Part shown: in pieces, positions 1 to 64,000 of the stretch
Position numbering within the stretch: position 1 is the first letter of the stretch
Layout: each line of letters opens with the position of its first letter
Origin: Candidatus Gastranaerophilales bacterium
Lineage (GTDB): Bacteria > Cyanobacteriota > Vampirovibrionia > Gastranaerophilales > Gastranaerophilaceae
Reading direction: 5' to 3'
Assembly: GCA_944323285.1 (NCBI GenBank)
Contig: CALURV010000024.1
Location: 102,893 to 166,892 of the forward strand
Length of the DNA stretch: 64,000 bases
The notes under the pieces: model-generated
Seen by the model: the letters and a program-made list of their open reading frames with translations, nothing else
Databases searched by the model: none
What the model was told of the DNA's origin: nothing
Position numbers and translations under genes: made by a program

Positions 1-298
1 TGTTAAAATCATGAGAAAAAAATTGTCCATAATGATTTACATTTCCATATGAAAGATGTCCAGAATATAAAAATGTAGCTTTTATTCTATTAATTTTAGA
101 ATTTTCAAATTCTAATCCATTTTTAGTGAATAATTTTATAATAGGTGATATTTGGGCTTGATTTTCTGCTCTTCCGTAATATATATCAGATAAACTAGAT
201 AAATTTAACCTGCTTTGTTCAAGCACAACTTCTTCAATAGCATTTGCAAAATTGCTATTAACAAAGAATATTAAAATAAAGAAAATTATTTTTCTCAC
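1..298 (-). CDS. Secreted protein of unknown function, cut by the left window edge
   Basis: Only the first 99 codons are visible; the gene runs off the left edge. It begins with GTG at 298, preceded by an AAAGG ribosome-binding site six bases upstream. The start is typical of a signal peptide: MRK, then about 12 hydrophobic residues, then an ANA-like cleavage site near residue 20. The mature part starts IEEVVLEQSRLNLSSLSDIY and matches no family I recognise. It lies 12 bases after the stop of the epimerase-like gene at 311-1258 on the same strand, so it is probably in one operon with that gene and the ABC exporter. An exported envelope or polysaccharide-related role is inferred from context only. 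Confidence 0.6.
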   Translation of the reverse strand, partial: MRKIIFFILIFFVNSNFANAIEEVVLEQSRLNLSSLSDIYYGRAENQAQISPIIKLFTKNGLEFENSKINRIKATFLYSGHLSYGNVNHYGQFFSHDFN

Positions 299-310
299 AA
301 AAACCTTTAA

Positions 311-1258
311 TTAATCTTTGCAATTTCTCAAAATACAATCAAAATAGCTTATTGTTTTTAATAACCCATCTTTTATATCAGTTGTTGGAGTCCAATTAAG
401 TTTATTTTTAGCTAGAGAAATATCAGGCTCTCTTTGTATTGGGTCATCTTGGGGTAGTGGTTTATATATAATATCTGAATTAGAATTTGTTAATTCAATA
501 ATTAATTTTGCAATATTTTCAATAGTAAATTCTTGAGGATTACCAAGATTAACCGGTCCAATAAAATCATTAGATGAATTCATTAATAGAATTAAACCAT
601 TTACTAAATCATCTATGTAACAGAATGAGCGTGTTTGTTGACCATTACCATACACAGTAATAGGTTGATTTTTGAGTGCTTGAATAATAAAATTAGAAAT
701 AACTCTGCCATCATTAAGTGCCATTTTCGGACCAAATGTATTAAATATTCTCGCAATTTTAATATTAATATTATGCTGTCTATGATAATCAACCAAGAGT
801 GTTTCAGCACATCTCTTTCCTTCATCATAACAGCTTCTAATTCCAATAGGATTTACATTTCCCCAGTAGGATTCAATTTGTGGATGAATTTTTGGATCTC
901 CATATACTTCACTTGTACTTGCTTGTAGAATTGAGGCCTTACATCTTTTTGCAAGTCCTAACATATTAATAGTACCTATAACTGAAGTTTTTATAGTTTT
1001 AATGGGATTATATTGATAATGAATTGGAGATGCAGGGCATGCTAAATTGTATATTTGATCTACTTCAGCTAAATATTCTTTTATAATATCATGCCTTACT
1101 AGTTCAAATCGATTATTACCGATAAGATGCCTTATATTATCCTTAGACCCGGTAAAAAAATTATCAAGACAAATAATATCATTACCTTCATTTAATAATT
1201 TTTCTGATATATGTGAGCCTATAAATCCTGCTCCACCTGTTATAAGAATTCTTTTCAT
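311..1258 (-). CDS. UDP-glucuronic acid decarboxylase (UDP-xylose synthase), extended SDR family
   Basis: This 315-residue protein should convert UDP-glucuronate to UDP-xylose, using bound NAD and a UDP-4-keto-xylose intermediate, in the cytoplasm. Visible signs are the N-terminal Rossmann motif GGAGFIG (about residues 8-14), the family signature [10 protein letters not shown] near residue 73, STSEVYGDP, a Y-x3-K catalytic pair in SCYDEGKR near residue 144, and [10 protein letters not shown] in the substrate-binding half. Length fits bacterial UXS enzymes (about 310-320). Start and stop are clear. It sits three bases downstream of the ABC exporter gene and ahead of a secreted protein, so the unit looks like surface-sugar synthesis and export. 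A related 4-epimerase or 4,6-dehydratase is possible but fits the ACPASP motif less well. Confidence 0.88.
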
Positions 1259-1261
1259 TTA

Positions 1262-3073
1262 TTAAATTTTTGCCTCTTCATTTTTAAATTGCATTTCATA
1301 TAAGTGTTTATATTGACCATTATCAATTGATAATAATTCATTATGTGTACCGAGTTCAACCAGTTTGCCATCATTTATTACTGCAATTCTATCAGCATTT
1401 TTAATGGTTGACAATCTATGTGCAATTACAAAAACTGTTTTGTTTTTCATTAAATTATCAAGTGCTTTTTGAACAACGGCTTCTGATTCATTGTCAAGGG
1501 CGGATGTTGCTTCATCCAGTATAACAACAGGAGTATTTCTAATCATAGCTCTTGCTATAGCAACTCTTTGTCTTTGTCCGCCGGAAAGTGTAAGACCTCT
1601 TTCTCCTAACATTGTATTTAATCCATCTGGCAAAGAAGTAATAACATCAATTAAATGAGAAGCTTTTATAGAAACATCTAGTTCTTCTTCAGTTGCATTT
1701 GGTTTCCCTAATAATATATTTTCTTTTATTGTTCCTGTAAATAAAAAATTATCCTGAAATACAAATGATATATTATCTCTTAATTCTGCTAAATTAAAAT
1801 CTCTGATATCTATACCGTCAAATTTAATTGCCCCGCTTTTAACATCATAAAACCGTGGAAGTAAATTTACTAAGGTTGATTTTCCACCACCTGAGTTCCC
1901 GACTATAGCTATAGTTTCACCTTTATTTACTGTCAAATTTATATTTGTTAATACCGGATGATTTTCAGCATATTCAAAATAAACATTTTCAAATGAAATA
2001 TTATTTGATAAAGCAGGAATTTTAATGGTATATTCTTTATTTGTTATTAAAGGCTTGTAATCAAATAATTCAAAAACTCTTCCCATTGCAACAAATATTG
2101 TTTGAATTGTTGTCATGGTATTTCCTAAAGTTTTTACGGGTTTATACAACAATAAAAGAGAAGTAACAAAAGAAGCAAATGAACCTGCTGTCATTTGTCC
2201 TGAATATATTAATTTTGTGCCATAAAATAAAACAAAGGCTATGCCAAAAGATGCTATTAAATACATAAGAGGAGACATCCAGCCAACTCTTTTTGTTAGT
2301 GAAATCGAAACATTAAAACTTTTGTTAATATCTGCAATAAAGTTTTTTCTTTGTCTTTCCTGCAAATTATAAGATGTTACGACTTTATTACCTGAATAAG
2401 TTTCATTAATTGTTGTTGTAATATCACCTGTGATAACGGTATTTTTATTTGAAACAGATTTTATTTTTTTTCTTATAAGAAAAACAGGTAAAAAAGCAAC
2501 TGTTAGAACTAAAACTCCAACAACTGCCAGTTTCCAAGAACTGTATAACATAACTGCAATTAAAGATGCTGCACCAAAAATACTGATAATTAGGGTTTTA
2601 ATTTGCTCTACTATGCCTTTTGATGCAAAATCAGGGTCTGTTAAATACCTGTTTATAATTAAACCTGAGGAATTTTCGTCAAAAAATGAAGTATCCATGT
2701 AGATAAGTCTTGAAAACAAATCAATTTTTACAGCATTTGTAATTTTTAAGCTGGTCCAATCAGTTAAATAAGAATTTAAATATCTTAAAACACCTTGAAA
2801 AGCAGCAAAGCCTATAATCGCAAAAGGCATACCAATTGCAAGAATTGAATAAGGTATTTCTATGCCAAATATAATAAGATTTTGTTGGCCTACAACATAG
2901 TCCATGTATGGTTTAAGGGCAAAAGATACAACACCATCCAATAATCCAACGGGAATTGCTACTATAAACCCCAAAATAACTCTTCCTAAAACAGGTTTTA
3001 TATATGGAAAAATTCTTTTTAATAACCAACCATATTTAAATGATGTTAATGCTTGTGTATCTTTTAATTTCAT
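1262..3073 (-). CDS. MsbA-like ABC exporter, fused membrane and ATPase domains
   Basis: A 603-residue half-transporter of the lipid/multidrug exporter type, expected to work as a homodimer in the inner membrane. Residues about 20-320 form a six-helix type I exporter domain. Residues about 345-590 are the ATPase, with Walker A GNSGGGKST, Q-loop FQDN, signature LSGGQRQRVAIARAM, Walker B VVILDEATSALD and H-loop IAHRLS. Length matches MsbA (about 580-600). It lies directly upstream of UDP-xylose synthase (three-base gap), which favours export of lipid-linked sugar or lipopolysaccharide core, but the substrate cannot be read from sequence. A multidrug-type role is the alternative. The gene is divergent from the GT5 gene at 3306, with about 230 bp of AT-rich promoter region between. 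Confidence 0.85.
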   Translation of the reverse strand: MKLKDTQALTSFKYGWLLKRIFPYIKPVLGRVILGFIVAIPVGLLDGVVSFALKPYMDYVVGQQNLIIFGIEIPYSILAIGMPFAIIGFAAFQGVLRYLNSYLTDWTSLKITNAVKIDLFSRLIYMDTSFFDENSSGLIINRYLTDPDFASKGIVEQIKTLIISIFGAASLIAVMLYSSWKLAVVGVLVLTVAFLPVFLIRKKIKSVSNKNTVITGDITTTINETYSGNKVVTSYNLQERQRKNFIADINKSFNVSISLTKRVGWMSPLMYLIASFGIAFVLFYGTKLIYSGQMTAGSFASFVTSLLLLYKPVKTLGNTMTTIQTIFVAMGRVFELFDYKPLITNKEYTIKIPALSNNISFENVYFEYAENHPVLTNINLTVNKGETIAIVGNSGGGKSTLVNLLPRFYDVKSGAIKFDGIDIRDFNLAELRDNISFVFQDNFLFTGTIKENILLGKPNATEEELDVSIKASHLIDVITSLPDGLNTMLGERGLTLSGGQRQRVAIARAMIRNTPVVILDEATSALDNESEAVVQKALDNLMKNKTVFVIAHRLSTIKNADRIAVINDGKLVELGTHNELLSIDNGQYKHLYEMQFKNEEAKI

Positions 3074-3305
3074 ATTATCCTACCAATCACAACTGTCTTT
3101 TTTATATTTTAATATGTATACTTTTAATGTTAAATATTGAAACATAAATTAATGTTAATTAAAATATTTAATTTTTTTTTATTTTGTAATAAAATCATAT
3201 TACTAATGGTACAAAATGTAAATTTTTTGTAATAATACTACAAAAAATTAGCATAATATTATTTTATTATTGTTTAAGCAATCGTGTTTATTAGAGGGGT
3301 ATTAT

Positions 3306-5963
3306 ATGAAGATTGGAGTTTTTTCTGAGTTTAGGCCAGTTGTGTCTACAAATTATAAGCAAAATAATGATAATTCGCAGAATAAGAATGATAGTAATAA
3401 TAAGACACCTAAAAGCAATGTATTAAATACTATAAAGAAAATTGCTCCAATTGCTATACCCATAGTTGCCATACCAATTACTGCAGGAATTACGTATAAG
3501 TTATCGAATAAGAATGTAAAATCATTAAAAAACAATATAGAATTTCTTACAAGGGAAATAGCAAAATTACAAGTTATTGATGAAGAACGTTCTAGATTAG
3601 TATCAAAAAATATTGAACAACATATAGATAAAGCAAAAATTTGTAATGCACAAATATGGTCTGCTTTGCTTGCTATAGCAGGTCTAGGCAGTGCATATAA
3701 TGCCGGCAAATTAACTTCTGATGAAAAAAAAGAAGTTACATCTAGAATTCAAAGTCGTGTAGAAGATATAGATAAAAAATCTACAGATGCAATTAATTCT
3801 GCTCAACAATCACTTGCTATTAACGCAAACAGTTTAAATAAGAAATATACAATTAACCTTGAGGGTATTCCTCTTCTACAAAATTCAGATTCATTGAATA
3901 AAAATGCCCAAAAATATAATCAAGCTATTTCTCAAATTCAGAAAGCAGCTCAACGATATTTATATGAAGCACCAAGTGTAAAGCCAATAACTTCTAAAAA
4001 TCCTACATTATGGTCTATTACATCTGAGTTTGCACCAATAAAAGAAGGTGGTTTAGGTTCTGTTCCTGTTGAGGTACAGAATAATATTGTAAGACTTGGT
4101 ATTGGTATTCCTACTTTTATACCTATGTATCAACAAAAAGGTATTGCAAGCTTTAGAGAAGAAGCTGGGAAATATTTCTATAATTATAAAGGTAAAGAAT
4201 TTGAATTAGATAAAGTTGCTTCTTTCAAACTTGATACTTATCAAGCAGGCAAGTCTAAAACAGAGGATGTAGAAATTTTTGTTAATAATTCAGTTGATAA
4301 ATATGGTAATAAGAAACAATTATTATTTGTAAAAAATGATCATTACTTTAACGGTACAATTTATCAAGCAAGTGAGAAAACAGAAGAACCTGAAAAGTTT
4401 GCATTTTTCTCTAAAGCTGTTTATGAATTTGCAAAAGCTAAAGAAGATATAAAAAGTGTTAAATCTCTCATTATACCAAATAAAAGTGTGTTTGACTCAA
4501 TCAAATCACCAGATGGTATGATTTTAAATGATTGGCAAGCTTCTCCTATTGCTGCATTAGCGAGATATAAAGCTCCATTAGAAAATGCTTATGGACAATT
4601 AAGTGATGATGCTTCAGAAAAATTATCAAATATGAGAATTATTACTATTGGTCATAATGCAATGTATCAAGGTTCAACGAGAAATAATAATGATGATAAT
4701 CAGAGAAGAGAAGCAACTGCAAATATATTGAATACACTCTTTGACAATTTTGCATTTGATGTTGTATCTAATGCAAAAACAAATGCCTCAAGTACTGATC
4801 CATCTGATAATGGTTTAAAAAATCTTGATAATGTATTGGTAATAAATTTTAATGATCCATCTTCAAATCATACTAACTTACTTAATATTGGAATTTGTTT
4901 GAGTGATTATTTTCATCCTGTTTCACAAAATTATGCAAATGAAATTATTTCTGGTGAACATCCTGAACTTGCAGGTGAATTAAGGTGGGCTTTAAATCAA
5001 AGAAATAATACGGGTTCTTTAGTTGGCATTATAAATGGAAATGATTTTAATAATCTTTCAATTGAAGCCAGAAAAGATTCTGTTAAGAAACAAACGGATT
5101 TAGATTTTGAAACATATAATAAATCCTCTTCTGTAGAGGAAGTTATGATTGCAAGACAAAATAATAAAATTAATTTCTATAATAATTTTATGTTACCATT
5201 TTCACTTAAAAATAATGAAAATGTTCAGACAGAAGAGGTTAAGAAAGTTAGAAGTCTTACCCCTAAACTTGAGTTAGTAGATGAAAAAGGAAATTCAAAA
5301 CTTCCAATTCTTTCAGATGAAGAAATTATAAATACACCGATAATTTCTTCCGTTGGGCGTTTGGTATCACAGAAAGGTATACCTGTTATGTCTGAAGCCA
5401 TAAGATTATTGATGAAAAATTGGGAAAAAGATTTTCCTGGCAAGCCAAAACCTATATTCTATATTGCAGGGCAAGATGGTGAAGGTGGTGTTCAACGAAA
5501 ACATATTGAAGATCTAAAAAATAAATATTTATCAGAAGAAGATTCTAACAGAGTTATTTTTGCTCATGGGTTTGCGCCTATGACTGCGATTACGGCAGCT
5601 TCAGATTTCTTCTTATTACCAAGTATTTTTGAACCTTGCGGATTAACTCAAGGCGAATCATTTGCCGTAGCAACACCTGTCGTCGGAAGTGCTGTTGGCG
5701 GTATTGTTGATACAGTTAACAGAAATGGTAAAAATAATGGTATTCTTACTGATAAATTAAAACCATTAACTGCAGATGGATTTTACCAAGCAATGAAAGA
5801 AGCCTTAACAATATATTTTAATCAACCGGGAAAATATGTAAATATGGTTAAAGATTCTTTAGATGAGGATTTTAGCTGGATTCAAAAAGGTAAACAAGGA
5901 CCTATTTTTGATTATCTCGATAAAATAGGTATTAACAGAGCAACTCTGCCTGATGTAACTTGA
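3306..5963 (+). CDS. Glycogen/starch synthase-like GT5 glycosyltransferase with N-terminal membrane extension
   Basis: This protein (885 residues) should transfer glucose from a nucleotide sugar to an alpha-1,4-glucan. The GT5 core starts near residue 245 with the donor-site motif KEGGLGSV, continues with ITIGHNAMYQG and ends with FEPCGLTQGES followed by TPVVGSAVGG. It is far longer than GlgA (about 480). About 240 extra N-terminal residues contain one clear hydrophobic stretch (near residues 45-65, IAIPIVAIPIT) and a weaker one near 120-135, suggesting a membrane anchor. The usual HDW motif reads NDWQAS. The start is set at ATG 3306 because AGAGGGG lies 7 bases upstream; a longer TTG reading from 3270 lacks such a site. 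The gene stands before two TPR-glycosyltransferases. Confidence 0.8.
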   Translation: MKIGVFSEFRPVVSTNYKQNNDNSQNKNDSNNKTPKSNVLNTIKKIAPIAIPIVAIPITAGITYKLSNKNVKSLKNNIEFLTREIAKLQVIDEERSRLVSKNIEQHIDKAKICNAQIWSALLAIAGLGSAYNAGKLTSDEKKEVTSRIQSRVEDIDKKSTDAINSAQQSLAINANSLNKKYTINLEGIPLLQNSDSLNKNAQKYNQAISQIQKAAQRYLYEAPSVKPITSKNPTLWSITSEFAPIKEGGLGSVPVEVQNNIVRLGIGIPTFIPMYQQKGIASFREEAGKYFYNYKGKEFELDKVASFKLDTYQAGKSKTEDVEIFVNNSVDKYGNKKQLLFVKNDHYFNGTIYQASEKTEEPEKFAFFSKAVYEFAKAKEDIKSVKSLIIPNKSVFDSIKSPDGMILNDWQASPIAALARYKAPLENAYGQLSDDASEKLSNMRIITIGHNAMYQGSTRNNNDDNQRREATANILNTLFDNFAFDVVSNAKTNASSTDPSDNGLKNLDNVLVINFNDPSSNHTNLLNIGICLSDYFHPVSQNYANEIISGEHPELAGELRWALNQRNNTGSLVGIINGNDFNNLSIEARKDSVKKQTDLDFETYNKSSSVEEVMIARQNNKINFYNNFMLPFSLKNNENVQTEEVKKVRSLTPKLELVDEKGNSKLPILSDEEIINTPIISSVGRLVSQKGIPVMSEAIRLLMKNWEKDFPGKPKPIFYIAGQDGEGGVQRKHIEDLKNKYLSEEDSNRVIFAHGFAPMTAITAASDFFLLPSIFEPCGLTQGESFAVATPVVGSAVGGIVDTVNRNGKNNGILTDKLKPLTADGFYQAMKEALTIYFNQPGKYVNMVKDSLDEDFSWIQKGKQGPIFDYLDKIGINRATLPDVT

Positions 5964-5996
5964 TTTTTTACATTTTGAGTTGCAACTACAATTAAT

Positions 5997-8168
5997 ATGA
6001 ATTATCATAAATATATGGATAATAAGTTTTCTATATTACTTGATAATGCTTATAATATGCATGTTTCTGGAAATTTAGTTGAGGCAAAAAATATATATGA
6101 TCAATTGTTATTGATTAATCCTGAATCAGCTGATGTATTAAATTTACTTGCACAATTATATGTATCACTAAAAGAATATGATAATGCAATTGATACATTC
6201 AATAAAGCCTTTAAAATTACACAAATTATTGATATTAAAATAAGTATAGCAAAAGTTTATATTTATAAAGGAGAATATAATTCTGCAATAAAAGAACTTG
6301 ATTCAATAGAGGTTAAAGATAATAATATAATTAATCTTTTAGCGTTTATTTATATGAAAAAATCTGATTATATAAATGCTATTAAATATTATAAAAAGTT
6401 AATAGTCAGAGATAATAGTAATTTTGTTGCTTTGTATAATATTTCGTTATGTTTTTCTTATTTAAATAAATTTGAAGATTCTATTAAATATGCTCTAAAG
6501 GCTTTAGACAAAAATTCAAATGATATTGATTTATTACTTCATTTGTCATATTTATATGAAAGTCTTAATGATAAAGATAAATCACTTATATATTTAAAAA
6601 AAGCATCAGAAATTTCTAAGAATCCAAATATTTTGTATAGGATAGCTGTATTATATAAACAGTTAAAAAATTATAATGAATCTGCCAAATATTTTGAAGA
6701 AGTTCTTCAGCTTGTTCCAAACAGAAAAGATGCTTTAGTAAGTTTAGCTTCTGTATATAAATATATTGATAAAAATATATCTTTAAGCTTATATCTAAAA
6801 GCAAGAGAATTATTTCCTTTAGATCAAAATATAATTTTTAGTATTTATACTGCATATATAAATATGTTGAATTTTGAAGAAGCACTAAAAATTTCTCTTG
6901 AATTAATAGAACTGGATTCAAAAAATTCTATGTACTATTCTATGGCAGCAGATTCTTATCTTGAGTTATTTGATTATAAAAATGCTATTAAATATTATAA
7001 AAAATCTTTAAAATACAATAAAAATGATGATGGCGCAAAATGTTCACTTGCATATGCATATTCGTGTCATAGAGATACTAATAAAGCACTTGATATTCTT
7101 AAAAATTTAGAAAAGACGCCTGCTGTTATTCAAGATTTTACTATTATTAACTTAAGACGAAAAAATTTTAAGGAAGTAGAAGATTATTATTATAATTGGC
7201 ATACTGATGTTCATACTGTTGAAGATGCTGCTGAAAAAGCCAGAAAATACTTTTATAAATTAAAAGTAGGTGAGATTTATGGAATATCTGAGGAAGCATT
7301 TACTAAATTCAGATCAGAATTACCGGCAAATGTTTTAAATAAAATAGCTTATTATAGAAGAAAACTATGGCATAAAGAAGATCCAACAAACAAAAATATA
7401 CTTATTTATTCTTCTCATGGGGCAGGAGATTTAATTATGTTTTTAAGATATTTAGATATCTTATCAAAAAAAGCAAAACATATTATTCTAACAGCTCCCA
7501 ATTCACTTATTGACATAATTAAATACAATTATAAGAATATCGATATTTTAAAAAGGGATGATAATATTGATGAAAATTCTTATGATTATTCTACTCCAGA
7601 AATGGGGTTGATATATAACCTAAATATGGATTTTTTTAATATTCCTCATGCAGATAAATATATTAGTGTACCTAAAAAATTAATTAACGCAAAATCAAAA
7701 TTAAAAATTTTTGATAATGACAAAAGAAAAATTGGTATTTTTTGGCAAGGTAATCCAACTGCATTAAGAAATAGATCTGTAAAATTAAAATATTTTGAAC
7801 CATTGTTAAAAGTTAAGAATTGTTTATTTTATTCATTTCAATTATCTAAAGTAGATTTCGAGTCTAATGATTTAAAGAAAGATCTTCCTATTATAGATTT
7901 ATCTTCTTATATTAAAAATTATAGTGATACCGCAGCTTTATTAAAAAATATTGATTTATTAATTACAATTGATTCTTCAATAGCACATTTAGCTGGTGCG
8001 ATGGGTATAAAAACTTATTTAATGCTTCCTTATGATGCAGAGTGGCGGTGGTTTTATGATGAAGATAAGACGCCTTGGTATAACAGCATTAAAATATTTA
8101 AACAACAGAAATCAAATGATTGGGTTAGTGTAATAAAAAGAATAAAGTTAGAATTAGAAAAATTATAA
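5997..8168 (+). CDS. TPR protein with C-terminal GT9-like glycosyltransferase domain (first paralogue)
   Basis: A 723-residue protein with about ten tetratricopeptide repeats (residues about 10-400), then a glycosyltransferase-like domain (about 440-720). Recognisable GT-B pieces are GAGDLIMFLRYLD, IGIFWQGNPTALRNRS, TIDSSIAHLAGAMG and the tail LPYDAEWRWFYDEDKTPWY. These match the TPR-plus-glycosyltransferase family common in cyanobacteria and proteobacteria, often annotated as glycosyltransferase family 9 or SPINDLY-like. The acceptor is unknown; cytoplasmic modification of a protein or glycan is plausible. There is no Shine-Dalgarno sequence, and a TACAAT box lies four bases before the ATG, so translation may be leaderless or coupled to the upstream gene. 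It is followed nine bases later by a paralogue of the same architecture. Confidence 0.78.
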   Translation: MNYHKYMDNKFSILLDNAYNMHVSGNLVEAKNIYDQLLLINPESADVLNLLAQLYVSLKEYDNAIDTFNKAFKITQIIDIKISIAKVYIYKGEYNSAIKELDSIEVKDNNIINLLAFIYMKKSDYINAIKYYKKLIVRDNSNFVALYNISLCFSYLNKFEDSIKYALKALDKNSNDIDLLLHLSYLYESLNDKDKSLIYLKKASEISKNPNILYRIAVLYKQLKNYNESAKYFEEVLQLVPNRKDALVSLASVYKYIDKNISLSLYLKARELFPLDQNIIFSIYTAYINMLNFEEALKISLELIELDSKNSMYYSMAADSYLELFDYKNAIKYYKKSLKYNKNDDGAKCSLAYAYSCHRDTNKALDILKNLEKTPAVIQDFTIINLRRKNFKEVEDYYYNWHTDVHTVEDAAEKARKYFYKLKVGEIYGISEEAFTKFRSELPANVLNKIAYYRRKLWHKEDPTNKNILIYSSHGAGDLIMFLRYLDILSKKAKHIILTAPNSLIDIIKYNYKNIDILKRDDNIDENSYDYSTPEMGLIYNLNMDFFNIPHADKYISVPKKLINAKSKLKIFDNDKRKIGIFWQGNPTALRNRSVKLKYFEPLLKVKNCLFYSFQLSKVDFESNDLKKDLPIIDLSSYIKNYSDTAALLKNIDLLITIDSSIAHLAGAMGIKTYLMLPYDAEWRWFYDEDKTPWYNSIKIFKQQKSNDWVSVIKRIKLELEKL

Positions 8169-8177
8169 TTATTTTAT

Positions 8178-10214
8178 ATGGTTAAAAATTATAAAGAAAT
8201 AACAAATAAGGCATATAATCTTCACTCTCAAAATAAAATTGAAGAAGCAGAAAACTTATATATAAAGCTTTTAGAAATTGCACCTGAGGATGTTAATATA
8301 TTAAATTTATATGGGTTGTTGTGTATTTCAAAAGGTGATTTTGAGAAAGCAATAACGCTTCTATCAAAAGCACTTATTTTGAAAGATTCTTCCTATATTT
8401 TATGCAATCTTGCAAAGGCATATTTATCAAATAAAGAAATAAATAATGCAATAAAATTATTAGAACAAGCTGTTAAAAAGAATCCGGATGATGATATATA
8501 TTATTCGCTTGCAATTGCCTATAAAACACTAAATAATATTAAACAATCAGTTTATTATTATAAAAAGGCAATAGATTTTAATCCTAAACACTATAATTCT
8601 TGTTATAATCTTGCATTAGCATATAAAGAATTAAATGATATAAAAAATGCCTTAATGTATGCTAATAAATGCTTATTTATTCAAAAAGATTCTCTTGAAG
8701 CATATACATTACTATCAACTTTATATGAACTTGATAATAATATAAATGCTGCAATTAATGCTTTAGAAAAAGCTGTAATACTTAACCCTTGTGAATATTT
8801 ATATTATTACAACCTCGGTGTTTTATATTCTAAAATTAATAGAATTGATAAATCTACACTAAACTATCTTAGTGTATTAAAACTTAAGCCAAATCATATA
8901 GAAACTCTTGTTAATTTGTGTGTTTTATATAAAGACAAAGATAAAAAAAGAGCTTTAGAATACATAATAAGAGCAAATGAATTTGCTCCAAATGAAAAGA
9001 ATGTTTTATTAAATTTAGCTCAACTATATAGAGAATTATATGAAAATGAAAAAAGTATTGAAGTTTTAAATTATTTGTTAACATTAAATACTTCAAAACA
9101 TGAAGCATATTCTCTTTTAGGAATAAATTATATGGATTTAGGCGAATATGAATTAGCATTAAATTTTTATAATAAGGCAGTTGAATTTTCTCCACAAAAT
9201 ATAAATTATTTACACGGAAAAGCAGTTGCACTTAAGTATCTTGGACGTACTGATGATGCAAAAAATTTACTTGAAAATATTATAAAAATTGATCCAAATT
9301 CCAAACAAAGTCAAATTACGCTCGGAATGATGTATCTAACTAACAAGGAGTTTATCAAAGGAATGAAACTTTATAAACAAAGAAGTGAAGATACTAAATT
9401 TATTGAAATATTTAAAGATAAATATTGGAAAGAAAATGAGAGTATAGAAAATAAAAACGTATTATTATACTCTAATTGCGGTTTAGGTGATACTATAATG
9501 TATTCAAGGTATATTAATTGTTTATCTAAAATTACAAAAAATATAACGCTACAAACTGATAAAACACTTGTATCTGTATTAAGTCGAAATTTTCCAAATA
9601 TATCAGTAATTCCAAAGAGTAAGACACCGGAAACCGAATATGATACAGTTATATCTATTATGGATTTGCAGTACATTTTAAATATGGATTTTAATAATAT
9701 TCCTTATGCTAATGGATATATTAAAGCTGACAAAGAACTTATAAAATACTTTGCGAACTTAAGTATATTTAAAAATTCAAATAAAAAAATCGGATTATTT
9801 TGGCAAGGAAATAAGAAAATCTTTAAAAATAGGTCAATAGATACTAATGTTTTATCAGGCATTTTAAATTTAAGTAATATAACATATTATTCATTTCAGT
9901 TCGAGCATGGTATTGAAACAATAGATGGGGTAATTAACTTAAATAAATATATAAAAAATTATGATGATACAGCTGCGCTGCTTTCAAGTATTGATTTATT
10001 AATTACAATAGATTCTTCAATAGTGCATATGGCAGGGGCATTAGGAGTTAAAACATTTTTAATGCTTCCATATACAGCAGAATGGCGCTGGTTTAATGAT
10101 ACAAAAACTACTCCGTGGTACAATAGTGTTAAAATTTTCAAACAAACAAAAATTAATGATTGGAATGATGTTATTGCTCGAGTTAAAGATGAATTATTAA
10201 ACTATGATTATTAA
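8178..10214 (+). CDS. TPR protein with C-terminal GT9-like glycosyltransferase domain (second paralogue)
   Basis: A 678-residue paralogue of the preceding gene, with the same plan: about ten TPR units (residues about 1-390), then a glycosyltransferase-like domain with GLGDTIMYSRYIN, IGLFWQGNKKIFKNRS, TIDSSIVHMAGALG and LPYTAEWRWFNDTKTTPWY. The C-terminal domains are clearly more alike than the TPR parts, as expected when repeats diverge to bind different partners. The gene follows its twin by nine bases, and its end overlaps the start of the rlmD-like gene by 11 bases, so the three are probably cotranscribed. The donor sugar and acceptor cannot be told from sequence. Confidence 0.78.
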   Translation: MVKNYKEITNKAYNLHSQNKIEEAENLYIKLLEIAPEDVNILNLYGLLCISKGDFEKAITLLSKALILKDSSYILCNLAKAYLSNKEINNAIKLLEQAVKKNPDDDIYYSLAIAYKTLNNIKQSVYYYKKAIDFNPKHYNSCYNLALAYKELNDIKNALMYANKCLFIQKDSLEAYTLLSTLYELDNNINAAINALEKAVILNPCEYLYYYNLGVLYSKINRIDKSTLNYLSVLKLKPNHIETLVNLCVLYKDKDKKRALEYIIRANEFAPNEKNVLLNLAQLYRELYENEKSIEVLNYLLTLNTSKHEAYSLLGINYMDLGEYELALNFYNKAVEFSPQNINYLHGKAVALKYLGRTDDAKNLLENIIKIDPNSKQSQITLGMMYLTNKEFIKGMKLYKQRSEDTKFIEIFKDKYWKENESIENKNVLLYSNCGLGDTIMYSRYINCLSKITKNITLQTDKTLVSVLSRNFPNISVIPKSKTPETEYDTVISIMDLQYILNMDFNNIPYANGYIKADKELIKYFANLSIFKNSNKKIGLFWQGNKKIFKNRSIDTNVLSGILNLSNITYYSFQFEHGIETIDGVINLNKYIKNYDDTAALLSSIDLLITIDSSIVHMAGALGVKTFLMLPYTAEWRWFNDTKTTPWYNSVKIFKQTKINDWNDVIARVKDELLNYDY

Positions 10215-11568
10215 TGAGGAATATATTGTAAAAATTGAAAAACTAATAAATGAAGGAAAAGGCTTAGCAAGAGTTAACAATATTCCTATATTTATTAATA
10301 ATGTTTGCCCTGATGATGTGGTTAAGGTTAGGATAAAAAAAATTAATAAAAATTATTTATTGGGAGAAGTTGTAGAATTAATTAAACCTTCCAACTATAG
10401 AGTAAACCCTGTTTGTGCGCTTAGTAATGTTTGCGGAAGTTGTAATTGGCTTTTTATTGACTATAAAGAGCAGCTTGTACAAAAGGAAAATATTGTAAGA
10501 GAAACATTAAAAAACATTGTAGGTATTGATTTAAAGGTTAATCAAACAATCCCTTCTCCTAAAATATCTGAATACAGATGTAAAGTACAATATCCTGTTT
10601 CGCAAAAAAATACAGGAAGAATTGTTGCAGGTTATTATAAGAATTCAACACATGAACTTGTAAACATAAAATATTGTCCTATGCACAATCCATTAATCAA
10701 TGAAATAATGGAATTTATTAAAGATAAAGCGCAAGAGCTAAAAATATCAGCTTATGATGAAAAAAAACACTTTGGTGAATTAAGGCATATAATTTTTAGG
10801 CAATCATCTGATTTAAAAAGTATAATAATAATTTTTGCCGTAAATACTGACAAAATAAACAAAAAATTTAAATCAATTGCAGAAATTTTAGTTAAAAAAT
10901 TTCCTGTAATAAAGGGAGTTTGCATAAATTTTAATCAGACTAAAACAAATGTAATTATGGGAAAAAATACACAAATTATTACAGGAAATGATTATTATTT
11001 AGAAAATATATCAGATAAAAAGTTCAGAATAAGTGCAAATAGCTTTTTTCAGGTTAATCCATATTGCGGTGAAATAATGTTTGATACTGTAAAAAATCTA
11101 ATAAAACAAAATATTAATAACCCTACTATTTTAGATGCATATTCAGGCGTATCAAGCTTTGGAATATGGCTAAGTGATATCGCATCAAAGGTTGTCTGTA
11201 TTGAAGAAGCTGAAACTGCATCTTGTGATGCAAAATATAATGTTGTATTGAATAAATGTACAAATATTGAAATTATTAATGGAGATGCAGGAAAAAACTT
11301 TGAAATATTAAAAGGAAACAATGTAAAATTTGATGTTTCTGTAATTGACCCGCCAAGAAAAGGGTGTGATTCAAAAGCTTTGCATAATTTAATTTCATTG
11401 ACTGATAAATTTATTATATATGTAAGCTGTAATGTCTCTACATTAGCAAGGGATTTAAAATTTCTTATTGAAAAAAATTTTATTCCTCAAATAATTCAAC
11501 CTATTGATATGTTTCCTAATACTTATCACACAGAAGTTATAACATTATTAAAAAAAGAAGCTATATAA
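10204..11568 (+). CDS. rlmD: 23S rRNA (uracil-5)-methyltransferase, RlmD/RumA type
   Basis: A 454-residue TrmA/RumA-family enzyme that methylates C5 of a uridine in 23S rRNA with S-adenosylmethionine. The N-terminal TRAM-like RNA-binding domain (about residues 1-60) is followed by iron-sulfur cysteines (C-x5-C-x2-C in CALSNVCGSCNW). The SAM-binding strand reads ILDAYSGVSSFG, the substrate loop IDPPRKGCD, the catalytic cysteine lies in YVSCNVSTLARDL, and the C-terminal base lies in NTYHTEVITLL. The SANSFFQVNP motif is also present. Which uridine (U1939, U747 or both) cannot be decided. It overlaps the upstream TPR-glycosyltransferase gene by 11 bases and ends in a terminator hairpin that includes its stop codon region. 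Confidence 0.88.
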   Translation: MIINEEYIVKIEKLINEGKGLARVNNIPIFINNVCPDDVVKVRIKKINKNYLLGEVVELIKPSNYRVNPVCALSNVCGSCNWLFIDYKEQLVQKENIVRETLKNIVGIDLKVNQTIPSPKISEYRCKVQYPVSQKNTGRIVAGYYKNSTHELVNIKYCPMHNPLINEIMEFIKDKAQELKISAYDEKKHFGELRHIIFRQSSDLKSIIIIFAVNTDKINKKFKSIAEILVKKFPVIKGVCINFNQTKTNVIMGKNTQIITGNDYYLENISDKKFRISANSFFQVNPYCGEIMFDTVKNLIKQNINNPTILDAYSGVSSFGIWLSDIASKVVCIEEAETASCDAKYNVVLNKCTNIEIINGDAGKNFEILKGNNVKFDVSVIDPPRKGCDSKALHNLISLTDKFIIYVSCNVSTLARDLKFLIEKNFIPQIIQPIDMFPNTYHTEVITLLKKEAI

Positions 11569-11583
11569 TCAGCTTCTTTCTTT
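11554..11583 (+). terminator. Intrinsic terminator after rlmD-like gene
   Basis: Nine-base stem AAAGAAGCT / AGCTTCTTT (11554-11562 with 11571-11579), eight-base loop, followed by a T-rich tail. The stop codon of the methyltransferase gene lies inside the hairpin. Confidence 0.8.
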
Positions 11584-11620
11584 AATTCCCCAAATCTCCA
11601 ATTTTTAAGTCTGTAGCCTA

Positions 11621-11809
11621 TTAGTCAAGTAAACTTTCTAATATACTTGCATTTTTTATTGCAAGAGCATTTTCCTTAACCTTTTGCTTGTGAATGTAAG
11701 TTCTTAATGCTTCACGAATTAATTCACTTCGTGTTCTGTTTTCACCTTCTGCAACTTGATCAATTCTGTTTAAAAATTCTTCGGGCATTGATATTAGTAC
11801 TCTAGCCAT
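11621..11809 (-). CDS. Small ribbon-helix-helix (CopG/MetJ-type) DNA-binding protein
   Basis: A 62-residue protein with a typical RHH fold: beta strand MARVLISMP, then two helices, EEFLNRIDQVAEGE and RTRSELIREALRTYIHK. Such dimers bind operator DNA and often act as antitoxins or autoregulators. The start is supported by a GAGGGG ribosome-binding site just upstream. No toxin-like gene (RelE, MazF or PIN) is adjacent: the neighbours are a convergent rlmD-like gene and the sugar cassette on the same strand. It is therefore better called a solitary regulator than half of a toxin-antitoxin pair. Its target is unknown. Confidence 0.75.
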   Translation of the reverse strand: MARVLISMPEEFLNRIDQVAEGENRTRSELIREALRTYIHKQKVKENALAIKNASILESLLD

Positions 11810-11891
11810 ATTTCCCCTCTTTCATCATGCTCTTATATATATAAAAACATTTGACTGAAAAAAAGTGCTATATTTTTTATATAATTTATAT

Positions 11892-12860
11892 TTATTTTCG
11901 AAATTTTATTATTTTATATATTTCAATATTGAATAATTTTATTATTATTGTTTTAATTGAAGGGATTTTATATATTAAAATTTCAAAGAAATTTTTAATT
12001 CCCATCGTTTTATTTAGTAGCCCGATTTCATTTATTTCATTTATATTAGATACAAGCATTGAAAAATCATTATTTTTAACTAATTGTCTTTCATAATTGC
12101 AAGTCATAACAGATATGTTGTGAATTTTGGCGGTATTTTTAATAGTATTAGAAACATGCCAGCGGTAAGAAAATAGTATTTTATCAATAAACTTAAATTT
12201 GCCGTATTTAGAAAGTTGAAGCATTAAAAACCAATCTTCAAGCGGTGCTTCTTTCGTATAAGGCATAATTTTGTCATATATTGATTTTCTTATTAAATAT
12301 CCGTTAGGAATATAATTATAAGGTCTTATAGATTTATATGTACCAAAATTTACATTATTAAAGTTATTATTATTTTTAGAAAGAAATTCTACAAATGTTT
12401 TATATTTTGCTTTATTTTCGTCATAAGTTATATTTCTTTCATCATCAAGCCAAAAACATCTGTTATTATTTGAATCAATTATTTCGTTATCACCAACAAC
12501 AAGAGCATAGTCATTATTTTTATCTAAAAATTCAGTTTGGATTTTTAATGCCTCAACGTCGGCAATCATATCATCAGAAGCAATAAGATATATATATTCA
12601 CCTTTTGCTAAACTAAATAATTTATTTAAAGTTGCAATAGTACCTTCATTTTGCTTTGTTTCAAAATAAAAGCGTTTAAATCTTTTTTCACATTCATCCT
12701 TCATTTCTTTAATTTTTTGAAAAGTAGAGTCTGTTGAACCATCATCAACAATTATAAGTTCAATATTTTTATATGTTTGCATAATTATTGATTTTATTGT
12801 GTCTTGAACATATTTTTCGTGATTATATGAAGGGATAATAACTGAAACTAGATTTTCCAT
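11892..12860 (-). CDS. Family 2 glycosyltransferase (GT-A fold)
   Basis: A 322-residue inverting-type glycosyltransferase that should add a sugar from a nucleotide donor to a lipid-linked or surface glycan. The N-terminus gives the GT2 signature VSVIIPSYNHEKYVQDTIKSI, then ELIIVDDGSTDST, a DxD-like IASDD near residue 95, and an acceptor-side acidic motif, EDWFLML, near residue 210. No transmembrane segment is evident. It is the last gene of the sugar cassette; its start codon overlaps the stop of the tandem-DUF1796 gene by one base, so translation is probably coupled. The sugar may be the 3-amino-3,6-dideoxyhexose made by the cassette, which is inference. Confidence 0.85.
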   Translation of the reverse strand: MENLVSVIIPSYNHEKYVQDTIKSIIMQTYKNIELIIVDDGSTDSTFQKIKEMKDECEKRFKRFYFETKQNEGTIATLNKLFSLAKGEYIYLIASDDMIADVEALKIQTEFLDKNNDYALVVGDNEIIDSNNNRCFWLDDERNITYDENKAKYKTFVEFLSKNNNNFNNVNFGTYKSIRPYNYIPNGYLIRKSIYDKIMPYTKEAPLEDWFLMLQLSKYGKFKFIDKILFSYRWHVSNTIKNTAKIHNISVMTCNYERQLVKNNDFSMLVSNINEINEIGLLNKTMGIKNFFEILIYKIPSIKTIIIKLFNIEIYKIIKFRK

Positions 12861-14272
12861 TAGACTTCCTCAAACTTAAATTTTTTTGTTTTCTTAAGTT
12901 TAAAATTAGGTTTAAACTCATCAAATATTTTTTTCCATCCTATTTTATCAAAGTTTTTTCCAGTTACATCATCTTCAGGTGCAAAAAAATCAACAGTTCT
13001 AATAAAAATATTCTTATCTACAAATTTTTCTTGAAAATTAGTCGGAATCTTTTGTTTTTCAATAATTATCAACAAGTCAAATTCATTTTTTGCAATTTTA
13101 TTTAAAGAAAGATATAAATCATTAATATTTTTTTCAATATCTTCAATTTTTTCAGTGGTAACTAAATATTTAAATATATAGAGATTTTTTTTGTTATCAT
13201 TTGAAGTTTTTATGAATTTTTCTTTTAAATAACTAATGCGTGAAATAAGCTCATTTCTATCTTCATTAATAATTTCAATATTAACAGGTTCATTGCTTGT
13301 CCATATTTTCATTGGAGCTTTTCCATGAAAACGTATATTGGTATTGAAACATTTCCACATCGGCTTAACATTTTCAAGTTTTCCTGTTATTAATTTATCT
13401 AAATTATTAATTGCAAATATTAAATTATCAATATTTATTGTATTACACCAAGCAAATAGACTTGATTCAACAAAATGATAGTATTTAAAAAATTGATATG
13501 AAACTTCACAGTTATACCCTAATGAAATAATATGATCATACTTTTTTACATTACTTTTCTTAAAATTAAATAAATTTAATATCTTTTCTTTCATAGAAAT
13601 TTTTTCAAAACATAAATTTTTTAAAAGTTTTACTAAAAATTTATGTTTAACTCTATAAGGAATTTTATCGTGTTCATGTCTTTTATAATTTGCTCTGACT
13701 TTTGTTATATTTTCAGATAATTTTTCTAAAATATACTTATTTTTTTTTATTAATTTATCATTGGAAAATATTAATAAATCTATTTCTTTATCTGGATATT
13801 TATTTTTAATTTTTTTCATTGATTCTAAAATGTCCTCATTAGAGGTTTTTATTTTTATATTTGGAGTTTCAATATATACAAATAATATTTTTTTTGAGCA
13901 ATTAATGTTATTGAATAATCGGTTAATTCTTCTTTGAAATTTTTCTAAAACTTTATTATAAGAAGTATTAAGACTTTCATTTTCGGGAAAATCATGATTG
14001 AAGACAATACCGTTATATTTATTACTATATATATGACATAAATTATTTAAATCACCATTATTAATATTTTCATCAACTAAATCATCAATGTCAATAAACC
14101 TATTAAATTCAGACAATAAAATATTAATTCTTCCTTTAAAATCAGAGCCATATAGCCAATCAAAAGGAAAACTTCTATTTTGTAAATTAGCATCTCTTAA
14201 TGCTTGAGTAGAAGAACAAGCTTCACCAAGACTAAATACAAAATCATATTTTTTCTTGCATTTACCAAGCAT
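12860..14272 (-). CDS. Tandem DUF1796 (putative papain-like cysteine peptidase fold) protein
   Basis: A 470-residue protein with two copies of a DUF1796-like module. The first (residues about 8-200) starts [18 protein letters not shown], followed by [12 protein letters not shown]. The second (about 240-460) starts [19 protein letters not shown], followed by SSLFAWCN, so the PFDW motif has drifted to LFAW. Both keep the SLG-x2-C motif that holds the proposed catalytic cysteine. DUF1796 proteins occur in surface-polysaccharide clusters, but their chemistry is not established. The gene overlaps the aminotransferase upstream by 11 bases and the GT2 gene downstream by one base. A role in the same glycan pathway is inferred from this packing; peptidase activity is not demonstrated by the sequence. 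Confidence 0.68.
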
Positions 14273-15347
14273 TTACGACCTCAACTACTTTATTAATTTC
14301 ATCATTAGTCATAACAGGAGACATTGGTATTGAAATTATTTCATTGTGAATTTTTTCTGTTATTGGAAAACACAAGCTATTCCATTCTTTATAAGCCCCT
14401 TGTTTATGGGGAGGAGTTGGATAGTGAATGTTAGTTTGAACTCCGTTCTGTTCTAAATACTTCTGAAACTTATCCCTATCTTGAACCCTTATGGCAAATA
14501 TATGCCAAACATGTGAAGTTTCAGCGTATGTTTTGGGTAAAATTATTTTAGGATTAACAATATTTTCTCTATAAAATTTTGCAATCTCTTTTCTTCTATT
14601 GTTATCTTCATCTAAATATTTCAGTTTAACATCTAAAATTGCAGCTTGAATTTCATCAAGTCTTGAATTAACACCTTTATAAATATGATGATACTTATAG
14701 TCTGAGCCATAATTTGCAATAGCACGTATTTTTATTGCAAATTCATCATCATTAGTTGTAATGCAACCCGCATCACCTAAAGCACCGAGATTTTTCCCGG
14801 GATAAAAAGATAAACCTGCTGCATCAGCCAAATTACCTGTTTTTCTATTTTCATAATAAGCTCCGTGTGCTTGGGCTGAATCTTCAATTATTTTTAAATT
14901 ATATTTTTTTGCAATTTCCCATAATTTTTTCATTTGAACAGCTTGTCCATATAAATGAACAATCATAATAGCTTTTGTTTTTTCAGTTATTTTTTCTTCT
15001 ATTAAATTAGGATTAATATTATAAGTATTTATATCAGGTTCAACAAGAACAGGAGTACATCCATTTTCAGAAATTGCAAGAATTGACGCAATATATGTAT
15101 TTGCAGGAACAATTATTTCATCTCCCTGCTTAAAGCCATAACCTTTTATTATAAGGTTAAGTGCATCAAGCCCATTAGCACATCCAATGCAGTGTTTAGT
15201 ACCTACATATTTTGCAAAATTTTCCTCAAAAGTTCTACATTCATTACCTAAAATATACCAACCTGAATCAATAACTTTTTTTATTCTTGTATCTATTTCT
15301 TGCCTATATCTCTCATTAATTTTATATAAATCTAAAAATTTAATCAT
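14262..15347 (-). CDS. DegT/DnrJ-family sugar aminotransferase, FdtB/QdtB-like
   Basis: A 361-residue PLP-dependent enzyme expected to transaminate a nucleotide-linked 3-keto-6-deoxyhexose to the 3-amino sugar. The internal-aldimine lysine lies in [15 protein letters not shown] (about residue 186); EDSAQAHGA holds the PLP-ring aspartate; [11 protein letters not shown] and [11 protein letters not shown] are family motifs. The opening [15 protein letters not shown] resembles FdtB/QdtB. An FdtA-like ketoisomerase is encoded four genes upstream in the same run, and together they suggest dTDP-Fuc3N or dTDP-Qui3N synthesis. No acetyltransferase (FdtC/QdtC) is present in the cassette. The gene starts 43 bases after the RraA-like gene and overlaps the DUF1796 gene by 11 bases. 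Confidence 0.85.
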
Positions 15348-15390
15348 TAATTTTATTAATCCTTATAAATAAAAATTCTATAAATATAAT

Positions 15391-16044
15391 CTAGTTATTT
15401 TCATTCAGATATTTTTTTAAACATATAGTATCAAAAGTAGTCCATTTTTTTCTATCAATACACTCATACCAGATATCTTCTTGTTCTTCTATAAATTCTA
15501 ATCTTTTATAAAAGTCATTATTAATTTTTTCTTGAGGTATTACAACAACACCTGAATCATCGCATACAGCAATAGAATTTTTAAAGTAATTAGTACGTTG
15601 AATAATAATTTCATTGTCTATATCTTTTTCTGGTTTTGTGTTAACACAACCAATAGGGGTATATCCATTACACCAAATTGGCCAATTTTCTTTTATTAAT
15701 CTTGGTATATCTCTTAATTTACCTTGTACTACAACGGCACTTGCTTGTTTATATAGTATTAAATACTTGGAAACTAAGTCTCCAAAAATAGCCTTATTAT
15801 CACAATTAAAGCATTCAACAAATACAACTTCACCTTTTTTTACAGATTGAATTTGTTCATGAACATTCCAGTTGGAACCACTCCAAGCATATATCCAGTG
15901 CACTGGACCTACACAAAAATGCCCTCTATTTATTGCTTGAACATTTTCTATAGCACCTGTTTTATACATTGCATCTGCTACTTCAGTAGCTGAAACTCTA
16001 TTTTCTTTTAAATAATCAATAATATCTTGCTGTAAATTTGTCAT
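15391..16044 (-). CDS. RraA-like lyase/aldolase family protein
   Basis: A 217-residue member of the RraA/HMG-CHA-aldolase fold family (often annotated as demethylmenaquinone methyltransferase-like). Seen motifs are SATEVADAMYKTG near the start, GPVHWI, KKGEVVFVECF, AIFGDLVSKY, VVVQGKLRDIPRL with the R-D pair that in class II pyruvate aldolases positions substrate and divalent metal, and CDDSGVVVIPQ near the end. Retention of R-D favours a lyase rather than the RNase-E inhibitor role of RraA itself. Its start overlaps the amidohydrolase stop by four bases (ATGA), so the two are likely translated together. The same family pair (LigJ amidohydrolase and LigK aldolase) works consecutively in protocatechuate degradation. 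Substrate here is unknown. Confidence 0.75.
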   Translation of the reverse strand: MTNLQQDIIDYLKENRVSATEVADAMYKTGAIENVQAINRGHFCVGPVHWIYAWSGSNWNVHEQIQSVKKGEVVFVECFNCDNKAIFGDLVSKYLILYKQASAVVVQGKLRDIPRLIKENWPIWCNGYTPIGCVNTKPEKDIDNEIIIQRTNYFKNSIAVCDDSGVVVIPQEKINNDFYKRLEFIEEQEDIWYECIDRKKWTTFDTICLKKYLNENN

Positions 16045-16700
16045 TTTATAATTTCCTTTAACTTTTCAAAATTGTTATTTAATAACTTAACAACACCTAG
16101 TTTATCATAGTATTTGTATACATCTTCTTGTGAAAAAAATGGAAAGTCAGATCCAAGTAATATTTTATTCTTGAAAGAAGCATTTAGTGCATATTTTATT
16201 GCCTGATTAATATAAACTAACTCTTTATCAATATTTCCTAAATGACCTAAAACTGTATGTGTTAATGAAAAATCTATCCATACGTTATCTTGGAAGTGGC
16301 AAATTTTTATAAAATCATTAATTAAATATCCTCCGGCATGAGAAAAAATAAAATATATTTTAGGGTAGGCTTTAGCAATTTCCCAATAATCATATGCAGT
16401 CCAATAAGGTTCATTTAAAGTATCAACCATTACACATTTCGGTAAATTAATTCCAATGCTGTTTAATACTTGATTTTTGTTATATCTTTCTCTTCTAGGA
16501 TGAAATTTTAAAAATTTATAAGGTAACTTTTTAGTTATTTCTTGACAAGTAACATAATAAAAAGCAATATAATTTTCATTTTGCATTTTTAAAACATCAT
16601 CATTAGATAAAGTACCTTCAAAATATGGTTCATTTTCTAATCCAACCAGAAAACCACCCTTTTCAGCGTTTCTATTATGAATATGTGCATCATAAAACAT
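16041..16700 (-). CDS. Amidohydrolase-2-type TIM-barrel metal-dependent hydrolase
   Basis: A 219-residue, compact TIM-barrel hydrolase. The metal-binding H-x-H lies at the N-terminus (FYDAHIHNRN), a second histidine in FSHAGG, and the catalytic aspartate in LLGSDFPF near residue 186. This is the Amidohydrolase_2 layout, but shorter than the usual 270-330 residues. Members hydrolyse, hydrate or decarboxylate small acids, so the reaction cannot be fixed. It starts directly after the ATP-grasp stop (no gap) and overlaps the RraA-like gene by four bases. The genetic pairing suggests that the two enzymes act on one intermediate. Confidence 0.72.
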   Translation of the reverse strand: MFYDAHIHNRNAEKGGFLVGLENEPYFEGTLSNDDVLKMQNENYIAFYYVTCQEITKKLPYKFLKFHPRRERYNKNQVLNSIGINLPKCVMVDTLNEPYWTAYDYWEIAKAYPKIYFIFSHAGGYLINDFIKICHFQDNVWIDFSLTHTVLGHLGNIDKELVYINQAIKYALNASFKNKILLGSDFPFFSQEDVYKYYDKLGVVKLLNNNFEKLKEIIK

Positions 16701-17927
16701 TTATTTATCTCCAAACATGTAATTTAACATTTCATGTTCTTTACTGTTAATATAATCAATTGTCATAATTTCTTTAGGACCTTCTAATATTTCAAACCCT
16801 AATCTGGCGTTGTCATTTTCTATTTTCTTAAATAAATTATTAAGTTTTATATTATTCCTATCATAATATCTGCTTGAAATAGATTTATCAGTGAAATCAA
16901 GTAAATTACACTCCTTTTTAATTGTTATATTTTCTGGGAAGTCATAGAAAAAATACATAGAAGAACTATTTGTTTGTTGATGTAAACCATTTTGAACTTT
17001 ACAACCATTTTGAACTTTAATTAAATCATTAATGAAGTCAGAACCTGATACAATATCAACCAAATCAGAAGCTATAAATCCGCTTGATCTTGCACCTATT
17101 TCAACAGGAACAATTTCTCCATTATTTTTTAATATAATTTCTAAATGACCAAAAGAAGAACTAAATCCAAGCGCTTTATAACATTTTATGCCAAATTCTG
17201 CAATTTTATTTTGCAATTCTATAGATTCAGAGTTATAATGCAGCTTTACGGCAATTTTATTATTGTTTGTATTATTAGTATGTGTTTTTCTGGAAATAGC
17301 ATAAACAGATACATTTCCAAAACTATCACCAATCATTTCTACAGTATGCTCAATTCCTTCAACAAATTCTTCAACAACAACTATACTATTTGTAGCTTCT
17401 GATTGTGCTTTTTTAAAGGCACTCAATATTGCATCTTTATTGCTATTTTTATTTAGAATTGTTATGCCTCTTGAAGATGCTGCATTATCTGGCTTTACAA
17501 TCAATTTATAATTATTATTTAAGTCTATTATTTCTGAATCAAATTTATCATAAGATTTTGATATTTTATTTAATATACCTTGAGAGTTCCAAGCATTTGA
17601 CTGCTTAGTTTTAGATACAGAATTTATTAATGCTTGATCTGATATTGTTTTTAAACCAATTTCTCTATTGATTTTAGCTACTGTTGGTACGGCAAGATCA
17701 ATAGATGAATATGCAAACATTACTTTATCAATAATATTTAAATCTTTTAATGTTTTAATAATTAAATCTGCATTTTTAACATCTATTTGTAGATGTTTAT
17801 CTCCTTTTAAATCAGGATTTTCATTCCAATCAATAACATAAACTAGAAATCCATTTTTTTGCATTTTTTTTTGTATGCCATAGTTTAATTTATTTCCGCC
17901 TAATAATAAAAAAATGTTTTTATTCAA
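16701..17927 (-). CDS. ATP-grasp ligase
   Basis: A 408-residue ATP-grasp enzyme, expected to form an amide or related bond through an acyl phosphate. The N-terminal pre-ATP-grasp domain starts IFLLLGGNKLNYGIQKKM. The ATP-binding part shows KLIVKPDNAASSRGITIL, then VVVEEFVEGIEHTVEMI, and a metal-binding strand IVPVEIGARSSG near residue 280. It resembles CarB-like/PurK-like ligases of unknown specificity found in glycan and natural-product clusters. Its start overlaps the FdtA-like gene by eight bases, and it abuts the amidohydrolase gene. Since the cassette lacks an N-acyltransferase, this ligase could attach an acid or amino acid to the 3-amino group; that is inference. Confidence 0.75.
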   Translation of the reverse strand: MNKNIFLLLGGNKLNYGIQKKMQKNGFLVYVIDWNENPDLKGDKHLQIDVKNADLIIKTLKDLNIIDKVMFAYSSIDLAVPTVAKINREIGLKTISDQALINSVSKTKQSNAWNSQGILNKISKSYDKFDSEIIDLNNNYKLIVKPDNAASSRGITILNKNSNKDAILSAFKKAQSEATNSIVVVEEFVEGIEHTVEMIGDSFGNVSVYAISRKTHTNNTNNNKIAVKLHYNSESIELQNKIAEFGIKCYKALGFSSSFGHLEIILKNNGEIVPVEIGARSSGFIASDLVDIVSGSDFINDLIKVQNGCKVQNGLHQQTNSSSMYFFYDFPENITIKKECNLLDFTDKSISSRYYDRNNIKLNNLFKKIENDNARLGFEILEGPKEIMTIDYINSKEHEMLNYMFGDK

Positions 17928-18324
17928 TATATTTAACCTCTTTTAAAAATTCGTCATAATTTCTTATGTACTCTTTTTCATCATAATAATCAGAAGCAAG
18001 AACCATTAATTTACATCCATAGCTGAAATGTCTCATTTCTCTCCACATATTCTTACCAATATATAAAGCTTTATCAGGTCTATTCAACCAAACTTCTTCT
18101 CTAGTTCTCCCGTCATCAAGGAGAAATTGACACGCTCCATCCATTGCAACAATAATTTGCTCCATATTTTTATGAGCATGAAGACCTCTTGCTTGTTCCG
18201 GAAGAGTATCAAAAATATAATAAACACGCTTTATTTCAAATGGAACATTTTTATTTCCTTCTAAAGAAACAAGCTTGCCTCTTTCATCTCCAAAAACTTT
18301 CATGTCAATTAATTTATAATTCAT
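17920..18324 (-). CDS. dTDP-sugar 3,4-ketoisomerase, FdtA/WxcM-like cupin
   Basis: A 134-residue cupin that should isomerise dTDP-4-keto-6-deoxyglucose to a 3-keto sugar, the step before 3-amination. The family signatures are GDERGKLVSLEG near residue 12, VYYIFDTLPEQARGLHAHKN with the active-site histidines near residue 50, FLLDDGRTREEVWLNRPDKALYIG, and MVLASDYYDEKEYIRNYDEF at the end. Length equals FdtA/QdtA (about 135-140). Whether the product is the galacto (FdtA) or gluco (QdtA) form cannot be decided. It is the first gene of a seven-gene run reaching 11892, and its 3' end overlaps the ATP-grasp gene by eight bases. The dTDP-sugar precursor enzymes RmlA/RmlB are not in the window. Confidence 0.85.
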   Translation of the reverse strand: MNYKLIDMKVFGDERGKLVSLEGNKNVPFEIKRVYYIFDTLPEQARGLHAHKNMEQIIVAMDGACQFLLDDGRTREEVWLNRPDKALYIGKNMWREMRHFSYGCKLMVLASDYYDEKEYIRNYDEFLKEVKYIE

Positions 18325-18357
18325 TTAAATTCCTTTTCAAACGATAAAATAATAGTA

Positions 18358-20853
18358 TCAAAACTTTTTTAGTTGTGCAAATGCTTCATCAAGCGCCTTT
18401 TTTCCGAATTTTCCAAAATCAACAATTAACATTGAAGATGAACCTATTTGCTTTATTTCATCAATTTTCCCCACACCGAATTTTGTATGGAAAACTCTAT
18501 CTCCTGCATTAAAAAGTGCAAAGCTATTTTCATTTGTTCTTTTTAAAATTTGCTCAGAATTAGCTTCTTTACTATTATTTTCAGCCTCTTTTTGTTTTTT
18601 CTCTAATAACATTTTTTTTATTGGATTATTTTCAAAAAAATCCTTCATTTTTTCTTCTTCTTGTTGTTTACGAATCTGAGCATTTTGTTGATTGTTTTTG
18701 CTCTTAACAACAAAACTTGTATTATGCTGAACTCTTTTTTGAGGGGCTATAAAATCTTTGCCGAAAGATGTAGTTGCTTTAATACTTCCATCATGATTTT
18801 CTTCTAAGTGTCTTGTTTTTATTGAATCTACAGCTTTTTTAAATGTAGCATTTTGATTATATGAACTACTTGAATCAGAATATGACGATTCATTGTAATC
18901 AATTAAATCATTAGGTATTTCGGATATAAACCTGCTTGGATTATAATATTTATATTCCCCCCACATTTTACGTCGTTTAGCATAGCTTAAATAAAGATTT
19001 TTCTTTGCTCTTGTTATTCCAACGTACATAAGTCTTCTTTCTTCTTCCATTTCACTGGGAGCATCTAATGAACGATTATGGGGAAAAATTCCTTCTTCAA
19101 GTCCGCAAAGAAAAACAGTATCAAACTCAAGTCCTTTAGCACTATGAAGTGTCATAAGAGTCAATGCATTTGAATCATCTACATAAGTATCTATATCACT
19201 TACAAGAGAAACTTGAGATAAAAATTCACCTAAAACATCACTATCTTGTGCAGTAAATTCTTTTGCTACACTCAAAAACTCCTGAAGGTTATCAATTCTA
19301 GCTTCAGCTGTAACTTCGTCTTCATTATCTTTTATATCTTGTATATAACCTGATTTTTCAAGGACATAACCTATAAATGCAGGTAAATCCATTTTGTAAA
19401 ATTGATTTTGAAAATCTAAAATTAAATTGTAAAATCCTGATAATTTAGTTTTATATGTAGGTGTAAATTCATTATATTCATCAATATCTTGTAAAATTTC
19501 CATAAATTTTAAACCTGATTTTTCAGAAATTTCTAGTAATTTATCAACAGTTCCAGAGCCTAAAGAGCGTTTGGGAACATTTATAATTCTCTTTAAACTT
19601 TGTGAATCACTAGGATTATATATTAATTTTAAATATGCAATAATATCTTTAATTTCTTTTCTGTCATAGAATTTTAACCCGCCAACAACTTTATATGGAA
19701 CATTATTTGCCATACAAGCCTCTTCTATTGCTCTTGATTGTGAGTTTGTTCTGTATAAAACTGCCATATCAGAAAGTGATTCAGTCAAAGAAAGTCTTTT
19801 AACTTCTCTTACTAAATTTAATGCTTCATCTGCTTCATCATTAGCCTGATACAGGCTTAAATTATGACCTTTACCTAAATTAGAATATAAATTTTTGCTT
19901 ATTCTTTGTTTATTATTACAAATTACAGCATTTGCAGCATCTAAAATTGTTTCAGCAGAACGATAATTTTGCTCTAATTTTATTAAATGTGTTTTTTTAA
20001 ATGTTGCTTGTAAATTAAGAATAATTCTATAATCTGCCCCTCTCCAGCTGTATATAGATTGGTCAACATCACCAACTACACATAGACTTTTTTCAAAAGG
20101 AATTTCTTCTTCTTCTTTATTATTGGTGTATATTGCTTTTATTAACTTATATTGACAAATATTTGTATCTTGAAACTCATCAACTAATATATGCTTAAAT
20201 CTATTAAAATATTTTTCTCTGACTATGTCAGATTGTTCTAATAGCTTAACGGCTAGGACAAGCATGTCATCAAAATCAAGTGCATTATTTGCGTGCAATT
20301 GTTTTTGGTATTCTAAAAAAATTTGTGCATATTTTTCAGTTCTGTAATCTCTAGCTCTAGTAGCATAAGAGTATGCATCTAACATTTTATTCTTAGAATT
20401 AGATATAATTGTTTTTAACAATTTTGGCTGATATATTTTTTCATCTAAAGAACAATTTTTTATTGCAGATTTTAAAATAGAATTAGAATCAGTATCATCA
20501 TAAATCACAAATTTATTATCATAAGAAATTCCGTTTTCATCTTTATATTCAGAAATATCTGTTCTTAGAATTCTGCCTGAAATAGAATGGAAAGTACCAA
20601 TCCACATTTTTTTGGCTTTTTCTTCACCTATCATCTTAGATAGTCTTTCAACCATTTCCTTTGCGGCTTTATTAGTAAAAGTAACAGCTAAAATTTCATA
20701 AGGTGAAACACCATTTTCAACCAAATTTGCAATTCTTGTCGTTAATACTTTTGTTTTTCCACAACCTGCACCTGCAAGTACAAGTATTGTACCTCTTTCT
20801 TGAAGTACTGCTTCTTGCTGCTCCCTATTTAATCCCTCTAAAATATTAGTCAT
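18358..20853 (-). CDS. pcrA: ATP-dependent DNA helicase PcrA/UvrD
   Basis: An 831-residue superfamily 1A helicase for DNA repair and replication-fork clearing. Motifs in order are Q-motif GLNREQQEAV, Walker A AGAGCGKT (cysteine in place of the usual serine), Ia VTFTNKAAKEM, Ib IGTFHSI, II VDEFQDTN, III VGDVDQSIYSWRGAD, IV LEQNYRS, V LMTLHSAKGLEFD and VI YVGITRAKKNLYLSY. The C-terminal tail VFHTKFGVGKIDEI is the RNA-polymerase-binding Tudor-like domain of PcrA/UvrD. It ends 33 bases before the fdtA-like gene starts on the same strand; with no terminator visible, read-through into the sugar cassette is possible. Confidence 0.95.
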   Translation of the reverse strand: MTNILEGLNREQQEAVLQERGTILVLAGAGCGKTKVLTTRIANLVENGVSPYEILAVTFTNKAAKEMVERLSKMIGEEKAKKMWIGTFHSISGRILRTDISEYKDENGISYDNKFVIYDDTDSNSILKSAIKNCSLDEKIYQPKLLKTIISNSKNKMLDAYSYATRARDYRTEKYAQIFLEYQKQLHANNALDFDDMLVLAVKLLEQSDIVREKYFNRFKHILVDEFQDTNICQYKLIKAIYTNNKEEEEIPFEKSLCVVGDVDQSIYSWRGADYRIILNLQATFKKTHLIKLEQNYRSAETILDAANAVICNNKQRISKNLYSNLGKGHNLSLYQANDEADEALNLVREVKRLSLTESLSDMAVLYRTNSQSRAIEEACMANNVPYKVVGGLKFYDRKEIKDIIAYLKLIYNPSDSQSLKRIINVPKRSLGSGTVDKLLEISEKSGLKFMEILQDIDEYNEFTPTYKTKLSGFYNLILDFQNQFYKMDLPAFIGYVLEKSGYIQDIKDNEDEVTAEARIDNLQEFLSVAKEFTAQDSDVLGEFLSQVSLVSDIDTYVDDSNALTLMTLHSAKGLEFDTVFLCGLEEGIFPHNRSLDAPSEMEEERRLMYVGITRAKKNLYLSYAKRRKMWGEYKYYNPSRFISEIPNDLIDYNESSYSDSSSSYNQNATFKKAVDSIKTRHLEENHDGSIKATTSFGKDFIAPQKRVQHNTSFVVKSKNNQQNAQIRKQQEEEKMKDFFENNPIKKMLLEKKQKEAENNSKEANSEQILKRTNENSFALFNAGDRVFHTKFGVGKIDEIKQIGSSSMLIVDFGKFGKKALDEAFAQLKKF

Positions 20854-21029
20854 AATTTATTACAAAAACTAAACTCTTTTAATATTATAAATTGAAAAAT
20901 ATTTTATTAAAAGTATTATTTATTTAATTTAACTGCGATTTCGTAAAATTATTAAGGCATCTTTTATTTTTCCAAAAATGTGGTATTATATTTTTATAAA
21001 AAAAATTGTACAGACAAATAGGGAAATAT

Positions 21030-21593
21030 ATGTCAGACGAGAATAAAAATGAACAACAAATTATGGTTCCGCTTGATGAAGATTTAGATACAGTAAAAGC
21101 AGGTGACCCTAATACTTTAGATGCACTAGCAATGGAATTAGCAACAATTCAACAATCAGCAAAAAAAGTTGCAATAATTGGAAGCAGAAATTTACCAATA
21201 ACACATCAACAAATTATAGAAATTTTATCTTATGCACTTGTAATACAAGGTAATACAGTTATAACAAGCGGCGGTTCAAGTGGTACAAATGCCGCTGCTA
21301 TTAGAGGAGCAATGAAAGCAAATCCTGATAAATTAAGAGTTATTTTACCGCAAACAATCGGACAACAACCCTCTGATGTACAAGACCAATTGATTGGTGT
21401 TCCTAATATTTTAGAGCATCCAGACCGCTCAATGATGACTTTAGCTGATGCAAGTAGAATATGTAACAGAGAAATTATTGATGAATGTCAACAATTAATT
21501 TGTTTCTTGTCGCATACATCAAATACTCTTCATAAAGCAATTCAGCATGCTGAAGATTCACATAAAGTTGTTACAGCATTTTATCTGGATTAA
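21030..21593 (+). CDS. SLOG/DprA-like Rossmann protein ('DNA recombination-mediator protein A' of cyanobacteria)
   Basis: A 187-residue Rossmann-like protein with VAIIGSRNLPITHQQ, VIQGNTVITSGGSSGTNAAAIRGAM and VILPQTIGQQP, ending HKVVTAFYLD. This matches a small DprA-like family conserved in cyanobacteria under the name DNA recombination-mediator protein A; the biochemical role is not established, and nucleotide or nucleotide-sugar binding is expected from the SLOG fold. ATG 21030 is chosen because AGGGAAA sits about five bases upstream; the TTG at 21006 has no such site. The stop overlaps the convergent oxidoreductase gene by four bases. Its presence supports relatedness to cyanobacteria. 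Confidence 0.75.
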   Translation: MSDENKNEQQIMVPLDEDLDTVKAGDPNTLDALAMELATIQQSAKKVAIIGSRNLPITHQQIIEILSYALVIQGNTVITSGGSSGTNAAAIRGAMKANPDKLRVILPQTIGQQPSDVQDQLIGVPNILEHPDRSMMTLADASRICNREIIDECQQLICFLSHTSNTLHKAIQHAEDSHKVVTAFYLD

Positions 21594-22858
21594 TTTATTT
21601 TTTTTAAAATATCTTTTGCAGCAGCTTCTCCCATAGAGAAACAACTGATTTGAGTTCTAAATGCAGACTGTGATTTAAAATCGGCACTTAATATTCTCCC
21701 AACTGCATATAAATTATTATATTTATCTGAAATTAATGCATCGACTGGCAGGTAATAATTACGCTTTGTATAATTAAGCACATCTGTATTATTTTTATTT
21801 GTATGTATATCAATAGGATAATCACAAGAAAGAGCAATATTTTCAGGTTTTTCATCACTAAGAATATTATCTATTGTCATTGTTTCCTTACACTTAACTC
21901 TATATGATTCACGCTGTCCAAGCATATCAGAAATATGAGATATATAGGCATTTTTAAAGCCTTTGAGATATTTTTTACAGAATATCGATAATCTATAAAT
22001 CCTTTCCCTTCCCTGTTTTAACGCTCTTGAATATACAAAAGGATCATTAATATCTTCATAATCTTCTAATATAATTCTAGGGCAGTTAAACGCAAGTGCA
22101 TCAGGCATTTTAGGTATTGAAAATACCTGAAAATATGCAGTATCTTCATATTCAAGGACTCCATCATCAACAGCTTTTTTAAATATAGGAGCTAAAGCCC
22201 AGTTCCTGCTTGAATCCCAAGTGCAAGCTGTGGATAGATATATCTGGTTATCTGTATATTCAACTGTTGTAACATCTCTATTGGTATCAAATTTTAAAAT
22301 CCAATCTGCAAATATCTTTATATCGATATTTGACATAATAAATCTTAAGCTGGGACTTTGAAAATTTTCTTCTTGTTTTTGAAAATCACAGTTTAAAAGT
22401 TTAAAAATTTTTCCAGAAGCAGTTGCGTCTATAATATAACTCGTATCGATATGTAATGATAATATCTTATGACTTATAACACATTCAAAATACTCTAAAG
22501 ATTGGTTATAATATATAGTCAATGGCTCACAAGAGAATAATACATTACATTTCACATTTTCAAGCATTATGTCAAGCACTATTTTTAGTAATTCAGGGTT
22601 GAACCAAGCGTCATTATTGTCTAAATATGTGTGTCTCGCTGAATATTTGTCAGCAAAGACTTTTAAATCAGAGAAAAATTCGGTATTTATAGACTCTGAA
22701 TTAACCTTCATAGAAGGAACAACAAGACCTTGAGTAATACTACCCCCAAGTACATCAGTTTTCTCAACGAGTAGTGTATTGAGTCCATGTTTTGAAGCAA
22801 TATATGCAGCAGCAATACCTGATGTTCCACCACCAAAAATTACTAAATCATATTTCAT
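21590..22858 (-). CDS. FAD-dependent oxidoreductase (FAD_oxidored-type)
   Basis: A 422-residue flavoprotein. The dinucleotide-binding motif YDLVIFGGGTSGIAAAYIAS opens the protein, followed by LLVEKTDVLGGSITQGLVVP, a YIIDATASG strand, and a C-terminal FAD contact in LYAVGRILSADFKSQSAFR. That combination matches the FAD-dependent oxidoreductase family annotated PF12831; the substrate is not known. ATG 22858 is preferred since GAGGAAA stands about eight bases upstream; an in-frame ATG at 22873 lacks a ribosome-binding site. It is convergent with the SLOG gene (four-base overlap) and divergent from the MnmC-like gene. Confidence 0.72.
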   Translation of the reverse strand: MKYDLVIFGGGTSGIAAAYIASKHGLNTLLVEKTDVLGGSITQGLVVPSMKVNSESINTEFFSDLKVFADKYSARHTYLDNNDAWFNPELLKIVLDIMLENVKCNVLFSCEPLTIYYNQSLEYFECVISHKILSLHIDTSYIIDATASGKIFKLLNCDFQKQEENFQSPSLRFIMSNIDIKIFADWILKFDTNRDVTTVEYTDNQIYLSTACTWDSSRNWALAPIFKKAVDDGVLEYEDTAYFQVFSIPKMPDALAFNCPRIILEDYEDINDPFVYSRALKQGRERIYRLSIFCKKYLKGFKNAYISHISDMLGQRESYRVKCKETMTIDNILSDEKPENIALSCDYPIDIHTNKNNTDVLNYTKRNYYLPVDALISDKYNNLYAVGRILSADFKSQSAFRTQISCFSMGEAAAKDILKKIN

Positions 22859-23032
22859 TAAATTTTTCCTCATAAAAATTTTATTATAATTTTTTTTAAT
22901 TGAAAAAAAATTTATAAAAGTTTATTTTTTAAATCTAATAGATATATAGTTATAATATTTTTCAAACAAAAAATATTATTAATATATATCGTAAAGTTAT
23001 TTGAATTTTTAGAGAACAAAATATAATCAATG

Positions 23033-23038
23033 TATAAT
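23033..23038 (+). promoter_or_regulatory. -10 box placed 7 nt from the start codon (leaderless-type)
   Basis: TATAAT at 23033-23038, preceded by TG, stands seven bases before the ATG at 23046, and no Shine-Dalgarno sequence is present. Transcription from this box would start at or next to the ATG. A second TATAAT at 23022 could give a 12-nt leader instead. Confidence 0.5.
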
Positions 23039-23045
23039 TATAAAT

Positions 23046-24074
23046 ATGGAAAGTTTTTCTTTTTTTGAAACAGAAGACAAATCAACAGGATTATATAGTA
23101 ATGTAATTGGAGATATTTTTCATTCTAGAACCGGTGCTTTAAAAGAGGCAAATGAAAAATTTATTAATCCAATTTTTGAAAATTTAAAAAACAAAGAAAA
23201 AATAAAACTATTGGATATATGCACAGGTGTTGGATATAATTTAAAAGCTTTTATTAATAAGTTTATAAAAAAAGAAATGGAAATTGATTGTATTGATATA
23301 AATGATTCTTTTGTAAAAATTTCACCATTTTTAAATGATGGTATAGAAGACAAATCAATTAAAATTTTTATATTAAATGAAGTATTAAATAGCAATATAA
23401 GTTTAAATGATTTAAATTTTAAAATAAAAGAGTATTCTGATTTTGATATTGAGCATTTTTTTGACAAAGATATACTAAATTTGATGTCTTTTTTATTAAA
23501 ATCGCCTTATGATTTGAACCAGGAACTTAAAAAAGACACCTTCTTACATAATATATATTATAATTATATATCGTCTAGTAATTATGAACCTAATTTATCT
23601 AAACTTTACTTAAATAAAACTATTAAATATCATTTTAATGATGCTAGGATTGTTCTTAAAAATATAAACACTACATATGATGTTATTTTTCTTGATGCAT
23701 TTTCTCCTCAAAAAGATCCTACACTATGGACTATTGATTTTCTAAAACAAATCTATAAATTAATGAATGATAATTCTATTTTAATTTCTTACTCACGTTC
23801 TACTCCATTTAGAAGTGCATTAGTTGAATTAAATTTATTTGTTGGTAAAACAATTCTTGATAATGTTGATATAGGTACAATTGCTTCGAAAAATAAAAAT
23901 TATATTTTATCTCCTCTATCCTCTTTCGATTTAGATTTAATTAATACACGAAGTGGTATTACCTATAAAGATTCTAATTTAAATTTAATTGCTTCTGATA
24001 TTATAAAAAATAGAACTTTTGAGCAAGAAAATTCATGTAGAATTTCTCAAACTATGTTTTTAAAAAATTATTGA
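23046..24074 (+). CDS. MnmC-like (Methyltransf_30) SAM-dependent methyltransferase
   Basis: A 342-residue methyltransferase related to the MnmC methylase domain, which finishes mnm5(s2)U at the tRNA wobble position. LYSNVIGDIFHSRTGALKEA is the family's N-terminal motif; LLDICTGVGYNLKAF is the SAM-binding strand; VIFLDAFSPQKDPTLWT carries the D-A-F-x-P active-site motif; and ILISYSRSTPFRSALVELN follows. It lacks the FAD-dependent oxidase half of bifunctional MnmC. A central insertion (about residues 95-190) of low-complexity, Asp/Lys-rich sequence makes it longer than a bare domain. It stands alone between a divergent oxidoreductase and a response regulator. Confidence 0.75.
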   Translation: MESFSFFETEDKSTGLYSNVIGDIFHSRTGALKEANEKFINPIFENLKNKEKIKLLDICTGVGYNLKAFINKFIKKEMEIDCIDINDSFVKISPFLNDGIEDKSIKIFILNEVLNSNISLNDLNFKIKEYSDFDIEHFFDKDILNLMSFLLKSPYDLNQELKKDTFLHNIYYNYISSSNYEPNLSKLYLNKTIKYHFNDARIVLKNINTTYDVIFLDAFSPQKDPTLWTIDFLKQIYKLMNDNSILISYSRSTPFRSALVELNLFVGKTILDNVDIGTIASKNKNYILSPLSSFDLDLINTRSGITYKDSNLNLIASDIIKNRTFEQENSCRISQTMFLKNY

Positions 24075-24284
24075 TTATTTTATTACTATATTACTTTTAG
24101 ATATAAATTTTTTCTAAATTATTTTATTGTTATATTTCTATTAGATATTAAATAATAACACCATAAATTTTTTAAATTAAAATTTATTTTATTTTTTTAA
24201 GAAAAAAATTATTATACAAATTTTTAATTTTTTGGCGGATAAAACGAATTAATTATATTTCTATTATATCCAAGGGAGGGAATA

Positions 24285-24953
24285 ATGGAAAATTGTATTA
24301 TTAGTCTTATGTTAGTCGAAGACCAAAAATTATTAAGAGTTGGTATAAAGTCCTTATTTGAAGAGAATAATGAGATAAATATTGTTGCTGAGGCTGAAAA
24401 TGGCCGAGAGGCAATAGATAAAGCTATTCAGTACAAACCAAACGTAATAATGTTAGATATTTCACTACCTGATATGTCTGGTTTAAGTGTATTAAAAGCG
24501 CTAAATAACAAAGAATGTAGTTCTAAAACAATTATATTAACTTCACACAATTCTGCTGATGAAGTTATTAAGGCATTATCATTAGGTGTTTATGCTTATG
24601 TTTTAAAAGATGTAAATACTGACAGACTCATGAACATTGTCAAAACAGTTTATGATGGAGCTATGTGGCTTGACCCTAAAATTGTGCCAGTTTTAAGGGA
24701 AAAATCTGATAAAATAATTCCACAAAAACAAACTTCTAGAGCCATGTTCAGAAATTCTCATTCAAACCTAACTCAAAGAGAATTTGAAGTTTTAAAATTA
24801 GTTGTTGATGGTAAATCTAATTTAGAAATATCCAAAATTTTGTGTATTAGTGAGCATACAGCAAAAGCACATGTTTGTAATATTATTCAAAAGTTAGTTG
24901 TTGATGATAGAACTCAAGCTGCTGTTAAAGCTATAAAAGAAGGTATAGTGTAA
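24285..24953 (+). CDS. NarL/FixJ-family response regulator
   Basis: A 222-residue two-domain regulator. The receiver domain (about 5-120) has the acidic pair in LVEDQ, phosphoacceptor aspartate in IMLDISLPDMSG (about residue 57), switch threonine in ILTSHN and the conserved lysine in YVLKD. The C-terminal LuxR-type helix-turn-helix (about 155-220) is LTQREFEVLKLVVDGKSNLE followed by ISEHTAKAHVCNI. A GGGAGGG ribosome-binding site lies six bases before the ATG. No histidine kinase is adjacent, so the partner is encoded elsewhere. It precedes the four-GntR regulator, separated by 110 bp with its own TATAAT boxes. Confidence 0.9.
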   Translation: MENCIISLMLVEDQKLLRVGIKSLFEENNEINIVAEAENGREAIDKAIQYKPNVIMLDISLPDMSGLSVLKALNNKECSSKTIILTSHNSADEVIKALSLGVYAYVLKDVNTDRLMNIVKTVYDGAMWLDPKIVPVLREKSDKIIPQKQTSRAMFRNSHSNLTQREFEVLKLVVDGKSNLEISKILCISEHTAKAHVCNIIQKLVVDDRTQAAVKAIKEGIV

Positions 24954-25063
24954 CTAATTAATTAATTATTTATTTAAAGTAACGAATTATTAAACTTATT
25001 TGTTATAATAACAAAAAAAATAATAATCTGACTTATAATAAATAAAAAAATCGGAGGTTATCT

Positions 25064-26206
25064 ATGGAGACAGAAATAAAATCAATTCAAAAAAAAATTG
25101 AAATATCTGATTTACCAGAAGAAATTCCTGATTTTTCTTCTTCATATGAACCTAAAGATTCATTAATTAAAAAATGGATTATTAACTGGATTTTATCTGC
25201 TGTTTCCAAGAATAAAATAAAAGAAAATGACATAATGCCAAACAAAGCAGACTTGTCTAAATATCTAGGTGTAAGTGTTGGTACAGTACAAAATGCAATT
25301 AGATATGTTGAAGATGAGGGCTTATTAAAATCTAAACAAAAACTTGGAACTATGATTTCTAACGTAACTAATCCTTCAGTTAACTTGGTAAAATCTACGT
25401 CAAGACGTGATAAAGCAATAATTGCAATAAAAAAATATATAATTCAAAAAGACATTCAATTAAATAAAAATATTCCCTCAACTCGTAAAATGTCAGAAAT
25501 ACTTGGAATTTCTCAAAATACAACAAGACTTGCTTATGAATTTTTATGTAGAGAAGGTATTTTAGAATCAAAGCAGTCAAGAGGTAATGATTCAAACTGG
25601 TTATTAATAAAATATCCACAACTTGTTGCTCTTGAAAGCAGAACTAATGAAATTTTTAAAGCAGATACCTTAGTAGACAAACTTACTATTGAATTAAAAA
25701 ATTATTTTGCAAATAGATATTCTATAGGTGATAAAATCCCTTCTCATGAGTTCTTAGCAACTGAATTAAAAGTTAGTATAAAAACGGTTCATGATTGTAT
25801 TTCCAAATTATCAAATGAAGGAATTTTAATATCAAGAAGAGGCCGCTATGGCACAATTTTAGCTAAAAACCCATTAGAAACAGCTTATGAACCATTAAAA
25901 GAAAATTCTATTTTTTCAAAGGCTGAGGATGCTGCGTTTTATAGTTATCAAAAAGTTGAATCGCAAATTATTAATTTAATTTCAAAAGAATATAAAGTTG
26001 GAGATAAACTTCCATCAATGAAAGATTTATCAGAAAAATTTGATGTAAGCACAAACACTATTAGAAAATCATTGAACTCTCTTGCAAGTCAAGGATTTCT
26101 TACATTTTCAAGGGGTCGTTTTGGCGGAACATTTATTGTTGAAGCTCCTGTTAACTACGAAAAACAAACATACCAATGGTTATCTATTAATCCTAATTAT
26201 ATATAA
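25064..26206 (+). CDS. DNA-binding protein with four tandem GntR-type winged helices
   Basis: A 380-residue protein that seems to consist only of four GntR-like winged-helix domains: about residues 33-97 (DIMPNKADLSKYLGVSVGTV), 110-175 (NIPSTRKMSEILGISQNTTR), 200-265 (KIPSHEFLATELKVSIKTVH) and 300-362 (KLPSMKDLSEKFDVSTNTIR). Each ends with a wing such as SKQKLGTMI or SRRGRYGTIL. No effector-binding domain (FCD, UTRA or aminotransferase) follows. Ordinary GntR proteins have one such domain. The start is clear: CGGAGG seven bases upstream, and TGTTATAAT at 25001-25009 may be the promoter. Targets are unknown; the small gene and vWA genes downstream are candidates by position. Confidence 0.8.
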   Translation: METEIKSIQKKIEISDLPEEIPDFSSSYEPKDSLIKKWIINWILSAVSKNKIKENDIMPNKADLSKYLGVSVGTVQNAIRYVEDEGLLKSKQKLGTMISNVTNPSVNLVKSTSRRDKAIIAIKKYIIQKDIQLNKNIPSTRKMSEILGISQNTTRLAYEFLCREGILESKQSRGNDSNWLLIKYPQLVALESRTNEIFKADTLVDKLTIELKNYFANRYSIGDKIPSHEFLATELKVSIKTVHDCISKLSNEGILISRRGRYGTILAKNPLETAYEPLKENSIFSKAEDAAFYSYQKVESQIINLISKEYKVGDKLPSMKDLSEKFDVSTNTIRKSLNSLASQGFLTFSRGRFGGTFIVEAPVNYEKQTYQWLSINPNYI

Positions 26207-26398
26207 ATATATTTAATATTAATTGTTAAAAAAACAATTAACTTAATTAAATTTTACATATTTATAACTCAACACTAAATATAGTTTTTTAATATAGTAC
26301 AGTTAGTCAGAATGAAAAAGTGTTAACATAATGTTAAAATAAATATATAATTAAGCTATATATTTTGTGTTTGAAATAAAAAATTTACGGAGGGTTCT

Positions 26399-26566
26399 AT
26401 GTCTAATACTGCAGCAGATTTAAAACAAAATTCATCTTCCATTACTTCAAAATTTACAGAAGAATTTGAGAAATATCTCAAAATGCAATCATTAAAAACA
26501 ACATTCAATGGTTGTGATATTGAAACATTTAGTTGGTATAAAAAAATGTTAGGTATTGGATGTTAG
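26399..26566 (+). CDS. Small 55-residue protein of unknown function
   Basis: This short gene has a strong ribosome-binding site (CGGAGGG, five bases from the ATG) and is closed by a near-perfect hairpin, so it is likely real and well expressed. The protein is hydrophilic and Ser/Thr-rich at the N-terminus (MSNTAADLKQNSSSITSKF), has a probable helix EEFEKYLKMQ, and ends with cysteine in KKMLGIGC. A second cysteine is at residue 39. There is no signal peptide and no recognised family. It lies between the four-GntR regulator and three secreted vWA genes. A small regulator, a peptide precursor or a structural peptide are all possible; I cannot choose among them. Confidence 0.68.
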   Translation: MSNTAADLKQNSSSITSKFTEEFEKYLKMQSLKTTFNGCDIETFSWYKKMLGIGC

Positions 26567-26586
26567 TTATTTGATGTTTATAATCA

Positions 26587-26610
26587 AAAGAGGCTCAATT
26601 GAGCCTCTTT
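26587..26610 (+). terminator. Hairpin after the 55-residue gene
   Basis: Ten-base perfect stem AAAGAGGCTC / GAGCCTCTTT with loop AATT. The downstream T run is only three bases, so it may act as a terminator or attenuator, or as an mRNA-stabilising hairpin. It separates the small gene from the vWA genes. Confidence 0.65.
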
Positions 26611-26654
26611 CGATTATGAAGACTTATGCAGAATTTTTTGTTAAACTTATGTAT

Positions 26655-27407
26655 ATGCTGAAGTCTTTCATATTTTCCTGTTTATTAATTATATTTTATT
26701 TTATTTTTTTAACTCCAGCAATCGCTGAAGAAGAAACTCTTATTTTATTTGACGCAAGTACATCAATGATGTATGAAATTAATAATGAACCCAAGTATAT
26801 TATTGTAATTAACTCAATAAAGGAGGTTTTATCAAAGTCTAATTCTTCAATGAAAATAGGAATGCGAATAATTGGACTTTCATTAAATCAAAATTCCATT
26901 AGTTATGTCTTATCTCCCAAAAAAATGTGTCAAGCAACGCAATTAATAAATCCTATAAAACTAAATAATGTTGATAATATTATTAAAAATTTAGAAAATA
27001 TATTCCCTCTAGGTTTATCGCCAATTACCTACAGTCTTAAAACAGCAATTCAATATGACTTTTCGGATTCAGCGAACCCAAAGCATATTATACTTATAAC
27101 TGATGGAGAAGAAGGTTGCGGAGAAAATCCTTGTAAGTATATAAAAGAAATAACATCTTACAGAAAAGATATCAAAATCGATGTTATTATAATAGGTGAA
27201 ATTGAAGATGAAGCCCAAACTCAACTTAATTGTTTATCACAGCATACAAATGGTAAAATTATAGAAATAGATAATGCGCAAGAATTAAATTCAGCTTTTT
27301 ATTCAATTGTTTATAACTATGGACATAGTTACAATTTTACTAATAATATTCAACAAAAAAATAATATTATTAAATATAAAAGTTATATGTTCGAAACTTA
27401 TAAATAG
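26655..27407 (+). CDS. Secreted von Willebrand factor A (vWA) domain protein 1
   Basis: About 250 residues: a signal peptide (start MLKSFIFSCLLIIF, cleavage after PAIA) and one vWA domain. The metal-ion-dependent adhesion site is FDASTS (D-x-S-x-S); the later MIDAS elements are GLSPITYSL and LITDGEEGCGENPC. Four cysteines sit at positions shared with the two following proteins (KKMCQATQL, GCGENPC, LNCLSQ), so disulfides are likely. The tail NNIIKYKSYMFE recurs in protein 2. The start is uncertain: ATG 26655 gives the cleanest signal peptide, but 26616 and 26649 are in frame and none has a good ribosome-binding site. It is first of three tandem paralogues, probably periplasmic or surface-bound. 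Confidence 0.75.
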   Translation: MLKSFIFSCLLIIFYFIFLTPAIAEEETLILFDASTSMMYEINNEPKYIIVINSIKEVLSKSNSSMKIGMRIIGLSLNQNSISYVLSPKKMCQATQLINPIKLNNVDNIIKNLENIFPLGLSPITYSLKTAIQYDFSDSANPKHIILITDGEEGCGENPCKYIKEITSYRKDIKIDVIIIGEIEDEAQTQLNCLSQHTNGKIIEIDNAQELNSAFYSIVYNYGHSYNFTNNIQQKNNIIKYKSYMFETYK

Positions 27408-27462
27408 TGACTATTGTCAAATTTTTTGATAAACTTTTAATAACCCAATAAAGGATTATAAA

Positions 27463-28395
27463 TTGTTTAACAAATTTTTTTTATTTTTACTTTTATTTCT
27501 ATCATTTTATATTATACAATTAAAGGCTTCATCATATGATAATTATGATGGTAAATATACTTATTCAAAGTATACAGGAGAAAATGCAAATATTAATAAT
27601 TTGAATTTAAATAAAGATGAAGAAATTTTAATAATATTAGATTTTTCTTCATCTATGCAAAAAAAATTAAATGACCAACCTAGAATTAATTATGCTGTAA
27701 ATGCATTAAGAAATGTTATTGATAAACTACCAGATGATACAAAAATCGGGTTAAGAATATTTGGTCCTGATGAAAAATCATTAACAATGTATCGTTCAGG
27801 CACAGGAATTAACACAAATAGAGATTGTAGAGCATCTAAACTTGAAGTTCCTATTGCTTCTAATAATAAATCAAACATTAAAAACAGACTTTCAGGTTAT
27901 TATAGACCGTTTGGAGAATCACCTATCGGTTATTCATTAAGACAAGCAATAAATAACGATTTTTTATTAACTGAATCTCTTAAGCACATTGTATTAATAA
28001 CTGACGGAAAAGAAGGATGTGGAGATGATCCTTGCAGTTACATTAGAGAACTAATGACTACTCGTGATGATATTAAAATTGACGTAATAGGTATATCTAC
28101 AGATGAAAATGCATATTCTCAGCTTTCTTGTTTAGCAAGCACAACTAAAGGTAAATATTTTATTGTAAGAAACATAGATGACCTTTATCTCTCAATTGAA
28201 ACGGCGGTAACTTCAGTTTCTCCACTTGATATACAAGAAAAAATTTCAAATTATTCAAAACAAAATATAAATACTTCTCAATATCCTAATTTTAATAATA
28301 ATCAAAATATTATGCAAAAAGACAGTATAGATAACAAATCAAAAAACAAAAATATTATAAAATATTCAAATTATGCTTTTGAATTTGATATATAA
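27463..28395 (+). CDS. Secreted vWA domain protein 2
   Basis: A 310-residue paralogue of the preceding gene. It starts with TTG at 27463, supported by AAAGGA eight bases upstream. The signal peptide (FFLFLLLFLSFYII) is followed by about 30 linker residues and a vWA domain with MIDAS motif ILDFSSSMQ, GESPIGYSLRQA and LITDGKEGCGDDPC. The four cysteines line up with its neighbours (RDCRASKL, GCGDDPC, LSCLAS). A Gln/Asn/Ser-rich spacer then leads to a tail NIIKYSNYAFEFDI, very similar to that of protein 1. The family probably binds protein ligands through a metal ion; the ligand is unknown. Confidence 0.78.
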   Translation: MFNKFFLFLLLFLSFYIIQLKASSYDNYDGKYTYSKYTGENANINNLNLNKDEEILIILDFSSSMQKKLNDQPRINYAVNALRNVIDKLPDDTKIGLRIFGPDEKSLTMYRSGTGINTNRDCRASKLEVPIASNNKSNIKNRLSGYYRPFGESPIGYSLRQAINNDFLLTESLKHIVLITDGKEGCGDDPCSYIRELMTTRDDIKIDVIGISTDENAYSQLSCLASTTKGKYFIVRNIDDLYLSIETAVTSVSPLDIQEKISNYSKQNINTSQYPNFNNNQNIMQKDSIDNKSKNKNIIKYSNYAFEFDI

Positions 28396-28457
28396 AATCT
28401 CTTAAAGGATAATGACAGTGAATGTATTTTTTGATAGTATAATACAAAGGGTGGATA

Positions 28458-29207
28458 ATGAATAAAAATACATTTATATATACATTTGTAATTATATTTC
28501 TGTTTTGTAATATATGTTCTGCTGAACCTAATTTTACATATTCGACGCCAAATAATTATAAGTTTAAAACTGGTGAAAATTTAAAAAATAATGCAGGAGA
28601 AAAAATTCTTTTTATCGTTGATTTTTCGAACAGCATGAATGAAAGACTTGGTAATAAAACAAAAATAGACATTGCATTATCAACAATGAAAGAAATTTTA
28701 CAAATGATTCCACCACAAACATATGTTGGAATGAGAGTATATGGCCATAAAACAGGATTTACACCCAAACAAAGCTGTACAGCATCACAGCTTGTTTCTC
28801 CGATACAACAAAATAATGCAATCAACATCTATTCAAGGCTCAGCTCTATCAATGCAGTTGGCTGGACACCTATTACATATTCATTAAAGCAAGCTGCTTT
28901 CTTTGACTTTGCTGATAGAACATCAAAAAAAAGAATAATATTAATAAGTGATGGTGGTGAGAATTGTGATGAAAGTCCTTGTGATTTTATTATTGAACTT
29001 ATGAAAACTAGAGATGATATTAGTATAGATGTAATAGCACTTGCTATAGGTGATCAAGATGCAAATAATCAATTAAAATGCGTAGCTTTAGTTACATCAG
29101 GGAAATTCTACAATGCTAATACAGCAGCAGAATTAAAAAATAGTTTACAGGATTCACTTAATTTACAAAAAGAAGTTCAAGGTTTAATTATTCAAAAAGA
29201 AGAATAG
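28458..29207 (+). CDS. Secreted vWA domain protein 3
   Basis: A 249-residue third paralogue with a good ribosome-binding site (AAGGGTGG). The signal peptide is MNKNTFIYTFVIIFLF, with cleavage near CSA. The vWA domain keeps all MIDAS parts: IVDFSNSMN, GWTPITYSLKQA and LISDGGENCDESPC. The shared cysteines appear in QSCTASQL, NCDESPC and LKCVAL. Unlike proteins 1 and 2 it lacks the NIIKY tail and ends shortly after the domain. It lies nine bases before a polytopic membrane protein gene, so the cluster may assemble at the envelope. Confidence 0.78.
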   Translation: MNKNTFIYTFVIIFLFCNICSAEPNFTYSTPNNYKFKTGENLKNNAGEKILFIVDFSNSMNERLGNKTKIDIALSTMKEILQMIPPQTYVGMRVYGHKTGFTPKQSCTASQLVSPIQQNNAINIYSRLSSINAVGWTPITYSLKQAAFFDFADRTSKKRIILISDGGENCDESPCDFIIELMKTRDDISIDVIALAIGDQDANNQLKCVALVTSGKFYNANTAAELKNSLQDSLNLQKEVQGLIIQKEE

Positions 29208-29216
29208 TGAGTATTT

Positions 29217-30806
29217 ATGATAAATAAGTTAAAAAATAACATTATACTTTATATTAATATTTTTATAATTTTATTATTATTTATATTATTAATTAAAATA
29301 CAAGAATTTTCTGTTCTAAACTTGCATGATTTGCAAATGCCTTTTAACTTCTTAAAAATAAAATCAGCAGGAAGACTTCCAGGAGATTTTATTGCATATT
29401 TTATAAATAACTTTATTCCTGCATCTCTCAATATTCATCCTAATGATGCAAGAAAATCTGTATCTGCAGTATTAATCGCTATACCTTTTATTCTTACTTC
29501 AATTGCTTTAACAAATGCTTTCTTTTTAAATGATAATAAAAAAATTTTTTTACTTAAAAGATTTGAATGTATTTTTATTCTGCCTTTTTCTTTCTTTATA
29601 TTGAAGCTTCCCATTTGTTATATATTTTACAATGTTAATTATCCTTACATTTTTTCAATAATTGATCAACATATAAATTATACAGAATATTTACTTGGAA
29701 TTCTTCCTTTTTTTATCTTTTTATCAATTTTATTTAAGTTATATTTTGATAATATCAAACTAAGCAAAATACAGAAAATTTTTTATTCATTTATATTTTT
29801 TATAGTCCCATTTTGGAACGAATTTTTTCTATTAAGTGGAATTATTATACTAATTTTTATGTATATTTTTTTTCAAGAAAGAACAAAGAATGTTTTTAAT
29901 AATAATTTATTTTTATACATTTCTTTTATTATTGGATTCTGTTCATTCTTTATATTCTCTGATTATTTATCAGGTAATACAATCGCAACATATGATTATA
30001 ATTTTATAGTTTTTCTAAAAAAGATTCCGCCTAACATATATATATTTACTAAAAATTTTGTTATTCTAATGATATTACAAAAATGGTATTTTTATGTATT
30101 ATTATTTATATTTTCATTTCTAGCTATAAAACAAGATAAAGCAAATTACAAAATTTTAATATTTATTTATATAGTAATAATATCTTCAATGATTACAATA
30201 TATTCAACTATTTTTATGATCGATATTTATTATTCAATTAGATTCTTATTTTTTAACTCACATTATAGTATTATTTTTTCTTGTATATTAGTATATACTA
30301 TATTAATTTTACTAGGTATTATATCAGATAATAAAAATAAAAAAATTTTCTTTATTACATTTACTATAATTAATATTTTATTTTCAATATTTTCAATAAT
30401 TAATTATAATTCTTTTATAAAATATATAAAACAAATTAAAGTTTATTCATACAACATCGAAAAAATTTATATAAAATCAATATTAAATGATGAAATACCA
30501 AAATTTCCAATTGAATATGCACGAATTCCAACTACTCTTTTCTTTCCATATATGAATTTTGATGATAATGAAGCAAAAAACTATATAGGAAAAGTGTATG
30601 ATTATGAAAATTTTTATAAATGTTTTTTAACAGACTACTATGAATTAAATAATGAGAAAGGGTATATGTTTATCGATTGTGAAACTGAAAAAGGTAGTAA
30701 TTCTATTTGTCTTGAAACTGATGAAGATGATTATATATTATATGGCAAATATCCATTTACAAATTTAAAAAATATTTATATCGAAGGAATAAAAAGTGAT
30801 AAATAA
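29217..30806 (+). CDS. Polytopic membrane protein, possibly GT-C-type glycosyltransferase
   Basis: A 529-residue protein with about ten to eleven hydrophobic segments up to residue 400 and a soluble C-terminal tail of about 120 residues. The region after the first helix (LHDLQMPFNFLKIKSAGRLPGD) carries acidic and arginine residues in a periplasmic loop, as in GT-C-fold glycosyltransferases, and FIVPFWNEFFLLSG resembles the DUF6056 family of large membrane proteins. I could not verify either. It starts nine bases after vWA protein 3 and overlaps ispD by 11 bases, so it is in the same transcript. A role in surface glycan assembly or as partner of the vWA proteins is inference. Confidence 0.6.
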   Translation: MINKLKNNIILYINIFIILLLFILLIKIQEFSVLNLHDLQMPFNFLKIKSAGRLPGDFIAYFINNFIPASLNIHPNDARKSVSAVLIAIPFILTSIALTNAFFLNDNKKIFLLKRFECIFILPFSFFILKLPICYIFYNVNYPYIFSIIDQHINYTEYLLGILPFFIFLSILFKLYFDNIKLSKIQKIFYSFIFFIVPFWNEFFLLSGIIILIFMYIFFQERTKNVFNNNLFLYISFIIGFCSFFIFSDYLSGNTIATYDYNFIVFLKKIPPNIYIFTKNFVILMILQKWYFYVLLFIFSFLAIKQDKANYKILIFIYIVIISSMITIYSTIFMIDIYYSIRFLFFNSHYSIIFSCILVYTILILLGIISDNKNKKIFFITFTIINILFSIFSIINYNSFIKYIKQIKVYSYNIEKIYIKSILNDEIPKFPIEYARIPTTLFFPYMNFDDNEAKNYIGKVYDYENFYKCFLTDYYELNNEKGYMFIDCETEKGSNSICLETDEDDYILYGKYPFTNLKNIYIEGIKSDK

Positions 30807-31503
30807 TTATGCAATAATTCTTGCATCAGGAAGTGGAGAAAGAGCAGGATTAAATATTCCAAAACAATTTGCAGTTATAGAAGAAAAAACTATACTAGAG
30901 CATACAATTGAAGTATTTGAAAAAAATAACCTAATTAATGGCATAATTTTAGTTTCAAATCCACTATATATTGATAAAGTTAAAGATATACTTTTAAAAA
31001 ATAATTATTCGAAAGTCTTAAAAGTACTTCCAGGAGGAAAGACCAGACAACAAAGTTCTTATATAGGTATTTCTGCAATTAAAGATTTTAATTCAAATGT
31101 TTTAATACACGATGCTGTAAGACCATTTATCAATGATAAAATAATTTCCGAATGTATTTATGCGCTTAATGAATATAAAGCCGTTAATGTAGCAATAGAG
31201 TCATCTGATACAATAATTGAAATTGACAATAATAATATCATCAAAAATACATTAAATAGAAAATTTTTAAGAAGATGTCAAACTCCTCAATGTTTTAAAC
31301 TTGATATTATAAAAAGAGCACATGAGCTTGCAATAAAAGATAATCTTATTGAAAATACTGATGATTGCAGCTTAGTTTTAAAATATAATCTGGCAGATAT
31401 TTTTGTAATAAGTGGCAGTAATAACAACATTAAAATTACATATCCTATTGACTTAGAAATAGCAAATCTAATATATAAGGAACAAAAAAAAGAGAGTACA
31501 TAA
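30796..31503 (+). CDS. ispD: 2-C-methyl-D-erythritol 4-phosphate cytidylyltransferase (IspD) or related TarI-type enzyme
   Basis: A 235-residue CTP-dependent cytidylyltransferase. IspD makes CDP-methylerythritol in the MEP isoprenoid pathway. Motifs are the CTP-binding loop ILASGSGERAG, IPKQF, GGKTRQQSS, LIHDAVRPF, the RRCQTPQCFK segment, ENTDDCSLV and the C-terminal NIKITYPIDLEIA. Length fits IspD (about 230). The GTG start at 30796 has GAAGGA seven bases upstream and overlaps the preceding gene by 11 bases. TarI (ribitol-5-phosphate cytidylyltransferase) is a close relative and, with envelope-type neighbours, cannot be excluded. Confidence 0.8.
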   Translation: MINNYAIILASGSGERAGLNIPKQFAVIEEKTILEHTIEVFEKNNLINGIILVSNPLYIDKVKDILLKNNYSKVLKVLPGGKTRQQSSYIGISAIKDFNSNVLIHDAVRPFINDKIISECIYALNEYKAVNVAIESSDTIIEIDNNNIIKNTLNRKFLRRCQTPQCFKLDIIKRAHELAIKDNLIENTDDCSLVLKYNLADIFVISGSNNNIKITYPIDLEIANLIYKEQKKEST

Positions 31504-31518
31504 TATACTCTCTTTTTT
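31486..31518 (+). terminator. Intrinsic terminator after ispD, usable from both sides
   Basis: Stem AAAAAAGAGAGTA / TACTCTCTTTTTT with a seven-base loop, overlapping the ispD stop codon. The A/T-rich stem base gives a U tract in either direction, so it could also stop the convergent GH57 gene. Confidence 0.8.
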
Positions 31519-31535
31519 AAATAATTCAATTATTA

Positions 31536-33257
31536 TTACTTATATAATGGAGCTAATTTAGCTTCTTGTTGAGGAATTTTTCCTTCTTCAATAGGTAAAT
31601 AAACCCTATAATCAATTACCGGAAAACAATTGTCTATTGATTCAATTTTCTTTAATTCTTCATCATTGATATTTCCTGATTCTATCATATCTGCAATTAA
31701 AGAGAATCTTTCAACGTGTTCATTGAATCTATCTGTAGCATAATCTTTCGCCTGCCAAGTTGTAATCAAGAACGGCCAATCTGAACTTTGAAGTAATAGA
31801 TTCTCTCTTGCAAGTTGATTTAATGCTCTATGAAGAAGTTTATTTTCAGGAATTTTTTCATATTTAGAAACAATATCAATAATTCTCTTTTCACAAGCAT
31901 GAATAATAGGCCACATCCATTCAGTTAAATGATTTAACCACACGTAGAAATGACCACCTTGTCCCCAAGAGCTTTCAGGTATTTGAATTGTATCAACAGG
32001 TGGATGTTTTTCTAAATATTCACCTGCAGTACATCTTTCAATTTCAGGAATAAAATTATTTAATTTTCTAATAACCTGTTTTATAAATTCAACACCTTCA
32101 AACCACCAGTGACCATACAGCTCAGTATCAAAAGAAACCATTAGAAGCCCTTCTTTTCCTGTTGATTTTTTATAATCATTTAATAGGTGATATAAAAGTG
32201 TAGTATAATGATCTGAATTAGAGTTTACTTGATTCATTGCTAAAACAGGGTCATACAACATTTTATCACCCAAGTCAGTTGTTGGCGAAGTAATTCTCCA
32301 ATAGTTCATACCAGATTTATCATCTTTTTTATGGAATTCACGATATAAACCATCACCTGGATATCCATCAGCAGCTGACCATACTTGGAACCCAGCTCTG
32401 TCATTCCTACCCATAACTGCGACTTGTGCATCTGGGAGCCAATATGCAGAATATGTATCGTAGCCAGTGGCTTCTCTTTCTGGAAGCGGAATATATTCAA
32501 TGTTACCGTATATTCCGACTACTCTTCTATTCCCAACAGAATTACCACCTTCAATAACGTGAGATTCAGTAAAGAAATATTCAATATCATTATTTTGAAG
32601 AGTAACTTCAATAGCAGGTCTCCATTTCTTTTGACCATCTTTTCCTATATATTCATAACCTTGTCTATATGCACATTCAGGAAGCCAGCAGCCTTTTGCT
32701 TTCTTTCCGAACAATCTTTTTGTTGTATCTGAACCAACTTTAAATTGTGCATTTAAATTTGAATCTGTTGCAAGCAAAGGTGAAAATCCGTGGGTTGCTC
32801 CTGATGTTGTTATTTCTATACAACCTAAATCTTGGTATTTCTTAAATGCCCCAATTAAATCTTTATTATACTTATTAACAAATGAATCTTTTATATGATT
32901 GAACCAATCAAAATAATATTTTGCTAAATATTTTAAATGTTGAGAATGTTCAACTTTTGGATCAGGATATCTTTCTAAATCTTTTGCAACTGAATTTATT
33001 CTCGAATCTAAATATTCAATAAACCCATTTTTCAAATGTTCGTCATTTAATTGTTCTGCTAATATAGGTGTAATACCAACAGTCAATTTTGCTTTTATTC
33101 CTTCTTCTTCATATAATTCAGATATTGCATTAAGCAATGGAACATAAGTTTCAGACATACATTCATACAAATTTTCTTCACCAAAAGGCCACATTCCAGC
33201 CATTCTGTAATATGGAAGGTGAGAATGTAACATAAATACAAATGATCCTACAGTCAT
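31536..33257 (-). CDS. Glycoside hydrolase family 57 1,4-alpha-glucan branching enzyme
   Basis: A 573-residue GH57 protein, most like the cyanobacterial/Thermus-type branching enzyme that introduces alpha-1,6 branches in glycogen. The start VGSFVFMLHSHLPYYR has the GH57 H-x-H motif. The nucleophile glutamate should be in GCWLPECAYR (about residue 198), and the acid aspartate in SFDTELYGHWWFEGVEF (about residue 357). A C-terminal helical domain (about 430-530, WPFLITTWQAKDYATDR) matches the DUF1957 part of such enzymes. Length is slightly above the 520-530 of related enzymes. AGG(T) just before the ATG supports the start. A separate GH13 enzyme occurs at 57296. An amylase role is the alternative. 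Confidence 0.85.
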   Translation of the reverse strand: MTVGSFVFMLHSHLPYYRMAGMWPFGEENLYECMSETYVPLLNAISELYEEEGIKAKLTVGITPILAEQLNDEHLKNGFIEYLDSRINSVAKDLERYPDPKVEHSQHLKYLAKYYFDWFNHIKDSFVNKYNKDLIGAFKKYQDLGCIEITTSGATHGFSPLLATDSNLNAQFKVGSDTTKRLFGKKAKGCWLPECAYRQGYEYIGKDGQKKWRPAIEVTLQNNDIEYFFTESHVIEGGNSVGNRRVVGIYGNIEYIPLPEREATGYDTYSAYWLPDAQVAVMGRNDRAGFQVWSAADGYPGDGLYREFHKKDDKSGMNYWRITSPTTDLGDKMLYDPVLAMNQVNSNSDHYTTLLYHLLNDYKKSTGKEGLLMVSFDTELYGHWWFEGVEFIKQVIRKLNNFIPEIERCTAGEYLEKHPPVDTIQIPESSWGQGGHFYVWLNHLTEWMWPIIHACEKRIIDIVSKYEKIPENKLLHRALNQLARENLLLQSSDWPFLITTWQAKDYATDRFNEHVERFSLIADMIESGNINDEELKKIESIDNCFPVIDYRVYLPIEEGKIPQQEAKLAPLYK

Positions 33258-33420
33258 AATAAACCTCCAATTTTTTATTTATTGTATTTATAACACAATT
33301 TTTTAGAAAATATAACCCTAAAGAACTAATTCTTGAGTATTGTTTACAAAACTTTGAAAAAAAAATTTATTATCAATTTTATTTTTTTTTGAATTTTAAA
33401 ATAAAAAAGGAAATTTAATT

Positions 33421-34413
33421 ATGAAAGTATCATACAGTAATAATATTATAAATTCTTATTTAAGTAATACAAATAAATCCCCAAAGTTCAATAATACTTT
33501 AAATAAAGATGTATTTGTAAAAAGTTGTTCTTTTAAAGGAAATAAATGTGATGTAAATAATATAGACGAGAAAAGCTTTTCTGAATTTGAAAAATGGTGT
33601 AATAATACTAATTTTTTAGAACAAGTAGAAGAAATAGTAGAAAGAACAGGGAGAATACTTGGTTCCGGGTTTGAAGGTGAAACATATGAAATTCCAAATA
33701 ATGACAATTGGGTTATAAAAAAATACAAAAGAGGTAATTTCTTCCAAATTCCGAATGAAAAGCCTAAAATTGTAGAAGTTAAAGATATATCACCTGAATT
33801 AAATATTGGGCAAACTATAGCAAGAGTTGAAATACCTCATGGAAATAGATTTTCTTATGTATATTACATATTAAAGAAACAAACAGGAAAATCTTGTGGT
33901 ATACCATTTGAATTTGCAGACCAAATTACACCAAACTTTGTAAATGAGCATATTAAATATCTTCAAGCCATATCTAATTGTCCTGATTCAACCTTTGAAA
34001 AATGTATACAAGATACAGCTTATATAACAAAACAAGGTTATGAAATTGATTGTTGCAATCCATATAATTTAATGTTTAATACTGACAAACAGAGAATTAA
34101 TTTTGTTGATATAAATGACAAACTAAAGGGAAATAATACGCAATTTGGTAATGTATTATTTGCTCTGTTAGACGGACATTTTGGAATTAATTTTGCAGAA
34201 TCAGACTATTCTGAAGAATTACAAAATAAATCTCAAGAATTATCAGATAAAATTATTCAAAAATTTATTAAAGCAATGGACAAAGCCGGAACAAAATTCA
34301 CAAATGGAACATATTTTGACAAACTAGTTCAATCTAGCTTATTAGATAATACACTAGCTGCCAATTCAATTGATGAAAAATACAAAGCTTTAAAAGCAAA
34401 AGGATTAATGTAG
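33421..34413 (+). CDS. Diverged protein-kinase-like protein with N-terminal SF-x-G leader
   Basis: A 330-residue protein that I do not assign to a known family but that shows kinase-like pieces: glycine loop LGSGFEGETYEI (residues 80-91), a lysine in WVIKKY (about 100), a DCCNPYNLMF segment near 210-219 reminiscent of the D-x-K-P-x-N catalytic loop with one extra residue, and INFVDIN near 230 where the DFG aspartate would be. The spacing fits a small kinase fold. The N-terminal 40 residues are polar and end in CSFKG, a motif shared with four other proteins in this window. An AAAGGAAA ribosome-binding site stands seven bases upstream. Active kinase, pseudokinase or unrelated fold cannot be settled here. 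Confidence 0.55.
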   Translation: MKVSYSNNIINSYLSNTNKSPKFNNTLNKDVFVKSCSFKGNKCDVNNIDEKSFSEFEKWCNNTNFLEQVEEIVERTGRILGSGFEGETYEIPNNDNWVIKKYKRGNFFQIPNEKPKIVEVKDISPELNIGQTIARVEIPHGNRFSYVYYILKKQTGKSCGIPFEFADQITPNFVNEHIKYLQAISNCPDSTFEKCIQDTAYITKQGYEIDCCNPYNLMFNTDKQRINFVDINDKLKGNNTQFGNVLFALLDGHFGINFAESDYSEELQNKSQELSDKIIQKFIKAMDKAGTKFTNGTYFDKLVQSSLLDNTLAANSIDEKYKALKAKGLM

Positions 34414-34480
34414 TTATATAATACTTGAAAAAAATAATAAATATGTAATAATAAAAAAGCACATTGAAAATTAAATAAAT

Positions 34481-34874
34481 GGGGACGTTTTGGATTTGAC
34501 GGGTGGATTGGTGTAATCAGGCTGCGGGTCTCAGTGCTGTTCTGAGTTATCAACAAGCAAACTAAAATAAACGCTAATAACGTAATTAAAGCTGATTTTT
34601 CAAGAGCACAAGCTCTTGCTGCGTAAGGCGCAGTTCAGCCGTTATATTAGACCAACTTGCCGTTTAATATAGCGCAAACATGCAAGTTGCAGCCCTATTA
34701 TGATGGTAGTAGGGTTAAGTTATACCATCAAACTGCGTAACAGTTAAAACTGCTTTGATAAAATTATAGGAGTGGTTCGTTGCCGTAGTTTTATCGAGAT
34801 TAACAGGCCTACGCTCGTAGATGCAGGTTTATATCCCATTCCGGACGAGAGTTCGAATCTCTCCGTCTCCACCA
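34481..34874 (+). ncRNA. ssrA: Transfer-messenger RNA (tmRNA), one-piece form
   Basis: The 5' end GGGGACG pairs with CGTCTCC near the 3' end, giving a seven-base acceptor stem with the G3-U70 wobble that alanyl-tRNA synthetase recognises, then A and an encoded CCA. The T-arm is GTTCGAAT. The tag frame runs from GCT at 34573 to TAA at 34624-34626 and encodes ANNVIKADFSRAQALAA. The ANN start resembles cyanobacterial tags (ANNIV...), and the ALAA end matches the usual protease signal. Several pseudoknot-like pairings follow (for instance 34627-34760). It is the continuous form, not the permuted two-piece form known from some cyanobacteria. Confidence 0.95.
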
Positions 34875-34877
34875 TAT

Positions 34878-34904
34878 AAAGAGAGTTTAGAGACTCTCTT
34901 TTTT
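34878..34904 (+). terminator. Intrinsic terminator after tmRNA
   Basis: Stem AAAGAGAGT / ACTCTCTTT with a six-base loop and a run of T, starting four bases after the tmRNA CCA end. Confidence 0.85.
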
Positions 34905-34987
34905 AATGCGTTTGCAAGACTACGTCTCAGCTCATGTTTTTAATAAATCTTCGAAAAAAAGAAAAAGAATTATTTTTAACACCTGAT

Positions 34988-35014
34988 GGGGAGTGAAATC
35001 ACTTCCCTTTTTTT
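34988..35014 (+). terminator. Second terminator-like hairpin downstream of tmRNA
   Basis: Stem GGGGAGTG / CACTTCCC (one G-U pair in the plus-strand RNA), loop AAAT, followed by seven T. It overlaps the stop of the convergent 34999-35424 gene and would act on plus-strand transcripts. Confidence 0.6.
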
Positions 35015-35424
35015 ATATTGCATAATGCATTGAAATAAATTTCGCCGTTATTTACTCCACTTGGTCCAGAAAAAACATTGTAAGAATTTTTTGTATCTTG
35101 AATCATATTACCATTAATATCAAAAGATTTTATATGTAATAATGCAAGTACATCTGAATCACCTCCTGCATCATATTTTACTAATTCATATAGTACGTAG
35201 TTATCATTGATTGTTCCCAAGTTATTATCTTCAGATGTATATATTTTAAACCAAGCAGATGTTGAGTATTTTTCTTTAACAACAGAATTTTTATCTATAA
35301 AAATATTATTACTTAATTGTACCCAATTTTCTTTAGAAATCTTTTCTTCCTTAGCTTTCATAATGTTTACAATAGTAAATAATAAAAACAAAACAATAAA
35401 AAATACTAAACTTATTTTTTTCAT
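34999..35424 (-). CDS. Secreted surface-adhesin-E-like protein
   Basis: A 141-residue protein with a signal peptide or N-terminal anchor (MKKISLVFFIVLFLLFTIV) and a small extracytoplasmic domain. The start of the domain, WVQLSNNIFIDKNSVVKEK, followed by AWFKIYTSEDN and YVLYELVKYD, resembles the protein-E/surface-adhesin family, in which W-x-x-I-x-x-S precedes a tyrosine/aspartate site and a short beta-meander; only a single cysteine is left near the C-terminus, so the usual disulfide is lacking. A TATAAT box lies ten bases before the ATG. The gene is isolated between tmRNA and a long intergenic region. The family call is tentative. Confidence 0.55.
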   Translation of the reverse strand: MKKISLVFFIVLFLLFTIVNIMKAKEEKISKENWVQLSNNIFIDKNSVVKEKYSTSAWFKIYTSEDNNLGTINDNYVLYELVKYDAGGDSDVLALLHIKSFDINGNMIQDTKNSYNVFSGPSGVNNGEIYFNALCNIKKGK

Positions 35425-35500
35425 AGCAAAAGTTATTATATCATATTTTTATGAAATTGCTTTAATCAAAGATGGTATGATAAATACTGTTTTCAAGAGA

Positions 35501-35547
35501 TATCCCTCGCTAACATTCATACGACTAGTATGGGTTAGCAAGGGATA
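35501..35547. repeat. Palindromic element D, 47 bp
   Basis: Long imperfect hairpin: outer stem TATCCCT-GCTAAC / GTTAGC-AGGGATA with a single C/A mismatch, inner stem CATAC / GTATG, loop GACTA. It aligns with element E 70 bp further on (common TATCC-TCG start, ACTAG loop, GGATA end). Its arm GTTAGCGAGG (minus strand) also occurs in the 120-bp repeats at 50868 and 63314. Confidence 0.65.
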
Positions 35548-35616
35548 ATAATATTATAACAAATTTTTATATTAAATTCAACTGATGTAATATAATAAAA
35601 TTGTTTATTTACAAAT

Positions 35617-35667
35617 GATATCCTCGACTTGTAACGTACTACTAGCACGTCCAGTATCGAGGATATC
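35617..35667. repeat. Palindromic element E, 51 bp
   Basis: Perfect 11-base outer stem GATATCCTCGA / TCGAGGATATC, inner ACGT / ACGT, loop with ACTAG. Its overall plan is the same as element D. Both lie in a gene-free region. Possible readings are a REP-like mobile palindrome, a recombination or attachment site, or an RNA hairpin. Confidence 0.65.
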
Positions 35668-36017
35668 ATAAGTTATAATACAAATTACTACAGAAAAGTA
35701 GTATCTATATTATCACCAATTATATTATGACAGATTTTATTTATAACTTCAAGATTATATTATAATTGCATATCCTTTGTTATGGTTAGTTAGATTTGTT
35801 CAAATGATAACTTTGTACTGCAAACACTTGATGTTAGAATAATTCAGAGTAATACTGTAAATATAAATAAGTTAAAATGGAGAAACTCCGGATAGTATTT
35901 CGTGTCTTGATTTATCCAAATTTTAAATTTAAATTTACTCTTAATTAAAATATAATTTTTAGATTTAAAAGTTTAAGCTATTATACATATAAAAATTTTT
36001 TAATTTTATATAAAACT

Positions 36018-36090
36018 TGGGCAGTACTGGACTCGAACCAGCGACCCCCACAATGTCAATGTGATGCGCTACCAACTGCGCTAACCGCCC
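36018..36090 (-). tRNA. tRNA-Val, anticodon GAC
   Basis: Seventy-three bases on the minus strand. Acceptor stem GGGCGGT / ACTGCCC, D-arm GCGC..GCGC, anticodon stem TCACA / TGTGG with loop TTGACAT (anticodon GAC), T-arm with TTCGAGT, discriminator A. CCA is not encoded. It follows tRNA-Asn by 17 bases and is probably cotranscribed with it. Confidence 0.93.
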
Positions 36091-36107
36091 AAATATTTTA
36101 TAAAAAA

Positions 36108-36179
<72 letters not shown>

Positions 36180-36304
36180 ATATCTTTTCTTATACTAACA
36201 TTTAAATTTTTATTGTAAATACTTTTTTATTTTTTTATTTCAATGTACATTGTAATTATTATAAAATGACAATATAATTAATATTATGTATGGAGAAATG
36301 TTAT

Positions 36305-37021
36305 ATGTTATTAGGTGTTAATATTGATCATGTTGCTACACTGAGAAATGCAAGAGGAGAACTTGAACCTTCTGTTTTGGAGGCGGCAAAAATATGTGTG
36401 AATGCTGGAGTCCATGGAATTACGGCTCATTTACGTGAAGATAGACGACACATAACAGATTATGATGTATTCTCTCTTCGCAATGATGTTAATTGTAGAC
36501 TTAATTTAGAAATGGCTGCAACTTATGAAATGAAAAAAATTGCTCTAGAGCTTATGCCTGATGCCTGTTGTATTGTTCCGGAAAAAAGAGAAGAAGTTAC
36601 AACTGAAGGCGGACTTGATGTATATTCTCAAAAAGGTAAAATTACTGAATTTGTTAAACCCTTAATTGATGCTGGTATTAAGGTAAGTTTATTTATTAAT
36701 CCTGAAAGAGAACAAGTCAGTGCTGCTTCTGAAACAGGTGTAGAATTTATTGAACTTCATACTGGGGCTTTTTCCAGAGCCTTTGGTACAAAAAATGAAG
36801 AACCTGAATTCATTAAATTAAGACAAGCTACTTCTCTAGCACATTTACTTGGATTAAAGGTAAATGCAGGACATGGGCTGAATTATAAAAATGTTCATAA
36901 AATGCATGAAATTGATGGTATTGTAGAACTAAATATTGGTCATAGTATAATTTCTCGTGCAGTTTTTGTAGGGTTAGATACTGCCGTTAGAGAAATGATA
37001 TCTTTAATTTACAAAAATTAA
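36305..37021 (+). CDS. pdxJ: Pyridoxine 5'-phosphate synthase
   Basis: A 238-residue TIM-barrel enzyme that condenses 3-amino-2-oxopropyl phosphate with deoxyxylulose 5-phosphate to form pyridoxine 5'-phosphate in the DXP-dependent vitamin B6 pathway. Typical stretches are LGVNIDHVATLRNARG at the start, GITAHLREDRRHITD, the active-site glutamate region LNLEMAAT, VPEKREEVTTEGGLDV, IELHTGAF and VNAGHGLNY near the end. ATG 36305 is preferred: GGAGA lies about nine bases upstream, and the protein then starts as other PdxJ do; an ATG at 36290 has no such site. TATAAT near 36272 may be its promoter. The gene is divergent from the two tRNAs. Confidence 0.93.
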   Translation: MLLGVNIDHVATLRNARGELEPSVLEAAKICVNAGVHGITAHLREDRRHITDYDVFSLRNDVNCRLNLEMAATYEMKKIALELMPDACCIVPEKREEVTTEGGLDVYSQKGKITEFVKPLIDAGIKVSLFINPEREQVSAASETGVEFIELHTGAFSRAFGTKNEEPEFIKLRQATSLAHLLGLKVNAGHGLNYKNVHKMHEIDGIVELNIGHSIISRAVFVGLDTAVREMISLIYKN

Positions 37022-37096
37022 TATATCTTTTCAAAAAAGTCAAAAATATTACTTTATATGTTTTAATAATATATCTAATAGAAAAGTGGGGTAAAT

Positions 37097-37606
37097 ATGT
37101 CAGAAATATTTAGTAATATGCCGGCTGTTAATAATTTATATACACAGGCAAAAAATATTGTTGATGAGCCTTCAGCTAAAATTACTGTTAAATCAGCCAT
37201 TCCAGCATCCAATCCAATAGAAAATAAAAATGATAATAAAGACTCTGTTGAAATTACTACACAAAAAAAAGAAAAGAAAGGTCCAATAAAAACTATCAAA
37301 GGTTTTATTGCTAATATTAAAAAATTCTTTTCAACAACAAGTGAGTATATAAAAGGTACCTTTAAAGGTATTACTTCTGGTGCAGTTGCCGGTTCATTAG
37401 TTTATACAGGTGGTGCTATAGTTAATTCTTACAAAACAAAAGCTGCTCAAAAAGCTGGAAAAGAATTAACAAAGAAAATTCCAAATAAAATTCTTGCTGG
37501 TGTTGTAGCTGCAATAGCGCTTGCTGCTAATATTTGGACCGCTTCTTTAAATGCAACTGAAAAACAATCAGAAATTGATCATAGATGGACCGGTCATAAA
37601 AATTAA
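37097..37606 (+). CDS. Hypothetical membrane-associated protein
   Basis: A 169-residue protein of no recognised family. The first 70 residues are polar and Lys/Asp/Asn-rich; a basic segment follows (KKGPIKTIKGFIANIKKFF), and then two Gly/Ala-rich hydrophobic stretches, TSGAVAGSLVYTGGAIVNS and LAGVVAAIALAANIWTAS, separated by a lysine-rich loop. It probably inserts in or lies against a membrane. A GGGG ribosome-binding site is placed six bases before the ATG, and a terminator follows, so it is a single-gene unit. The plan (polar leader plus Gly/Ala-rich hydrophobic segments) resembles the 50141-50764 protein. Confidence 0.62.
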   Translation: MSEIFSNMPAVNNLYTQAKNIVDEPSAKITVKSAIPASNPIENKNDNKDSVEITTQKKEKKGPIKTIKGFIANIKKFFSTTSEYIKGTFKGITSGAVAGSLVYTGGAIVNSYKTKAAQKAGKELTKKIPNKILAGVVAAIALAANIWTASLNATEKQSEIDHRWTGHKN

Positions 37607-37629
37607 TTAATTAATTAATTAAACTAATT

Positions 37630-37666
37630 TAAAACAGGCTTCTATAAATAGCCTGTTTTATTTTTT
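37630..37666 (+). terminator. Intrinsic terminator
   Basis: Stem TAAAACAGGCT / AGCCTGTTTTA, nine-base loop, followed by six T. It ends the 37097-37606 transcript. Confidence 0.85.
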
Positions 37667-37717
37667 GTATATTATGTTATAATTTTTCTTGTATTTAGAT
37701 GTTTAATCGGAGGTATT

Positions 37718-38476
37718 ATGAATAGAATTGAAAGATTTAAAAATGATTTAGCAGAAAAAAGAGCAATTAAAATTATTGCTGGTATTGATAATTTTAATTC
37801 AGAATCTGTAAAAAATGTTGTTAGTGCTGCAGAAATGGGTGGTGCTAGTGCTGTTGATATTTGTTATGATAAAGATATCATTTCTATGGTTAAAGATATG
37901 ACATCTCTTCCAATTTTTGTATCTTCAATTGTTCCGGCTGAGCTTGCTAATGCTGTAGAATTAGGTGCTGATGCTATTGAAGTTGGTAATTTCGATGCGT
38001 TGTATAAAAAAGGTACAAGAGTTACTGCTAATGAAGTTCTTGATATTGTAAGAGAAACTTTAAGTCTTTTAAATGGTAAAGAAATATTCATTTGTGTTAC
38101 TGTTCCAGGTCATATTGATATATCAGAACAAGTTTCTTTAGCTATGAAATTAGAGGAAATGGGTATTGATTTAATTCAAACAGAAGGTGCTGCTACAGTT
38201 ACTCCTTCTAAAGCAGGTGCAAGAGGTTTATTACAAACAGCAGAAGTTTCTATTTCTAATACAATTGAGCTTGTTAGAAATGTTTCAATTCCTGTAATGA
38301 CTGCTTCAGGAATTACGACTACAACTGCTCCTTTAGCATTTGCATCTGGTGCTAGCGCTGTTGGTGTTGGTTCTTGTGTAAATAAATTGAATTCTACAAT
38401 TGCTATGGTTGCTGTTGTTAGATCTCTTGTTGAATCTGTTTCAAGATCCGTTAGCAGACAATTATCTAATGTTTAA
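37718..38476 (+). CDS. ycf23: DUF561/Ycf23 family protein
   Basis: A 252-residue TIM-barrel-like protein matching Ycf23 (DUF561), a family known from cyanobacteria and some algal plastid genomes. Characteristic pieces are RAIKIIAGIDNFN near residue 15, GGASAVDICYD, LPIFVSSIVP, GADAIEVGNFDALY, LIQTEGAATVTP, SIPVMTASGITTTTAPLA and GASAVGVGSCVNKLN. Its function is not established; the fold suggests a phosphate-binding barrel enzyme. A CGGAGG ribosome-binding site and an extended -10 box, TGTTATAAT (37675-37683), lie upstream, and a terminator lies downstream. It is a good lineage marker for the cyanobacterial side of the tree. Confidence 0.85.
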   Translation: MNRIERFKNDLAEKRAIKIIAGIDNFNSESVKNVVSAAEMGGASAVDICYDKDIISMVKDMTSLPIFVSSIVPAELANAVELGADAIEVGNFDALYKKGTRVTANEVLDIVRETLSLLNGKEIFICVTVPGHIDISEQVSLAMKLEEMGIDLIQTEGAATVTPSKAGARGLLQTAEVSISNTIELVRNVSIPVMTASGITTTTAPLAFASGASAVGVGSCVNKLNSTIAMVAVVRSLVESVSRSVSRQLSNV

Positions 38477-38486
38477 TATTTATTTT

Positions 38487-38514
38487 ATGAGGGGTTTTAT
38501 ACCCCTCATTTTTT
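38487..38514 (+). terminator. Intrinsic terminator after ycf23
   Basis: Stem ATGAGGGG / CCCCTCAT, seven-base loop and a run of T. The ribosome-binding site of the next gene begins directly after it. Confidence 0.85.
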
Positions 38515-38526
38515 AGGGAGTTTTTC

Positions 38527-39576
38527 TTGCCTTCTTTTAATGTTGATAATTATAAATTCAAATTACTTTCTTTTGATGAGCTTGTTATTAATCTTGATAG
38601 ACTTTCTCGTTTTAAGCCACCTGAAGATTCTTATAATAGAGTTTTTTATTCAATTTTATCTAAGTGTTTAATTTCTCCTAATTATTCTAAATCCCAATTA
38701 GAAGAGCTTCCTGTTAGCATTATTTCAAGTTTAGTTAAGTTAATCTGGAATAAATCAGTAATGAATTTATTCCCAAGTTATGAAAATAATTTTCAAGTAA
38801 ATAAAGCTTTAAAATATTTATCTACTTTACCATTTAAAAACATTGATTCAAATACTAAAGTATTATTAAATACAAAACTGTTTATTTCTCCTGTTCTTGA
38901 GCATATAAGTTATGATACTGCTCCTCTAAATCTTAAATTTTTAATAAAGGTAAATTCTTCTTATAATTTTGATAAGCCTTTTTACAAAAATGATATTGAT
39001 TCTTTTAGAAGAAAATATTCTTTAAAATTTCCGATTAAAAAAGTTTTGATTGTCGAAGGGATAACAGAAGAAAATTTAATACCTGTTTTTGCAAATAAGT
39101 TAGGATTTAATTTTGATAAAGAAGGTATTTTTGTTTTAGGTGCCGGTGGTAAAAGTAAAAGTCCTGATTTATATCTTAAATTGAAGGATAAACTTAATAT
39201 ACCAATTATTTTATTGTTCGATTCTGATGCAAAATCAATATGTTTATCTTTAAATAATTTAATTTTGAAAAAAGATAAAATAATTTTAATTAAAAATGGA
39301 GAATTTGAAGATATTCTTTCTTTAAATCTGATAAAACGAGCTTTAAATTCTGAGTACGAAACTTGTTTGCCTATTATTAAAGATGATTTGCATATTTTTA
39401 ATAAAATGTGTGATAATCTTGAATATTTTTATAGAACAAGAAATATTGGTGAGTTTAAAAAATCAAAGTTTTCCAAGATTATTGCTAAAAATATAAAATA
39501 TCCTACTGATATTACAAATGATGTAAAAGAAATTATTTATGCATTGATTGACAAAAAAAAAGGAGATTTTTTATAA
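38527..39576 (+). CDS. TOPRIM-domain protein of unknown function
   Basis: A 349-residue protein. Its C-terminal half (about residues 172-290) looks like an OLD/topoisomerase-primase TOPRIM domain: KKVLIVEGITEENLIPVF with the conserved glutamate, GIFVLGAGGKSKS, IILLFDSDAKS with D-x-D, and a trailing acidic GEFEDIL. The N-terminal half is helical and matches nothing I know; no ATPase or helicase partner domain is fused. TTG 38527 is taken as start because AGGGAG lies seven bases before it. The gene ends in a bidirectional terminator. A nuclease role in DNA repair or defence would fit the fold but is not shown. Confidence 0.6.
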   Translation: MPSFNVDNYKFKLLSFDELVINLDRLSRFKPPEDSYNRVFYSILSKCLISPNYSKSQLEELPVSIISSLVKLIWNKSVMNLFPSYENNFQVNKALKYLSTLPFKNIDSNTKVLLNTKLFISPVLEHISYDTAPLNLKFLIKVNSSYNFDKPFYKNDIDSFRRKYSLKFPIKKVLIVEGITEENLIPVFANKLGFNFDKEGIFVLGAGGKSKSPDLYLKLKDKLNIPIILLFDSDAKSICLSLNNLILKKDKIILIKNGEFEDILSLNLIKRALNSEYETCLPIIKDDLHIFNKMCDNLEYFYRTRNIGEFKKSKFSKIIAKNIKYPTDITNDVKEIIYALIDKKKGDFL

Positions 39577-39588
39577 TCTCCTTTTTTT
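39554..39588. terminator. Bidirectional terminator between convergent genes
   Basis: Stem AGGAGAT / ATCTCCT flanked by A and T runs on both sides. It serves the TOPRIM gene (plus) and the 39600-40106 gene (minus), and includes the stop of the former. Confidence 0.8.
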
Positions 39589-39599
39589 ATAATTATAAT

Positions 39600-40106
39600 T
39601 TATTTTCGTTCAGCACCTTCGGCTAAAATTCCAGCATGTTTTATAAAATCTTCCGGTGTGATATATTCTTTTACAAAGTTAAGTAAGTCTTTTGTTTGTT
39701 TTAGGTTTAATTCAGGATTATCATAATTGCTGAAATACAAATTAGTTAAACCTTCTTCAACATCTTCTTTTGGTAATTTTTGAATAGCATCTCTTGATTT
39801 TCCGGAAAGTATTTGTGTTGTTATGAATTCTGCATTAGTTTTAGCATTTTTACTACATCCGTATGCACTGCATAAGTCTTTGAAATTTTCCCCTTTTGAT
39901 AACATTGTGCTTAGTGTTGATCTTCTAAATAAACCTTGTTTTCTAAACATATCTGAATTTAAAAAGGAGTTATTTTGGTAGCCAAATGTATCTGCTGACT
40001 CTCTTCCTAAACTATTTAATCTTGCAAATCCAAAAGATGGTGTAGATTTTGTAGTATTATTAATACTTTTTACATTTTGAACACTTGGTGAAATTTTTGT
40101 TATCAT
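39600..40106 (-). CDS. Hypothetical protein with SF-x-G leader motif
   Basis: A 168-residue protein of unknown function. The N-terminus MITKISPSVQNVKSINN is polar and leads to PSFGF (residues 23-27), the leader motif seen in four other proteins of the window. The rest appears helical, with a central part FKDLCSAYGCSKNAKTNAEF and a C-terminal part EDVEEGLTNLYF, which suggests a small folded domain. There is no signal peptide or membrane segment. AGGAGTT (minus strand) lies about eight bases before the ATG. It follows proA on the same strand by 58 bases and could share its transcript. Confidence 0.6.
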   Translation of the reverse strand: MITKISPSVQNVKSINNTTKSTPSFGFARLNSLGRESADTFGYQNNSFLNSDMFRKQGLFRRSTLSTMLSKGENFKDLCSAYGCSKNAKTNAEFITTQILSGKSRDAIQKLPKEDVEEGLTNLYFSNYDNPELNLKQTKDLLNFVKEYITPEDFIKHAGILAEGAERK

Positions 40107-40164
40107 TTTAAACTCCTAACTTTTAACTGTTTATATAAAAATCATAAAAATATTTTTTGTTATT

Positions 40165-41460
40165 TTATAATTTTTTATTAAAATGTCTTTTTCCAGTTGT
40201 AAAATCATCAACAATATCTCCGTTTCCATAAAGTTTATATTTATATATAGTTAATCCTTCAAGTCCCACGGGACCTCTTGCGTGAGTTTTATTTGTTGAT
40301 ATTCCTACTTCTGCACCAAAACCATATCTAAATCCGTCAGCAAATCTTGTTGATATATTTTTATATACACCTGCAGAATCAACATATTTCATAAATTTTT
40401 CTGCATTCGCTTCATTTTCTGTTATTATAGCATCAGTATGTCCTGAACCATATTTGTTTATATGTTCTATCGCTTCTTCTATTGTATTGACTTCTTTTAT
40501 TGATACAATTTTATCTCCATATTCTGTTGACCAATCCTTTTCTATTGTCTCTTCAAAATTTGGAGTAATTTTTAATAAGTTTTTATCAACCTTTATTTTT
40601 ACTCTATTTTTTAGTAATTCATCAGTTAGTTTTTTGTATATATTTTTAATTGCATTCCTATGAATCAAAATCGTTTCTACAGAATTACAAGCACTTGGAT
40701 ATTGACATTTTGCATCTATACAAACTTTTATTGCCTTATTTATATCTGCTGTTTCATCTATATAAATGTGGCATATTCCTTCATCATGTCCTAATACTGG
40801 TATCTTTGTATTTGATTTTATATATTTTACAAGAGACTTTGAACCTCTTGGTATTATTAAATCAATATACTCATCAAGTTCAAGAAGTTCTTTTATATCT
40901 TCTCTTGAATATACTAAGTTAATCATATCTATAGGGAAATCCTTTATATTATATAGTGCATTTTTTATTATTTCAAAAATTGTTTTATTTGTTTGGTTTG
41001 CTTCTTTTCCGCCTTTTAGGATTACTGCGTTAGATGATTTAATTGCCAAGGCTGATATTTGAGAAATAACATCCGGTCTCGCTTCGAAAATGACACTAAT
41101 TAATCCAATAGGGCAGCTTACTTTTTTTAATGTAATTCCATCAGCTATTTCTTTTTTCCAAATTATTTTATTAACAGGGTCTTCAAGTTTTACAATATCC
41201 CTTACACCTTGTATCATATCTCTTAGTTTATTGTCATCTAATTTTAATCTGTTATAGGTAGATTCTGTTATTTCTCTTTGTTCGACTAATTCTTTAGCAG
41301 ATTTCAAATCTAATTTATTTGCTTCAATAATTTTTTCTTTATTATTTTCAAGAGTTTCAGCTATTTTTTCTAATGCTTCATTTTTTGTTGTTTCACTTAG
41401 TTGAAGAGCTTTTATTGATGCCTCTTTTGCAGATTTTACAATTTTGATAATTTCTGACAT
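40165..41460 (-). CDS. proA: Glutamate-5-semialdehyde dehydrogenase (gamma-glutamyl phosphate reductase)
   Basis: A 431-residue NADPH-dependent enzyme for the second step of proline synthesis. The catalytic cysteine is in QYPSACNSVETIL (about residue 255). The family signatures PIGLISVIFEARPDVISQ, ALAIKSSNAVILKGGKEA, LVYSREDI and the C-terminal ISTRFADGFRYGFGAEVGIS with ARGPVGLEGLTIYKY are all present. Length is normal (about 415-430). It starts eight bases after proB, so proB-proA form an operon. Confidence 0.95.
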   Translation of the reverse strand: MSEIIKIVKSAKEASIKALQLSETTKNEALEKIAETLENNKEKIIEANKLDLKSAKELVEQREITESTYNRLKLDDNKLRDMIQGVRDIVKLEDPVNKIIWKKEIADGITLKKVSCPIGLISVIFEARPDVISQISALAIKSSNAVILKGGKEANQTNKTIFEIIKNALYNIKDFPIDMINLVYSREDIKELLELDEYIDLIIPRGSKSLVKYIKSNTKIPVLGHDEGICHIYIDETADINKAIKVCIDAKCQYPSACNSVETILIHRNAIKNIYKKLTDELLKNRVKIKVDKNLLKITPNFEETIEKDWSTEYGDKIVSIKEVNTIEEAIEHINKYGSGHTDAIITENEANAEKFMKYVDSAGVYKNISTRFADGFRYGFGAEVGISTNKTHARGPVGLEGLTIYKYKLYGNGDIVDDFTTGKRHFNKKL

Positions 41461-41468
41461 TTTTTCTC

Positions 41469-42602
41469 CTATAATAGTGCAATATTATCTTTTGTAATGA
41501 TTGCATCATAATTTTTATGTCCTAGTATTTCATATATATTATCAGAGTGTATTCCTATTATTTTTTTGCAATCAGATGAGTCATAATTTATAATTCCTCT
41601 TGCAAATTCATTATTTTTTTCATCAAGTATAGAAATAACATCTCCTCTTGAAAAAATACCTTTAACTTTTGTAACTCCAATTGCCAGCAAACTTTTATTT
41701 TCTTTTGTCACCGCTTTTTTTGCACCATCATTTACTATAATTTGCCCCGTTATATTGGTAGCAAAAGCTATCCACCTTCTTTTTTGAGAAAGCTGTTCTG
41801 CCGGGTAAAAGATTGTCCCCATTTTTTCTCCTGAAAATAATCTTTTTATCACTTGTGGTGATTTACCATTTACTATAGTTACAAAACCTCCTGAATGAGT
41901 TACTACTTTTGCGGCCTCAAGCTTTGTTTTCATCCCGCCTCTTCCGCCTTTTGATGCTGAATGTGCATAATTTTCTATTTCTTGAGTTACTTCTTTTACT
42001 TCTGAAATAAGTTTTGCATTAGGATTTTCCTTCGGATTATCATCAAATAATCCATCTATATCAGAAAGAATTACCAATAAATCCGCATCTAACTTACTTG
42101 CAACAAGTGCCGATAATTTATCATTATCTGAAAAACTAACTCCATATAATGGATTCCCTGTTTCTGCAAGCTCCGTTACTGAAACTGTATCATTTTGATT
42201 AATTACCGGTATTACTTTTAATTCCAAAAGGGTGTTAAGTACGTTACTTAAGCTTAAATATCTTACTCTGTTTGAAAAATCATCTTCTGTCAATAAAATT
42301 TGTGCTGTATTAATTGAATATTTGTTAAAACCATCTTCGTATATGCTCATTAACTGGCATTGTCCTACTGCGGCACAAGCTTGTTTTATTGATAAACTGT
42401 CGCTTGAATCTACATTTAATCTCTTAGAGCCAAGTCCTACAGCTCCTGAGGTTATTATTATTATCTCTTTCCCCTTTTTATGTAATTTTGATATATCCTC
42501 AATAAAAGAATATATTCTTGAAAGAGATATCTCTTTATCTTCATTTCTTAATACATTTGTTCCGAATTTAAATACAATTCTTTTTACTTTATTTATATTC
42601 AT
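41469..42602 (-). CDS. proB: Glutamate 5-kinase with C-terminal PUA domain
   Basis: A 377-residue kinase for the first, feedback-regulated step of proline synthesis. The amino-acid-kinase domain (about 1-255) shows VFKFGTNVL, IITSGAVGLG, IPVINQNDTVS, FSDNDKLSALVASKLDADLL and GRGGMKTKLEAA. The PUA domain (about 275-360) follows. The start is set at ATG 42602; a longer TTG reading from 42623 has no support. There is no Shine-Dalgarno sequence. An extended -10 box (TGTTATAAT) is placed nine bases upstream, so a nearly leaderless transcript is likely. The gene starts 23 bases after the GlgC-like gene ends. Confidence 0.94.
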   Translation of the reverse strand: MNINKVKRIVFKFGTNVLRNEDKEISLSRIYSFIEDISKLHKKGKEIIIITSGAVGLGSKRLNVDSSDSLSIKQACAAVGQCQLMSIYEDGFNKYSINTAQILLTEDDFSNRVRYLSLSNVLNTLLELKVIPVINQNDTVSVTELAETGNPLYGVSFSDNDKLSALVASKLDADLLVILSDIDGLFDDNPKENPNAKLISEVKEVTQEIENYAHSASKGGRGGMKTKLEAAKVVTHSGGFVTIVNGKSPQVIKRLFSGEKMGTIFYPAEQLSQKRRWIAFATNITGQIIVNDGAKKAVTKENKSLLAIGVTKVKGIFSRGDVISILDEKNNEFARGIINYDSSDCKKIIGIHSDNIYEILGHKNYDAIITKDNIALL

Positions 42603-42611
42603 AGTGAAATT

Positions 42612-42620
42612 ATTATAACA
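42612..42620 (-). promoter_or_regulatory. Extended -10 promoter box directly upstream of proB
   Basis: TGTTATAAT on the minus strand (42620 to 42612), nine bases before ATG 42602, with no ribosome-binding site between. Initiation about seven bases downstream would leave a two-base leader. Confidence 0.5.
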
Positions 42621-42625
42621 CAAAG

Positions 42626-44065
42626 CTATTCACTATAATATGAGATTACATTTTTTGTATTTAATTTTAAATTTTTCTTCATTTCATCAAAAAGCTTTCT
42701 TGCATTATTGTCAAATGTAATATTTCCATCTTCATCAACATTTCTTTTTATTGTTGAAATCATTTCATAAGGAAGATTAGCATATTTGCCTTGTTTTATC
42801 GCTTTCATTGCTTTTGAAAAATCTTTTTGTGTTCCTAAATCTGACCATGTTTCTTTATCTGAAATAATATGAAGGGTCATTTTTAAATTGTTACCTTCTT
42901 CATCGGTTATTTCGCCTGCTTGCAAAGATTTTAGAGCTTTTGCAATTATCATAGATGAAAAGTCATATCCCTTATCCGCGTGCAGGAAATAATCAGGATT
43001 TTCAATATATTTTTCTCTTATCCATTCAAGCACATAAGGAGATATAATATATGGTCCAACAGCTGATAGACATTTATCCTCACCAAGTTCATCAACTATG
43101 CAGCTGTTTATATAATAATCATCTTGTGGTTTTTCTGTAAATTCTTTAATTTCTCCGTTTTTAAGTGAATCAATTTTTACTATGCTTAATGATTTTGTTT
43201 GTGATTTGTCTGTCGGTATTGTTGTTATTGTAAATGCAGAATTATTTTCCTCATGTGTTTTCATTAATCTAGAAACATCTACATCTGAAAAATTATCTCC
43301 CCAGCTAAATACAACAGGTTTTTTTGTTGACAGTTGATTTGTTCTTAGTGCTTCTAAAAATGCGTATGCACTGCCTTTTGCAGGTTCAACTCTAACTAAA
43401 TCAAACATTTTATCAAGTTTTCCTGTTTTTGCAAAATTTGTTATTACTGATTGAACCAATGACATTTTTTTACCGTTAAGTTCTGCAGGTATTATTGATG
43501 CAGGTTTTGTAACTCCTCCTTGAAGTGTTGTTATATCTCTATATCTTGTTCCATCTCCATCACTAGGTATGAAAAAATTATAGTCTTCTTTTACTCCATT
43601 ATTTTGGTCTTGATATAGTTCGGTAATTTTGGAATGCATTCCTTCCATCCAGTATCGAATATATTCTTCTTGCATTTTATAGTCTATTCTGCCATTTTCT
43701 TGTCTTATACTGCCATATAATCGTCCTTTAAAGCTTGGTGTTCGCTCACCCTTCTTTTTTATTCCTATATACATAGTGTCTGATTTTATTTCACTTTCTG
43801 GTGTTATTAACATTTTTAGGTTCTTATATTCGGGAAGTTTTGACTCAACTATAAATTTTGATCCTACTTTTTCAGTTGAAAGATTTCTTGTTAATATGAA
43901 ATAATCACCAGCATTACCACCCATTACAAGCCTTTCTCCATTAATACCTCTTGGAGTTATGCCATATCGACATTCAACTTTATTTCTTTTTTTTACAGGT
44001 TCATTCTTTTGTCCTGAAAAATAACAATAACTTTTTATGTAAGGATTTACAGCAGAAATTTTCAT
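42626..44065 (-). CDS. Sugar-1-phosphate nucleotidyltransferase (GlgC-like) with leader motif
   Basis: A 479-residue protein with a nucleotidyltransferase core. After an extended N-terminus, SDGDGTRYRDITTLQGGVTK (about residues 168-187) carries the G-x-G-T-R and K-P-A signature, followed by PVVFSWGDNFSDVDVSRLM (metal-binding D), EFTEKPQDDYYINS and SAVGPYIISPYVLEW. This fits ADP-glucose pyrophosphorylase-like enzymes making a nucleotide sugar for glucan synthesis, although the 165-residue N-terminal extension and lack of a beta-helix domain are unusual. The protein opens MKISAVNPYIKSYCYFSG, an instance of the shared leader motif. It is placed just upstream of proB. The substrate is not certain. 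Confidence 0.7.
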   Translation of the reverse strand: MKISAVNPYIKSYCYFSGQKNEPVKKRNKVECRYGITPRGINGERLVMGGNAGDYFILTRNLSTEKVGSKFIVESKLPEYKNLKMLITPESEIKSDTMYIGIKKKGERTPSFKGRLYGSIRQENGRIDYKMQEEYIRYWMEGMHSKITELYQDQNNGVKEDYNFFIPSDGDGTRYRDITTLQGGVTKPASIIPAELNGKKMSLVQSVITNFAKTGKLDKMFDLVRVEPAKGSAYAFLEALRTNQLSTKKPVVFSWGDNFSDVDVSRLMKTHEENNSAFTITTIPTDKSQTKSLSIVKIDSLKNGEIKEFTEKPQDDYYINSCIVDELGEDKCLSAVGPYIISPYVLEWIREKYIENPDYFLHADKGYDFSSMIIAKALKSLQAGEITDEEGNNLKMTLHIISDKETWSDLGTQKDFSKAMKAIKQGKYANLPYEMISTIKRNVDEDGNITFDNNARKLFDEMKKNLKLNTKNVISYYSE

Positions 44066-44159
44066 AAATACACACCTCTTGCAGAAATACTTTCTTATAC
44101 TACAACAGATATGTATTGAATATAAGATTTATATAGAAAATTGAAACTTTATTTTACAT

Positions 44160-45377
44160 TTAGACTTCTATAGATGAAATATAATCATTAATAAATTGTC
44201 TTGCTACTCTTGGAGTTCTTATTGCTTTTAATGCTGCAAATTTTTCGGCTTCTTTAAGCAAGTTTTCATCTATTTTTACGCAGCAATCACTTGCTATTTG
44301 TTTTACAATATCCCAATATTCATTTTTTGTAAGTGATGAAAATGTAAGCATTATTCCAAATCTATCTGATAAAGAAACTAGTTCATCGATTGTATCATTA
44401 TAGTGAACTTCATTGCCTTCTCTTGATGAAAAACTTTCTTTTACTAAATGCATTCTGTTTGTTGTTGCATATATTATTGCATTTGACGGTTTATTTGTTA
44501 AAGATCCTTCAAGAGTTGCTTTTATAGATGAAAAATTTTTCTCATCCTCATCAAAAGATATATCATCAGCAAATATTATGAATTTTAAAGGTTGAGTCCT
44601 TAATTTTTCATATAAATCTGATAGGTATATGAAACTTTCTTTATAGACTTGTATTATTTTAAGATTATATTCTTTAAATTCATTTATTAAAGCTTTGACT
44701 GTTGAAGATTTTCCGCAGCCTCTGTCTCCATATAACAATATATTATTTGCTTCTTTATTTTCTATAAATGCTTTTGTATTTTTCTTTATTATGTCTTTTT
44801 GATACTCATAATTTTTTAAATCACTAAATGTAATATTATCAAAATATTTTACAGGTATTATTTCACGTTTTTCATTATACTTAAACGCACTGTAGCAAGA
44901 AAATACACCATAACCTTTTGTTGTATATGAATTTATTATATCTTCTAAACTAAAATTAACTTCTTTATTTATATAAAATATTGGTAAATGTTCTATAATA
45001 TCTTTAGAATCGGGAAATTTTGAAATAAATTCTTCTTTTATTTTTTTATAATCATAACTTAAAAGCTCACTAAATAAATATAATTCATATCTTGCGGTTT
45101 CCAGTATCTGATTATTTTTTTCTATACAACAAGTGCAACCATGTGAAAGTATATTATCATCTTTATATATTAAATTCTTTAAATACTCATATAAATTTTG
45201 GTTATCTGTTGCACAGTATAATTTATATATAAATTCTGAATATGAAGTTAAAGCATCTTCAATCTTATCATTTGAAGTAAGTTTCTTAATAAAAGAGATG
45301 AATGATGAAATTATATTATCATTTACAACAGTTTTGAATATTGATATTAATAATAAAGATTTTAAAGTGTGTTTCAT
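44160..45377 (-). CDS. AAA-family ATPase of the DUF815 type
   Basis: A 405-residue ATPase. The C-terminal half is a DUF815-type AAA domain: Walker A ILLYGDRGCGKSSTVKAL (about residue 212), Walker B FIIFADDISFDEDE, sensor I IIYATTNRMHLVKE, and the family's SLSDRFGIMLTF. The N-terminal half is helical and has a cysteine pair, HGCTCCIE. The function of the family is not known; chaperone-like remodelling is assumed. Its start lies one base after the radical SAM stop, so both are one operon; with the GlgC-like gene 95 bases further, the unit may be longer. Confidence 0.8.
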   Translation of the reverse strand: MKHTLKSLLLISIFKTVVNDNIISSFISFIKKLTSNDKIEDALTSYSEFIYKLYCATDNQNLYEYLKNLIYKDDNILSHGCTCCIEKNNQILETARYELYLFSELLSYDYKKIKEEFISKFPDSKDIIEHLPIFYINKEVNFSLEDIINSYTTKGYGVFSCYSAFKYNEKREIIPVKYFDNITFSDLKNYEYQKDIIKKNTKAFIENKEANNILLYGDRGCGKSSTVKALINEFKEYNLKIIQVYKESFIYLSDLYEKLRTQPLKFIIFADDISFDEDEKNFSSIKATLEGSLTNKPSNAIIYATTNRMHLVKESFSSREGNEVHYNDTIDELVSLSDRFGIMLTFSSLTKNEYWDIVKQIASDCCVKIDENLLKEAEKFAALKAIRTPRVARQFINDYISSIEV

Positions 45378-45378
45378 A

Positions 45379-46470
45379 TTATTTTCTGCCAGTTAGTATT
45401 TTTACTATTTTATTTTTTAATCTGTATATAAAACTTTTATTGAAATTTGCGAAATTATGTTTAAAATTACAATTTAATAATCTGCAGTACATTTTGCAGC
45501 TTTTTGTCATGTTTCTGCATTTTTTAGCTTTTTCATTTATCCATATATCTTCAGGATTAGTATCTTTTATATTTCCAACGGGTTCCATATTAAAACATAA
45601 TCTTACATCGCCATAAGGATCAATTGCAAAATTAGTTGTTCCTACATCACATATTATTTCATTTAAAATGTCATCAGGATTATTGAAAAATACTTTCATT
45701 GCATTTAATTGTTCATAAGAATTATATATAGAATGTCCGGCTTGTTTCATTTCAATCAATTTATCTATTACTTCAATTGCTCTTTTAGCCATATTTTTAT
45801 ATTTCGTTCTTAATTCAACAGGCATTTTATATGTAGAAGTTTTGCATCCTTTCTGGTAGAAATATCCATGGAAAGATTCTTTATCATCGAGCAATTGAAA
45901 CATTATTCCGTTAATTTTATTTTTTGTAACATATTCTACAAGAGGAATAATTTCTTCTAAATTTTCAGGAAGCATAATTGTTGCTATATTTATTCCCAAC
46001 GAGGATTTTTTTTCATTTCTTAATTTTGTTAGAGTTTGAATTGTTTCAATGGTCTTTTCATAAGAACCTTGTCTTCCTCTTGATTCATCGTGGATTAAAG
46101 GGTTATTTACAGCATTTAATGATACATTTAAAGATTCAATAGGTGAGTCTATTATCTTTTCATAAAGATGTTGAATGCTAAATGCATTTGTCATTGAAGC
46201 TACTTTTATACAAAGAGAGTGCGCATATTCAGCCAGTTCAAATATATCCTGTCTTAAAAAAGGTTCACCACCTGAAAAACAAAACCAAAACCCATCACCT
46301 AACCATTTATGTAATTTATTTAAAACTTCTTTCCAATCCTCTGTTGTTAATTCTTTATCCATTACTTCAGATGCTACTGTTTTCCATTTTGAGCACGTTA
46401 CACACTGCATTTGACATCTATCTGTTACATCAAATGTTATTTGCTGTGGCTTTTCATTGAATTCTTTCAT
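45379..46470 (-). CDS. Radical SAM/SPASM-type protein
   Basis: A 363-residue radical SAM protein. The [4Fe-4S] motif is C-x3-C-x2-C in TDRCQMQCVTCSKWK (residues about 18-25), with the GGEP motif in FSGGEPFLRQDIF. SPASM-like auxiliary cysteines lie near the C-terminus (IICDVG, VRLCFN, CRNMTKSCKMYCRLLNC). Such proteins act in peptide or carbohydrate maturation. The substrate is not visible: no small peptide gene is adjacent. It precedes the DUF815 ATPase by one base. The start is supported by GAGAG(A) before the ATG. Confidence 0.82.
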   Translation of the reverse strand: MKEFNEKPQQITFDVTDRCQMQCVTCSKWKTVASEVMDKELTTEDWKEVLNKLHKWLGDGFWFCFSGGEPFLRQDIFELAEYAHSLCIKVASMTNAFSIQHLYEKIIDSPIESLNVSLNAVNNPLIHDESRGRQGSYEKTIETIQTLTKLRNEKKSSLGINIATIMLPENLEEIIPLVEYVTKNKINGIMFQLLDDKESFHGYFYQKGCKTSTYKMPVELRTKYKNMAKRAIEVIDKLIEMKQAGHSIYNSYEQLNAMKVFFNNPDDILNEIICDVGTTNFAIDPYGDVRLCFNMEPVGNIKDTNPEDIWINEKAKKCRNMTKSCKMYCRLLNCNFKHNFANFNKSFIYRLKNKIVKILTGRK

Positions 46471-46497
46471 CTATCTCTCTCTTTCATAAAAATGGTA

Positions 46498-48348
46498 TCA
46501 ATGGCTAATTTTACTGTCAAGCTTTTTTGATTGTGTATTAAAATAATCATACACCAATTGTGCTTGTTTTTGTGTCATTAATAACATTAATTCTTCTTTT
46601 GTTAATTTTGATATTTTATCTATATCTGAATATTTTTCTATTAGAATCTTTTTATTTTTTTTGTATAAACCTTCAATATCATCCAGCTCTGAATGCAGTG
46701 CTGATTTTTCTCTTAAACTGCGGTGAAATGTTATTGCAAATCTATGAGCTTCATCTCTTATTCTTTGAAAGAAATATAGTGCTTGTGAATTTGTAGGTAA
46801 TAAAACAGGTTTTGATTTATTTGGCAGAAATACTTCTTCTATTCTTTTGGCAAGCGATATTATATCTTGATTTTTTACTCCTAATTCTTCTAATATTTCA
46901 ACTGCACTTGAAAGTTGTCCCTTTCCACCGTCTATTATTATTAAGTCCGGAAATTCTTTATTTTCTTTAAGTAATCGTGAATATCGCCTTTTTATTACTT
47001 CTCTCATTGATTTAAAATCATCAGGTTTCCCTTCTTCAATTGTTTTAATTTTGAATTTTTTATATTCACTTTTCTTTGGCATTCCGTTATAAAAATAAAC
47101 CAATGATGCTACGGTATTTGTTCCTTGAATATGTGATATATCAAAACATTCAACAATATGCGGAAACTTTCTTAGTTTTAATTTTTCTTGTATATATGAG
47201 CCTGTTTCATTAAAATTACTTTGTATTTCCTGCAATGATTTTACTTTCATTTCCTGCAAGTGATAATTTGAATTTTTTAATGCAAGTTCTAGTATTTCTT
47301 GGTTCCTTTTACTATCTTTCGGATTTATGGATACCTTTTCACCTTTTTTGGAACTTAACCATTCCTCAAGGGTACTTTTTTCATCATTATCTATTCTATA
47401 AGAGAAGATTATTTCTGATGGTATATCTTCATTTTCTGACAATTGATAGTATTCTTTCATAAAATAAGTAATTATTTCACTATCAGAATCGTAGTCTGAT
47501 TTTGATATTTCAAAATCTTTTTTATTGGTTAATCTTCCATCTCTAATTTGAAGAAGAGAAATTCCGCCAATAAATTCATCACTGCTTATTGATATAATAT
47601 CTTGATTTATATTTGTATTTTCATAAACAACTTTTTGTTTTTCTATAGTTTTTAATACATCAAAATAACTGTCTCTATATCTTGCTGCTTGTTCAAATTC
47701 TTCTTTTTGTGAACATTTTTCCATCATTTGTTTTAACTCTTGAACAAGCTGCATTTGTTTTCCTGATAGGAAAAGTTCAACATTCTTTATTAGCTTCTTA
47801 TAATCTTCAGAGCTTATTCTCTTCTGGCAAGGTGCCATACATCTTCCTATTTGATAATATATACAGGGTCTATCTTTAAATTTTGGCGTTTTACATTGTT
47901 TTAACGGGAAAAGCTTTTTCAATAAATCCAAAGTAGTATACATAGACTTTGCATTTGTATAAGGTCCATAATACTTGCCTTCGAGCATATTTTTATTTCT
48001 TTTTCGTGTAACCAAGATTCTCGGATAATCTTCTTTTGTTATTAAGAAATAAGGGAATTTTTTGTCGTCTTTTAGTAAAACATTATACTTAGGCTTATAT
48101 TTCTTTATTAAATGTGATTCTAAAATTAATGCTTCAATTTCTGAATTTGTTATTATAAACTCAATTTTTACAATTTGAGGTACCATAACTTTAAGTTTTA
48201 CCGAGTCGTGTTTTTTATTGAAGTAACTCGAAACACGTCTTTTCAAATTCTTAGCCTTGCCTACATATATAATTGTATTTGTCTTATCATAAAATTGATA
48301 AGATCCGCTTGACTCAGGTATTAAACGTAATTGTTCTTTTATATTCAT
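46498..48348 (-). CDS. uvrC: Excinuclease ABC subunit C
   Basis: A 616-residue nucleotide-excision-repair nuclease that makes both incisions after UvrAB damage recognition. The GIY-YIG domain opens the protein (GSYQFYDKTNTIIYVGKAKN), then ARYRDSYF with the UvrB-binding UVR motif near residue 210, the RNase H-like nuclease domain with VECFDISHIQGTNTVASLVYF and LIIIDGGKGQLSSA, RIRDEAHRFAITFHR, and a C-terminal helix-hairpin-helix region. Length is typical (about 600). It is divergent from the small cysteine-cluster gene; a -10-like TAAAAT is only a few bases from its start. Confidence 0.96.
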   Translation of the reverse strand: MNIKEQLRLIPESSGSYQFYDKTNTIIYVGKAKNLKRRVSSYFNKKHDSVKLKVMVPQIVKIEFIITNSEIEALILESHLIKKYKPKYNVLLKDDKKFPYFLITKEDYPRILVTRKRNKNMLEGKYYGPYTNAKSMYTTLDLLKKLFPLKQCKTPKFKDRPCIYYQIGRCMAPCQKRISSEDYKKLIKNVELFLSGKQMQLVQELKQMMEKCSQKEEFEQAARYRDSYFDVLKTIEKQKVVYENTNINQDIISISSDEFIGGISLLQIRDGRLTNKKDFEISKSDYDSDSEIITYFMKEYYQLSENEDIPSEIIFSYRIDNDEKSTLEEWLSSKKGEKVSINPKDSKRNQEILELALKNSNYHLQEMKVKSLQEIQSNFNETGSYIQEKLKLRKFPHIVECFDISHIQGTNTVASLVYFYNGMPKKSEYKKFKIKTIEEGKPDDFKSMREVIKRRYSRLLKENKEFPDLIIIDGGKGQLSSAVEILEELGVKNQDIISLAKRIEEVFLPNKSKPVLLPTNSQALYFFQRIRDEAHRFAITFHRSLREKSALHSELDDIEGLYKKNKKILIEKYSDIDKISKLTKEELMLLMTQKQAQLVYDYFNTQSKKLDSKISH

Positions 48349-48378
48349 AGCTATATTTTACAATACTTTTAATATTAC

Positions 48379-48387
48379 TGATATAAT
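48379..48387 (+). promoter_or_regulatory. Extended -10 box six bases from an ATG
   Basis: TGATATAAT (48379-48387) followed by six bases and ATG 48394, with no ribosome-binding site. It implies a leaderless transcript for the cysteine-cluster gene. Confidence 0.5.
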
Positions 48388-48393
48388 TATGTT

Positions 48394-48813
48394 ATGTTTT
48401 TAAAGAAAATTTTTTATAAATATATACTTAGAAGAAAATACTATAGATACGGAAAATGCAACAGATGCGGTGATTGTTGCAGTAAAATATATGTAAATCA
48501 TAAAAAAGACACAATTAAAACTATTGAAGAGTTTGAAAAATTAAAAAATCTGCATCCGTTTTACACTTTTCTTGAAGTAATTGATAAAGATAGTAATGGA
48601 CTTGTATTTAAATGTAATAAATTTGATAAGGATAAACATATTTGCACTATACATAAATTAAGACCTGGCATTTGCAGAAGATATCCTTCTGAAATTATTT
48701 TAAATATGAATGGAGTAATGTCAGATAAATGCGGTTTCTATTTTAAACCTATTGATAGTTTTGAAGAAGTTTTGAAAAAACAAATAAATAAAACCAAAAA
48801 ATTTCTAATATAA
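48394..48813 (+). CDS. YkgJ-family cysteine-cluster protein
   Basis: A 139-residue protein of the YkgJ (CxxCxxCC) zinc/iron-chelating family. The defining cluster is CNRCGDCC near residue 25, followed by FKCNKFDKDKHICTIHKLRP with further cysteines and GICRRYPSE. Members are thought to bind zinc or iron-sulfur; the function is not established. The gene is read against its neighbours, diverging from uvrC and overlapping folP by nine bases at its 3' end. It seems to be transcribed from its own leaderless promoter. Confidence 0.82.
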   Translation: MFLKKIFYKYILRRKYYRYGKCNRCGDCCSKIYVNHKKDTIKTIEEFEKLKNLHPFYTFLEVIDKDSNGLVFKCNKFDKDKHICTIHKLRPGICRRYPSEIILNMNGVMSDKCGFYFKPIDSFEEVLKKQINKTKKFLI

Positions 48814-49974
48814 TTTTTGAGCAATATCTAAATATTTTTTAGTTAATTCAACATTATGAACCCGATGAATATTAACATTAGAAAGCATTGCAGAGTATAA
48901 TGCCGTATGTAAATCTGCATCTTCACATGTAATATCAAAAGTTTTTCTGATAAAAGATTTTCTTGAAATGCCTAATAACATAGGACAATTTAATGTTTTG
49001 AATTCGTCTATTCTTTTCAAAAGCTCAAAATTAGTTTCAACAGATTTTCCAAATCCTATTCCGATATCAATTATTATATTTTTTCTATCAAGTCCAGATT
49101 TTTCTAACAAGTCAATTTTATTTTTTAGTGATATATAAATTTCTTCAACAATATCACCACTGACAAAATTAGAGGAAACGGCAGGAACTTTGTTTGAATG
49201 CATTATTATTACAGGTATATTTTTTTCACAAACAAAATCTAACAATTTTTTATCAAAATCCAATCCGGAAACGTCATTAATGATATCAGCGCCCATGTCT
49301 ATTGCTTGTTTTGCAGTTTCATAATTTCTTGTATCAACGCTGATAGGAATATCTGCAAAATTATTTCTAATTGCTTTTATAATAGGAATTACTCTGTTTT
49401 TTTCTTCATCTGCATTAATGGGTAATGCATCTGGCCTTGTAGATTCACCGCCTATATCAATAATATCGGCTCCATCTTTAATCAATTTTTCACAGTGAAT
49501 TAATGCTGATTCAACCGAATTATATTTTCCACCGTCTGAAAATGAATCAGGTGTAGCATTTATTATCCCCATTATATATGGCCTTGCCCAATCAAATAAT
49601 TTATTTCTTATTTCTATTGGTTTCAATTTTTTATTTAATTCATAATTTAATTCTTGTGCTAATTTTTTTAATCGAAATGGCTGAATATACAATTTTTTTA
49701 TGAGCTTTTTTAACTGAGAATTCGTTGCAAAAATAATTGCATCTGTAGTTTCACATTTACACATTACTGTATCTCTGTTAACAGCACAATCAAAACCTAA
49801 AGAAAGACAAAGTTGTTTTAAAATATTTGCGTCATATGACTTTAAGTTGAATATTTTATATAATTGTCCTTCATATTTTGAAGAAGCTTCTAATATATAA
49901 GAAGAATCAAACCCAATAGAATTCAATTCTTTTAATACATTCCTATTTGCTTTTTTTACAAATATATCATTCAT
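48805..49974 (-). CDS. folP: Dihydropteroate synthase with N-terminal extension
   Basis: A 389-residue folate enzyme joining pABA and dihydropterin pyrophosphate. The DHPS barrel starts about residue 130: IMGIINATPDSFSDGG (pterin loop), DIIDIGGESTRP, VDTRNYETAKQA, INDVSGL, PVIIMHS, IIIDIGIGFGKS, LLGISRKSF and a final HRVHNVELT. About 125 residues precede it, including FDCAVNRDTVMCKCETTDAI; FolP of Campylobacterota has a comparable length (about 380-390), so this extension may be an old variant. The start is set at ATG 49974, six bases after TATAAT; an in-frame start at 50022 is less likely. It is convergent with the YkgJ-type gene. Confidence 0.9.
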   Translation of the reverse strand: MNDIFVKKANRNVLKELNSIGFDSSYILEASSKYEGQLYKIFNLKSYDANILKQLCLSLGFDCAVNRDTVMCKCETTDAIIFATNSQLKKLIKKLYIQPFRLKKLAQELNYELNKKLKPIEIRNKLFDWARPYIMGIINATPDSFSDGGKYNSVESALIHCEKLIKDGADIIDIGGESTRPDALPINADEEKNRVIPIIKAIRNNFADIPISVDTRNYETAKQAIDMGADIINDVSGLDFDKKLLDFVCEKNIPVIIMHSNKVPAVSSNFVSGDIVEEIYISLKNKIDLLEKSGLDRKNIIIDIGIGFGKSVETNFELLKRIDEFKTLNCPMLLGISRKSFIRKTFDITCEDADLHTALYSAMLSNVNIHRVHNVELTKKYLDIAQKLY

Positions 49975-49980
49975 AAAAAT

Positions 49981-49986
49981 ATTATA
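49981..49986 (-). promoter_or_regulatory. -10 box six bases from the folP start
   Basis: TATAAT on the minus strand (49986 to 49981), then ATTTTT, then ATG 49974. No ribosome-binding site is present; a leaderless transcript is implied. Confidence 0.5.
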
Positions 49987-50100
49987 AAAAAAACTATCTT
50001 CTTTGTGTAGCACCAGTATCAAACTTTTTTATATAGTCATACTTCACAACTTTGTCATTCTTGTTACAAAATAAAAATTTAAATTAATTTTCTATGCAAA

Positions 50101-50132
50101 AAAAATGAGCTACTTTATGTAGCTCATTTTTT
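50101..50132 (-). terminator. Intrinsic terminator after the 50141-50764 gene
   Basis: Minus-strand stem AAAAATGAGCTAC / GTAGCTCATTTTT with a five-base loop, ending in eight T. It is symmetrical enough to act in both directions. Confidence 0.8.
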
Positions 50133-50140
50133 ATATATAA

Positions 50141-50764
50141 CTAAGCTAATAATTCTGCAATATCTGTAAGGATTGAAGTTTGTGAAAGTACTTTATCAAA
50201 TCTTGTTTTAGTACCAGTATATGCATTTGTACCTTTTTGCATAATATCACTAACTCCATCACCATCACTATCTCTTGAACATATAGTAGGAACAACAGAT
50301 GCTGCAGCGGCAATTCCAACAGCATTAGAGAATGCAGAATCAGCACCATTTTTAGCAAATTTACCATATAATTTACTACATTTATCATTAATTTGTCTTA
50401 TTAACTCACTTGATAAATTCTTAGTTTTATCTAGTTTTGATATAGGTTCTTCAACACTTAATCTTGATGAAGCAGTTTTTAAAGAGTTAGAAATAGATTT
50501 TAATCCCTTTTCAATTGTTTCTGGTGCCTTTGGCACAGCTTTTTTAACTAATGAAGCAATTTTTTTACCTGAAGCAAAAGCTAAAATAGCTGCTAACCCT
50601 ACTGAAGCTATTACTGAAACTGGTTTCTTTATATCATCAGATTCAACAAATTCATCATTTAATTGAGTTGTTAATTCTCTTAGTTTTGTATACTCATAAT
50701 CATCAGATTTACCAAAAGAAACTTCAGGTTTTATTGGTGTACAATTCACTGCAGAAATATTCAT
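50141..50764 (-). CDS. Hypothetical protein with SFGK leader and Ca-binding-like loop
   Basis: A 207-residue protein of no recognised family. It opens MNISAVNCTPIKPEVSFGK, one of five cases of a shared leader motif in this window. A hydrophobic stretch follows (SVIASVGLAAILAFASG, about residues 49-65), then a basic amphipathic part and a second Ala-rich stretch (SNAVGIAAAASVVPTIC). Near the C-terminus SRDSDGDGVSDIMQKG (about residue 168) matches a dockerin/thrombospondin-type-3 calcium loop. It is followed by its own terminator. Its upstream neighbour on the same strand is a large EF-hand protein, which may hint at a common calcium-dependent setting. Confidence 0.6.
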   Translation of the reverse strand: MNISAVNCTPIKPEVSFGKSDDYEYTKLRELTTQLNDEFVESDDIKKPVSVIASVGLAAILAFASGKKIASLVKKAVPKAPETIEKGLKSISNSLKTASSRLSVEEPISKLDKTKNLSSELIRQINDKCSKLYGKFAKNGADSAFSNAVGIAAAASVVPTICSRDSDGDGVSDIMQKGTNAYTGTKTRFDKVLSQTSILTDIAELLA

Positions 50765-50867
50765 ATTATACCTACTTTCTTATAATCTATATTCTACTAC
50801 AATTAAAACAATCAAGTTTATTTTTTGCTTTAATTATATTAAATGTTAAAAAAAGTTTACAAAATAT

Positions 50868-50987
50868 TGTCCGAGAAAAAATTCACGATAAGCTGAAAGT
50901 GTGAGTGAATTTTTTTGAGTGGTGTTTTTAAAAGGTGAGTACTTTGTTAGCTAGGATGAGAAGGTAACAAAGTGCGATACTAGATTA
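50868..50987 (+). repeat. Dispersed 120-bp structured repeat, copy A
   Basis: About 92% identical (10 differences in 120, no gaps) to copy B at 63314-63433. It contains three hairpins in order: AAAAAATTCAC / GTGAATTTTTT; a short stem at about 50920-50938; and ACTTTGTTA / TAACAAAGT with a 15-base cap. It closes with ACTAGATTA. In the middle stem copy A has TGTT where B has CACC; all four changes keep pairing with the unchanged AGGTG arm through G-U wobbles. That supports a structured RNA or an element selected for RNA folding. It lies between two minus-strand genes and is no leader of either. Confidence 0.75.
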
Positions 50988-50996
50988 AAATTCATA

Positions 50997-51030
50997 AAAA
51001 GAGATTAGCCTTTATAAGCTAACCTCTTTT
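50997..51030 (-). terminator. Intrinsic terminator after the EF-hand protein gene
   Basis: Minus-strand stem AAAAGAGGTTAGC / GCTAATCTCTTTT with one G-U pair and an eight-base loop, then T-rich sequence. On the plus strand the same position is an A-C mismatch, so the minus orientation is meant. Confidence 0.8.
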
Positions 51031-51045
51031 AAATTTATAACTTTT

Positions 51046-53163
51046 TTATGCAACTAATTTATGCCATAAATCTGCATATTCTCTAGTTTCACCATTAACT
51101 TTAAATGTAGCACCTTCTTGTTCCATTAATTGATTTCCATTTCCATCAAAATTATCAATCAATGAAGTATCTTCTGTTTGAGCTAAGTTAATCTCAGTAA
51201 TACCTGCTTCACTTAAAGATACAGCTTCTGAATTATATCCATTTAATTTAATTTTAAATCCAAAGTTTTCTTCTAAATACTTAATATCTTTTTCATCTAA
51301 AACATTGTCATCATTTCCATTTATTAAATTATTTTGTTTTGCAAATTCTTTTAAAGCTTCAAAACCATCATTAAATCCATCTTTAACATTATCGCCATTT
51401 AAATCTGTATTATTACCAAAACATTCAGAACCATCTTCACCAGATATTCCATTACCATCTTTATCAAATACTAATACAGCATCGGCAGAATCAAATATAT
51501 TATCAAGATTTCCATCGCCATCTATATCATAACTAATAATTTCATCAGATGTTTTTATGCCATCACCATTTATATCAAAGGAAAGAGGAGATGCTGTTGT
51601 ATAACAAGCATTGAAACAACACATTTCACCGTTTGAATCCATATAACAAACTTTTGAGCCAGAATCTGAATTTGTTTTGGTAAAATTATACATACAATTA
51701 TTACCAGTTTCAACTTGTTTTATAGAAGAATTTTTAGACATATCATATACATGATATTTATTGTCATCTTTACCTTGAGCAATTATATATCTTGGTTCAC
51801 CATTTTCTAATTTTTCAGATAAATCAATGTTATTATCTGCAACCATTTTCCATTCATCATCTGCAACAATAACTTTCTTTTCATTTATTTTTGTATCAAT
51901 ATCTTTAAGTTTATTTTCTTGATTTTTTAAATTTGCATTCGCATATCTTAATTGTGTTTCTTTTGTTGTATCTAAATTATTTTTTGCTTGATTATAACAA
52001 ATTTGTGCTTGTTTTGTCTCATTTGAACAAGTTTCACTTATCTTATTGTCTATTTCTATTTTTTCAGCCTCTAAATTTTGTAATTTTTCCTCTTGTACAG
52101 CAAGATCATTTTCTAATTGTGATAAATCTTGTTTTAAACATTCCAGTGTTTCTTTATCACTATTTAACTGCTCTTGAGCTTGTTGAATTTGAGCTTGTAC
52201 TTGCTGCTTTTGTGCTTCAATTGCAGCTTGTTTTTCTGGATCATCACTTGATTGGCTGTTTAAAGCTGCTAATTGTGATTCTAATTCACAAATTGTTGCT
52301 TCATCAGAAGCAATAACTCCTTCTTGATCTGATATTTCACCCTTTTTGTTATTTATATTAATATTTGTTGTATCTACAATATTTTCTTGGTTTTCTATTT
52401 CTTCAACTTTACAAGCTCTTTGCTCTTTTAATTCTTTTGAAACATTTTCATCATTTTTTAATGCTTCATCATATTGTTCTTTTGCTTCATTATATTTATT
52501 TTCAGCACATAATACTGCATTATTTTTACCTGAATATACATCATTAACTGCTTCTCTAGCTTCATTAACAACTCCTTTTTGAGAAGCCTTTTCATTTTCA
52601 AGTTGAGTCAATGACATATTGTTCAAATAACTATTACTGCTTTGTGGCATTCCACTTGCAAAATTATTCGTCATACATCCGAAATTATTAAATTGTGAAT
52701 ATAAATCAAATTCATCCGTAATAGAATTATTTTGTGAATATTTAGTGTTAAATTCAACATCATTATCTAATTCTTGTGCCCTTAATTGAACATCATTATT
52801 ATATGAAAATTTTTCATTATTTATATCATAAAAAGCACGAAGAATATCATCTTGCGTTAAATCTGACAAATTACCATCATATCCTTTTATATATTCTTTA
52901 AACTTTGCTTTTTCTTCTGAACTTATTACACCATCACCGTTTATATCTAAGGCTTTTCTAACAGCCTCATTAGAATATGATATTGAATCTAAAAAATCAG
53001 TAACTTCATCTTTTTCTTCTCTAGAAAAAGAATCTTCAGATAAGCTATTAAAAGTAAATAAATTGTCAAAATTATTACCAACAATAGGGTTACTATAATT
53101 AACTTTGCCTGTTTCACCTAATGCATATGTTCTTAATTCTTGTTCACCATTATTTACTCTCAT
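51046..53163 (-). CDS. Large EF-hand/coiled-coil protein with hemolysin-type C-terminal repeat region
   Basis: A 705-residue acidic protein. An EF-hand loop lies near residue 70-85 (ALDINGDGVISSEEKAKF). Residues about 170-430 are a long, Gln/Glu/Asn-rich coiled coil. The C-terminal part has several calcium loops (SFDINGDGIKTSDE, YDIDGDGNLDNIF, VFDKDGNGISGEDGSE, DLNGDNVKDGF), in the order found in hemolysin-type/RTX-associated domains, ending DLWHKLVA. No signal peptide is visible, so export, if any, would use a C-terminal or type I signal. ATG 53163 is chosen for AGAGGA eight bases upstream. It could be a surface or spacer protein; function is unknown. Confidence 0.65.
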   Translation of the reverse strand: MRVNNGEQELRTYALGETGKVNYSNPIVGNNFDNLFTFNSLSEDSFSREEKDEVTDFLDSISYSNEAVRKALDINGDGVISSEEKAKFKEYIKGYDGNLSDLTQDDILRAFYDINNEKFSYNNDVQLRAQELDNDVEFNTKYSQNNSITDEFDLYSQFNNFGCMTNNFASGMPQSSNSYLNNMSLTQLENEKASQKGVVNEAREAVNDVYSGKNNAVLCAENKYNEAKEQYDEALKNDENVSKELKEQRACKVEEIENQENIVDTTNININNKKGEISDQEGVIASDEATICELESQLAALNSQSSDDPEKQAAIEAQKQQVQAQIQQAQEQLNSDKETLECLKQDLSQLENDLAVQEEKLQNLEAEKIEIDNKISETCSNETKQAQICYNQAKNNLDTTKETQLRYANANLKNQENKLKDIDTKINEKKVIVADDEWKMVADNNIDLSEKLENGEPRYIIAQGKDDNKYHVYDMSKNSSIKQVETGNNCMYNFTKTNSDSGSKVCYMDSNGEMCCFNACYTTASPLSFDINGDGIKTSDEIISYDIDGDGNLDNIFDSADAVLVFDKDGNGISGEDGSECFGNNTDLNGDNVKDGFNDGFEALKEFAKQNNLINGNDDNVLDEKDIKYLEENFGFKIKLNGYNSEAVSLSEAGITEINLAQTEDTSLIDNFDGNGNQLMEQEGATFKVNGETREYADLWHKLVA

Positions 53164-53349
53164 TATAACATCCTCTAAATAAAATATATATGTTATATAT
53201 ATAAAGTTATTTTTTGATAGCAAGTTTTGACATTCAAAAAAAATTTTACAAAAATTTACAATTAGAATAACATATTAAATCATTTCTTTAAAAATAAAAT
53301 TTATATGTTAAAATTCTTGTAATATGTAGATTATCGGAGATTAGGGAGA

Positions 53350-56037
53350 ATGATTGATTTTCTTATTAAGTTATTAGGTGATCCCAATAATAATAAAATA
53401 AAAAAAATGATGCCAGTTGTTGAACATATAAATGCTCTAGAGCCTGAATTTATTAAATTATCTGATGATGAGTTAAGAAATAAAACTGAAGAATTTAAAA
53501 AAATATTAGCAACTCGTCCAACTTCAAATGATATAAAGAAAGATAGAGAATTAGAGAAACAAGCATTAGATTCGATTTTGCCTGAAGCTTTTGCTACAGT
53601 TCGAGAAGCAGGTAAAAGAGTTTTAAATATGAGACACTTTGATGTTCAATTGCTAGGTGGAATTTTCCTGCACGAAGGACAAATAGCCGAGATGAGAACA
53701 GGTGAAGGTAAAACTTTAGTTGCAACTCTGCCTGCATATTTAAATGCTCTTACAGGAAAAGGTGTTCATATTGTTACTGTTAATGATTACCTTGCTCAAA
53801 GAGACAGTGATTGGATGGGAAAAATATTTAGATTTCTAGGTTTATCTGTAGGCGTTATTCTTTCCGGAATGAATGATTATGATGATTTTATTAAGAAAAA
53901 ACAAGCATATTTATGTGATATAACTTATGGTACGAATAATGAATTTGGGTTTGATTATTTAAGAGATAATATGGCAACATCTCTTGAACAAAGAGTCCAA
54001 AGACCATATAACTATGCAATTATAGATGAAGTCGACAGTATTTTAATAGATGAAGCCAGAACCCCCTTGATAATAAGTGGTAGACTAGATAAGTCTGCTG
54101 AACTTTATAGGACAATGGCTGCTGTTGCTCCTCAATTGGTTAAAAATGTACATTATGAAGTAGATGAAAAAAATAAAAATGTTATTTTAACAGAAGAAGG
54201 TATTGATAAAGCTCAAGAAATTTTGGAGATACAAGATTTATTTGATATTAATAATCAATATGCTCATCATCTGCTTCAAGCATTAAAGGCAAAAGAGCTA
54301 TTTCATCTTAATACGGACTATGTAATTAAAAATGGCGAAGTAATAATAGTAGATGAGTTTACAGGCAGGTTAATGGAAGGAAGACGCTGGTCTGATGGTT
54401 TACATCAAGCTGTTGAAGCAAAAGAAGCCGTTAAAATTCAAGATGAAACTCAAACTCTTGCAAGTATTACTTTCCAAAATTTATTCAGATTATATCCTAA
54501 GTTATCCGGTATGACTGGTACTGCTATGACAGAGGAAGCTGAATTCGGTAAAATTTATAATCTTGAAGTTACTACAATCCCTACTAATAAAAAAGATATT
54601 AGAATTGATTTGCCTGATATCATTTATAAGACAGAAAATAGAAAATACCTTGCTGTCGTTGATGAAATTATTAAAATGCATAAAGAGGGAAGACCAGTTT
54701 TAGTTGGTACTATTAGTATTGAAAAATCGGAATTGGTATCAGATTTACTAAAAAAAAGAGGAATAAAGCATAATATATTAAATGCGAAGCACCACGAAAA
54801 GGAAGCTTATATTATTGCGCAAGCAGGAAGATATGGCGCTGTTACTATTGCTACAAATATGGCTGGCCGCGGTACGGATATTCTTTTAGGCGGTAATCCT
54901 GAATATATGGCAAAAGAAGAATTGGTTAAAAAAAATATATTCCCAGAAACGTCATCCGATTATGAAAAAATTAAAAATGAAATTCTTGAAAAGACAAGAA
55001 AAATAACACAAGAAGAACACGAAAAAGTTGTTAAAGCCGGTGGTTTGCATGTTATTGGTACTGAAAGACATGAATCACGTCGTATTGATAATCAGTTAAG
55101 AGGACGTGCGGCTCGTCAAGGAGACCCTGGGTCTACCAGATTCTTTTTATCACTTGAAGACAGTTTAATGCGTATTTTTGGTGGTCAACAAATTATTGCA
55201 TTAATGAATTCTTTTAATCTTGAAGAAGATGTTGCTATTGAAAATGTATTTATTACAAAACAAATTGAAAAAAATCAAAAGAAAGTTGAAACATTCCATT
55301 TTGATGCCAGAAAAAGTGTATTAGAATATGACGATGTAATGAATTTACAGCGTGAGAAATTTTATGCTCAAAGAAATAAAGTTTTAGAAGGTAATAATCT
55401 TTACGATGATATTATTTATATGATTGAACGTGAAGTCGATAGATTATTAAAATCTTATATTGCCCCCGGGATGAATCCTGATGAATATGTTTATGATGAT
55501 TTAGTTTCTCTTGTTAAAGAAATTCACTCTGAAATACCACAGCTTTCTTATCTTGAAGTAAAAGATATTCAAGGGGTTAAATTTGAAAATGTTTATGCAA
55601 AAATAAGAGATTTTGCTATTAGTGCTTATAAAGAACATGAAGAAAAGACTGTTGCCTTTTATAATCAAGTTGGCGAACAATATGAATTAAATTATGTAAA
55701 ACAAGAACCTTTTACTTCTAATAACATTATGAGAAGTCTTGAAAAAGATGTTCTTTTAAGAGTTGTTGATAACAGGTGGATTGATCATTTGCATAATATT
55801 GATATGTTAAGAGATGGTATTGGTTTAAGAGCTTATGGGCAAAAAAATCCTCTCTTAGAATATAAGAAAGAAGCTTATGATTTATTTAATAATATGATGT
55901 TTGATATTCAAAGTGAAACAGTAAAACATCTTTTTAGAACTAAATTTGGTATTCAAATTGTTACTCCTGCGCAAATGCAAAATATTCAGGGTATCATGCC
56001 TGAACAAACAATTATTATGGATGAGGATAAAGAATAA
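53350..56037 (+). CDS. secA: Preprotein translocase ATPase SecA
   Basis: An 895-residue motor that drives proteins through SecYEG. Seen are Walker A MRTGEGKTL (about residue 115), VTVNDYLAQRDSDWMG, the DEVDSILIDEARTPLIISG DEAD-like motif, the preprotein-crosslinking part, TATNMAGRGTDI-type motif (ATNMAGRGTDILLGG), GGLHVIGTERHESRRIDNQL and RGRAARQGDPGSTRF, and a helical scaffold toward the end. The usual C-terminal zinc-binding cysteines are absent, as in some lineages; the protein ends MDEDKE. GGGAG lies right before the ATG. It overlaps nothing and is followed two bases later by waaA. Confidence 0.97.
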   Translation: MIDFLIKLLGDPNNNKIKKMMPVVEHINALEPEFIKLSDDELRNKTEEFKKILATRPTSNDIKKDRELEKQALDSILPEAFATVREAGKRVLNMRHFDVQLLGGIFLHEGQIAEMRTGEGKTLVATLPAYLNALTGKGVHIVTVNDYLAQRDSDWMGKIFRFLGLSVGVILSGMNDYDDFIKKKQAYLCDITYGTNNEFGFDYLRDNMATSLEQRVQRPYNYAIIDEVDSILIDEARTPLIISGRLDKSAELYRTMAAVAPQLVKNVHYEVDEKNKNVILTEEGIDKAQEILEIQDLFDINNQYAHHLLQALKAKELFHLNTDYVIKNGEVIIVDEFTGRLMEGRRWSDGLHQAVEAKEAVKIQDETQTLASITFQNLFRLYPKLSGMTGTAMTEEAEFGKIYNLEVTTIPTNKKDIRIDLPDIIYKTENRKYLAVVDEIIKMHKEGRPVLVGTISIEKSELVSDLLKKRGIKHNILNAKHHEKEAYIIAQAGRYGAVTIATNMAGRGTDILLGGNPEYMAKEELVKKNIFPETSSDYEKIKNEILEKTRKITQEEHEKVVKAGGLHVIGTERHESRRIDNQLRGRAARQGDPGSTRFFLSLEDSLMRIFGGQQIIALMNSFNLEEDVAIENVFITKQIEKNQKKVETFHFDARKSVLEYDDVMNLQREKFYAQRNKVLEGNNLYDDIIYMIEREVDRLLKSYIAPGMNPDEYVYDDLVSLVKEIHSEIPQLSYLEVKDIQGVKFENVYAKIRDFAISAYKEHEEKTVAFYNQVGEQYELNYVKQEPFTSNNIMRSLEKDVLLRVVDNRWIDHLHNIDMLRDGIGLRAYGQKNPLLEYKKEAYDLFNNMMFDIQSETVKHLFRTKFGIQIVTPAQMQNIQGIMPEQTIIMDEDKE

Positions 56038-56039
56038 AT

Positions 56040-57290
56040 ATGATTTTTATATATAATATTGTTGTAATTGTACTTGCCATAATATTATTGCCTGTTATAT
56101 TAATTGCATTTATTATTCAACCAAAATTCAGAGCAGGTTTTAAGGAAAAAATCGGTTTTTATACTTATGATAAAAAAGGAAATAAAACAGTTATATTTCA
56201 CGCTGTTTCTGTTGGTGAAGTTAATGCAATAAAAGAATTAGTTAAAGAATATAAGATAAAAAATCCAAGTGATGTAATTATAATTACAACAACAACTGCA
56301 ACAGGACAGGAAATAGCTAAAAAATCGCTTATTCAATATGCTGATAAAATAACTTATTTCCCGTATGATTTTTTCTTTAGTGTTCTTTCTTTTTTCAATA
56401 CTTATAAACCAGAAAAAATAATAATTGCAGAAACTGAAATATGGCCTTGTTTTATTTCTTTAGCTAAATTAAAAGGTATTAAAGTTTATACAGTAAATGG
56501 TAGAATTTCTCCAAAATCCTTTAATGGTTATAAAAAAATAAAATTATTTATTGCACCTATATTAAAAAAATATGAAAAAATATTTATGCAATCAAAAGAT
56601 GATGCTCAAAGACTTATTAATCTTGGCGCAGATAAGAATACAACAGAAATAATGGGAAATTTAAAATTTGATATTTCTCAAAATTTAGATAAAGGTCAAA
56701 TTGATAAATATATTAATCAATTAAAAACATCCAATTATAGAATTTTTATTGCGGCAAGTACACACAAGGGTGAAGATGAAATTGTTCTTGAGGTTTATAA
56801 AAAACTAAAAGAAAAATATGCTGATGCAAAACTTTTAATAGCTCCAAGACATCCTCAAAGATATAATGAAGTTATTGATTTGATTTCTTCAACAAGGTTT
56901 AAGTATGGAAAACGTTCATTAAATGATAATTTTGATGATAATGATGTAATTTTACTAGATACAATGGGCGAATTATCTATATTATTTTCAATTTGCTATT
57001 TAGCTTTTATTGGAGGCAGCTTTTCTTCAACAGGAGGACACAATCCATTAGAAGCAAGCATTTGGGAAAAACCTGTTATATCAGGACCTTGCATATTTAA
57101 TTTTAAAGATGTTTATAAAATTGAAATTGAAAAAAAATGTGCAATTATAGTTAATAATAAAGATGAATTTATAAATGAAGCAATTTCATTTTATTCTGAT
57201 AAAAATAAATATGAAAAATATTGCAAAAATGCAAAAACTGTTTTCGATGAAAACAGAGGCGCTATTTCATATGTACTCCAAAGAATATAA
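56040..57290 (+). CDS. waaA: 3-deoxy-D-manno-octulosonic acid (Kdo) transferase
   Basis: A 416-residue membrane-anchored GT-B enzyme that adds Kdo to lipid A, evidence of lipopolysaccharide and an outer membrane. A single N-terminal helix (about 1-25) is followed by FHAVSVGEVNAIKELV, with the catalytic glutamate in GEVNA, then TTTTATGQEIA, YFPYDFFFSV, IIAETEIWPCFISLAK, VNGRISPKSF, and at the C-terminal half FIAASTHKGEDE, LLIAPRHPQR, IGGSFSSTGGHNPLE and KPVISGP. Its start follows the secA stop by two bases, so the pair is cotranscribed. Confidence 0.94.
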   Translation: MIFIYNIVVIVLAIILLPVILIAFIIQPKFRAGFKEKIGFYTYDKKGNKTVIFHAVSVGEVNAIKELVKEYKIKNPSDVIIITTTTATGQEIAKKSLIQYADKITYFPYDFFFSVLSFFNTYKPEKIIIAETEIWPCFISLAKLKGIKVYTVNGRISPKSFNGYKKIKLFIAPILKKYEKIFMQSKDDAQRLINLGADKNTTEIMGNLKFDISQNLDKGQIDKYINQLKTSNYRIFIAASTHKGEDEIVLEVYKKLKEKYADAKLLIAPRHPQRYNEVIDLISSTRFKYGKRSLNDNFDDNDVILLDTMGELSILFSICYLAFIGGSFSSTGGHNPLEASIWEKPVISGPCIFNFKDVYKIEIEKKCAIIVNNKDEFINEAISFYSDKNKYEKYCKNAKTVFDENRGAISYVLQRI

Positions 57291-57295
57291 TTCAT

Positions 57296-59419
57296 CTAAA
57301 TTTTTTCAAAGAATATAATACCATAAGCAGGAAGTGAAATATAATTGTATGGTTCTTTAGTAAGCTCATAATTTAAGTATTTACCTTCTCCCCCATAGCC
57401 TATATTGTCAGAATTAAAAATTTCCTTCCACTGTCCTTTGGGAAATAGAATGCCATAATTTTTTAAATAGGCGACATTTGAAAAGTTGGAAATTGAAAAA
57501 ATTTCATTATATATTTTTTTACAGTATATAGCGTGTGTATCAGAAAATTCATGAACTATTGTTTTATCTATATGTCCTGTTGTTAGGGCTATATTATTTT
57601 TACATATTTCATTTAAATCACTAACAAAGACTTCAGTTGTTTTATTTATATATTGATATTTTTCGCTTACTTTGACAGAATCTAATTTGGAATCTAAAAA
57701 GGCAGGCAACCCTGGTTCATAACCTTTATCTCGGAGGTAGGGTTCAGGTCCGTTTGAAAATTTTCTAAAAAATTTGAAATAAGCTAAATTAGCTGATTCA
57801 TCTCCTTGAAAAATCATTTTAGGGCCCGGTATAGAATATACTTTCCCTATTGCAAGTTTATGCATTTTTACAGCATTTAAATATGCATTTAATACTTTTT
57901 CTATAGGAATTACTTCTTTTATAAAATTAGAATTATAGAATTTTTTTAATTCTTCTTCGTTCATTGTTTCAAGCTTACCTGATACTAAAGCTGTAACAAT
58001 ATTATTGGCAGCATGAGCTATTTTTTTACATTTTTCACTTTGTACACATTCACAAATTTTTGAGTTTAAATTTAATTCATTAACCATTATTTTAGAAATA
58101 AGTCTAGTACCATCTACATTACCAATCTCATCATGACTCATTACATATTTAACTCTTGTTTGAGCATCTCTTAATGAATAATCAAAATTGCATAAATTTT
58201 TTATTCTGCAATCCCAAGATCCAAGAATACTTGAAGCTATTTGTTTGTGAAAGGGAAAATCCCATTCGCTGTCGAAACCAAGGCTAGATAGTGAAATATT
58301 ATTTCCCCTAATTTTTTTTATAAATTTTTTATGATTTATTTCATTTTCTTCAGCTTCAATTTGAGGAAAAGGTCGTGTTATTCTATGGTCATTATCTCTG
58401 CCGTCTTCAGCAATTAAAAAAGCATGCGGACAGTGGTAATTTACTTCTGCAACCATTTGTTTAAGAGTATAATCTGAACACATAAATTTTGTCATATCTA
58501 CTCTTAATCCATCGCAATGATAGTTTATAACCCAATTTAGTGCAGTTCCTATTATAAAATCACGAACATATTCACTATATTCTTTTTCAAAGTTAAATTT
58601 GTATCCAAAACAATTTACACCATCTGTGTATGGACCTGTTTGAGGTAGCTGCGTTATATCAGGACCAAAATGATTAGGAACAATATCCATTATTACATTT
58701 AGCCCCAAATTATGGGCTGTATTTACGAAATCTTTCAAATCATCCGGAGTTCCATATGTTTGATTTGGCGCATATTTATCAACTCCATCATAGCCCCAGT
58801 TATAGGAATATGTATTTTCAACAGGCATGATTTCAATTGCATTAAATTTTAATTCATTTGATAATTTATATAATTTTTCTTTTGCTGCTTTAAATGTCCC
58901 TTCTTTTGTATATGTTCCAATATGCATTTCATATATCATTAATGATTGAACAGATGATAATTGGTTTGTGTTATTATCTATTCTTGAAATCTTTCTTTTA
59001 TCTTTTAGCTCCATCCAATTTTTATCCTGCCAATTATATAAAAAATGGTTATAAATTCTAGACCATTTAAAATAAGCATCTTGTAGCATAGAACAAGGAT
59101 CTTTTACAGTTATTACTTCACCATCTTTATATGTTATTAAAAATCTATATCTGTCTTGATGATTAATAATTCCTTTTTCTAAAGTTATTTGCCAAATTAC
59201 ATCTTCAATTTTCTCCATATTGAAAACTTGTATACACCTATTTTTCGGTTTTATTTCTAATTGAACATTTAAAACATCTGGAAATGTAAATAATTTAAAT
59301 ACAGCTTTACCGTCTTTAGTAAAATATGCCCCAAGTTTTCTATCCCAAACTTTATAGAAATTTGTTGCATTGTATTTTTTATAATCAAATGTATTATAAT
59401 TTTTTGATGTCTCTACCAT
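57296..59419 (-). CDS. GH13 alpha-amylase-family enzyme (branching-enzyme/TreZ-like)
   Basis: A 707-residue GH13 enzyme acting on alpha-glucans. An N-terminal CBM48-like beta domain (about 15-130) precedes the barrel: MIYEMHIGTYTKEGTF, NAIEIMPVENTYSYNWGYDG, MDIVPNHFGP, the nucleophile in DGLRVDMTKFM, the acid in FLIAEDGRD, and the stabilising aspartate in MSHDEIGNVDG. It contains insertions around residues 455-520, rich in cysteine and charged residues. The order of motifs fits both GlgB-type branching enzymes and malto-oligosyltrehalose trehalohydrolase (TreZ); I cannot decide. Another, GH57-type branching enzyme is encoded at 31536. It is convergent with waaA and divergent from ribF. Confidence 0.78.
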   Translation of the reverse strand: MVETSKNYNTFDYKKYNATNFYKVWDRKLGAYFTKDGKAVFKLFTFPDVLNVQLEIKPKNRCIQVFNMEKIEDVIWQITLEKGIINHQDRYRFLITYKDGEVITVKDPCSMLQDAYFKWSRIYNHFLYNWQDKNWMELKDKRKISRIDNNTNQLSSVQSLMIYEMHIGTYTKEGTFKAAKEKLYKLSNELKFNAIEIMPVENTYSYNWGYDGVDKYAPNQTYGTPDDLKDFVNTAHNLGLNVIMDIVPNHFGPDITQLPQTGPYTDGVNCFGYKFNFEKEYSEYVRDFIIGTALNWVINYHCDGLRVDMTKFMCSDYTLKQMVAEVNYHCPHAFLIAEDGRDNDHRITRPFPQIEAEENEINHKKFIKKIRGNNISLSSLGFDSEWDFPFHKQIASSILGSWDCRIKNLCNFDYSLRDAQTRVKYVMSHDEIGNVDGTRLISKIMVNELNLNSKICECVQSEKCKKIAHAANNIVTALVSGKLETMNEEELKKFYNSNFIKEVIPIEKVLNAYLNAVKMHKLAIGKVYSIPGPKMIFQGDESANLAYFKFFRKFSNGPEPYLRDKGYEPGLPAFLDSKLDSVKVSEKYQYINKTTEVFVSDLNEICKNNIALTTGHIDKTIVHEFSDTHAIYCKKIYNEIFSISNFSNVAYLKNYGILFPKGQWKEIFNSDNIGYGGEGKYLNYELTKEPYNYISLPAYGIIFFEKI

Positions 59420-59465
59420 ATAAAAATCTCTATATTTTAGTATTCAATAATTAATGATTTTTGTC

Positions 59466-59471
59466 TATAAT
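59466..59471 (+). promoter_or_regulatory. -10 box six bases from the ribF start
   Basis: TATAAT (59466-59471), then TTACAT, then ATG 59478; no ribosome-binding site. It supports a leaderless ribF transcript and the ATG 59478 start. Confidence 0.5.
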
Positions 59472-59477
59472 TACATT

Positions 59478-60404
59478 ATGCAAATATTCGACGGATTAAC
59501 ATATATTAATAATTCTTCTTTAGCTTTGGGATTCTTTGACGGATTACATTTAGGACATAATGTTGTTTTGAAAAATGCTATGAAAATAGCTAAAATTAAT
59601 AATACTAAATCAGCAGTGGTTATTTTTAAAGAACATCCATTAAATATTCTTACAAATCAAAAAATACCATTATTGTTAACATTAAATGAAAAACTTTCTA
59701 TGTTAGAAAAAATTGGTATTGATAATGTTATTTTACTAGACTTTAAACCATATTCATCTCTAAGAGCAAAAGATTATTTAGAAAATATACTTATTAAATA
59801 CTTTTCACCTATTGCTATAACAACCGGATTTAATCATTCATTTGGTTTTAACAAAGAAGGTAGCAGCGAGTTTTTACGTTTAAATGCAGATAAATATAAT
59901 TATAAATATTTTGAAGTTCCACCCTTTGTCATAAAAGACAATGTTGTAAGTTGCTCGGTTATCAGAAATAGAATTTTTTTAGGTGATTTTGTTTATGCAA
60001 ATGAACTACTTGGCTATAATTTTTTTATAAGTGGTAAAGTAATTCAAGGCGAACATATCGCAAGAAGCCTTGGTTTCCCTTCGGCTAATATTGAATATGA
60101 TTCAGAAAAAATAAAAGTTCCTTTTGGAGTTTATTTTGTCAAAGTTAATTTGAATTCTAAAGAATATAATGGAATCTTAAATTATGGGTTTGCTCCTACA
60201 AATAATAATGAGAATGAGATAAAAACAGAAGTACATATATTGGATTTTAATAATGATATATATGGTCAGGAAATTAAAATTTCTTTTATCTCCAAAATTA
60301 GAGAACAGATAAAATTTGAAAATACAGAAAAACTGATTATGCAGCTTAATAGAGATAAGGCTTTTGTAGAAATATATAAATATTTTGTAAAATCTAAAAT
60401 ATAA
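59478..60404 (+). CDS. ribF: Bifunctional riboflavin kinase/FAD synthetase
   Basis: A 308-residue enzyme that phosphorylates riboflavin to FMN and adenylylates it to FAD. The N-terminal FAD synthetase half shows LGFFDGLHLGHNVVL and TGFNHSFGFNKEG, then VVSCSVIRNRI. The C-terminal kinase half begins ISGKVIQGEHIARSLGFPSANIEY, where the metal-binding P-T-A-N motif reads P-S-A-N, and continues with FGVYFVKV and NYGFAPT. ATG 59478 is chosen instead of 59454 because the promoter box lies between them. Next to ribH: riboflavin synthesis and use are grouped here. Confidence 0.9.
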   Translation: MQIFDGLTYINNSSLALGFFDGLHLGHNVVLKNAMKIAKINNTKSAVVIFKEHPLNILTNQKIPLLLTLNEKLSMLEKIGIDNVILLDFKPYSSLRAKDYLENILIKYFSPIAITTGFNHSFGFNKEGSSEFLRLNADKYNYKYFEVPPFVIKDNVVSCSVIRNRIFLGDFVYANELLGYNFFISGKVIQGEHIARSLGFPSANIEYDSEKIKVPFGVYFVKVNLNSKEYNGILNYGFAPTNNNENEIKTEVHILDFNNDIYGQEIKISFISKIREQIKFENTEKLIMQLNRDKAFVEIYKYFVKSKI

Positions 60405-60486
60405 TAAAGTCTTGTAAATAATTATTGAACTTTCTTTAATATTTTAAGTGTGTATTGTAAAATCAAAATAAAGAATCGGAGGCAAT

Positions 60487-60951
60487 ATGACAAATATAAT
60501 AGAAGGAATGTTGACAGTTAATGATGAAAAATTTTGTATAATAGTTGCAAGATTTAATGAATTTATTGGTTCAAGATTGCTATCCGGTGCTGTTGATGAA
60601 TTAGTAAGACACGGCGCAAAAGAATCAAATATTGATGTAATATGGGTACCAGGATCATTTGAAATACCTTTAATTGCAAAAAAAGCTGCTAAAACAAATA
60701 AATATAATGCAATAATTACGCTTGGTGCTGTTATAAAAGGAGCTACCGCACATTTTGATTATGTTTCTGCAGAAGTTTCGAAAGGTGTAGCTTCTGTTTC
60801 ACTTGAAACAGGCATACCGGTTATATTTGGAGTTTTAACTTGTGATAATATCGAACAAGCTATTGAAAGAGCAGGTACAAAAGCAGGTAATAAGGGTTCT
60901 GAAGCAGCTAAATCTGCGATTGAAATGGCAAGCCTTATTCAAAATATATAA
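60487..60951 (+). CDS. ribH: 6,7-dimethyl-8-ribityllumazine synthase
   Basis: A 154-residue lumazine synthase, penultimate step of riboflavin synthesis. Motifs: [56 protein letters not shown] with the catalytic histidine in [28 protein letters not shown] and [14 protein letters not shown]. Length is normal (about 155). CGGAGG lies five bases before the ATG. It stands 82 bases after ribF, with a possible promoter in between. The other rib genes are not in the window. Confidence 0.96.
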
Positions 60952-60994
60952 CTATTGTATTCTCAAATTATTTCTATGGTGATAACATATTTTT

Positions 60995-62065
60995 ATGAAA
61001 TATAAGAGCTGTAATTTAATACAACATGGATTATGTTTTTTTAATGAAATGCTTGTTTCTTGCTGTTATTCTCCAAATGACCAAGTAAATGGCGGTTTTC
61101 CGCCTATAATTTATAAAGACTATCACGGTGAATTAATTGAAGCAGATTATTTATTTAGTAAAATTAATCAATATAATAATATTTTTAAGACTGGTAATTG
61201 TCCTAATGAGTGTTTAAATTGTTTTAAAATTGAAGAAAAAGATTGGGACGAAGAAAAATATATTAATTCAATTACAATAACTCATTTCAGCGCTTGTAAT
61301 GCAGATTGTATATATTGTAGTAATAACTTGGAAAGAGATGAGAGGACAAATAATACGTATGATATTCTTCCTGTATTACGTAATTTAAGAGAACAGAATA
61401 TTATACGTCAAGGAGTCGAATTACATATAGGCGGCGGAGAATTTACAATATACAAAGAATGTGATGAATTAATTGAAGAATTTGCACTTTCAGGTTTTGC
61501 AAAAATTTTTGTTCCTACTAATGCTATTCGATACTCTGAAAAATTATTCCAAGCAATGACTAATAATAGTGCTTTAATTTTTGTTTCTTTAGATTCGGGT
61601 TCAAGAAAAACATATAATAAAATAAAAAGAATAGATGCTTTCGATATAGTTATAAAAAATATAGAAAAATATTCAGCTTCCGAATCTGCCAAAAATGCCA
61701 TTTTTCTTAAATATATTATTATTCCTACCGTTAATGATAATTTTTCAGAATTTTTAAAATTTTTATCAATTGCTAAAAAATTAAATATAAAAAATATAAT
61801 AATAGACCTAGATGCAAGATATTCAAGATTATTAAATTACAATATTGATTATTATTTAATTTATTTTGTCAAAAAAATAGAAAAAATATCAAATAGACTT
61901 GGTTTTGATACTCAAACATACTCATTTTACTCACAATGTATTAATAATTCATCATATAATACAGGATTAATAAAATATTTAATTAGTTTTGTTAAATATA
62001 AACTAAATAATAGAAAAATTAATGAATTATATAAATCTCACTTATATGGAGCTAAAAAGATATAA
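60995..62065 (+). CDS. Radical SAM protein with extra N-terminal cysteines
   Basis: A 356-residue radical SAM protein. The cluster motif is C-x3-C-x2-C in FSACNADCIYCSNN (about residues 97-104), preceded by an unusual cysteine-rich N-terminus (SCNLIQHGLCFF, VSCCYSPND, GNCPNECLNCFK) that may hold one or more auxiliary clusters. The GGE motif is in LHIGGGEFTIY; VFVSLD-like strand IFVSLDSGSRKTYNKI follows. Similar proteins occur in glycan and methyl-transfer clusters, but I cannot assign a substrate. The C-terminal 70 residues are basic. No ribosome-binding site is apparent. It follows ribH by 43 bases, and convergent tRNA-Glu lies five bases beyond its end. Confidence 0.72.
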   Translation: MKYKSCNLIQHGLCFFNEMLVSCCYSPNDQVNGGFPPIIYKDYHGELIEADYLFSKINQYNNIFKTGNCPNECLNCFKIEEKDWDEEKYINSITITHFSACNADCIYCSNNLERDERTNNTYDILPVLRNLREQNIIRQGVELHIGGGEFTIYKECDELIEEFALSGFAKIFVPTNAIRYSEKLFQAMTNNSALIFVSLDSGSRKTYNKIKRIDAFDIVIKNIEKYSASESAKNAIFLKYIIIPTVNDNFSEFLKFLSIAKKLNIKNIIIDLDARYSRLLNYNIDYYLIYFVKKIEKISNRLGFDTQTYSFYSQCINNSSYNTGLIKYLISFVKYKLNNRKINELYKSHLYGAKKI

Positions 62066-62070
62066 AAAAA

Positions 62071-62142
62071 CGGCGGTAACGGGATTTGAACCCGTGTCAA
62101 TAGAATGAGAATCTACTATCCTGACCCCTAGACGATACCGCT
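62071..62142 (-). tRNA. tRNA-Glu, anticodon CTC
   Basis: Seventy-two bases on the minus strand. D-arm with GTCTAGGGG, anticodon stem GTAGA / TCTAT with loop TTCTCAT (anticodon CTC), T-arm ACGGG / CCCGT with TTCAAAT, discriminator G. The acceptor stem AGCGGTA / TACCGCC leaves base 1 (A) opposite C72, a mismatch where G-C is expected. CCA is not encoded. Confidence 0.88.
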
Positions 62143-62233
62143 ATTCTTTACAATTTTACACCTAAAATAAAAAAAATAGCAATTTTTTTATTATTTTATT
62201 TTATAAAAAATAAATACGAAAGCAGGCAAAATT

Positions 62234-63298
62234 ATGACTATATGTAATTTCAGTAATTATTCAATGGAAAATGGAATAAAACAAGTAAGTTTTTTGGGTA
62301 CTGAAAGAAAAAATACAAAAAGTAAAAGAGATATAACTAATGATGCATATAAATCAAGACTAAATAGTGAATATGATAATGACAAATTTACACGAAGTAT
62401 AAACATAAAAAATAATACAAGTAAACGTTCAATTGGATATAAAAGAGAAATAGAAAGAAAAAGAAAAAAAATAAAAAATAGAGTTACTTCTGGGTTAATA
62501 GCACTGACTATCTCCATTGGAGGAATAGCATTTTGTTCTCCTAAAATTGAAAATAAAAAAGATATAGAAGTTCCAGCACCAATTATAGAAGAAATTGAAG
62601 AAACCAATGTTGATAAAACACCTTTCCAAATATTAAATACAGAAGATAAACAAGAAGACTTACCAACAGAAGAAGAAATAAATAATGACATAACTCCCTC
62701 TGTAACACCAGAGATAAATCCGGAAATACAAACCTCATATAATAATTTAATAAAAGGAATTGAAACATTTTCTAAGCAACTAGGGTGTAATGGCATTGAA
62801 CTGATTAAAGAAAGAATAGATAAAATAGCCCAAGGAGATATAAAAGTTATTGATATTTTAAAAATACTATGGATAGAATCAAATGGAAGAGTTTATGATG
62901 AGAACGGCAATATTTTAACAAGCTATACCGGCGCAGCGTTTGGACCATTTCAACTAACACCGGATACTGTTGATTACTTAAATAAATATTATGGACTATA
63001 TGGTACAAATGAAGAGCTAAATGTATTTGATCCTTATGATAATCTTGATGCTTGTATATATAATCTAATGTTTTTAAAAGAAAAAAAAGAAAAAGATTAT
63101 GAAAAAGACGGAAGTTTCCCATCAGGTATAAATAATTTAATGGAGGCAGTTTTATGGTGTTATCATGATGGGGCCTGGGCTAGTAGTGTATCTACGTATG
63201 GGTATGACTATATCAATAAATATAGGGACTTAAGTAAAATAGATAATTACCCTGATGTTGTTGAATATATAACAGATAACGATATTTTATTAGGATAA
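62234..63298 (+). CDS. Lytic-transglycosylase-like (SLT-type) protein with leader motif
   Basis: A 354-residue protein with a lysozyme-like C-terminal domain: KILWIESNGRVYDENGNIL with the candidate catalytic glutamate (about residue 217), TGAAFGPFQLTPDTVDYLNK, FDPYDNLDACIYNLMFL and a final WCYHDGAWASSVSTYGYDY. Before it is a basic stretch (KREIERKRKKIKNR, about 74-87), one transmembrane helix (GLIALTISIGGIAFC) and an acidic Glu/Pro-rich linker, so the domain should face the periplasm and cleave peptidoglycan. The first 22 residues end in VSFLG, the shared leader motif. Copy B of the 120-bp repeat begins 15 bases after its stop. Confidence 0.72.
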   Translation: MTICNFSNYSMENGIKQVSFLGTERKNTKSKRDITNDAYKSRLNSEYDNDKFTRSINIKNNTSKRSIGYKREIERKRKKIKNRVTSGLIALTISIGGIAFCSPKIENKKDIEVPAPIIEEIEETNVDKTPFQILNTEDKQEDLPTEEEINNDITPSVTPEINPEIQTSYNNLIKGIETFSKQLGCNGIELIKERIDKIAQGDIKVIDILKILWIESNGRVYDENGNILTSYTGAAFGPFQLTPDTVDYLNKYYGLYGTNEELNVFDPYDNLDACIYNLMFLKEKKEKDYEKDGSFPSGINNLMEAVLWCYHDGAWASSVSTYGYDYINKYRDLSKIDNYPDVVEYITDNDILLG

Positions 63299-63313
63299 TT
63301 TTTTTAAATAATA

Positions 63314-63433
63314 TGTCCGAGAAAAAATTCACGATAAGCTGAAAGTGTGAGTGAATTTTTTGGAGTGGCACCTTTAAAAGGTGAGTACTTTGTTAGCGAG
63401 GATGACTCGGTAACAAAGTGCGAAACTAGATTA
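63314..63433 (+). repeat. Dispersed 120-bp structured repeat, copy B
   Basis: Same length and order as copy A (50868-50987). Hairpins: AAAAAATTCAC / GTGAATTTTTT at about 63324-63361; CACCTTT / AAAGGTG at about 63369-63383; and ACTTTGTTA / TAACAAAGT at about 63387-63419, capped by CGAG / CTCG around GATGA. It ends ACTAGATTA. It lies between the lytic-transglycosylase-like gene and the His-rich gene. Confidence 0.75.
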
Positions 63434-63513
63434 GTTATTAAAATTTAATTAAAAAGTTTTTACAAAGAAATAAATGATATATAATAAACATAAATAATTC
63501 AGATGGAGGATTT

Positions 63514-63789
63514 ATGAAAAAAAATATATATTGTTTAATCCTTTGTGTAGCCGTAATATCAATATTTTCAACAGCATATGCTCATGATTCTTTTACATGG
63601 TTTGGATTAAAAAAGAATGATACTGAAGTTGTATTTAAAAGCTCAGATTCACATTCAGTAAGCCACCACCATAAGCATAGAGATTGTTTCTTCTGTTTTG
63701 GAGACCATAAACCAGAACCGCCTCATAAACATAAACCAAAACATAAACATAAGCCAAAACCAAAACATCATGAACCTAAAAGGCCATAA
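63514..63789 (+). CDS. Small secreted histidine-rich protein
   Basis: A 91-residue protein with a clear signal peptide (MKKNIYCLILCVAVISIF, cleavage near AYA) and a mature part of about 68 residues very rich in His, Lys and Pro (HSVSHHHKHRDCFFC, then repeated KHKPK units). About 17 histidines and two cysteines (C-x2-C) suggest binding of zinc, nickel or copper in the periplasm or outside. TGGAGGA is seven bases before the ATG. It is flanked by copy B of the repeat on the left and an inverted partial copy C on the right. Confidence 0.72.
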   Translation: MKKNIYCLILCVAVISIFSTAYAHDSFTWFGLKKNDTEVVFKSSDSHSVSHHHKHRDCFFCFGDHKPEPPHKHKPKHKHKPKPKHHEPKRP

Positions 63790-63862
63790 TTTTTTGTAAA
63801 ATTTTATTTTTTATGTTAGTTTTTTTTAATGAGTATAAAAAGAAACTTCAAAAAAATATAAT

Positions 63863-63943
63863 TAATCTAATACTGCACTTTGTTATTGAGTCATCCTCGC
63901 TAACAAAGTTCTCATTTTTTGAAAACTATACTCACTTTCGCTT
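63863..63943 (-). repeat. Dispersed structured repeat, shorter inverted copy C
   Basis: Read on the minus strand, it matches the 3' part of copies A and B: ACTTTGTTAGCGAGGATGAC, then TAACAAAGTGC and TAGATTA, preceded by an AAG-GAAAGTG-like segment. The middle hairpin region is shortened, giving 81 bp instead of 120. Its orientation is opposite to copy B, and the His-rich gene lies between them. Confidence 0.65.
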
Positions 63944-63970
63944 AAATAAGTAAACAAAAAAAGGAATATA

Positions 63971-64000
63971 AAAAGCCCTTCTGTTATTTAACAGAAAAGG
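63971..64000 (-). terminator. Terminator-like hairpin at the right edge
   Basis: On the minus strand TTCTGTT / AACAGAA with a four-base loop is followed by GGGC and five T. It probably ends a minus-strand gene that lies beyond the right edge. Confidence 0.45.

Follow-up and report, generated by a model that had tools for sequence, protein, structure and literature searches.

Exported vWA proteins with a MIDAS motif have been described as adhesins in Bdellovibrio. In the part of the published account available to us, the MIDAS is required for function in these adhesins, the N- and C-terminal segments of some bacterial MIDAS adhesins form a small beta domain, and Bd0875 and Bd1483 combine a lipobox with such a domain built from both termini (PMC11003981). 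In Vampirovibrio chlorellavorus, which belongs to the same wider bacterial group as the genome analysed here, von Willebrand proteins have been proposed to serve in attachment; no tail, trio or module of the kind reported below is described in the available part of that account (PMC4451040). The vWA fold is also found in LapA (9no5), in the pilus-tip protein Mfa5 (6tnj) and in BatA and BatB. In solved complexes of TonB with TonB boxes, according to the portion of the source at hand, a short peptide is bound by beta-augmentation on the C-terminal domain of TonB (PMC6699858). Among the papers listed for Gastranaerophilales or Melainabacteria with von Willebrand or adhesin proteins, none described the trio or module, and neither did any of those listed for vWA, MIDAS, gliding and adhesins, for TonB, FHA, vWA and zinc ribbons, or for TonB box structures.

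The window, i.e., the whole stretch of DNA that was analysed, comprises 64,000 nucleotides and derives from a genome of 1.86 Mb in 36 contigs. The terms genus and family denote groups g1 and f1 throughout. The locus under study contains the following features:

26655..27407, plus strand: vWA1, a secreted vWA/MIDAS protein of 250 aa with four cysteines, a linker and a C-terminal tail
27363..27404, plus strand: C-terminal tail of vWA1, NIIKYKSYMFETYK
27463..28395, plus strand: vWA2, a secreted vWA/MIDAS protein of 310 aa with four cysteines, a long linker and a C-terminal tail (TTG start as called)
28351..28392, plus strand: C-terminal tail of vWA2, NIIKYSNYAFEFDI
28458..29207, plus strand: vWA3, a secreted vWA/MIDAS protein of 249 aa with four cysteines but without an aromatic tail, conserved throughout the family
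29217..30806, plus strand: a polytopic protein of 529 aa, judged to lie outside the vWA system
30796..31503, plus strand: IspD, directly 3' of vWA3 or overlapping it in six relatives, outside the vWA system

These three are the only members of the vWA1-3 family in their own genome at E ≤10. The nearest named relative in the locus scan was L094, with 93% identity to vWA3. In nearly all of 43 loci, a predicted hairpin follows the 55-aa ORF that precedes vWA1 (a count made without a shuffled control). The vWA genes accordingly resemble a unit of their own, and a shared operon with the upstream regulators was rejected on this basis; a consensus terminator scan did not report the hairpin before vWA1 in the window.

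The preliminary description of the three paralogues as secreted vWA proteins was confirmed. Each has an N-terminal hydrophobic signal segment, and the PF00092 scores of vWA1, vWA2 and vWA3 (31.6, 38.5 and 32.0 bits) all exceed the Pfam cut-off of 23.8. Identity to vWA1 is 43% for vWA2 and 37% for vWA3. The full MIDAS motifs and the four aligned cysteines noticed in the window are more general features, the DxSxS motif, the later Asp and all four cysteines being invariant in 65 of 65 aligned homologues, with the correction that the MIDAS Thr position is occupied by Ser in vWA1 and vWA2 and by Thr in vWA3 (among 49 tailed homologues, by Thr in 30 and by Ser in 19).

As far as the cited part of their description extends, Bd0875 and Bd1483 resemble the window proteins in being exported vWA/MIDAS proteins with cysteines predicted to pair; in contrast to them, vWA1 and vWA2 have no lipobox by eye and carry a long disordered linker with a short tail at the end. 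BatB (3ibs) was the first Foldseek match, and the fold is common to vWA1-3 and BatA/BatB. Unlike the latter, however, the window genes have no MoxR-type gene in sight beside them, the membrane segment of their products is N-terminal only, and NCBIfam scores fell far under the cut-offs (at best 22.5 versus 380 for BatA and 18.9 versus 350 for BatB). Searches against the sequences of solved structures gave no relatives of vWA2 at E ≤0.01 and none of the vWA3 profile at E ≤0.001. Foldseek and VIA-align returned generic vWA folds; 9no5 and 6tnj (for the latter, Z 18.2 and rmsd 2.5 over 177 residues) match at a low identity of 16-20%, and because the fold is so widespread these matches give no function, nor does the lack of better ones bear on it. 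A surface adhesion role, as proposed for the set at the outset, is plausible in view of the MIDAS and the fast evolution described next.

Of the three, vWA3 is the old, family-wide gene, found in 139 of 146 family genomes and with single homologues in the order; vWA1 and vWA2 are a fast-evolving pair restricted to the genus. Across the genus loci, identity to the window copies is 69-93% for vWA3 and mostly 32-48% for vWA1/2. Most genus genomes have three matches to the vWA family, some of the third matches being another vWA type. A domain tree resolved a vWA1 clade (29 rows), a vWA2 group (20 rows) and a vWA3 clade (16 rows) with SH-aLRT values of 97, 82 and 100, respectively. Among the family matches listed from outside the genus, no tail was seen; these sequences end near position 223-251 of the 255 positions of the model, with one exception, a read-through containing four stops.

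The ending shared by vWA1 and vWA2 and lacking in vWA3, first noticed in the window, is conserved across species. It was analysed in 47 complete vWA1/2-type proteins from 80 related loci, together with the two window copies. The consensus I-x-Y-K-N-Y-x-F-E-F-x-x is located at the exact C-terminus, and a fixed regular expression matched the C-terminal end of 48 of these 49 genus homologues (the sole exception, from L111, ends in DDGVSYKNFLIPSN), versus none of 16 vWA3 homologues and 7 of 983 background ORFs (other ORFs ≥200 aa long on the same loci). Position -10 is Y, and position -7 is Y or F, in 47 of the 49 rows each; position -4 is E in 38 rows and Q in 7, and position -3 is F in 34 and T in 12. 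The N/K/P/T/Q-rich linker of vWA1/2 varies between 39 and 91 residues from the fourth cysteine to the tail. At the DNA level, the exact pattern of the motif occurs at only two places in the 1.86-Mb genome, the ends of vWA1 and vWA2; with 0-3 mismatches allowed, 18 matches were obtained versus 14 for the reversed control. The identity ranges and the conservation of the tail indicate that head and tail are under different constraint. The parts of these proteins are ordinary ones of secreted vWA/MIDAS proteins, and the conserved tail, which looks like a recognition element, is the real and as yet unexplained one.

Our preferred reading of this arrangement, to which we assign a probability of about 0.4 as a whole, is that proteins made up of a MIDAS head, a tether and a hook dock through the hook on the TonB_C domain of an envelope module. 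vWA1 and vWA2 would be exported, disulphide-stabilised binding proteins, each consisting of a vWA/MIDAS head, a flexible tether and an aromatic C-terminal hook, and would have arisen in one genus beside the slowly evolving, family-wide, tail-less vWA3. The hook would most likely act in trans, joining a periplasmic domain of an envelope complex as an additional beta strand, and the variable MIDAS head, which may bind a surface or envelope ligand, would thereby be held by a constant anchor. A variable head, a flexible tether and a constant C-terminal peptide form the anatomy expected of a docked binding protein. The occurrence of the tail in nearly all vWA1/2 homologues, despite the variable linker, and in very few background ORFs and no vWA3 homologue supports docking, as do its retention in both deep clades (29 and 20 rows) and its failure to form a strand with its own domain in structure models. 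On sequences and models, the tail is probably a docking hook for some partner in the envelope.

The best candidate for the receptor would be the TonB_C-type domain of a Zn-ribbon/TM/TonB_C protein, encoded in a three-gene module of the same genome on contig C17 (L238:8590-11687), between TrkH and AroA. The module consists of:

A membrane-anchored protein of 222 aa, whose resemblance to vWA is weak (E 0.006, short of the cut-off)
A 7-TM protein of 556 aa
L238:8590-9321, minus strand: a Zn-ribbon/TM/TonB_C protein of 243 aa (TonB_2, 8.7e-8)

The last of these passes the cut-off for PF13103 (TonB_2; 32.6 bits versus 22) and falls just under that for PF03544 (24.0 versus 24.6). TonB_C is regarded as the most likely receptor since TonB binds peptides by strand addition and since the TonB_C protein is constant beside other tailed vWAs. 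In the proposed likeness, the tail, a short peptide borne by a flexible segment, would contribute a strand to a TonB_C domain, as the TonB box does in the cited part of the structural record (PMC6699858). Unlike the TonB box, the tail is C-terminal and aromatic and is borne by a soluble vWA protein rather than by an outer-membrane barrel; unlike in TonB systems, no ExbB or ExbD family was matched by the module proteins scanned. A likeness of the start of the 7-TM protein to FHA, seen by eye, was dropped, as Pfam gave no FHA match up to E 0.5 for the L093, L238 and L227 versions.

Further secreted vWAs with four cysteines occur in the family beyond vWA1-3. These were surveyed at 18 loci: ten of the same genus (two as L092/L093), L284, L085 and six from other genera, the last taken from among the matches listed in the family search. 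Their ends (...QQYEFVKD, ...GYKFIRF, ...NYKFVNYND and similar) contain Y.[FY] among the ten final residues in 22 of 23 proteins, the remaining one having F.F, versus 81 of 1139 background ORFs, a contrast that is if anything understated because the background includes some vWA proteins. At 16 of the 18 loci these vWAs adjoin a Zn-ribbon/TonB_C gene, whose product combines CxxC-CxxxCxC with a single TM segment, a linker and a TonB_C domain. The 7-TM protein is likewise found beside them, and stretches that extend far enough also encode a second TM/TonB-like protein together with a secreted protein. Of the two loci lacking the gene, L284 is cut off by a contig border, and L085/L286 is a whole contig of 13.9 kb, bearing a tailed vWA and no module. 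The physical linkage of these other vWAs to the module is strong. In a tree of vWA types, for which every third of the 49 tailed rows was taken together with both window rows (18 in all), they formed a clade of their own (98), separate from vWA1/2 (99) and vWA3 (99). In a separate step, two rows were omitted from row set A4. In a more distant genome (L166), four GntR genes, vWA3 and the whole module are contiguous, and the vWA linked to the module there belongs to the vWA3 type, without an aromatic tail.

For vWA1/2 themselves, the link to the module rests on one joint loss and on the likeness in tail type. A relative of the 7-TM protein is present in 37 of 41 genus genomes. In the other four (G008, G032, G061 and G062), TrkH and AroA are adjacent or separated by one unrelated gene (L270-L273), the three-gene module is absent, and vWA3 is present without vWA1/2. 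Tailed copies occur in 33 of the first 37 genomes; of the remaining ones among these, G009 and G022 carry vWA3 alone, while no vWA match was obtained for G001 and G031. The Fisher value for the co-occurrence, 1.8e-4 with kinship ignored, is not decisive, because the four module-less genomes form one clade (99) and thus represent one joint loss, i.e., one independent pair.

The assignment of the module as the partner is supported by the Zn-ribbon/TonB_C gene beside other aromatic-tailed vWAs, by the TonB_2 score above its cut-off, by the co-loss in one clade and by the contiguity in L166. It is weakened by several observations: the co-loss happened once, on one branch; G009 and G022 keep the module without vWA1/2; the trio does not lie beside the module in the window genome or its genus; vWA1/2 form a clade apart from the module-linked vWAs and the tail motifs differ; and L166 and L085/L286 have, respectively, a module-linked vWA without a tail and a tailed vWA without a module. 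Classic TonB boxes, moreover, are located near the N-terminus and are not aromatic. With the step from gene linkage to binding, we infer the tail as docking peptide and TonB_C as its receptor, and we hold the identification of the envelope partner with this particular module as tentative.

Four other explanations were weighed. A tail that acts as a sorting or export signal, by which an outer-membrane or surface device passes or anchors vWA1/2 after Sec export, would fit its position at the exact C-terminus after a variable linker, as well as the N-terminal signal segment. In its own genome, however, a profile of 37 tails found only vWA1 and vWA2 at E <0.2 (1.5e-4 and 2.8e-4), the next match (E 0.25) lying inside a 514-aa frame, and these two were the only carriers of a C-terminal copy among the matches checked. 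In the 41 genus genomes, the profile search revealed no C-terminal tail on other proteins among the matches checked: the 11 places examined beyond vWA1/2 were all internal, 7-318 residues from the end (both L094-type vWAs served as positive controls), and the recurrent match KYKNYLLET belongs to a polytopic protein that continues for about 127-130 residues beyond it. The same tail on several unrelated secreted proteins was thus not encountered among the matches checked in these genomes, and a general sorting signal was rejected on the tail-HMM searches and position checks. From the preliminary idea of a tail-recognition signal, the conserved, recognition-like tail survives, while its general use by other proteins of the 41 genomes does not. 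A dedicated partner is likelier than a sorting device that serves a single protein pair, and the sorting explanation is considered unlikely.

The tail could instead pack on or regulate its own vWA domain, in the way that some MIDAS adhesins, in the part of the account referred to above, fold both terminal segments into a small beta domain (PMC11003981). AlphaFold2 models of vWA2 (65 sequences) and vWA1 (63 sequences) gave vWA domains with pLDDT >90, disordered linkers with pLDDT <50 and tails of about 71 (vWA2) and about 66 (vWA1), so that in both models the tail stands above the preceding linker. By DSSP, however, neither tail has a strand or helix, nor a strand with its own domain, and the linker length is variable. 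An intramolecular element is accordingly rather improbable.

Less probable again is that the tail binds vWA3, with the conserved, tail-less member acting as receptor in a single complex. The genes are in tandem, vWA3 evolves slowly, and it was present in every genus locus found with a tailed copy and full coverage of the vWA3 gene; yet it is equally conserved in genera and clades where no tailed copy exists, which argues against the tails as the reason for its retention.

The polytopic protein at 29217-30806 had been put forward as a membrane partner gene on account of its start nine bases 3' of vWA3, a gap that is as claimed. The protein has about ten hydrophobic segments. Homologues were found at none of the 80 vWA3 loci of relatives and in none of 40 further stretches (many from the same genomes), and ispD starts within 8 bases of the vWA3 end or overlaps vWA3 in L094, L096, L097, L100, L101 and L132; the polytopic gene therefore probably entered the vWA3-ispD interval in the window lineage. 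Of 147 relatives searched, 16 have homologues of it; all 16 are of the same genus, and the homologues lie at other places, with 28-34% identity. A paralogue in its own genome is joined to TPR repeats. The neighbourhood surveys thus showed the gene and the vWA set not to be associated, and a dedicated partnership, now very improbable, was rejected; the three-gene module is the better partner candidate.

If docking on TonB_C is the wrong reading, a receptor is still required for the strongly conserved C-terminal peptide of this fast-evolving protein pair. In its widest form, the docking proposal would describe a new envelope system of the Gastranaerophilales, in which a TonB_C module grips MIDAS proteins by a TonB-box-like hook, with swappable heads and lineage-specific hooks (IxYKNYxFEF, YEFVKD and YKFIxF); this extension is speculative, and we regard it as doubtful. 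The proposal turns secreted vWA proteins of vague use into a question of binding between one peptide and one domain. If true, TonB-type domains would use a C-terminal peptide to hold soluble, adhesin-like proteins, a role outside nutrient uptake, and a common gut lineage related to cyanobacteria would have its first concrete surface-binding system.

Upstream of the three tandem vWA genes, the following two features lie on the same strand:

25064-26206, + strand, GntRx4 regulator gene, encoding four tandem GntR-type winged helices
26399-26566, + strand, ORF of 55 amino acids, preceded by a GGAGGG-type ribosome site

The 55-residue product, which begins with MSNTAADLKQ and continues ...FNGCDIETFSWYKKMLGIGC, was more strongly conserved than the vWA genes themselves. 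Its ORF was present in 42 of the 43 loci containing both GntRx4 and a vWA gene and, class-wide, in 189 of 289 genomes, nearly all of which belong to the same family. A Pfam search with the small protein returned no match, and a hairpin is predicted 3' of the ORF (window 26587-26610). As far as Pfam shows, the regulator carries no effector domain.

GntRx4 was also found close to vWA3, the tail-less member of the trio, in seven loci from other genera. In other genera (L139, L142, L148, L153, L156 and L163), a protein of 239-250 amino acids is encoded between the regulator and the 55-residue ORF; its L142 copy had no match in Pfam. Two loci, L132 and L141, derive from a single source MAG (CASDXV01), yet the two loci carry vWA3 genes of distinct genus types, suggesting that this MAG is a mixed bin.

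Two further features are located on other contigs of the genome that contains the window:

C17 (L238:8590-11687), candidate partner module of the tailed vWA proteins: a membrane vWA protein, a 7-TM protein and a Zn-ribbon/TM/TonB_C protein
C26 (G000:C26:17548-18954, L002), paralogue of the 529-residue polytopic protein encoded after vWA3, fused to TPR repeats

The family of the 529-residue protein showed a scattered distribution within one genus. Those module proteins that were scanned gave no match to an ExbB/ExbD family. Longer versions of the module (L227, L230 and L093) are extended by two proteins: a further TonB-like one, and a secreted one of the Gly-zipper type.
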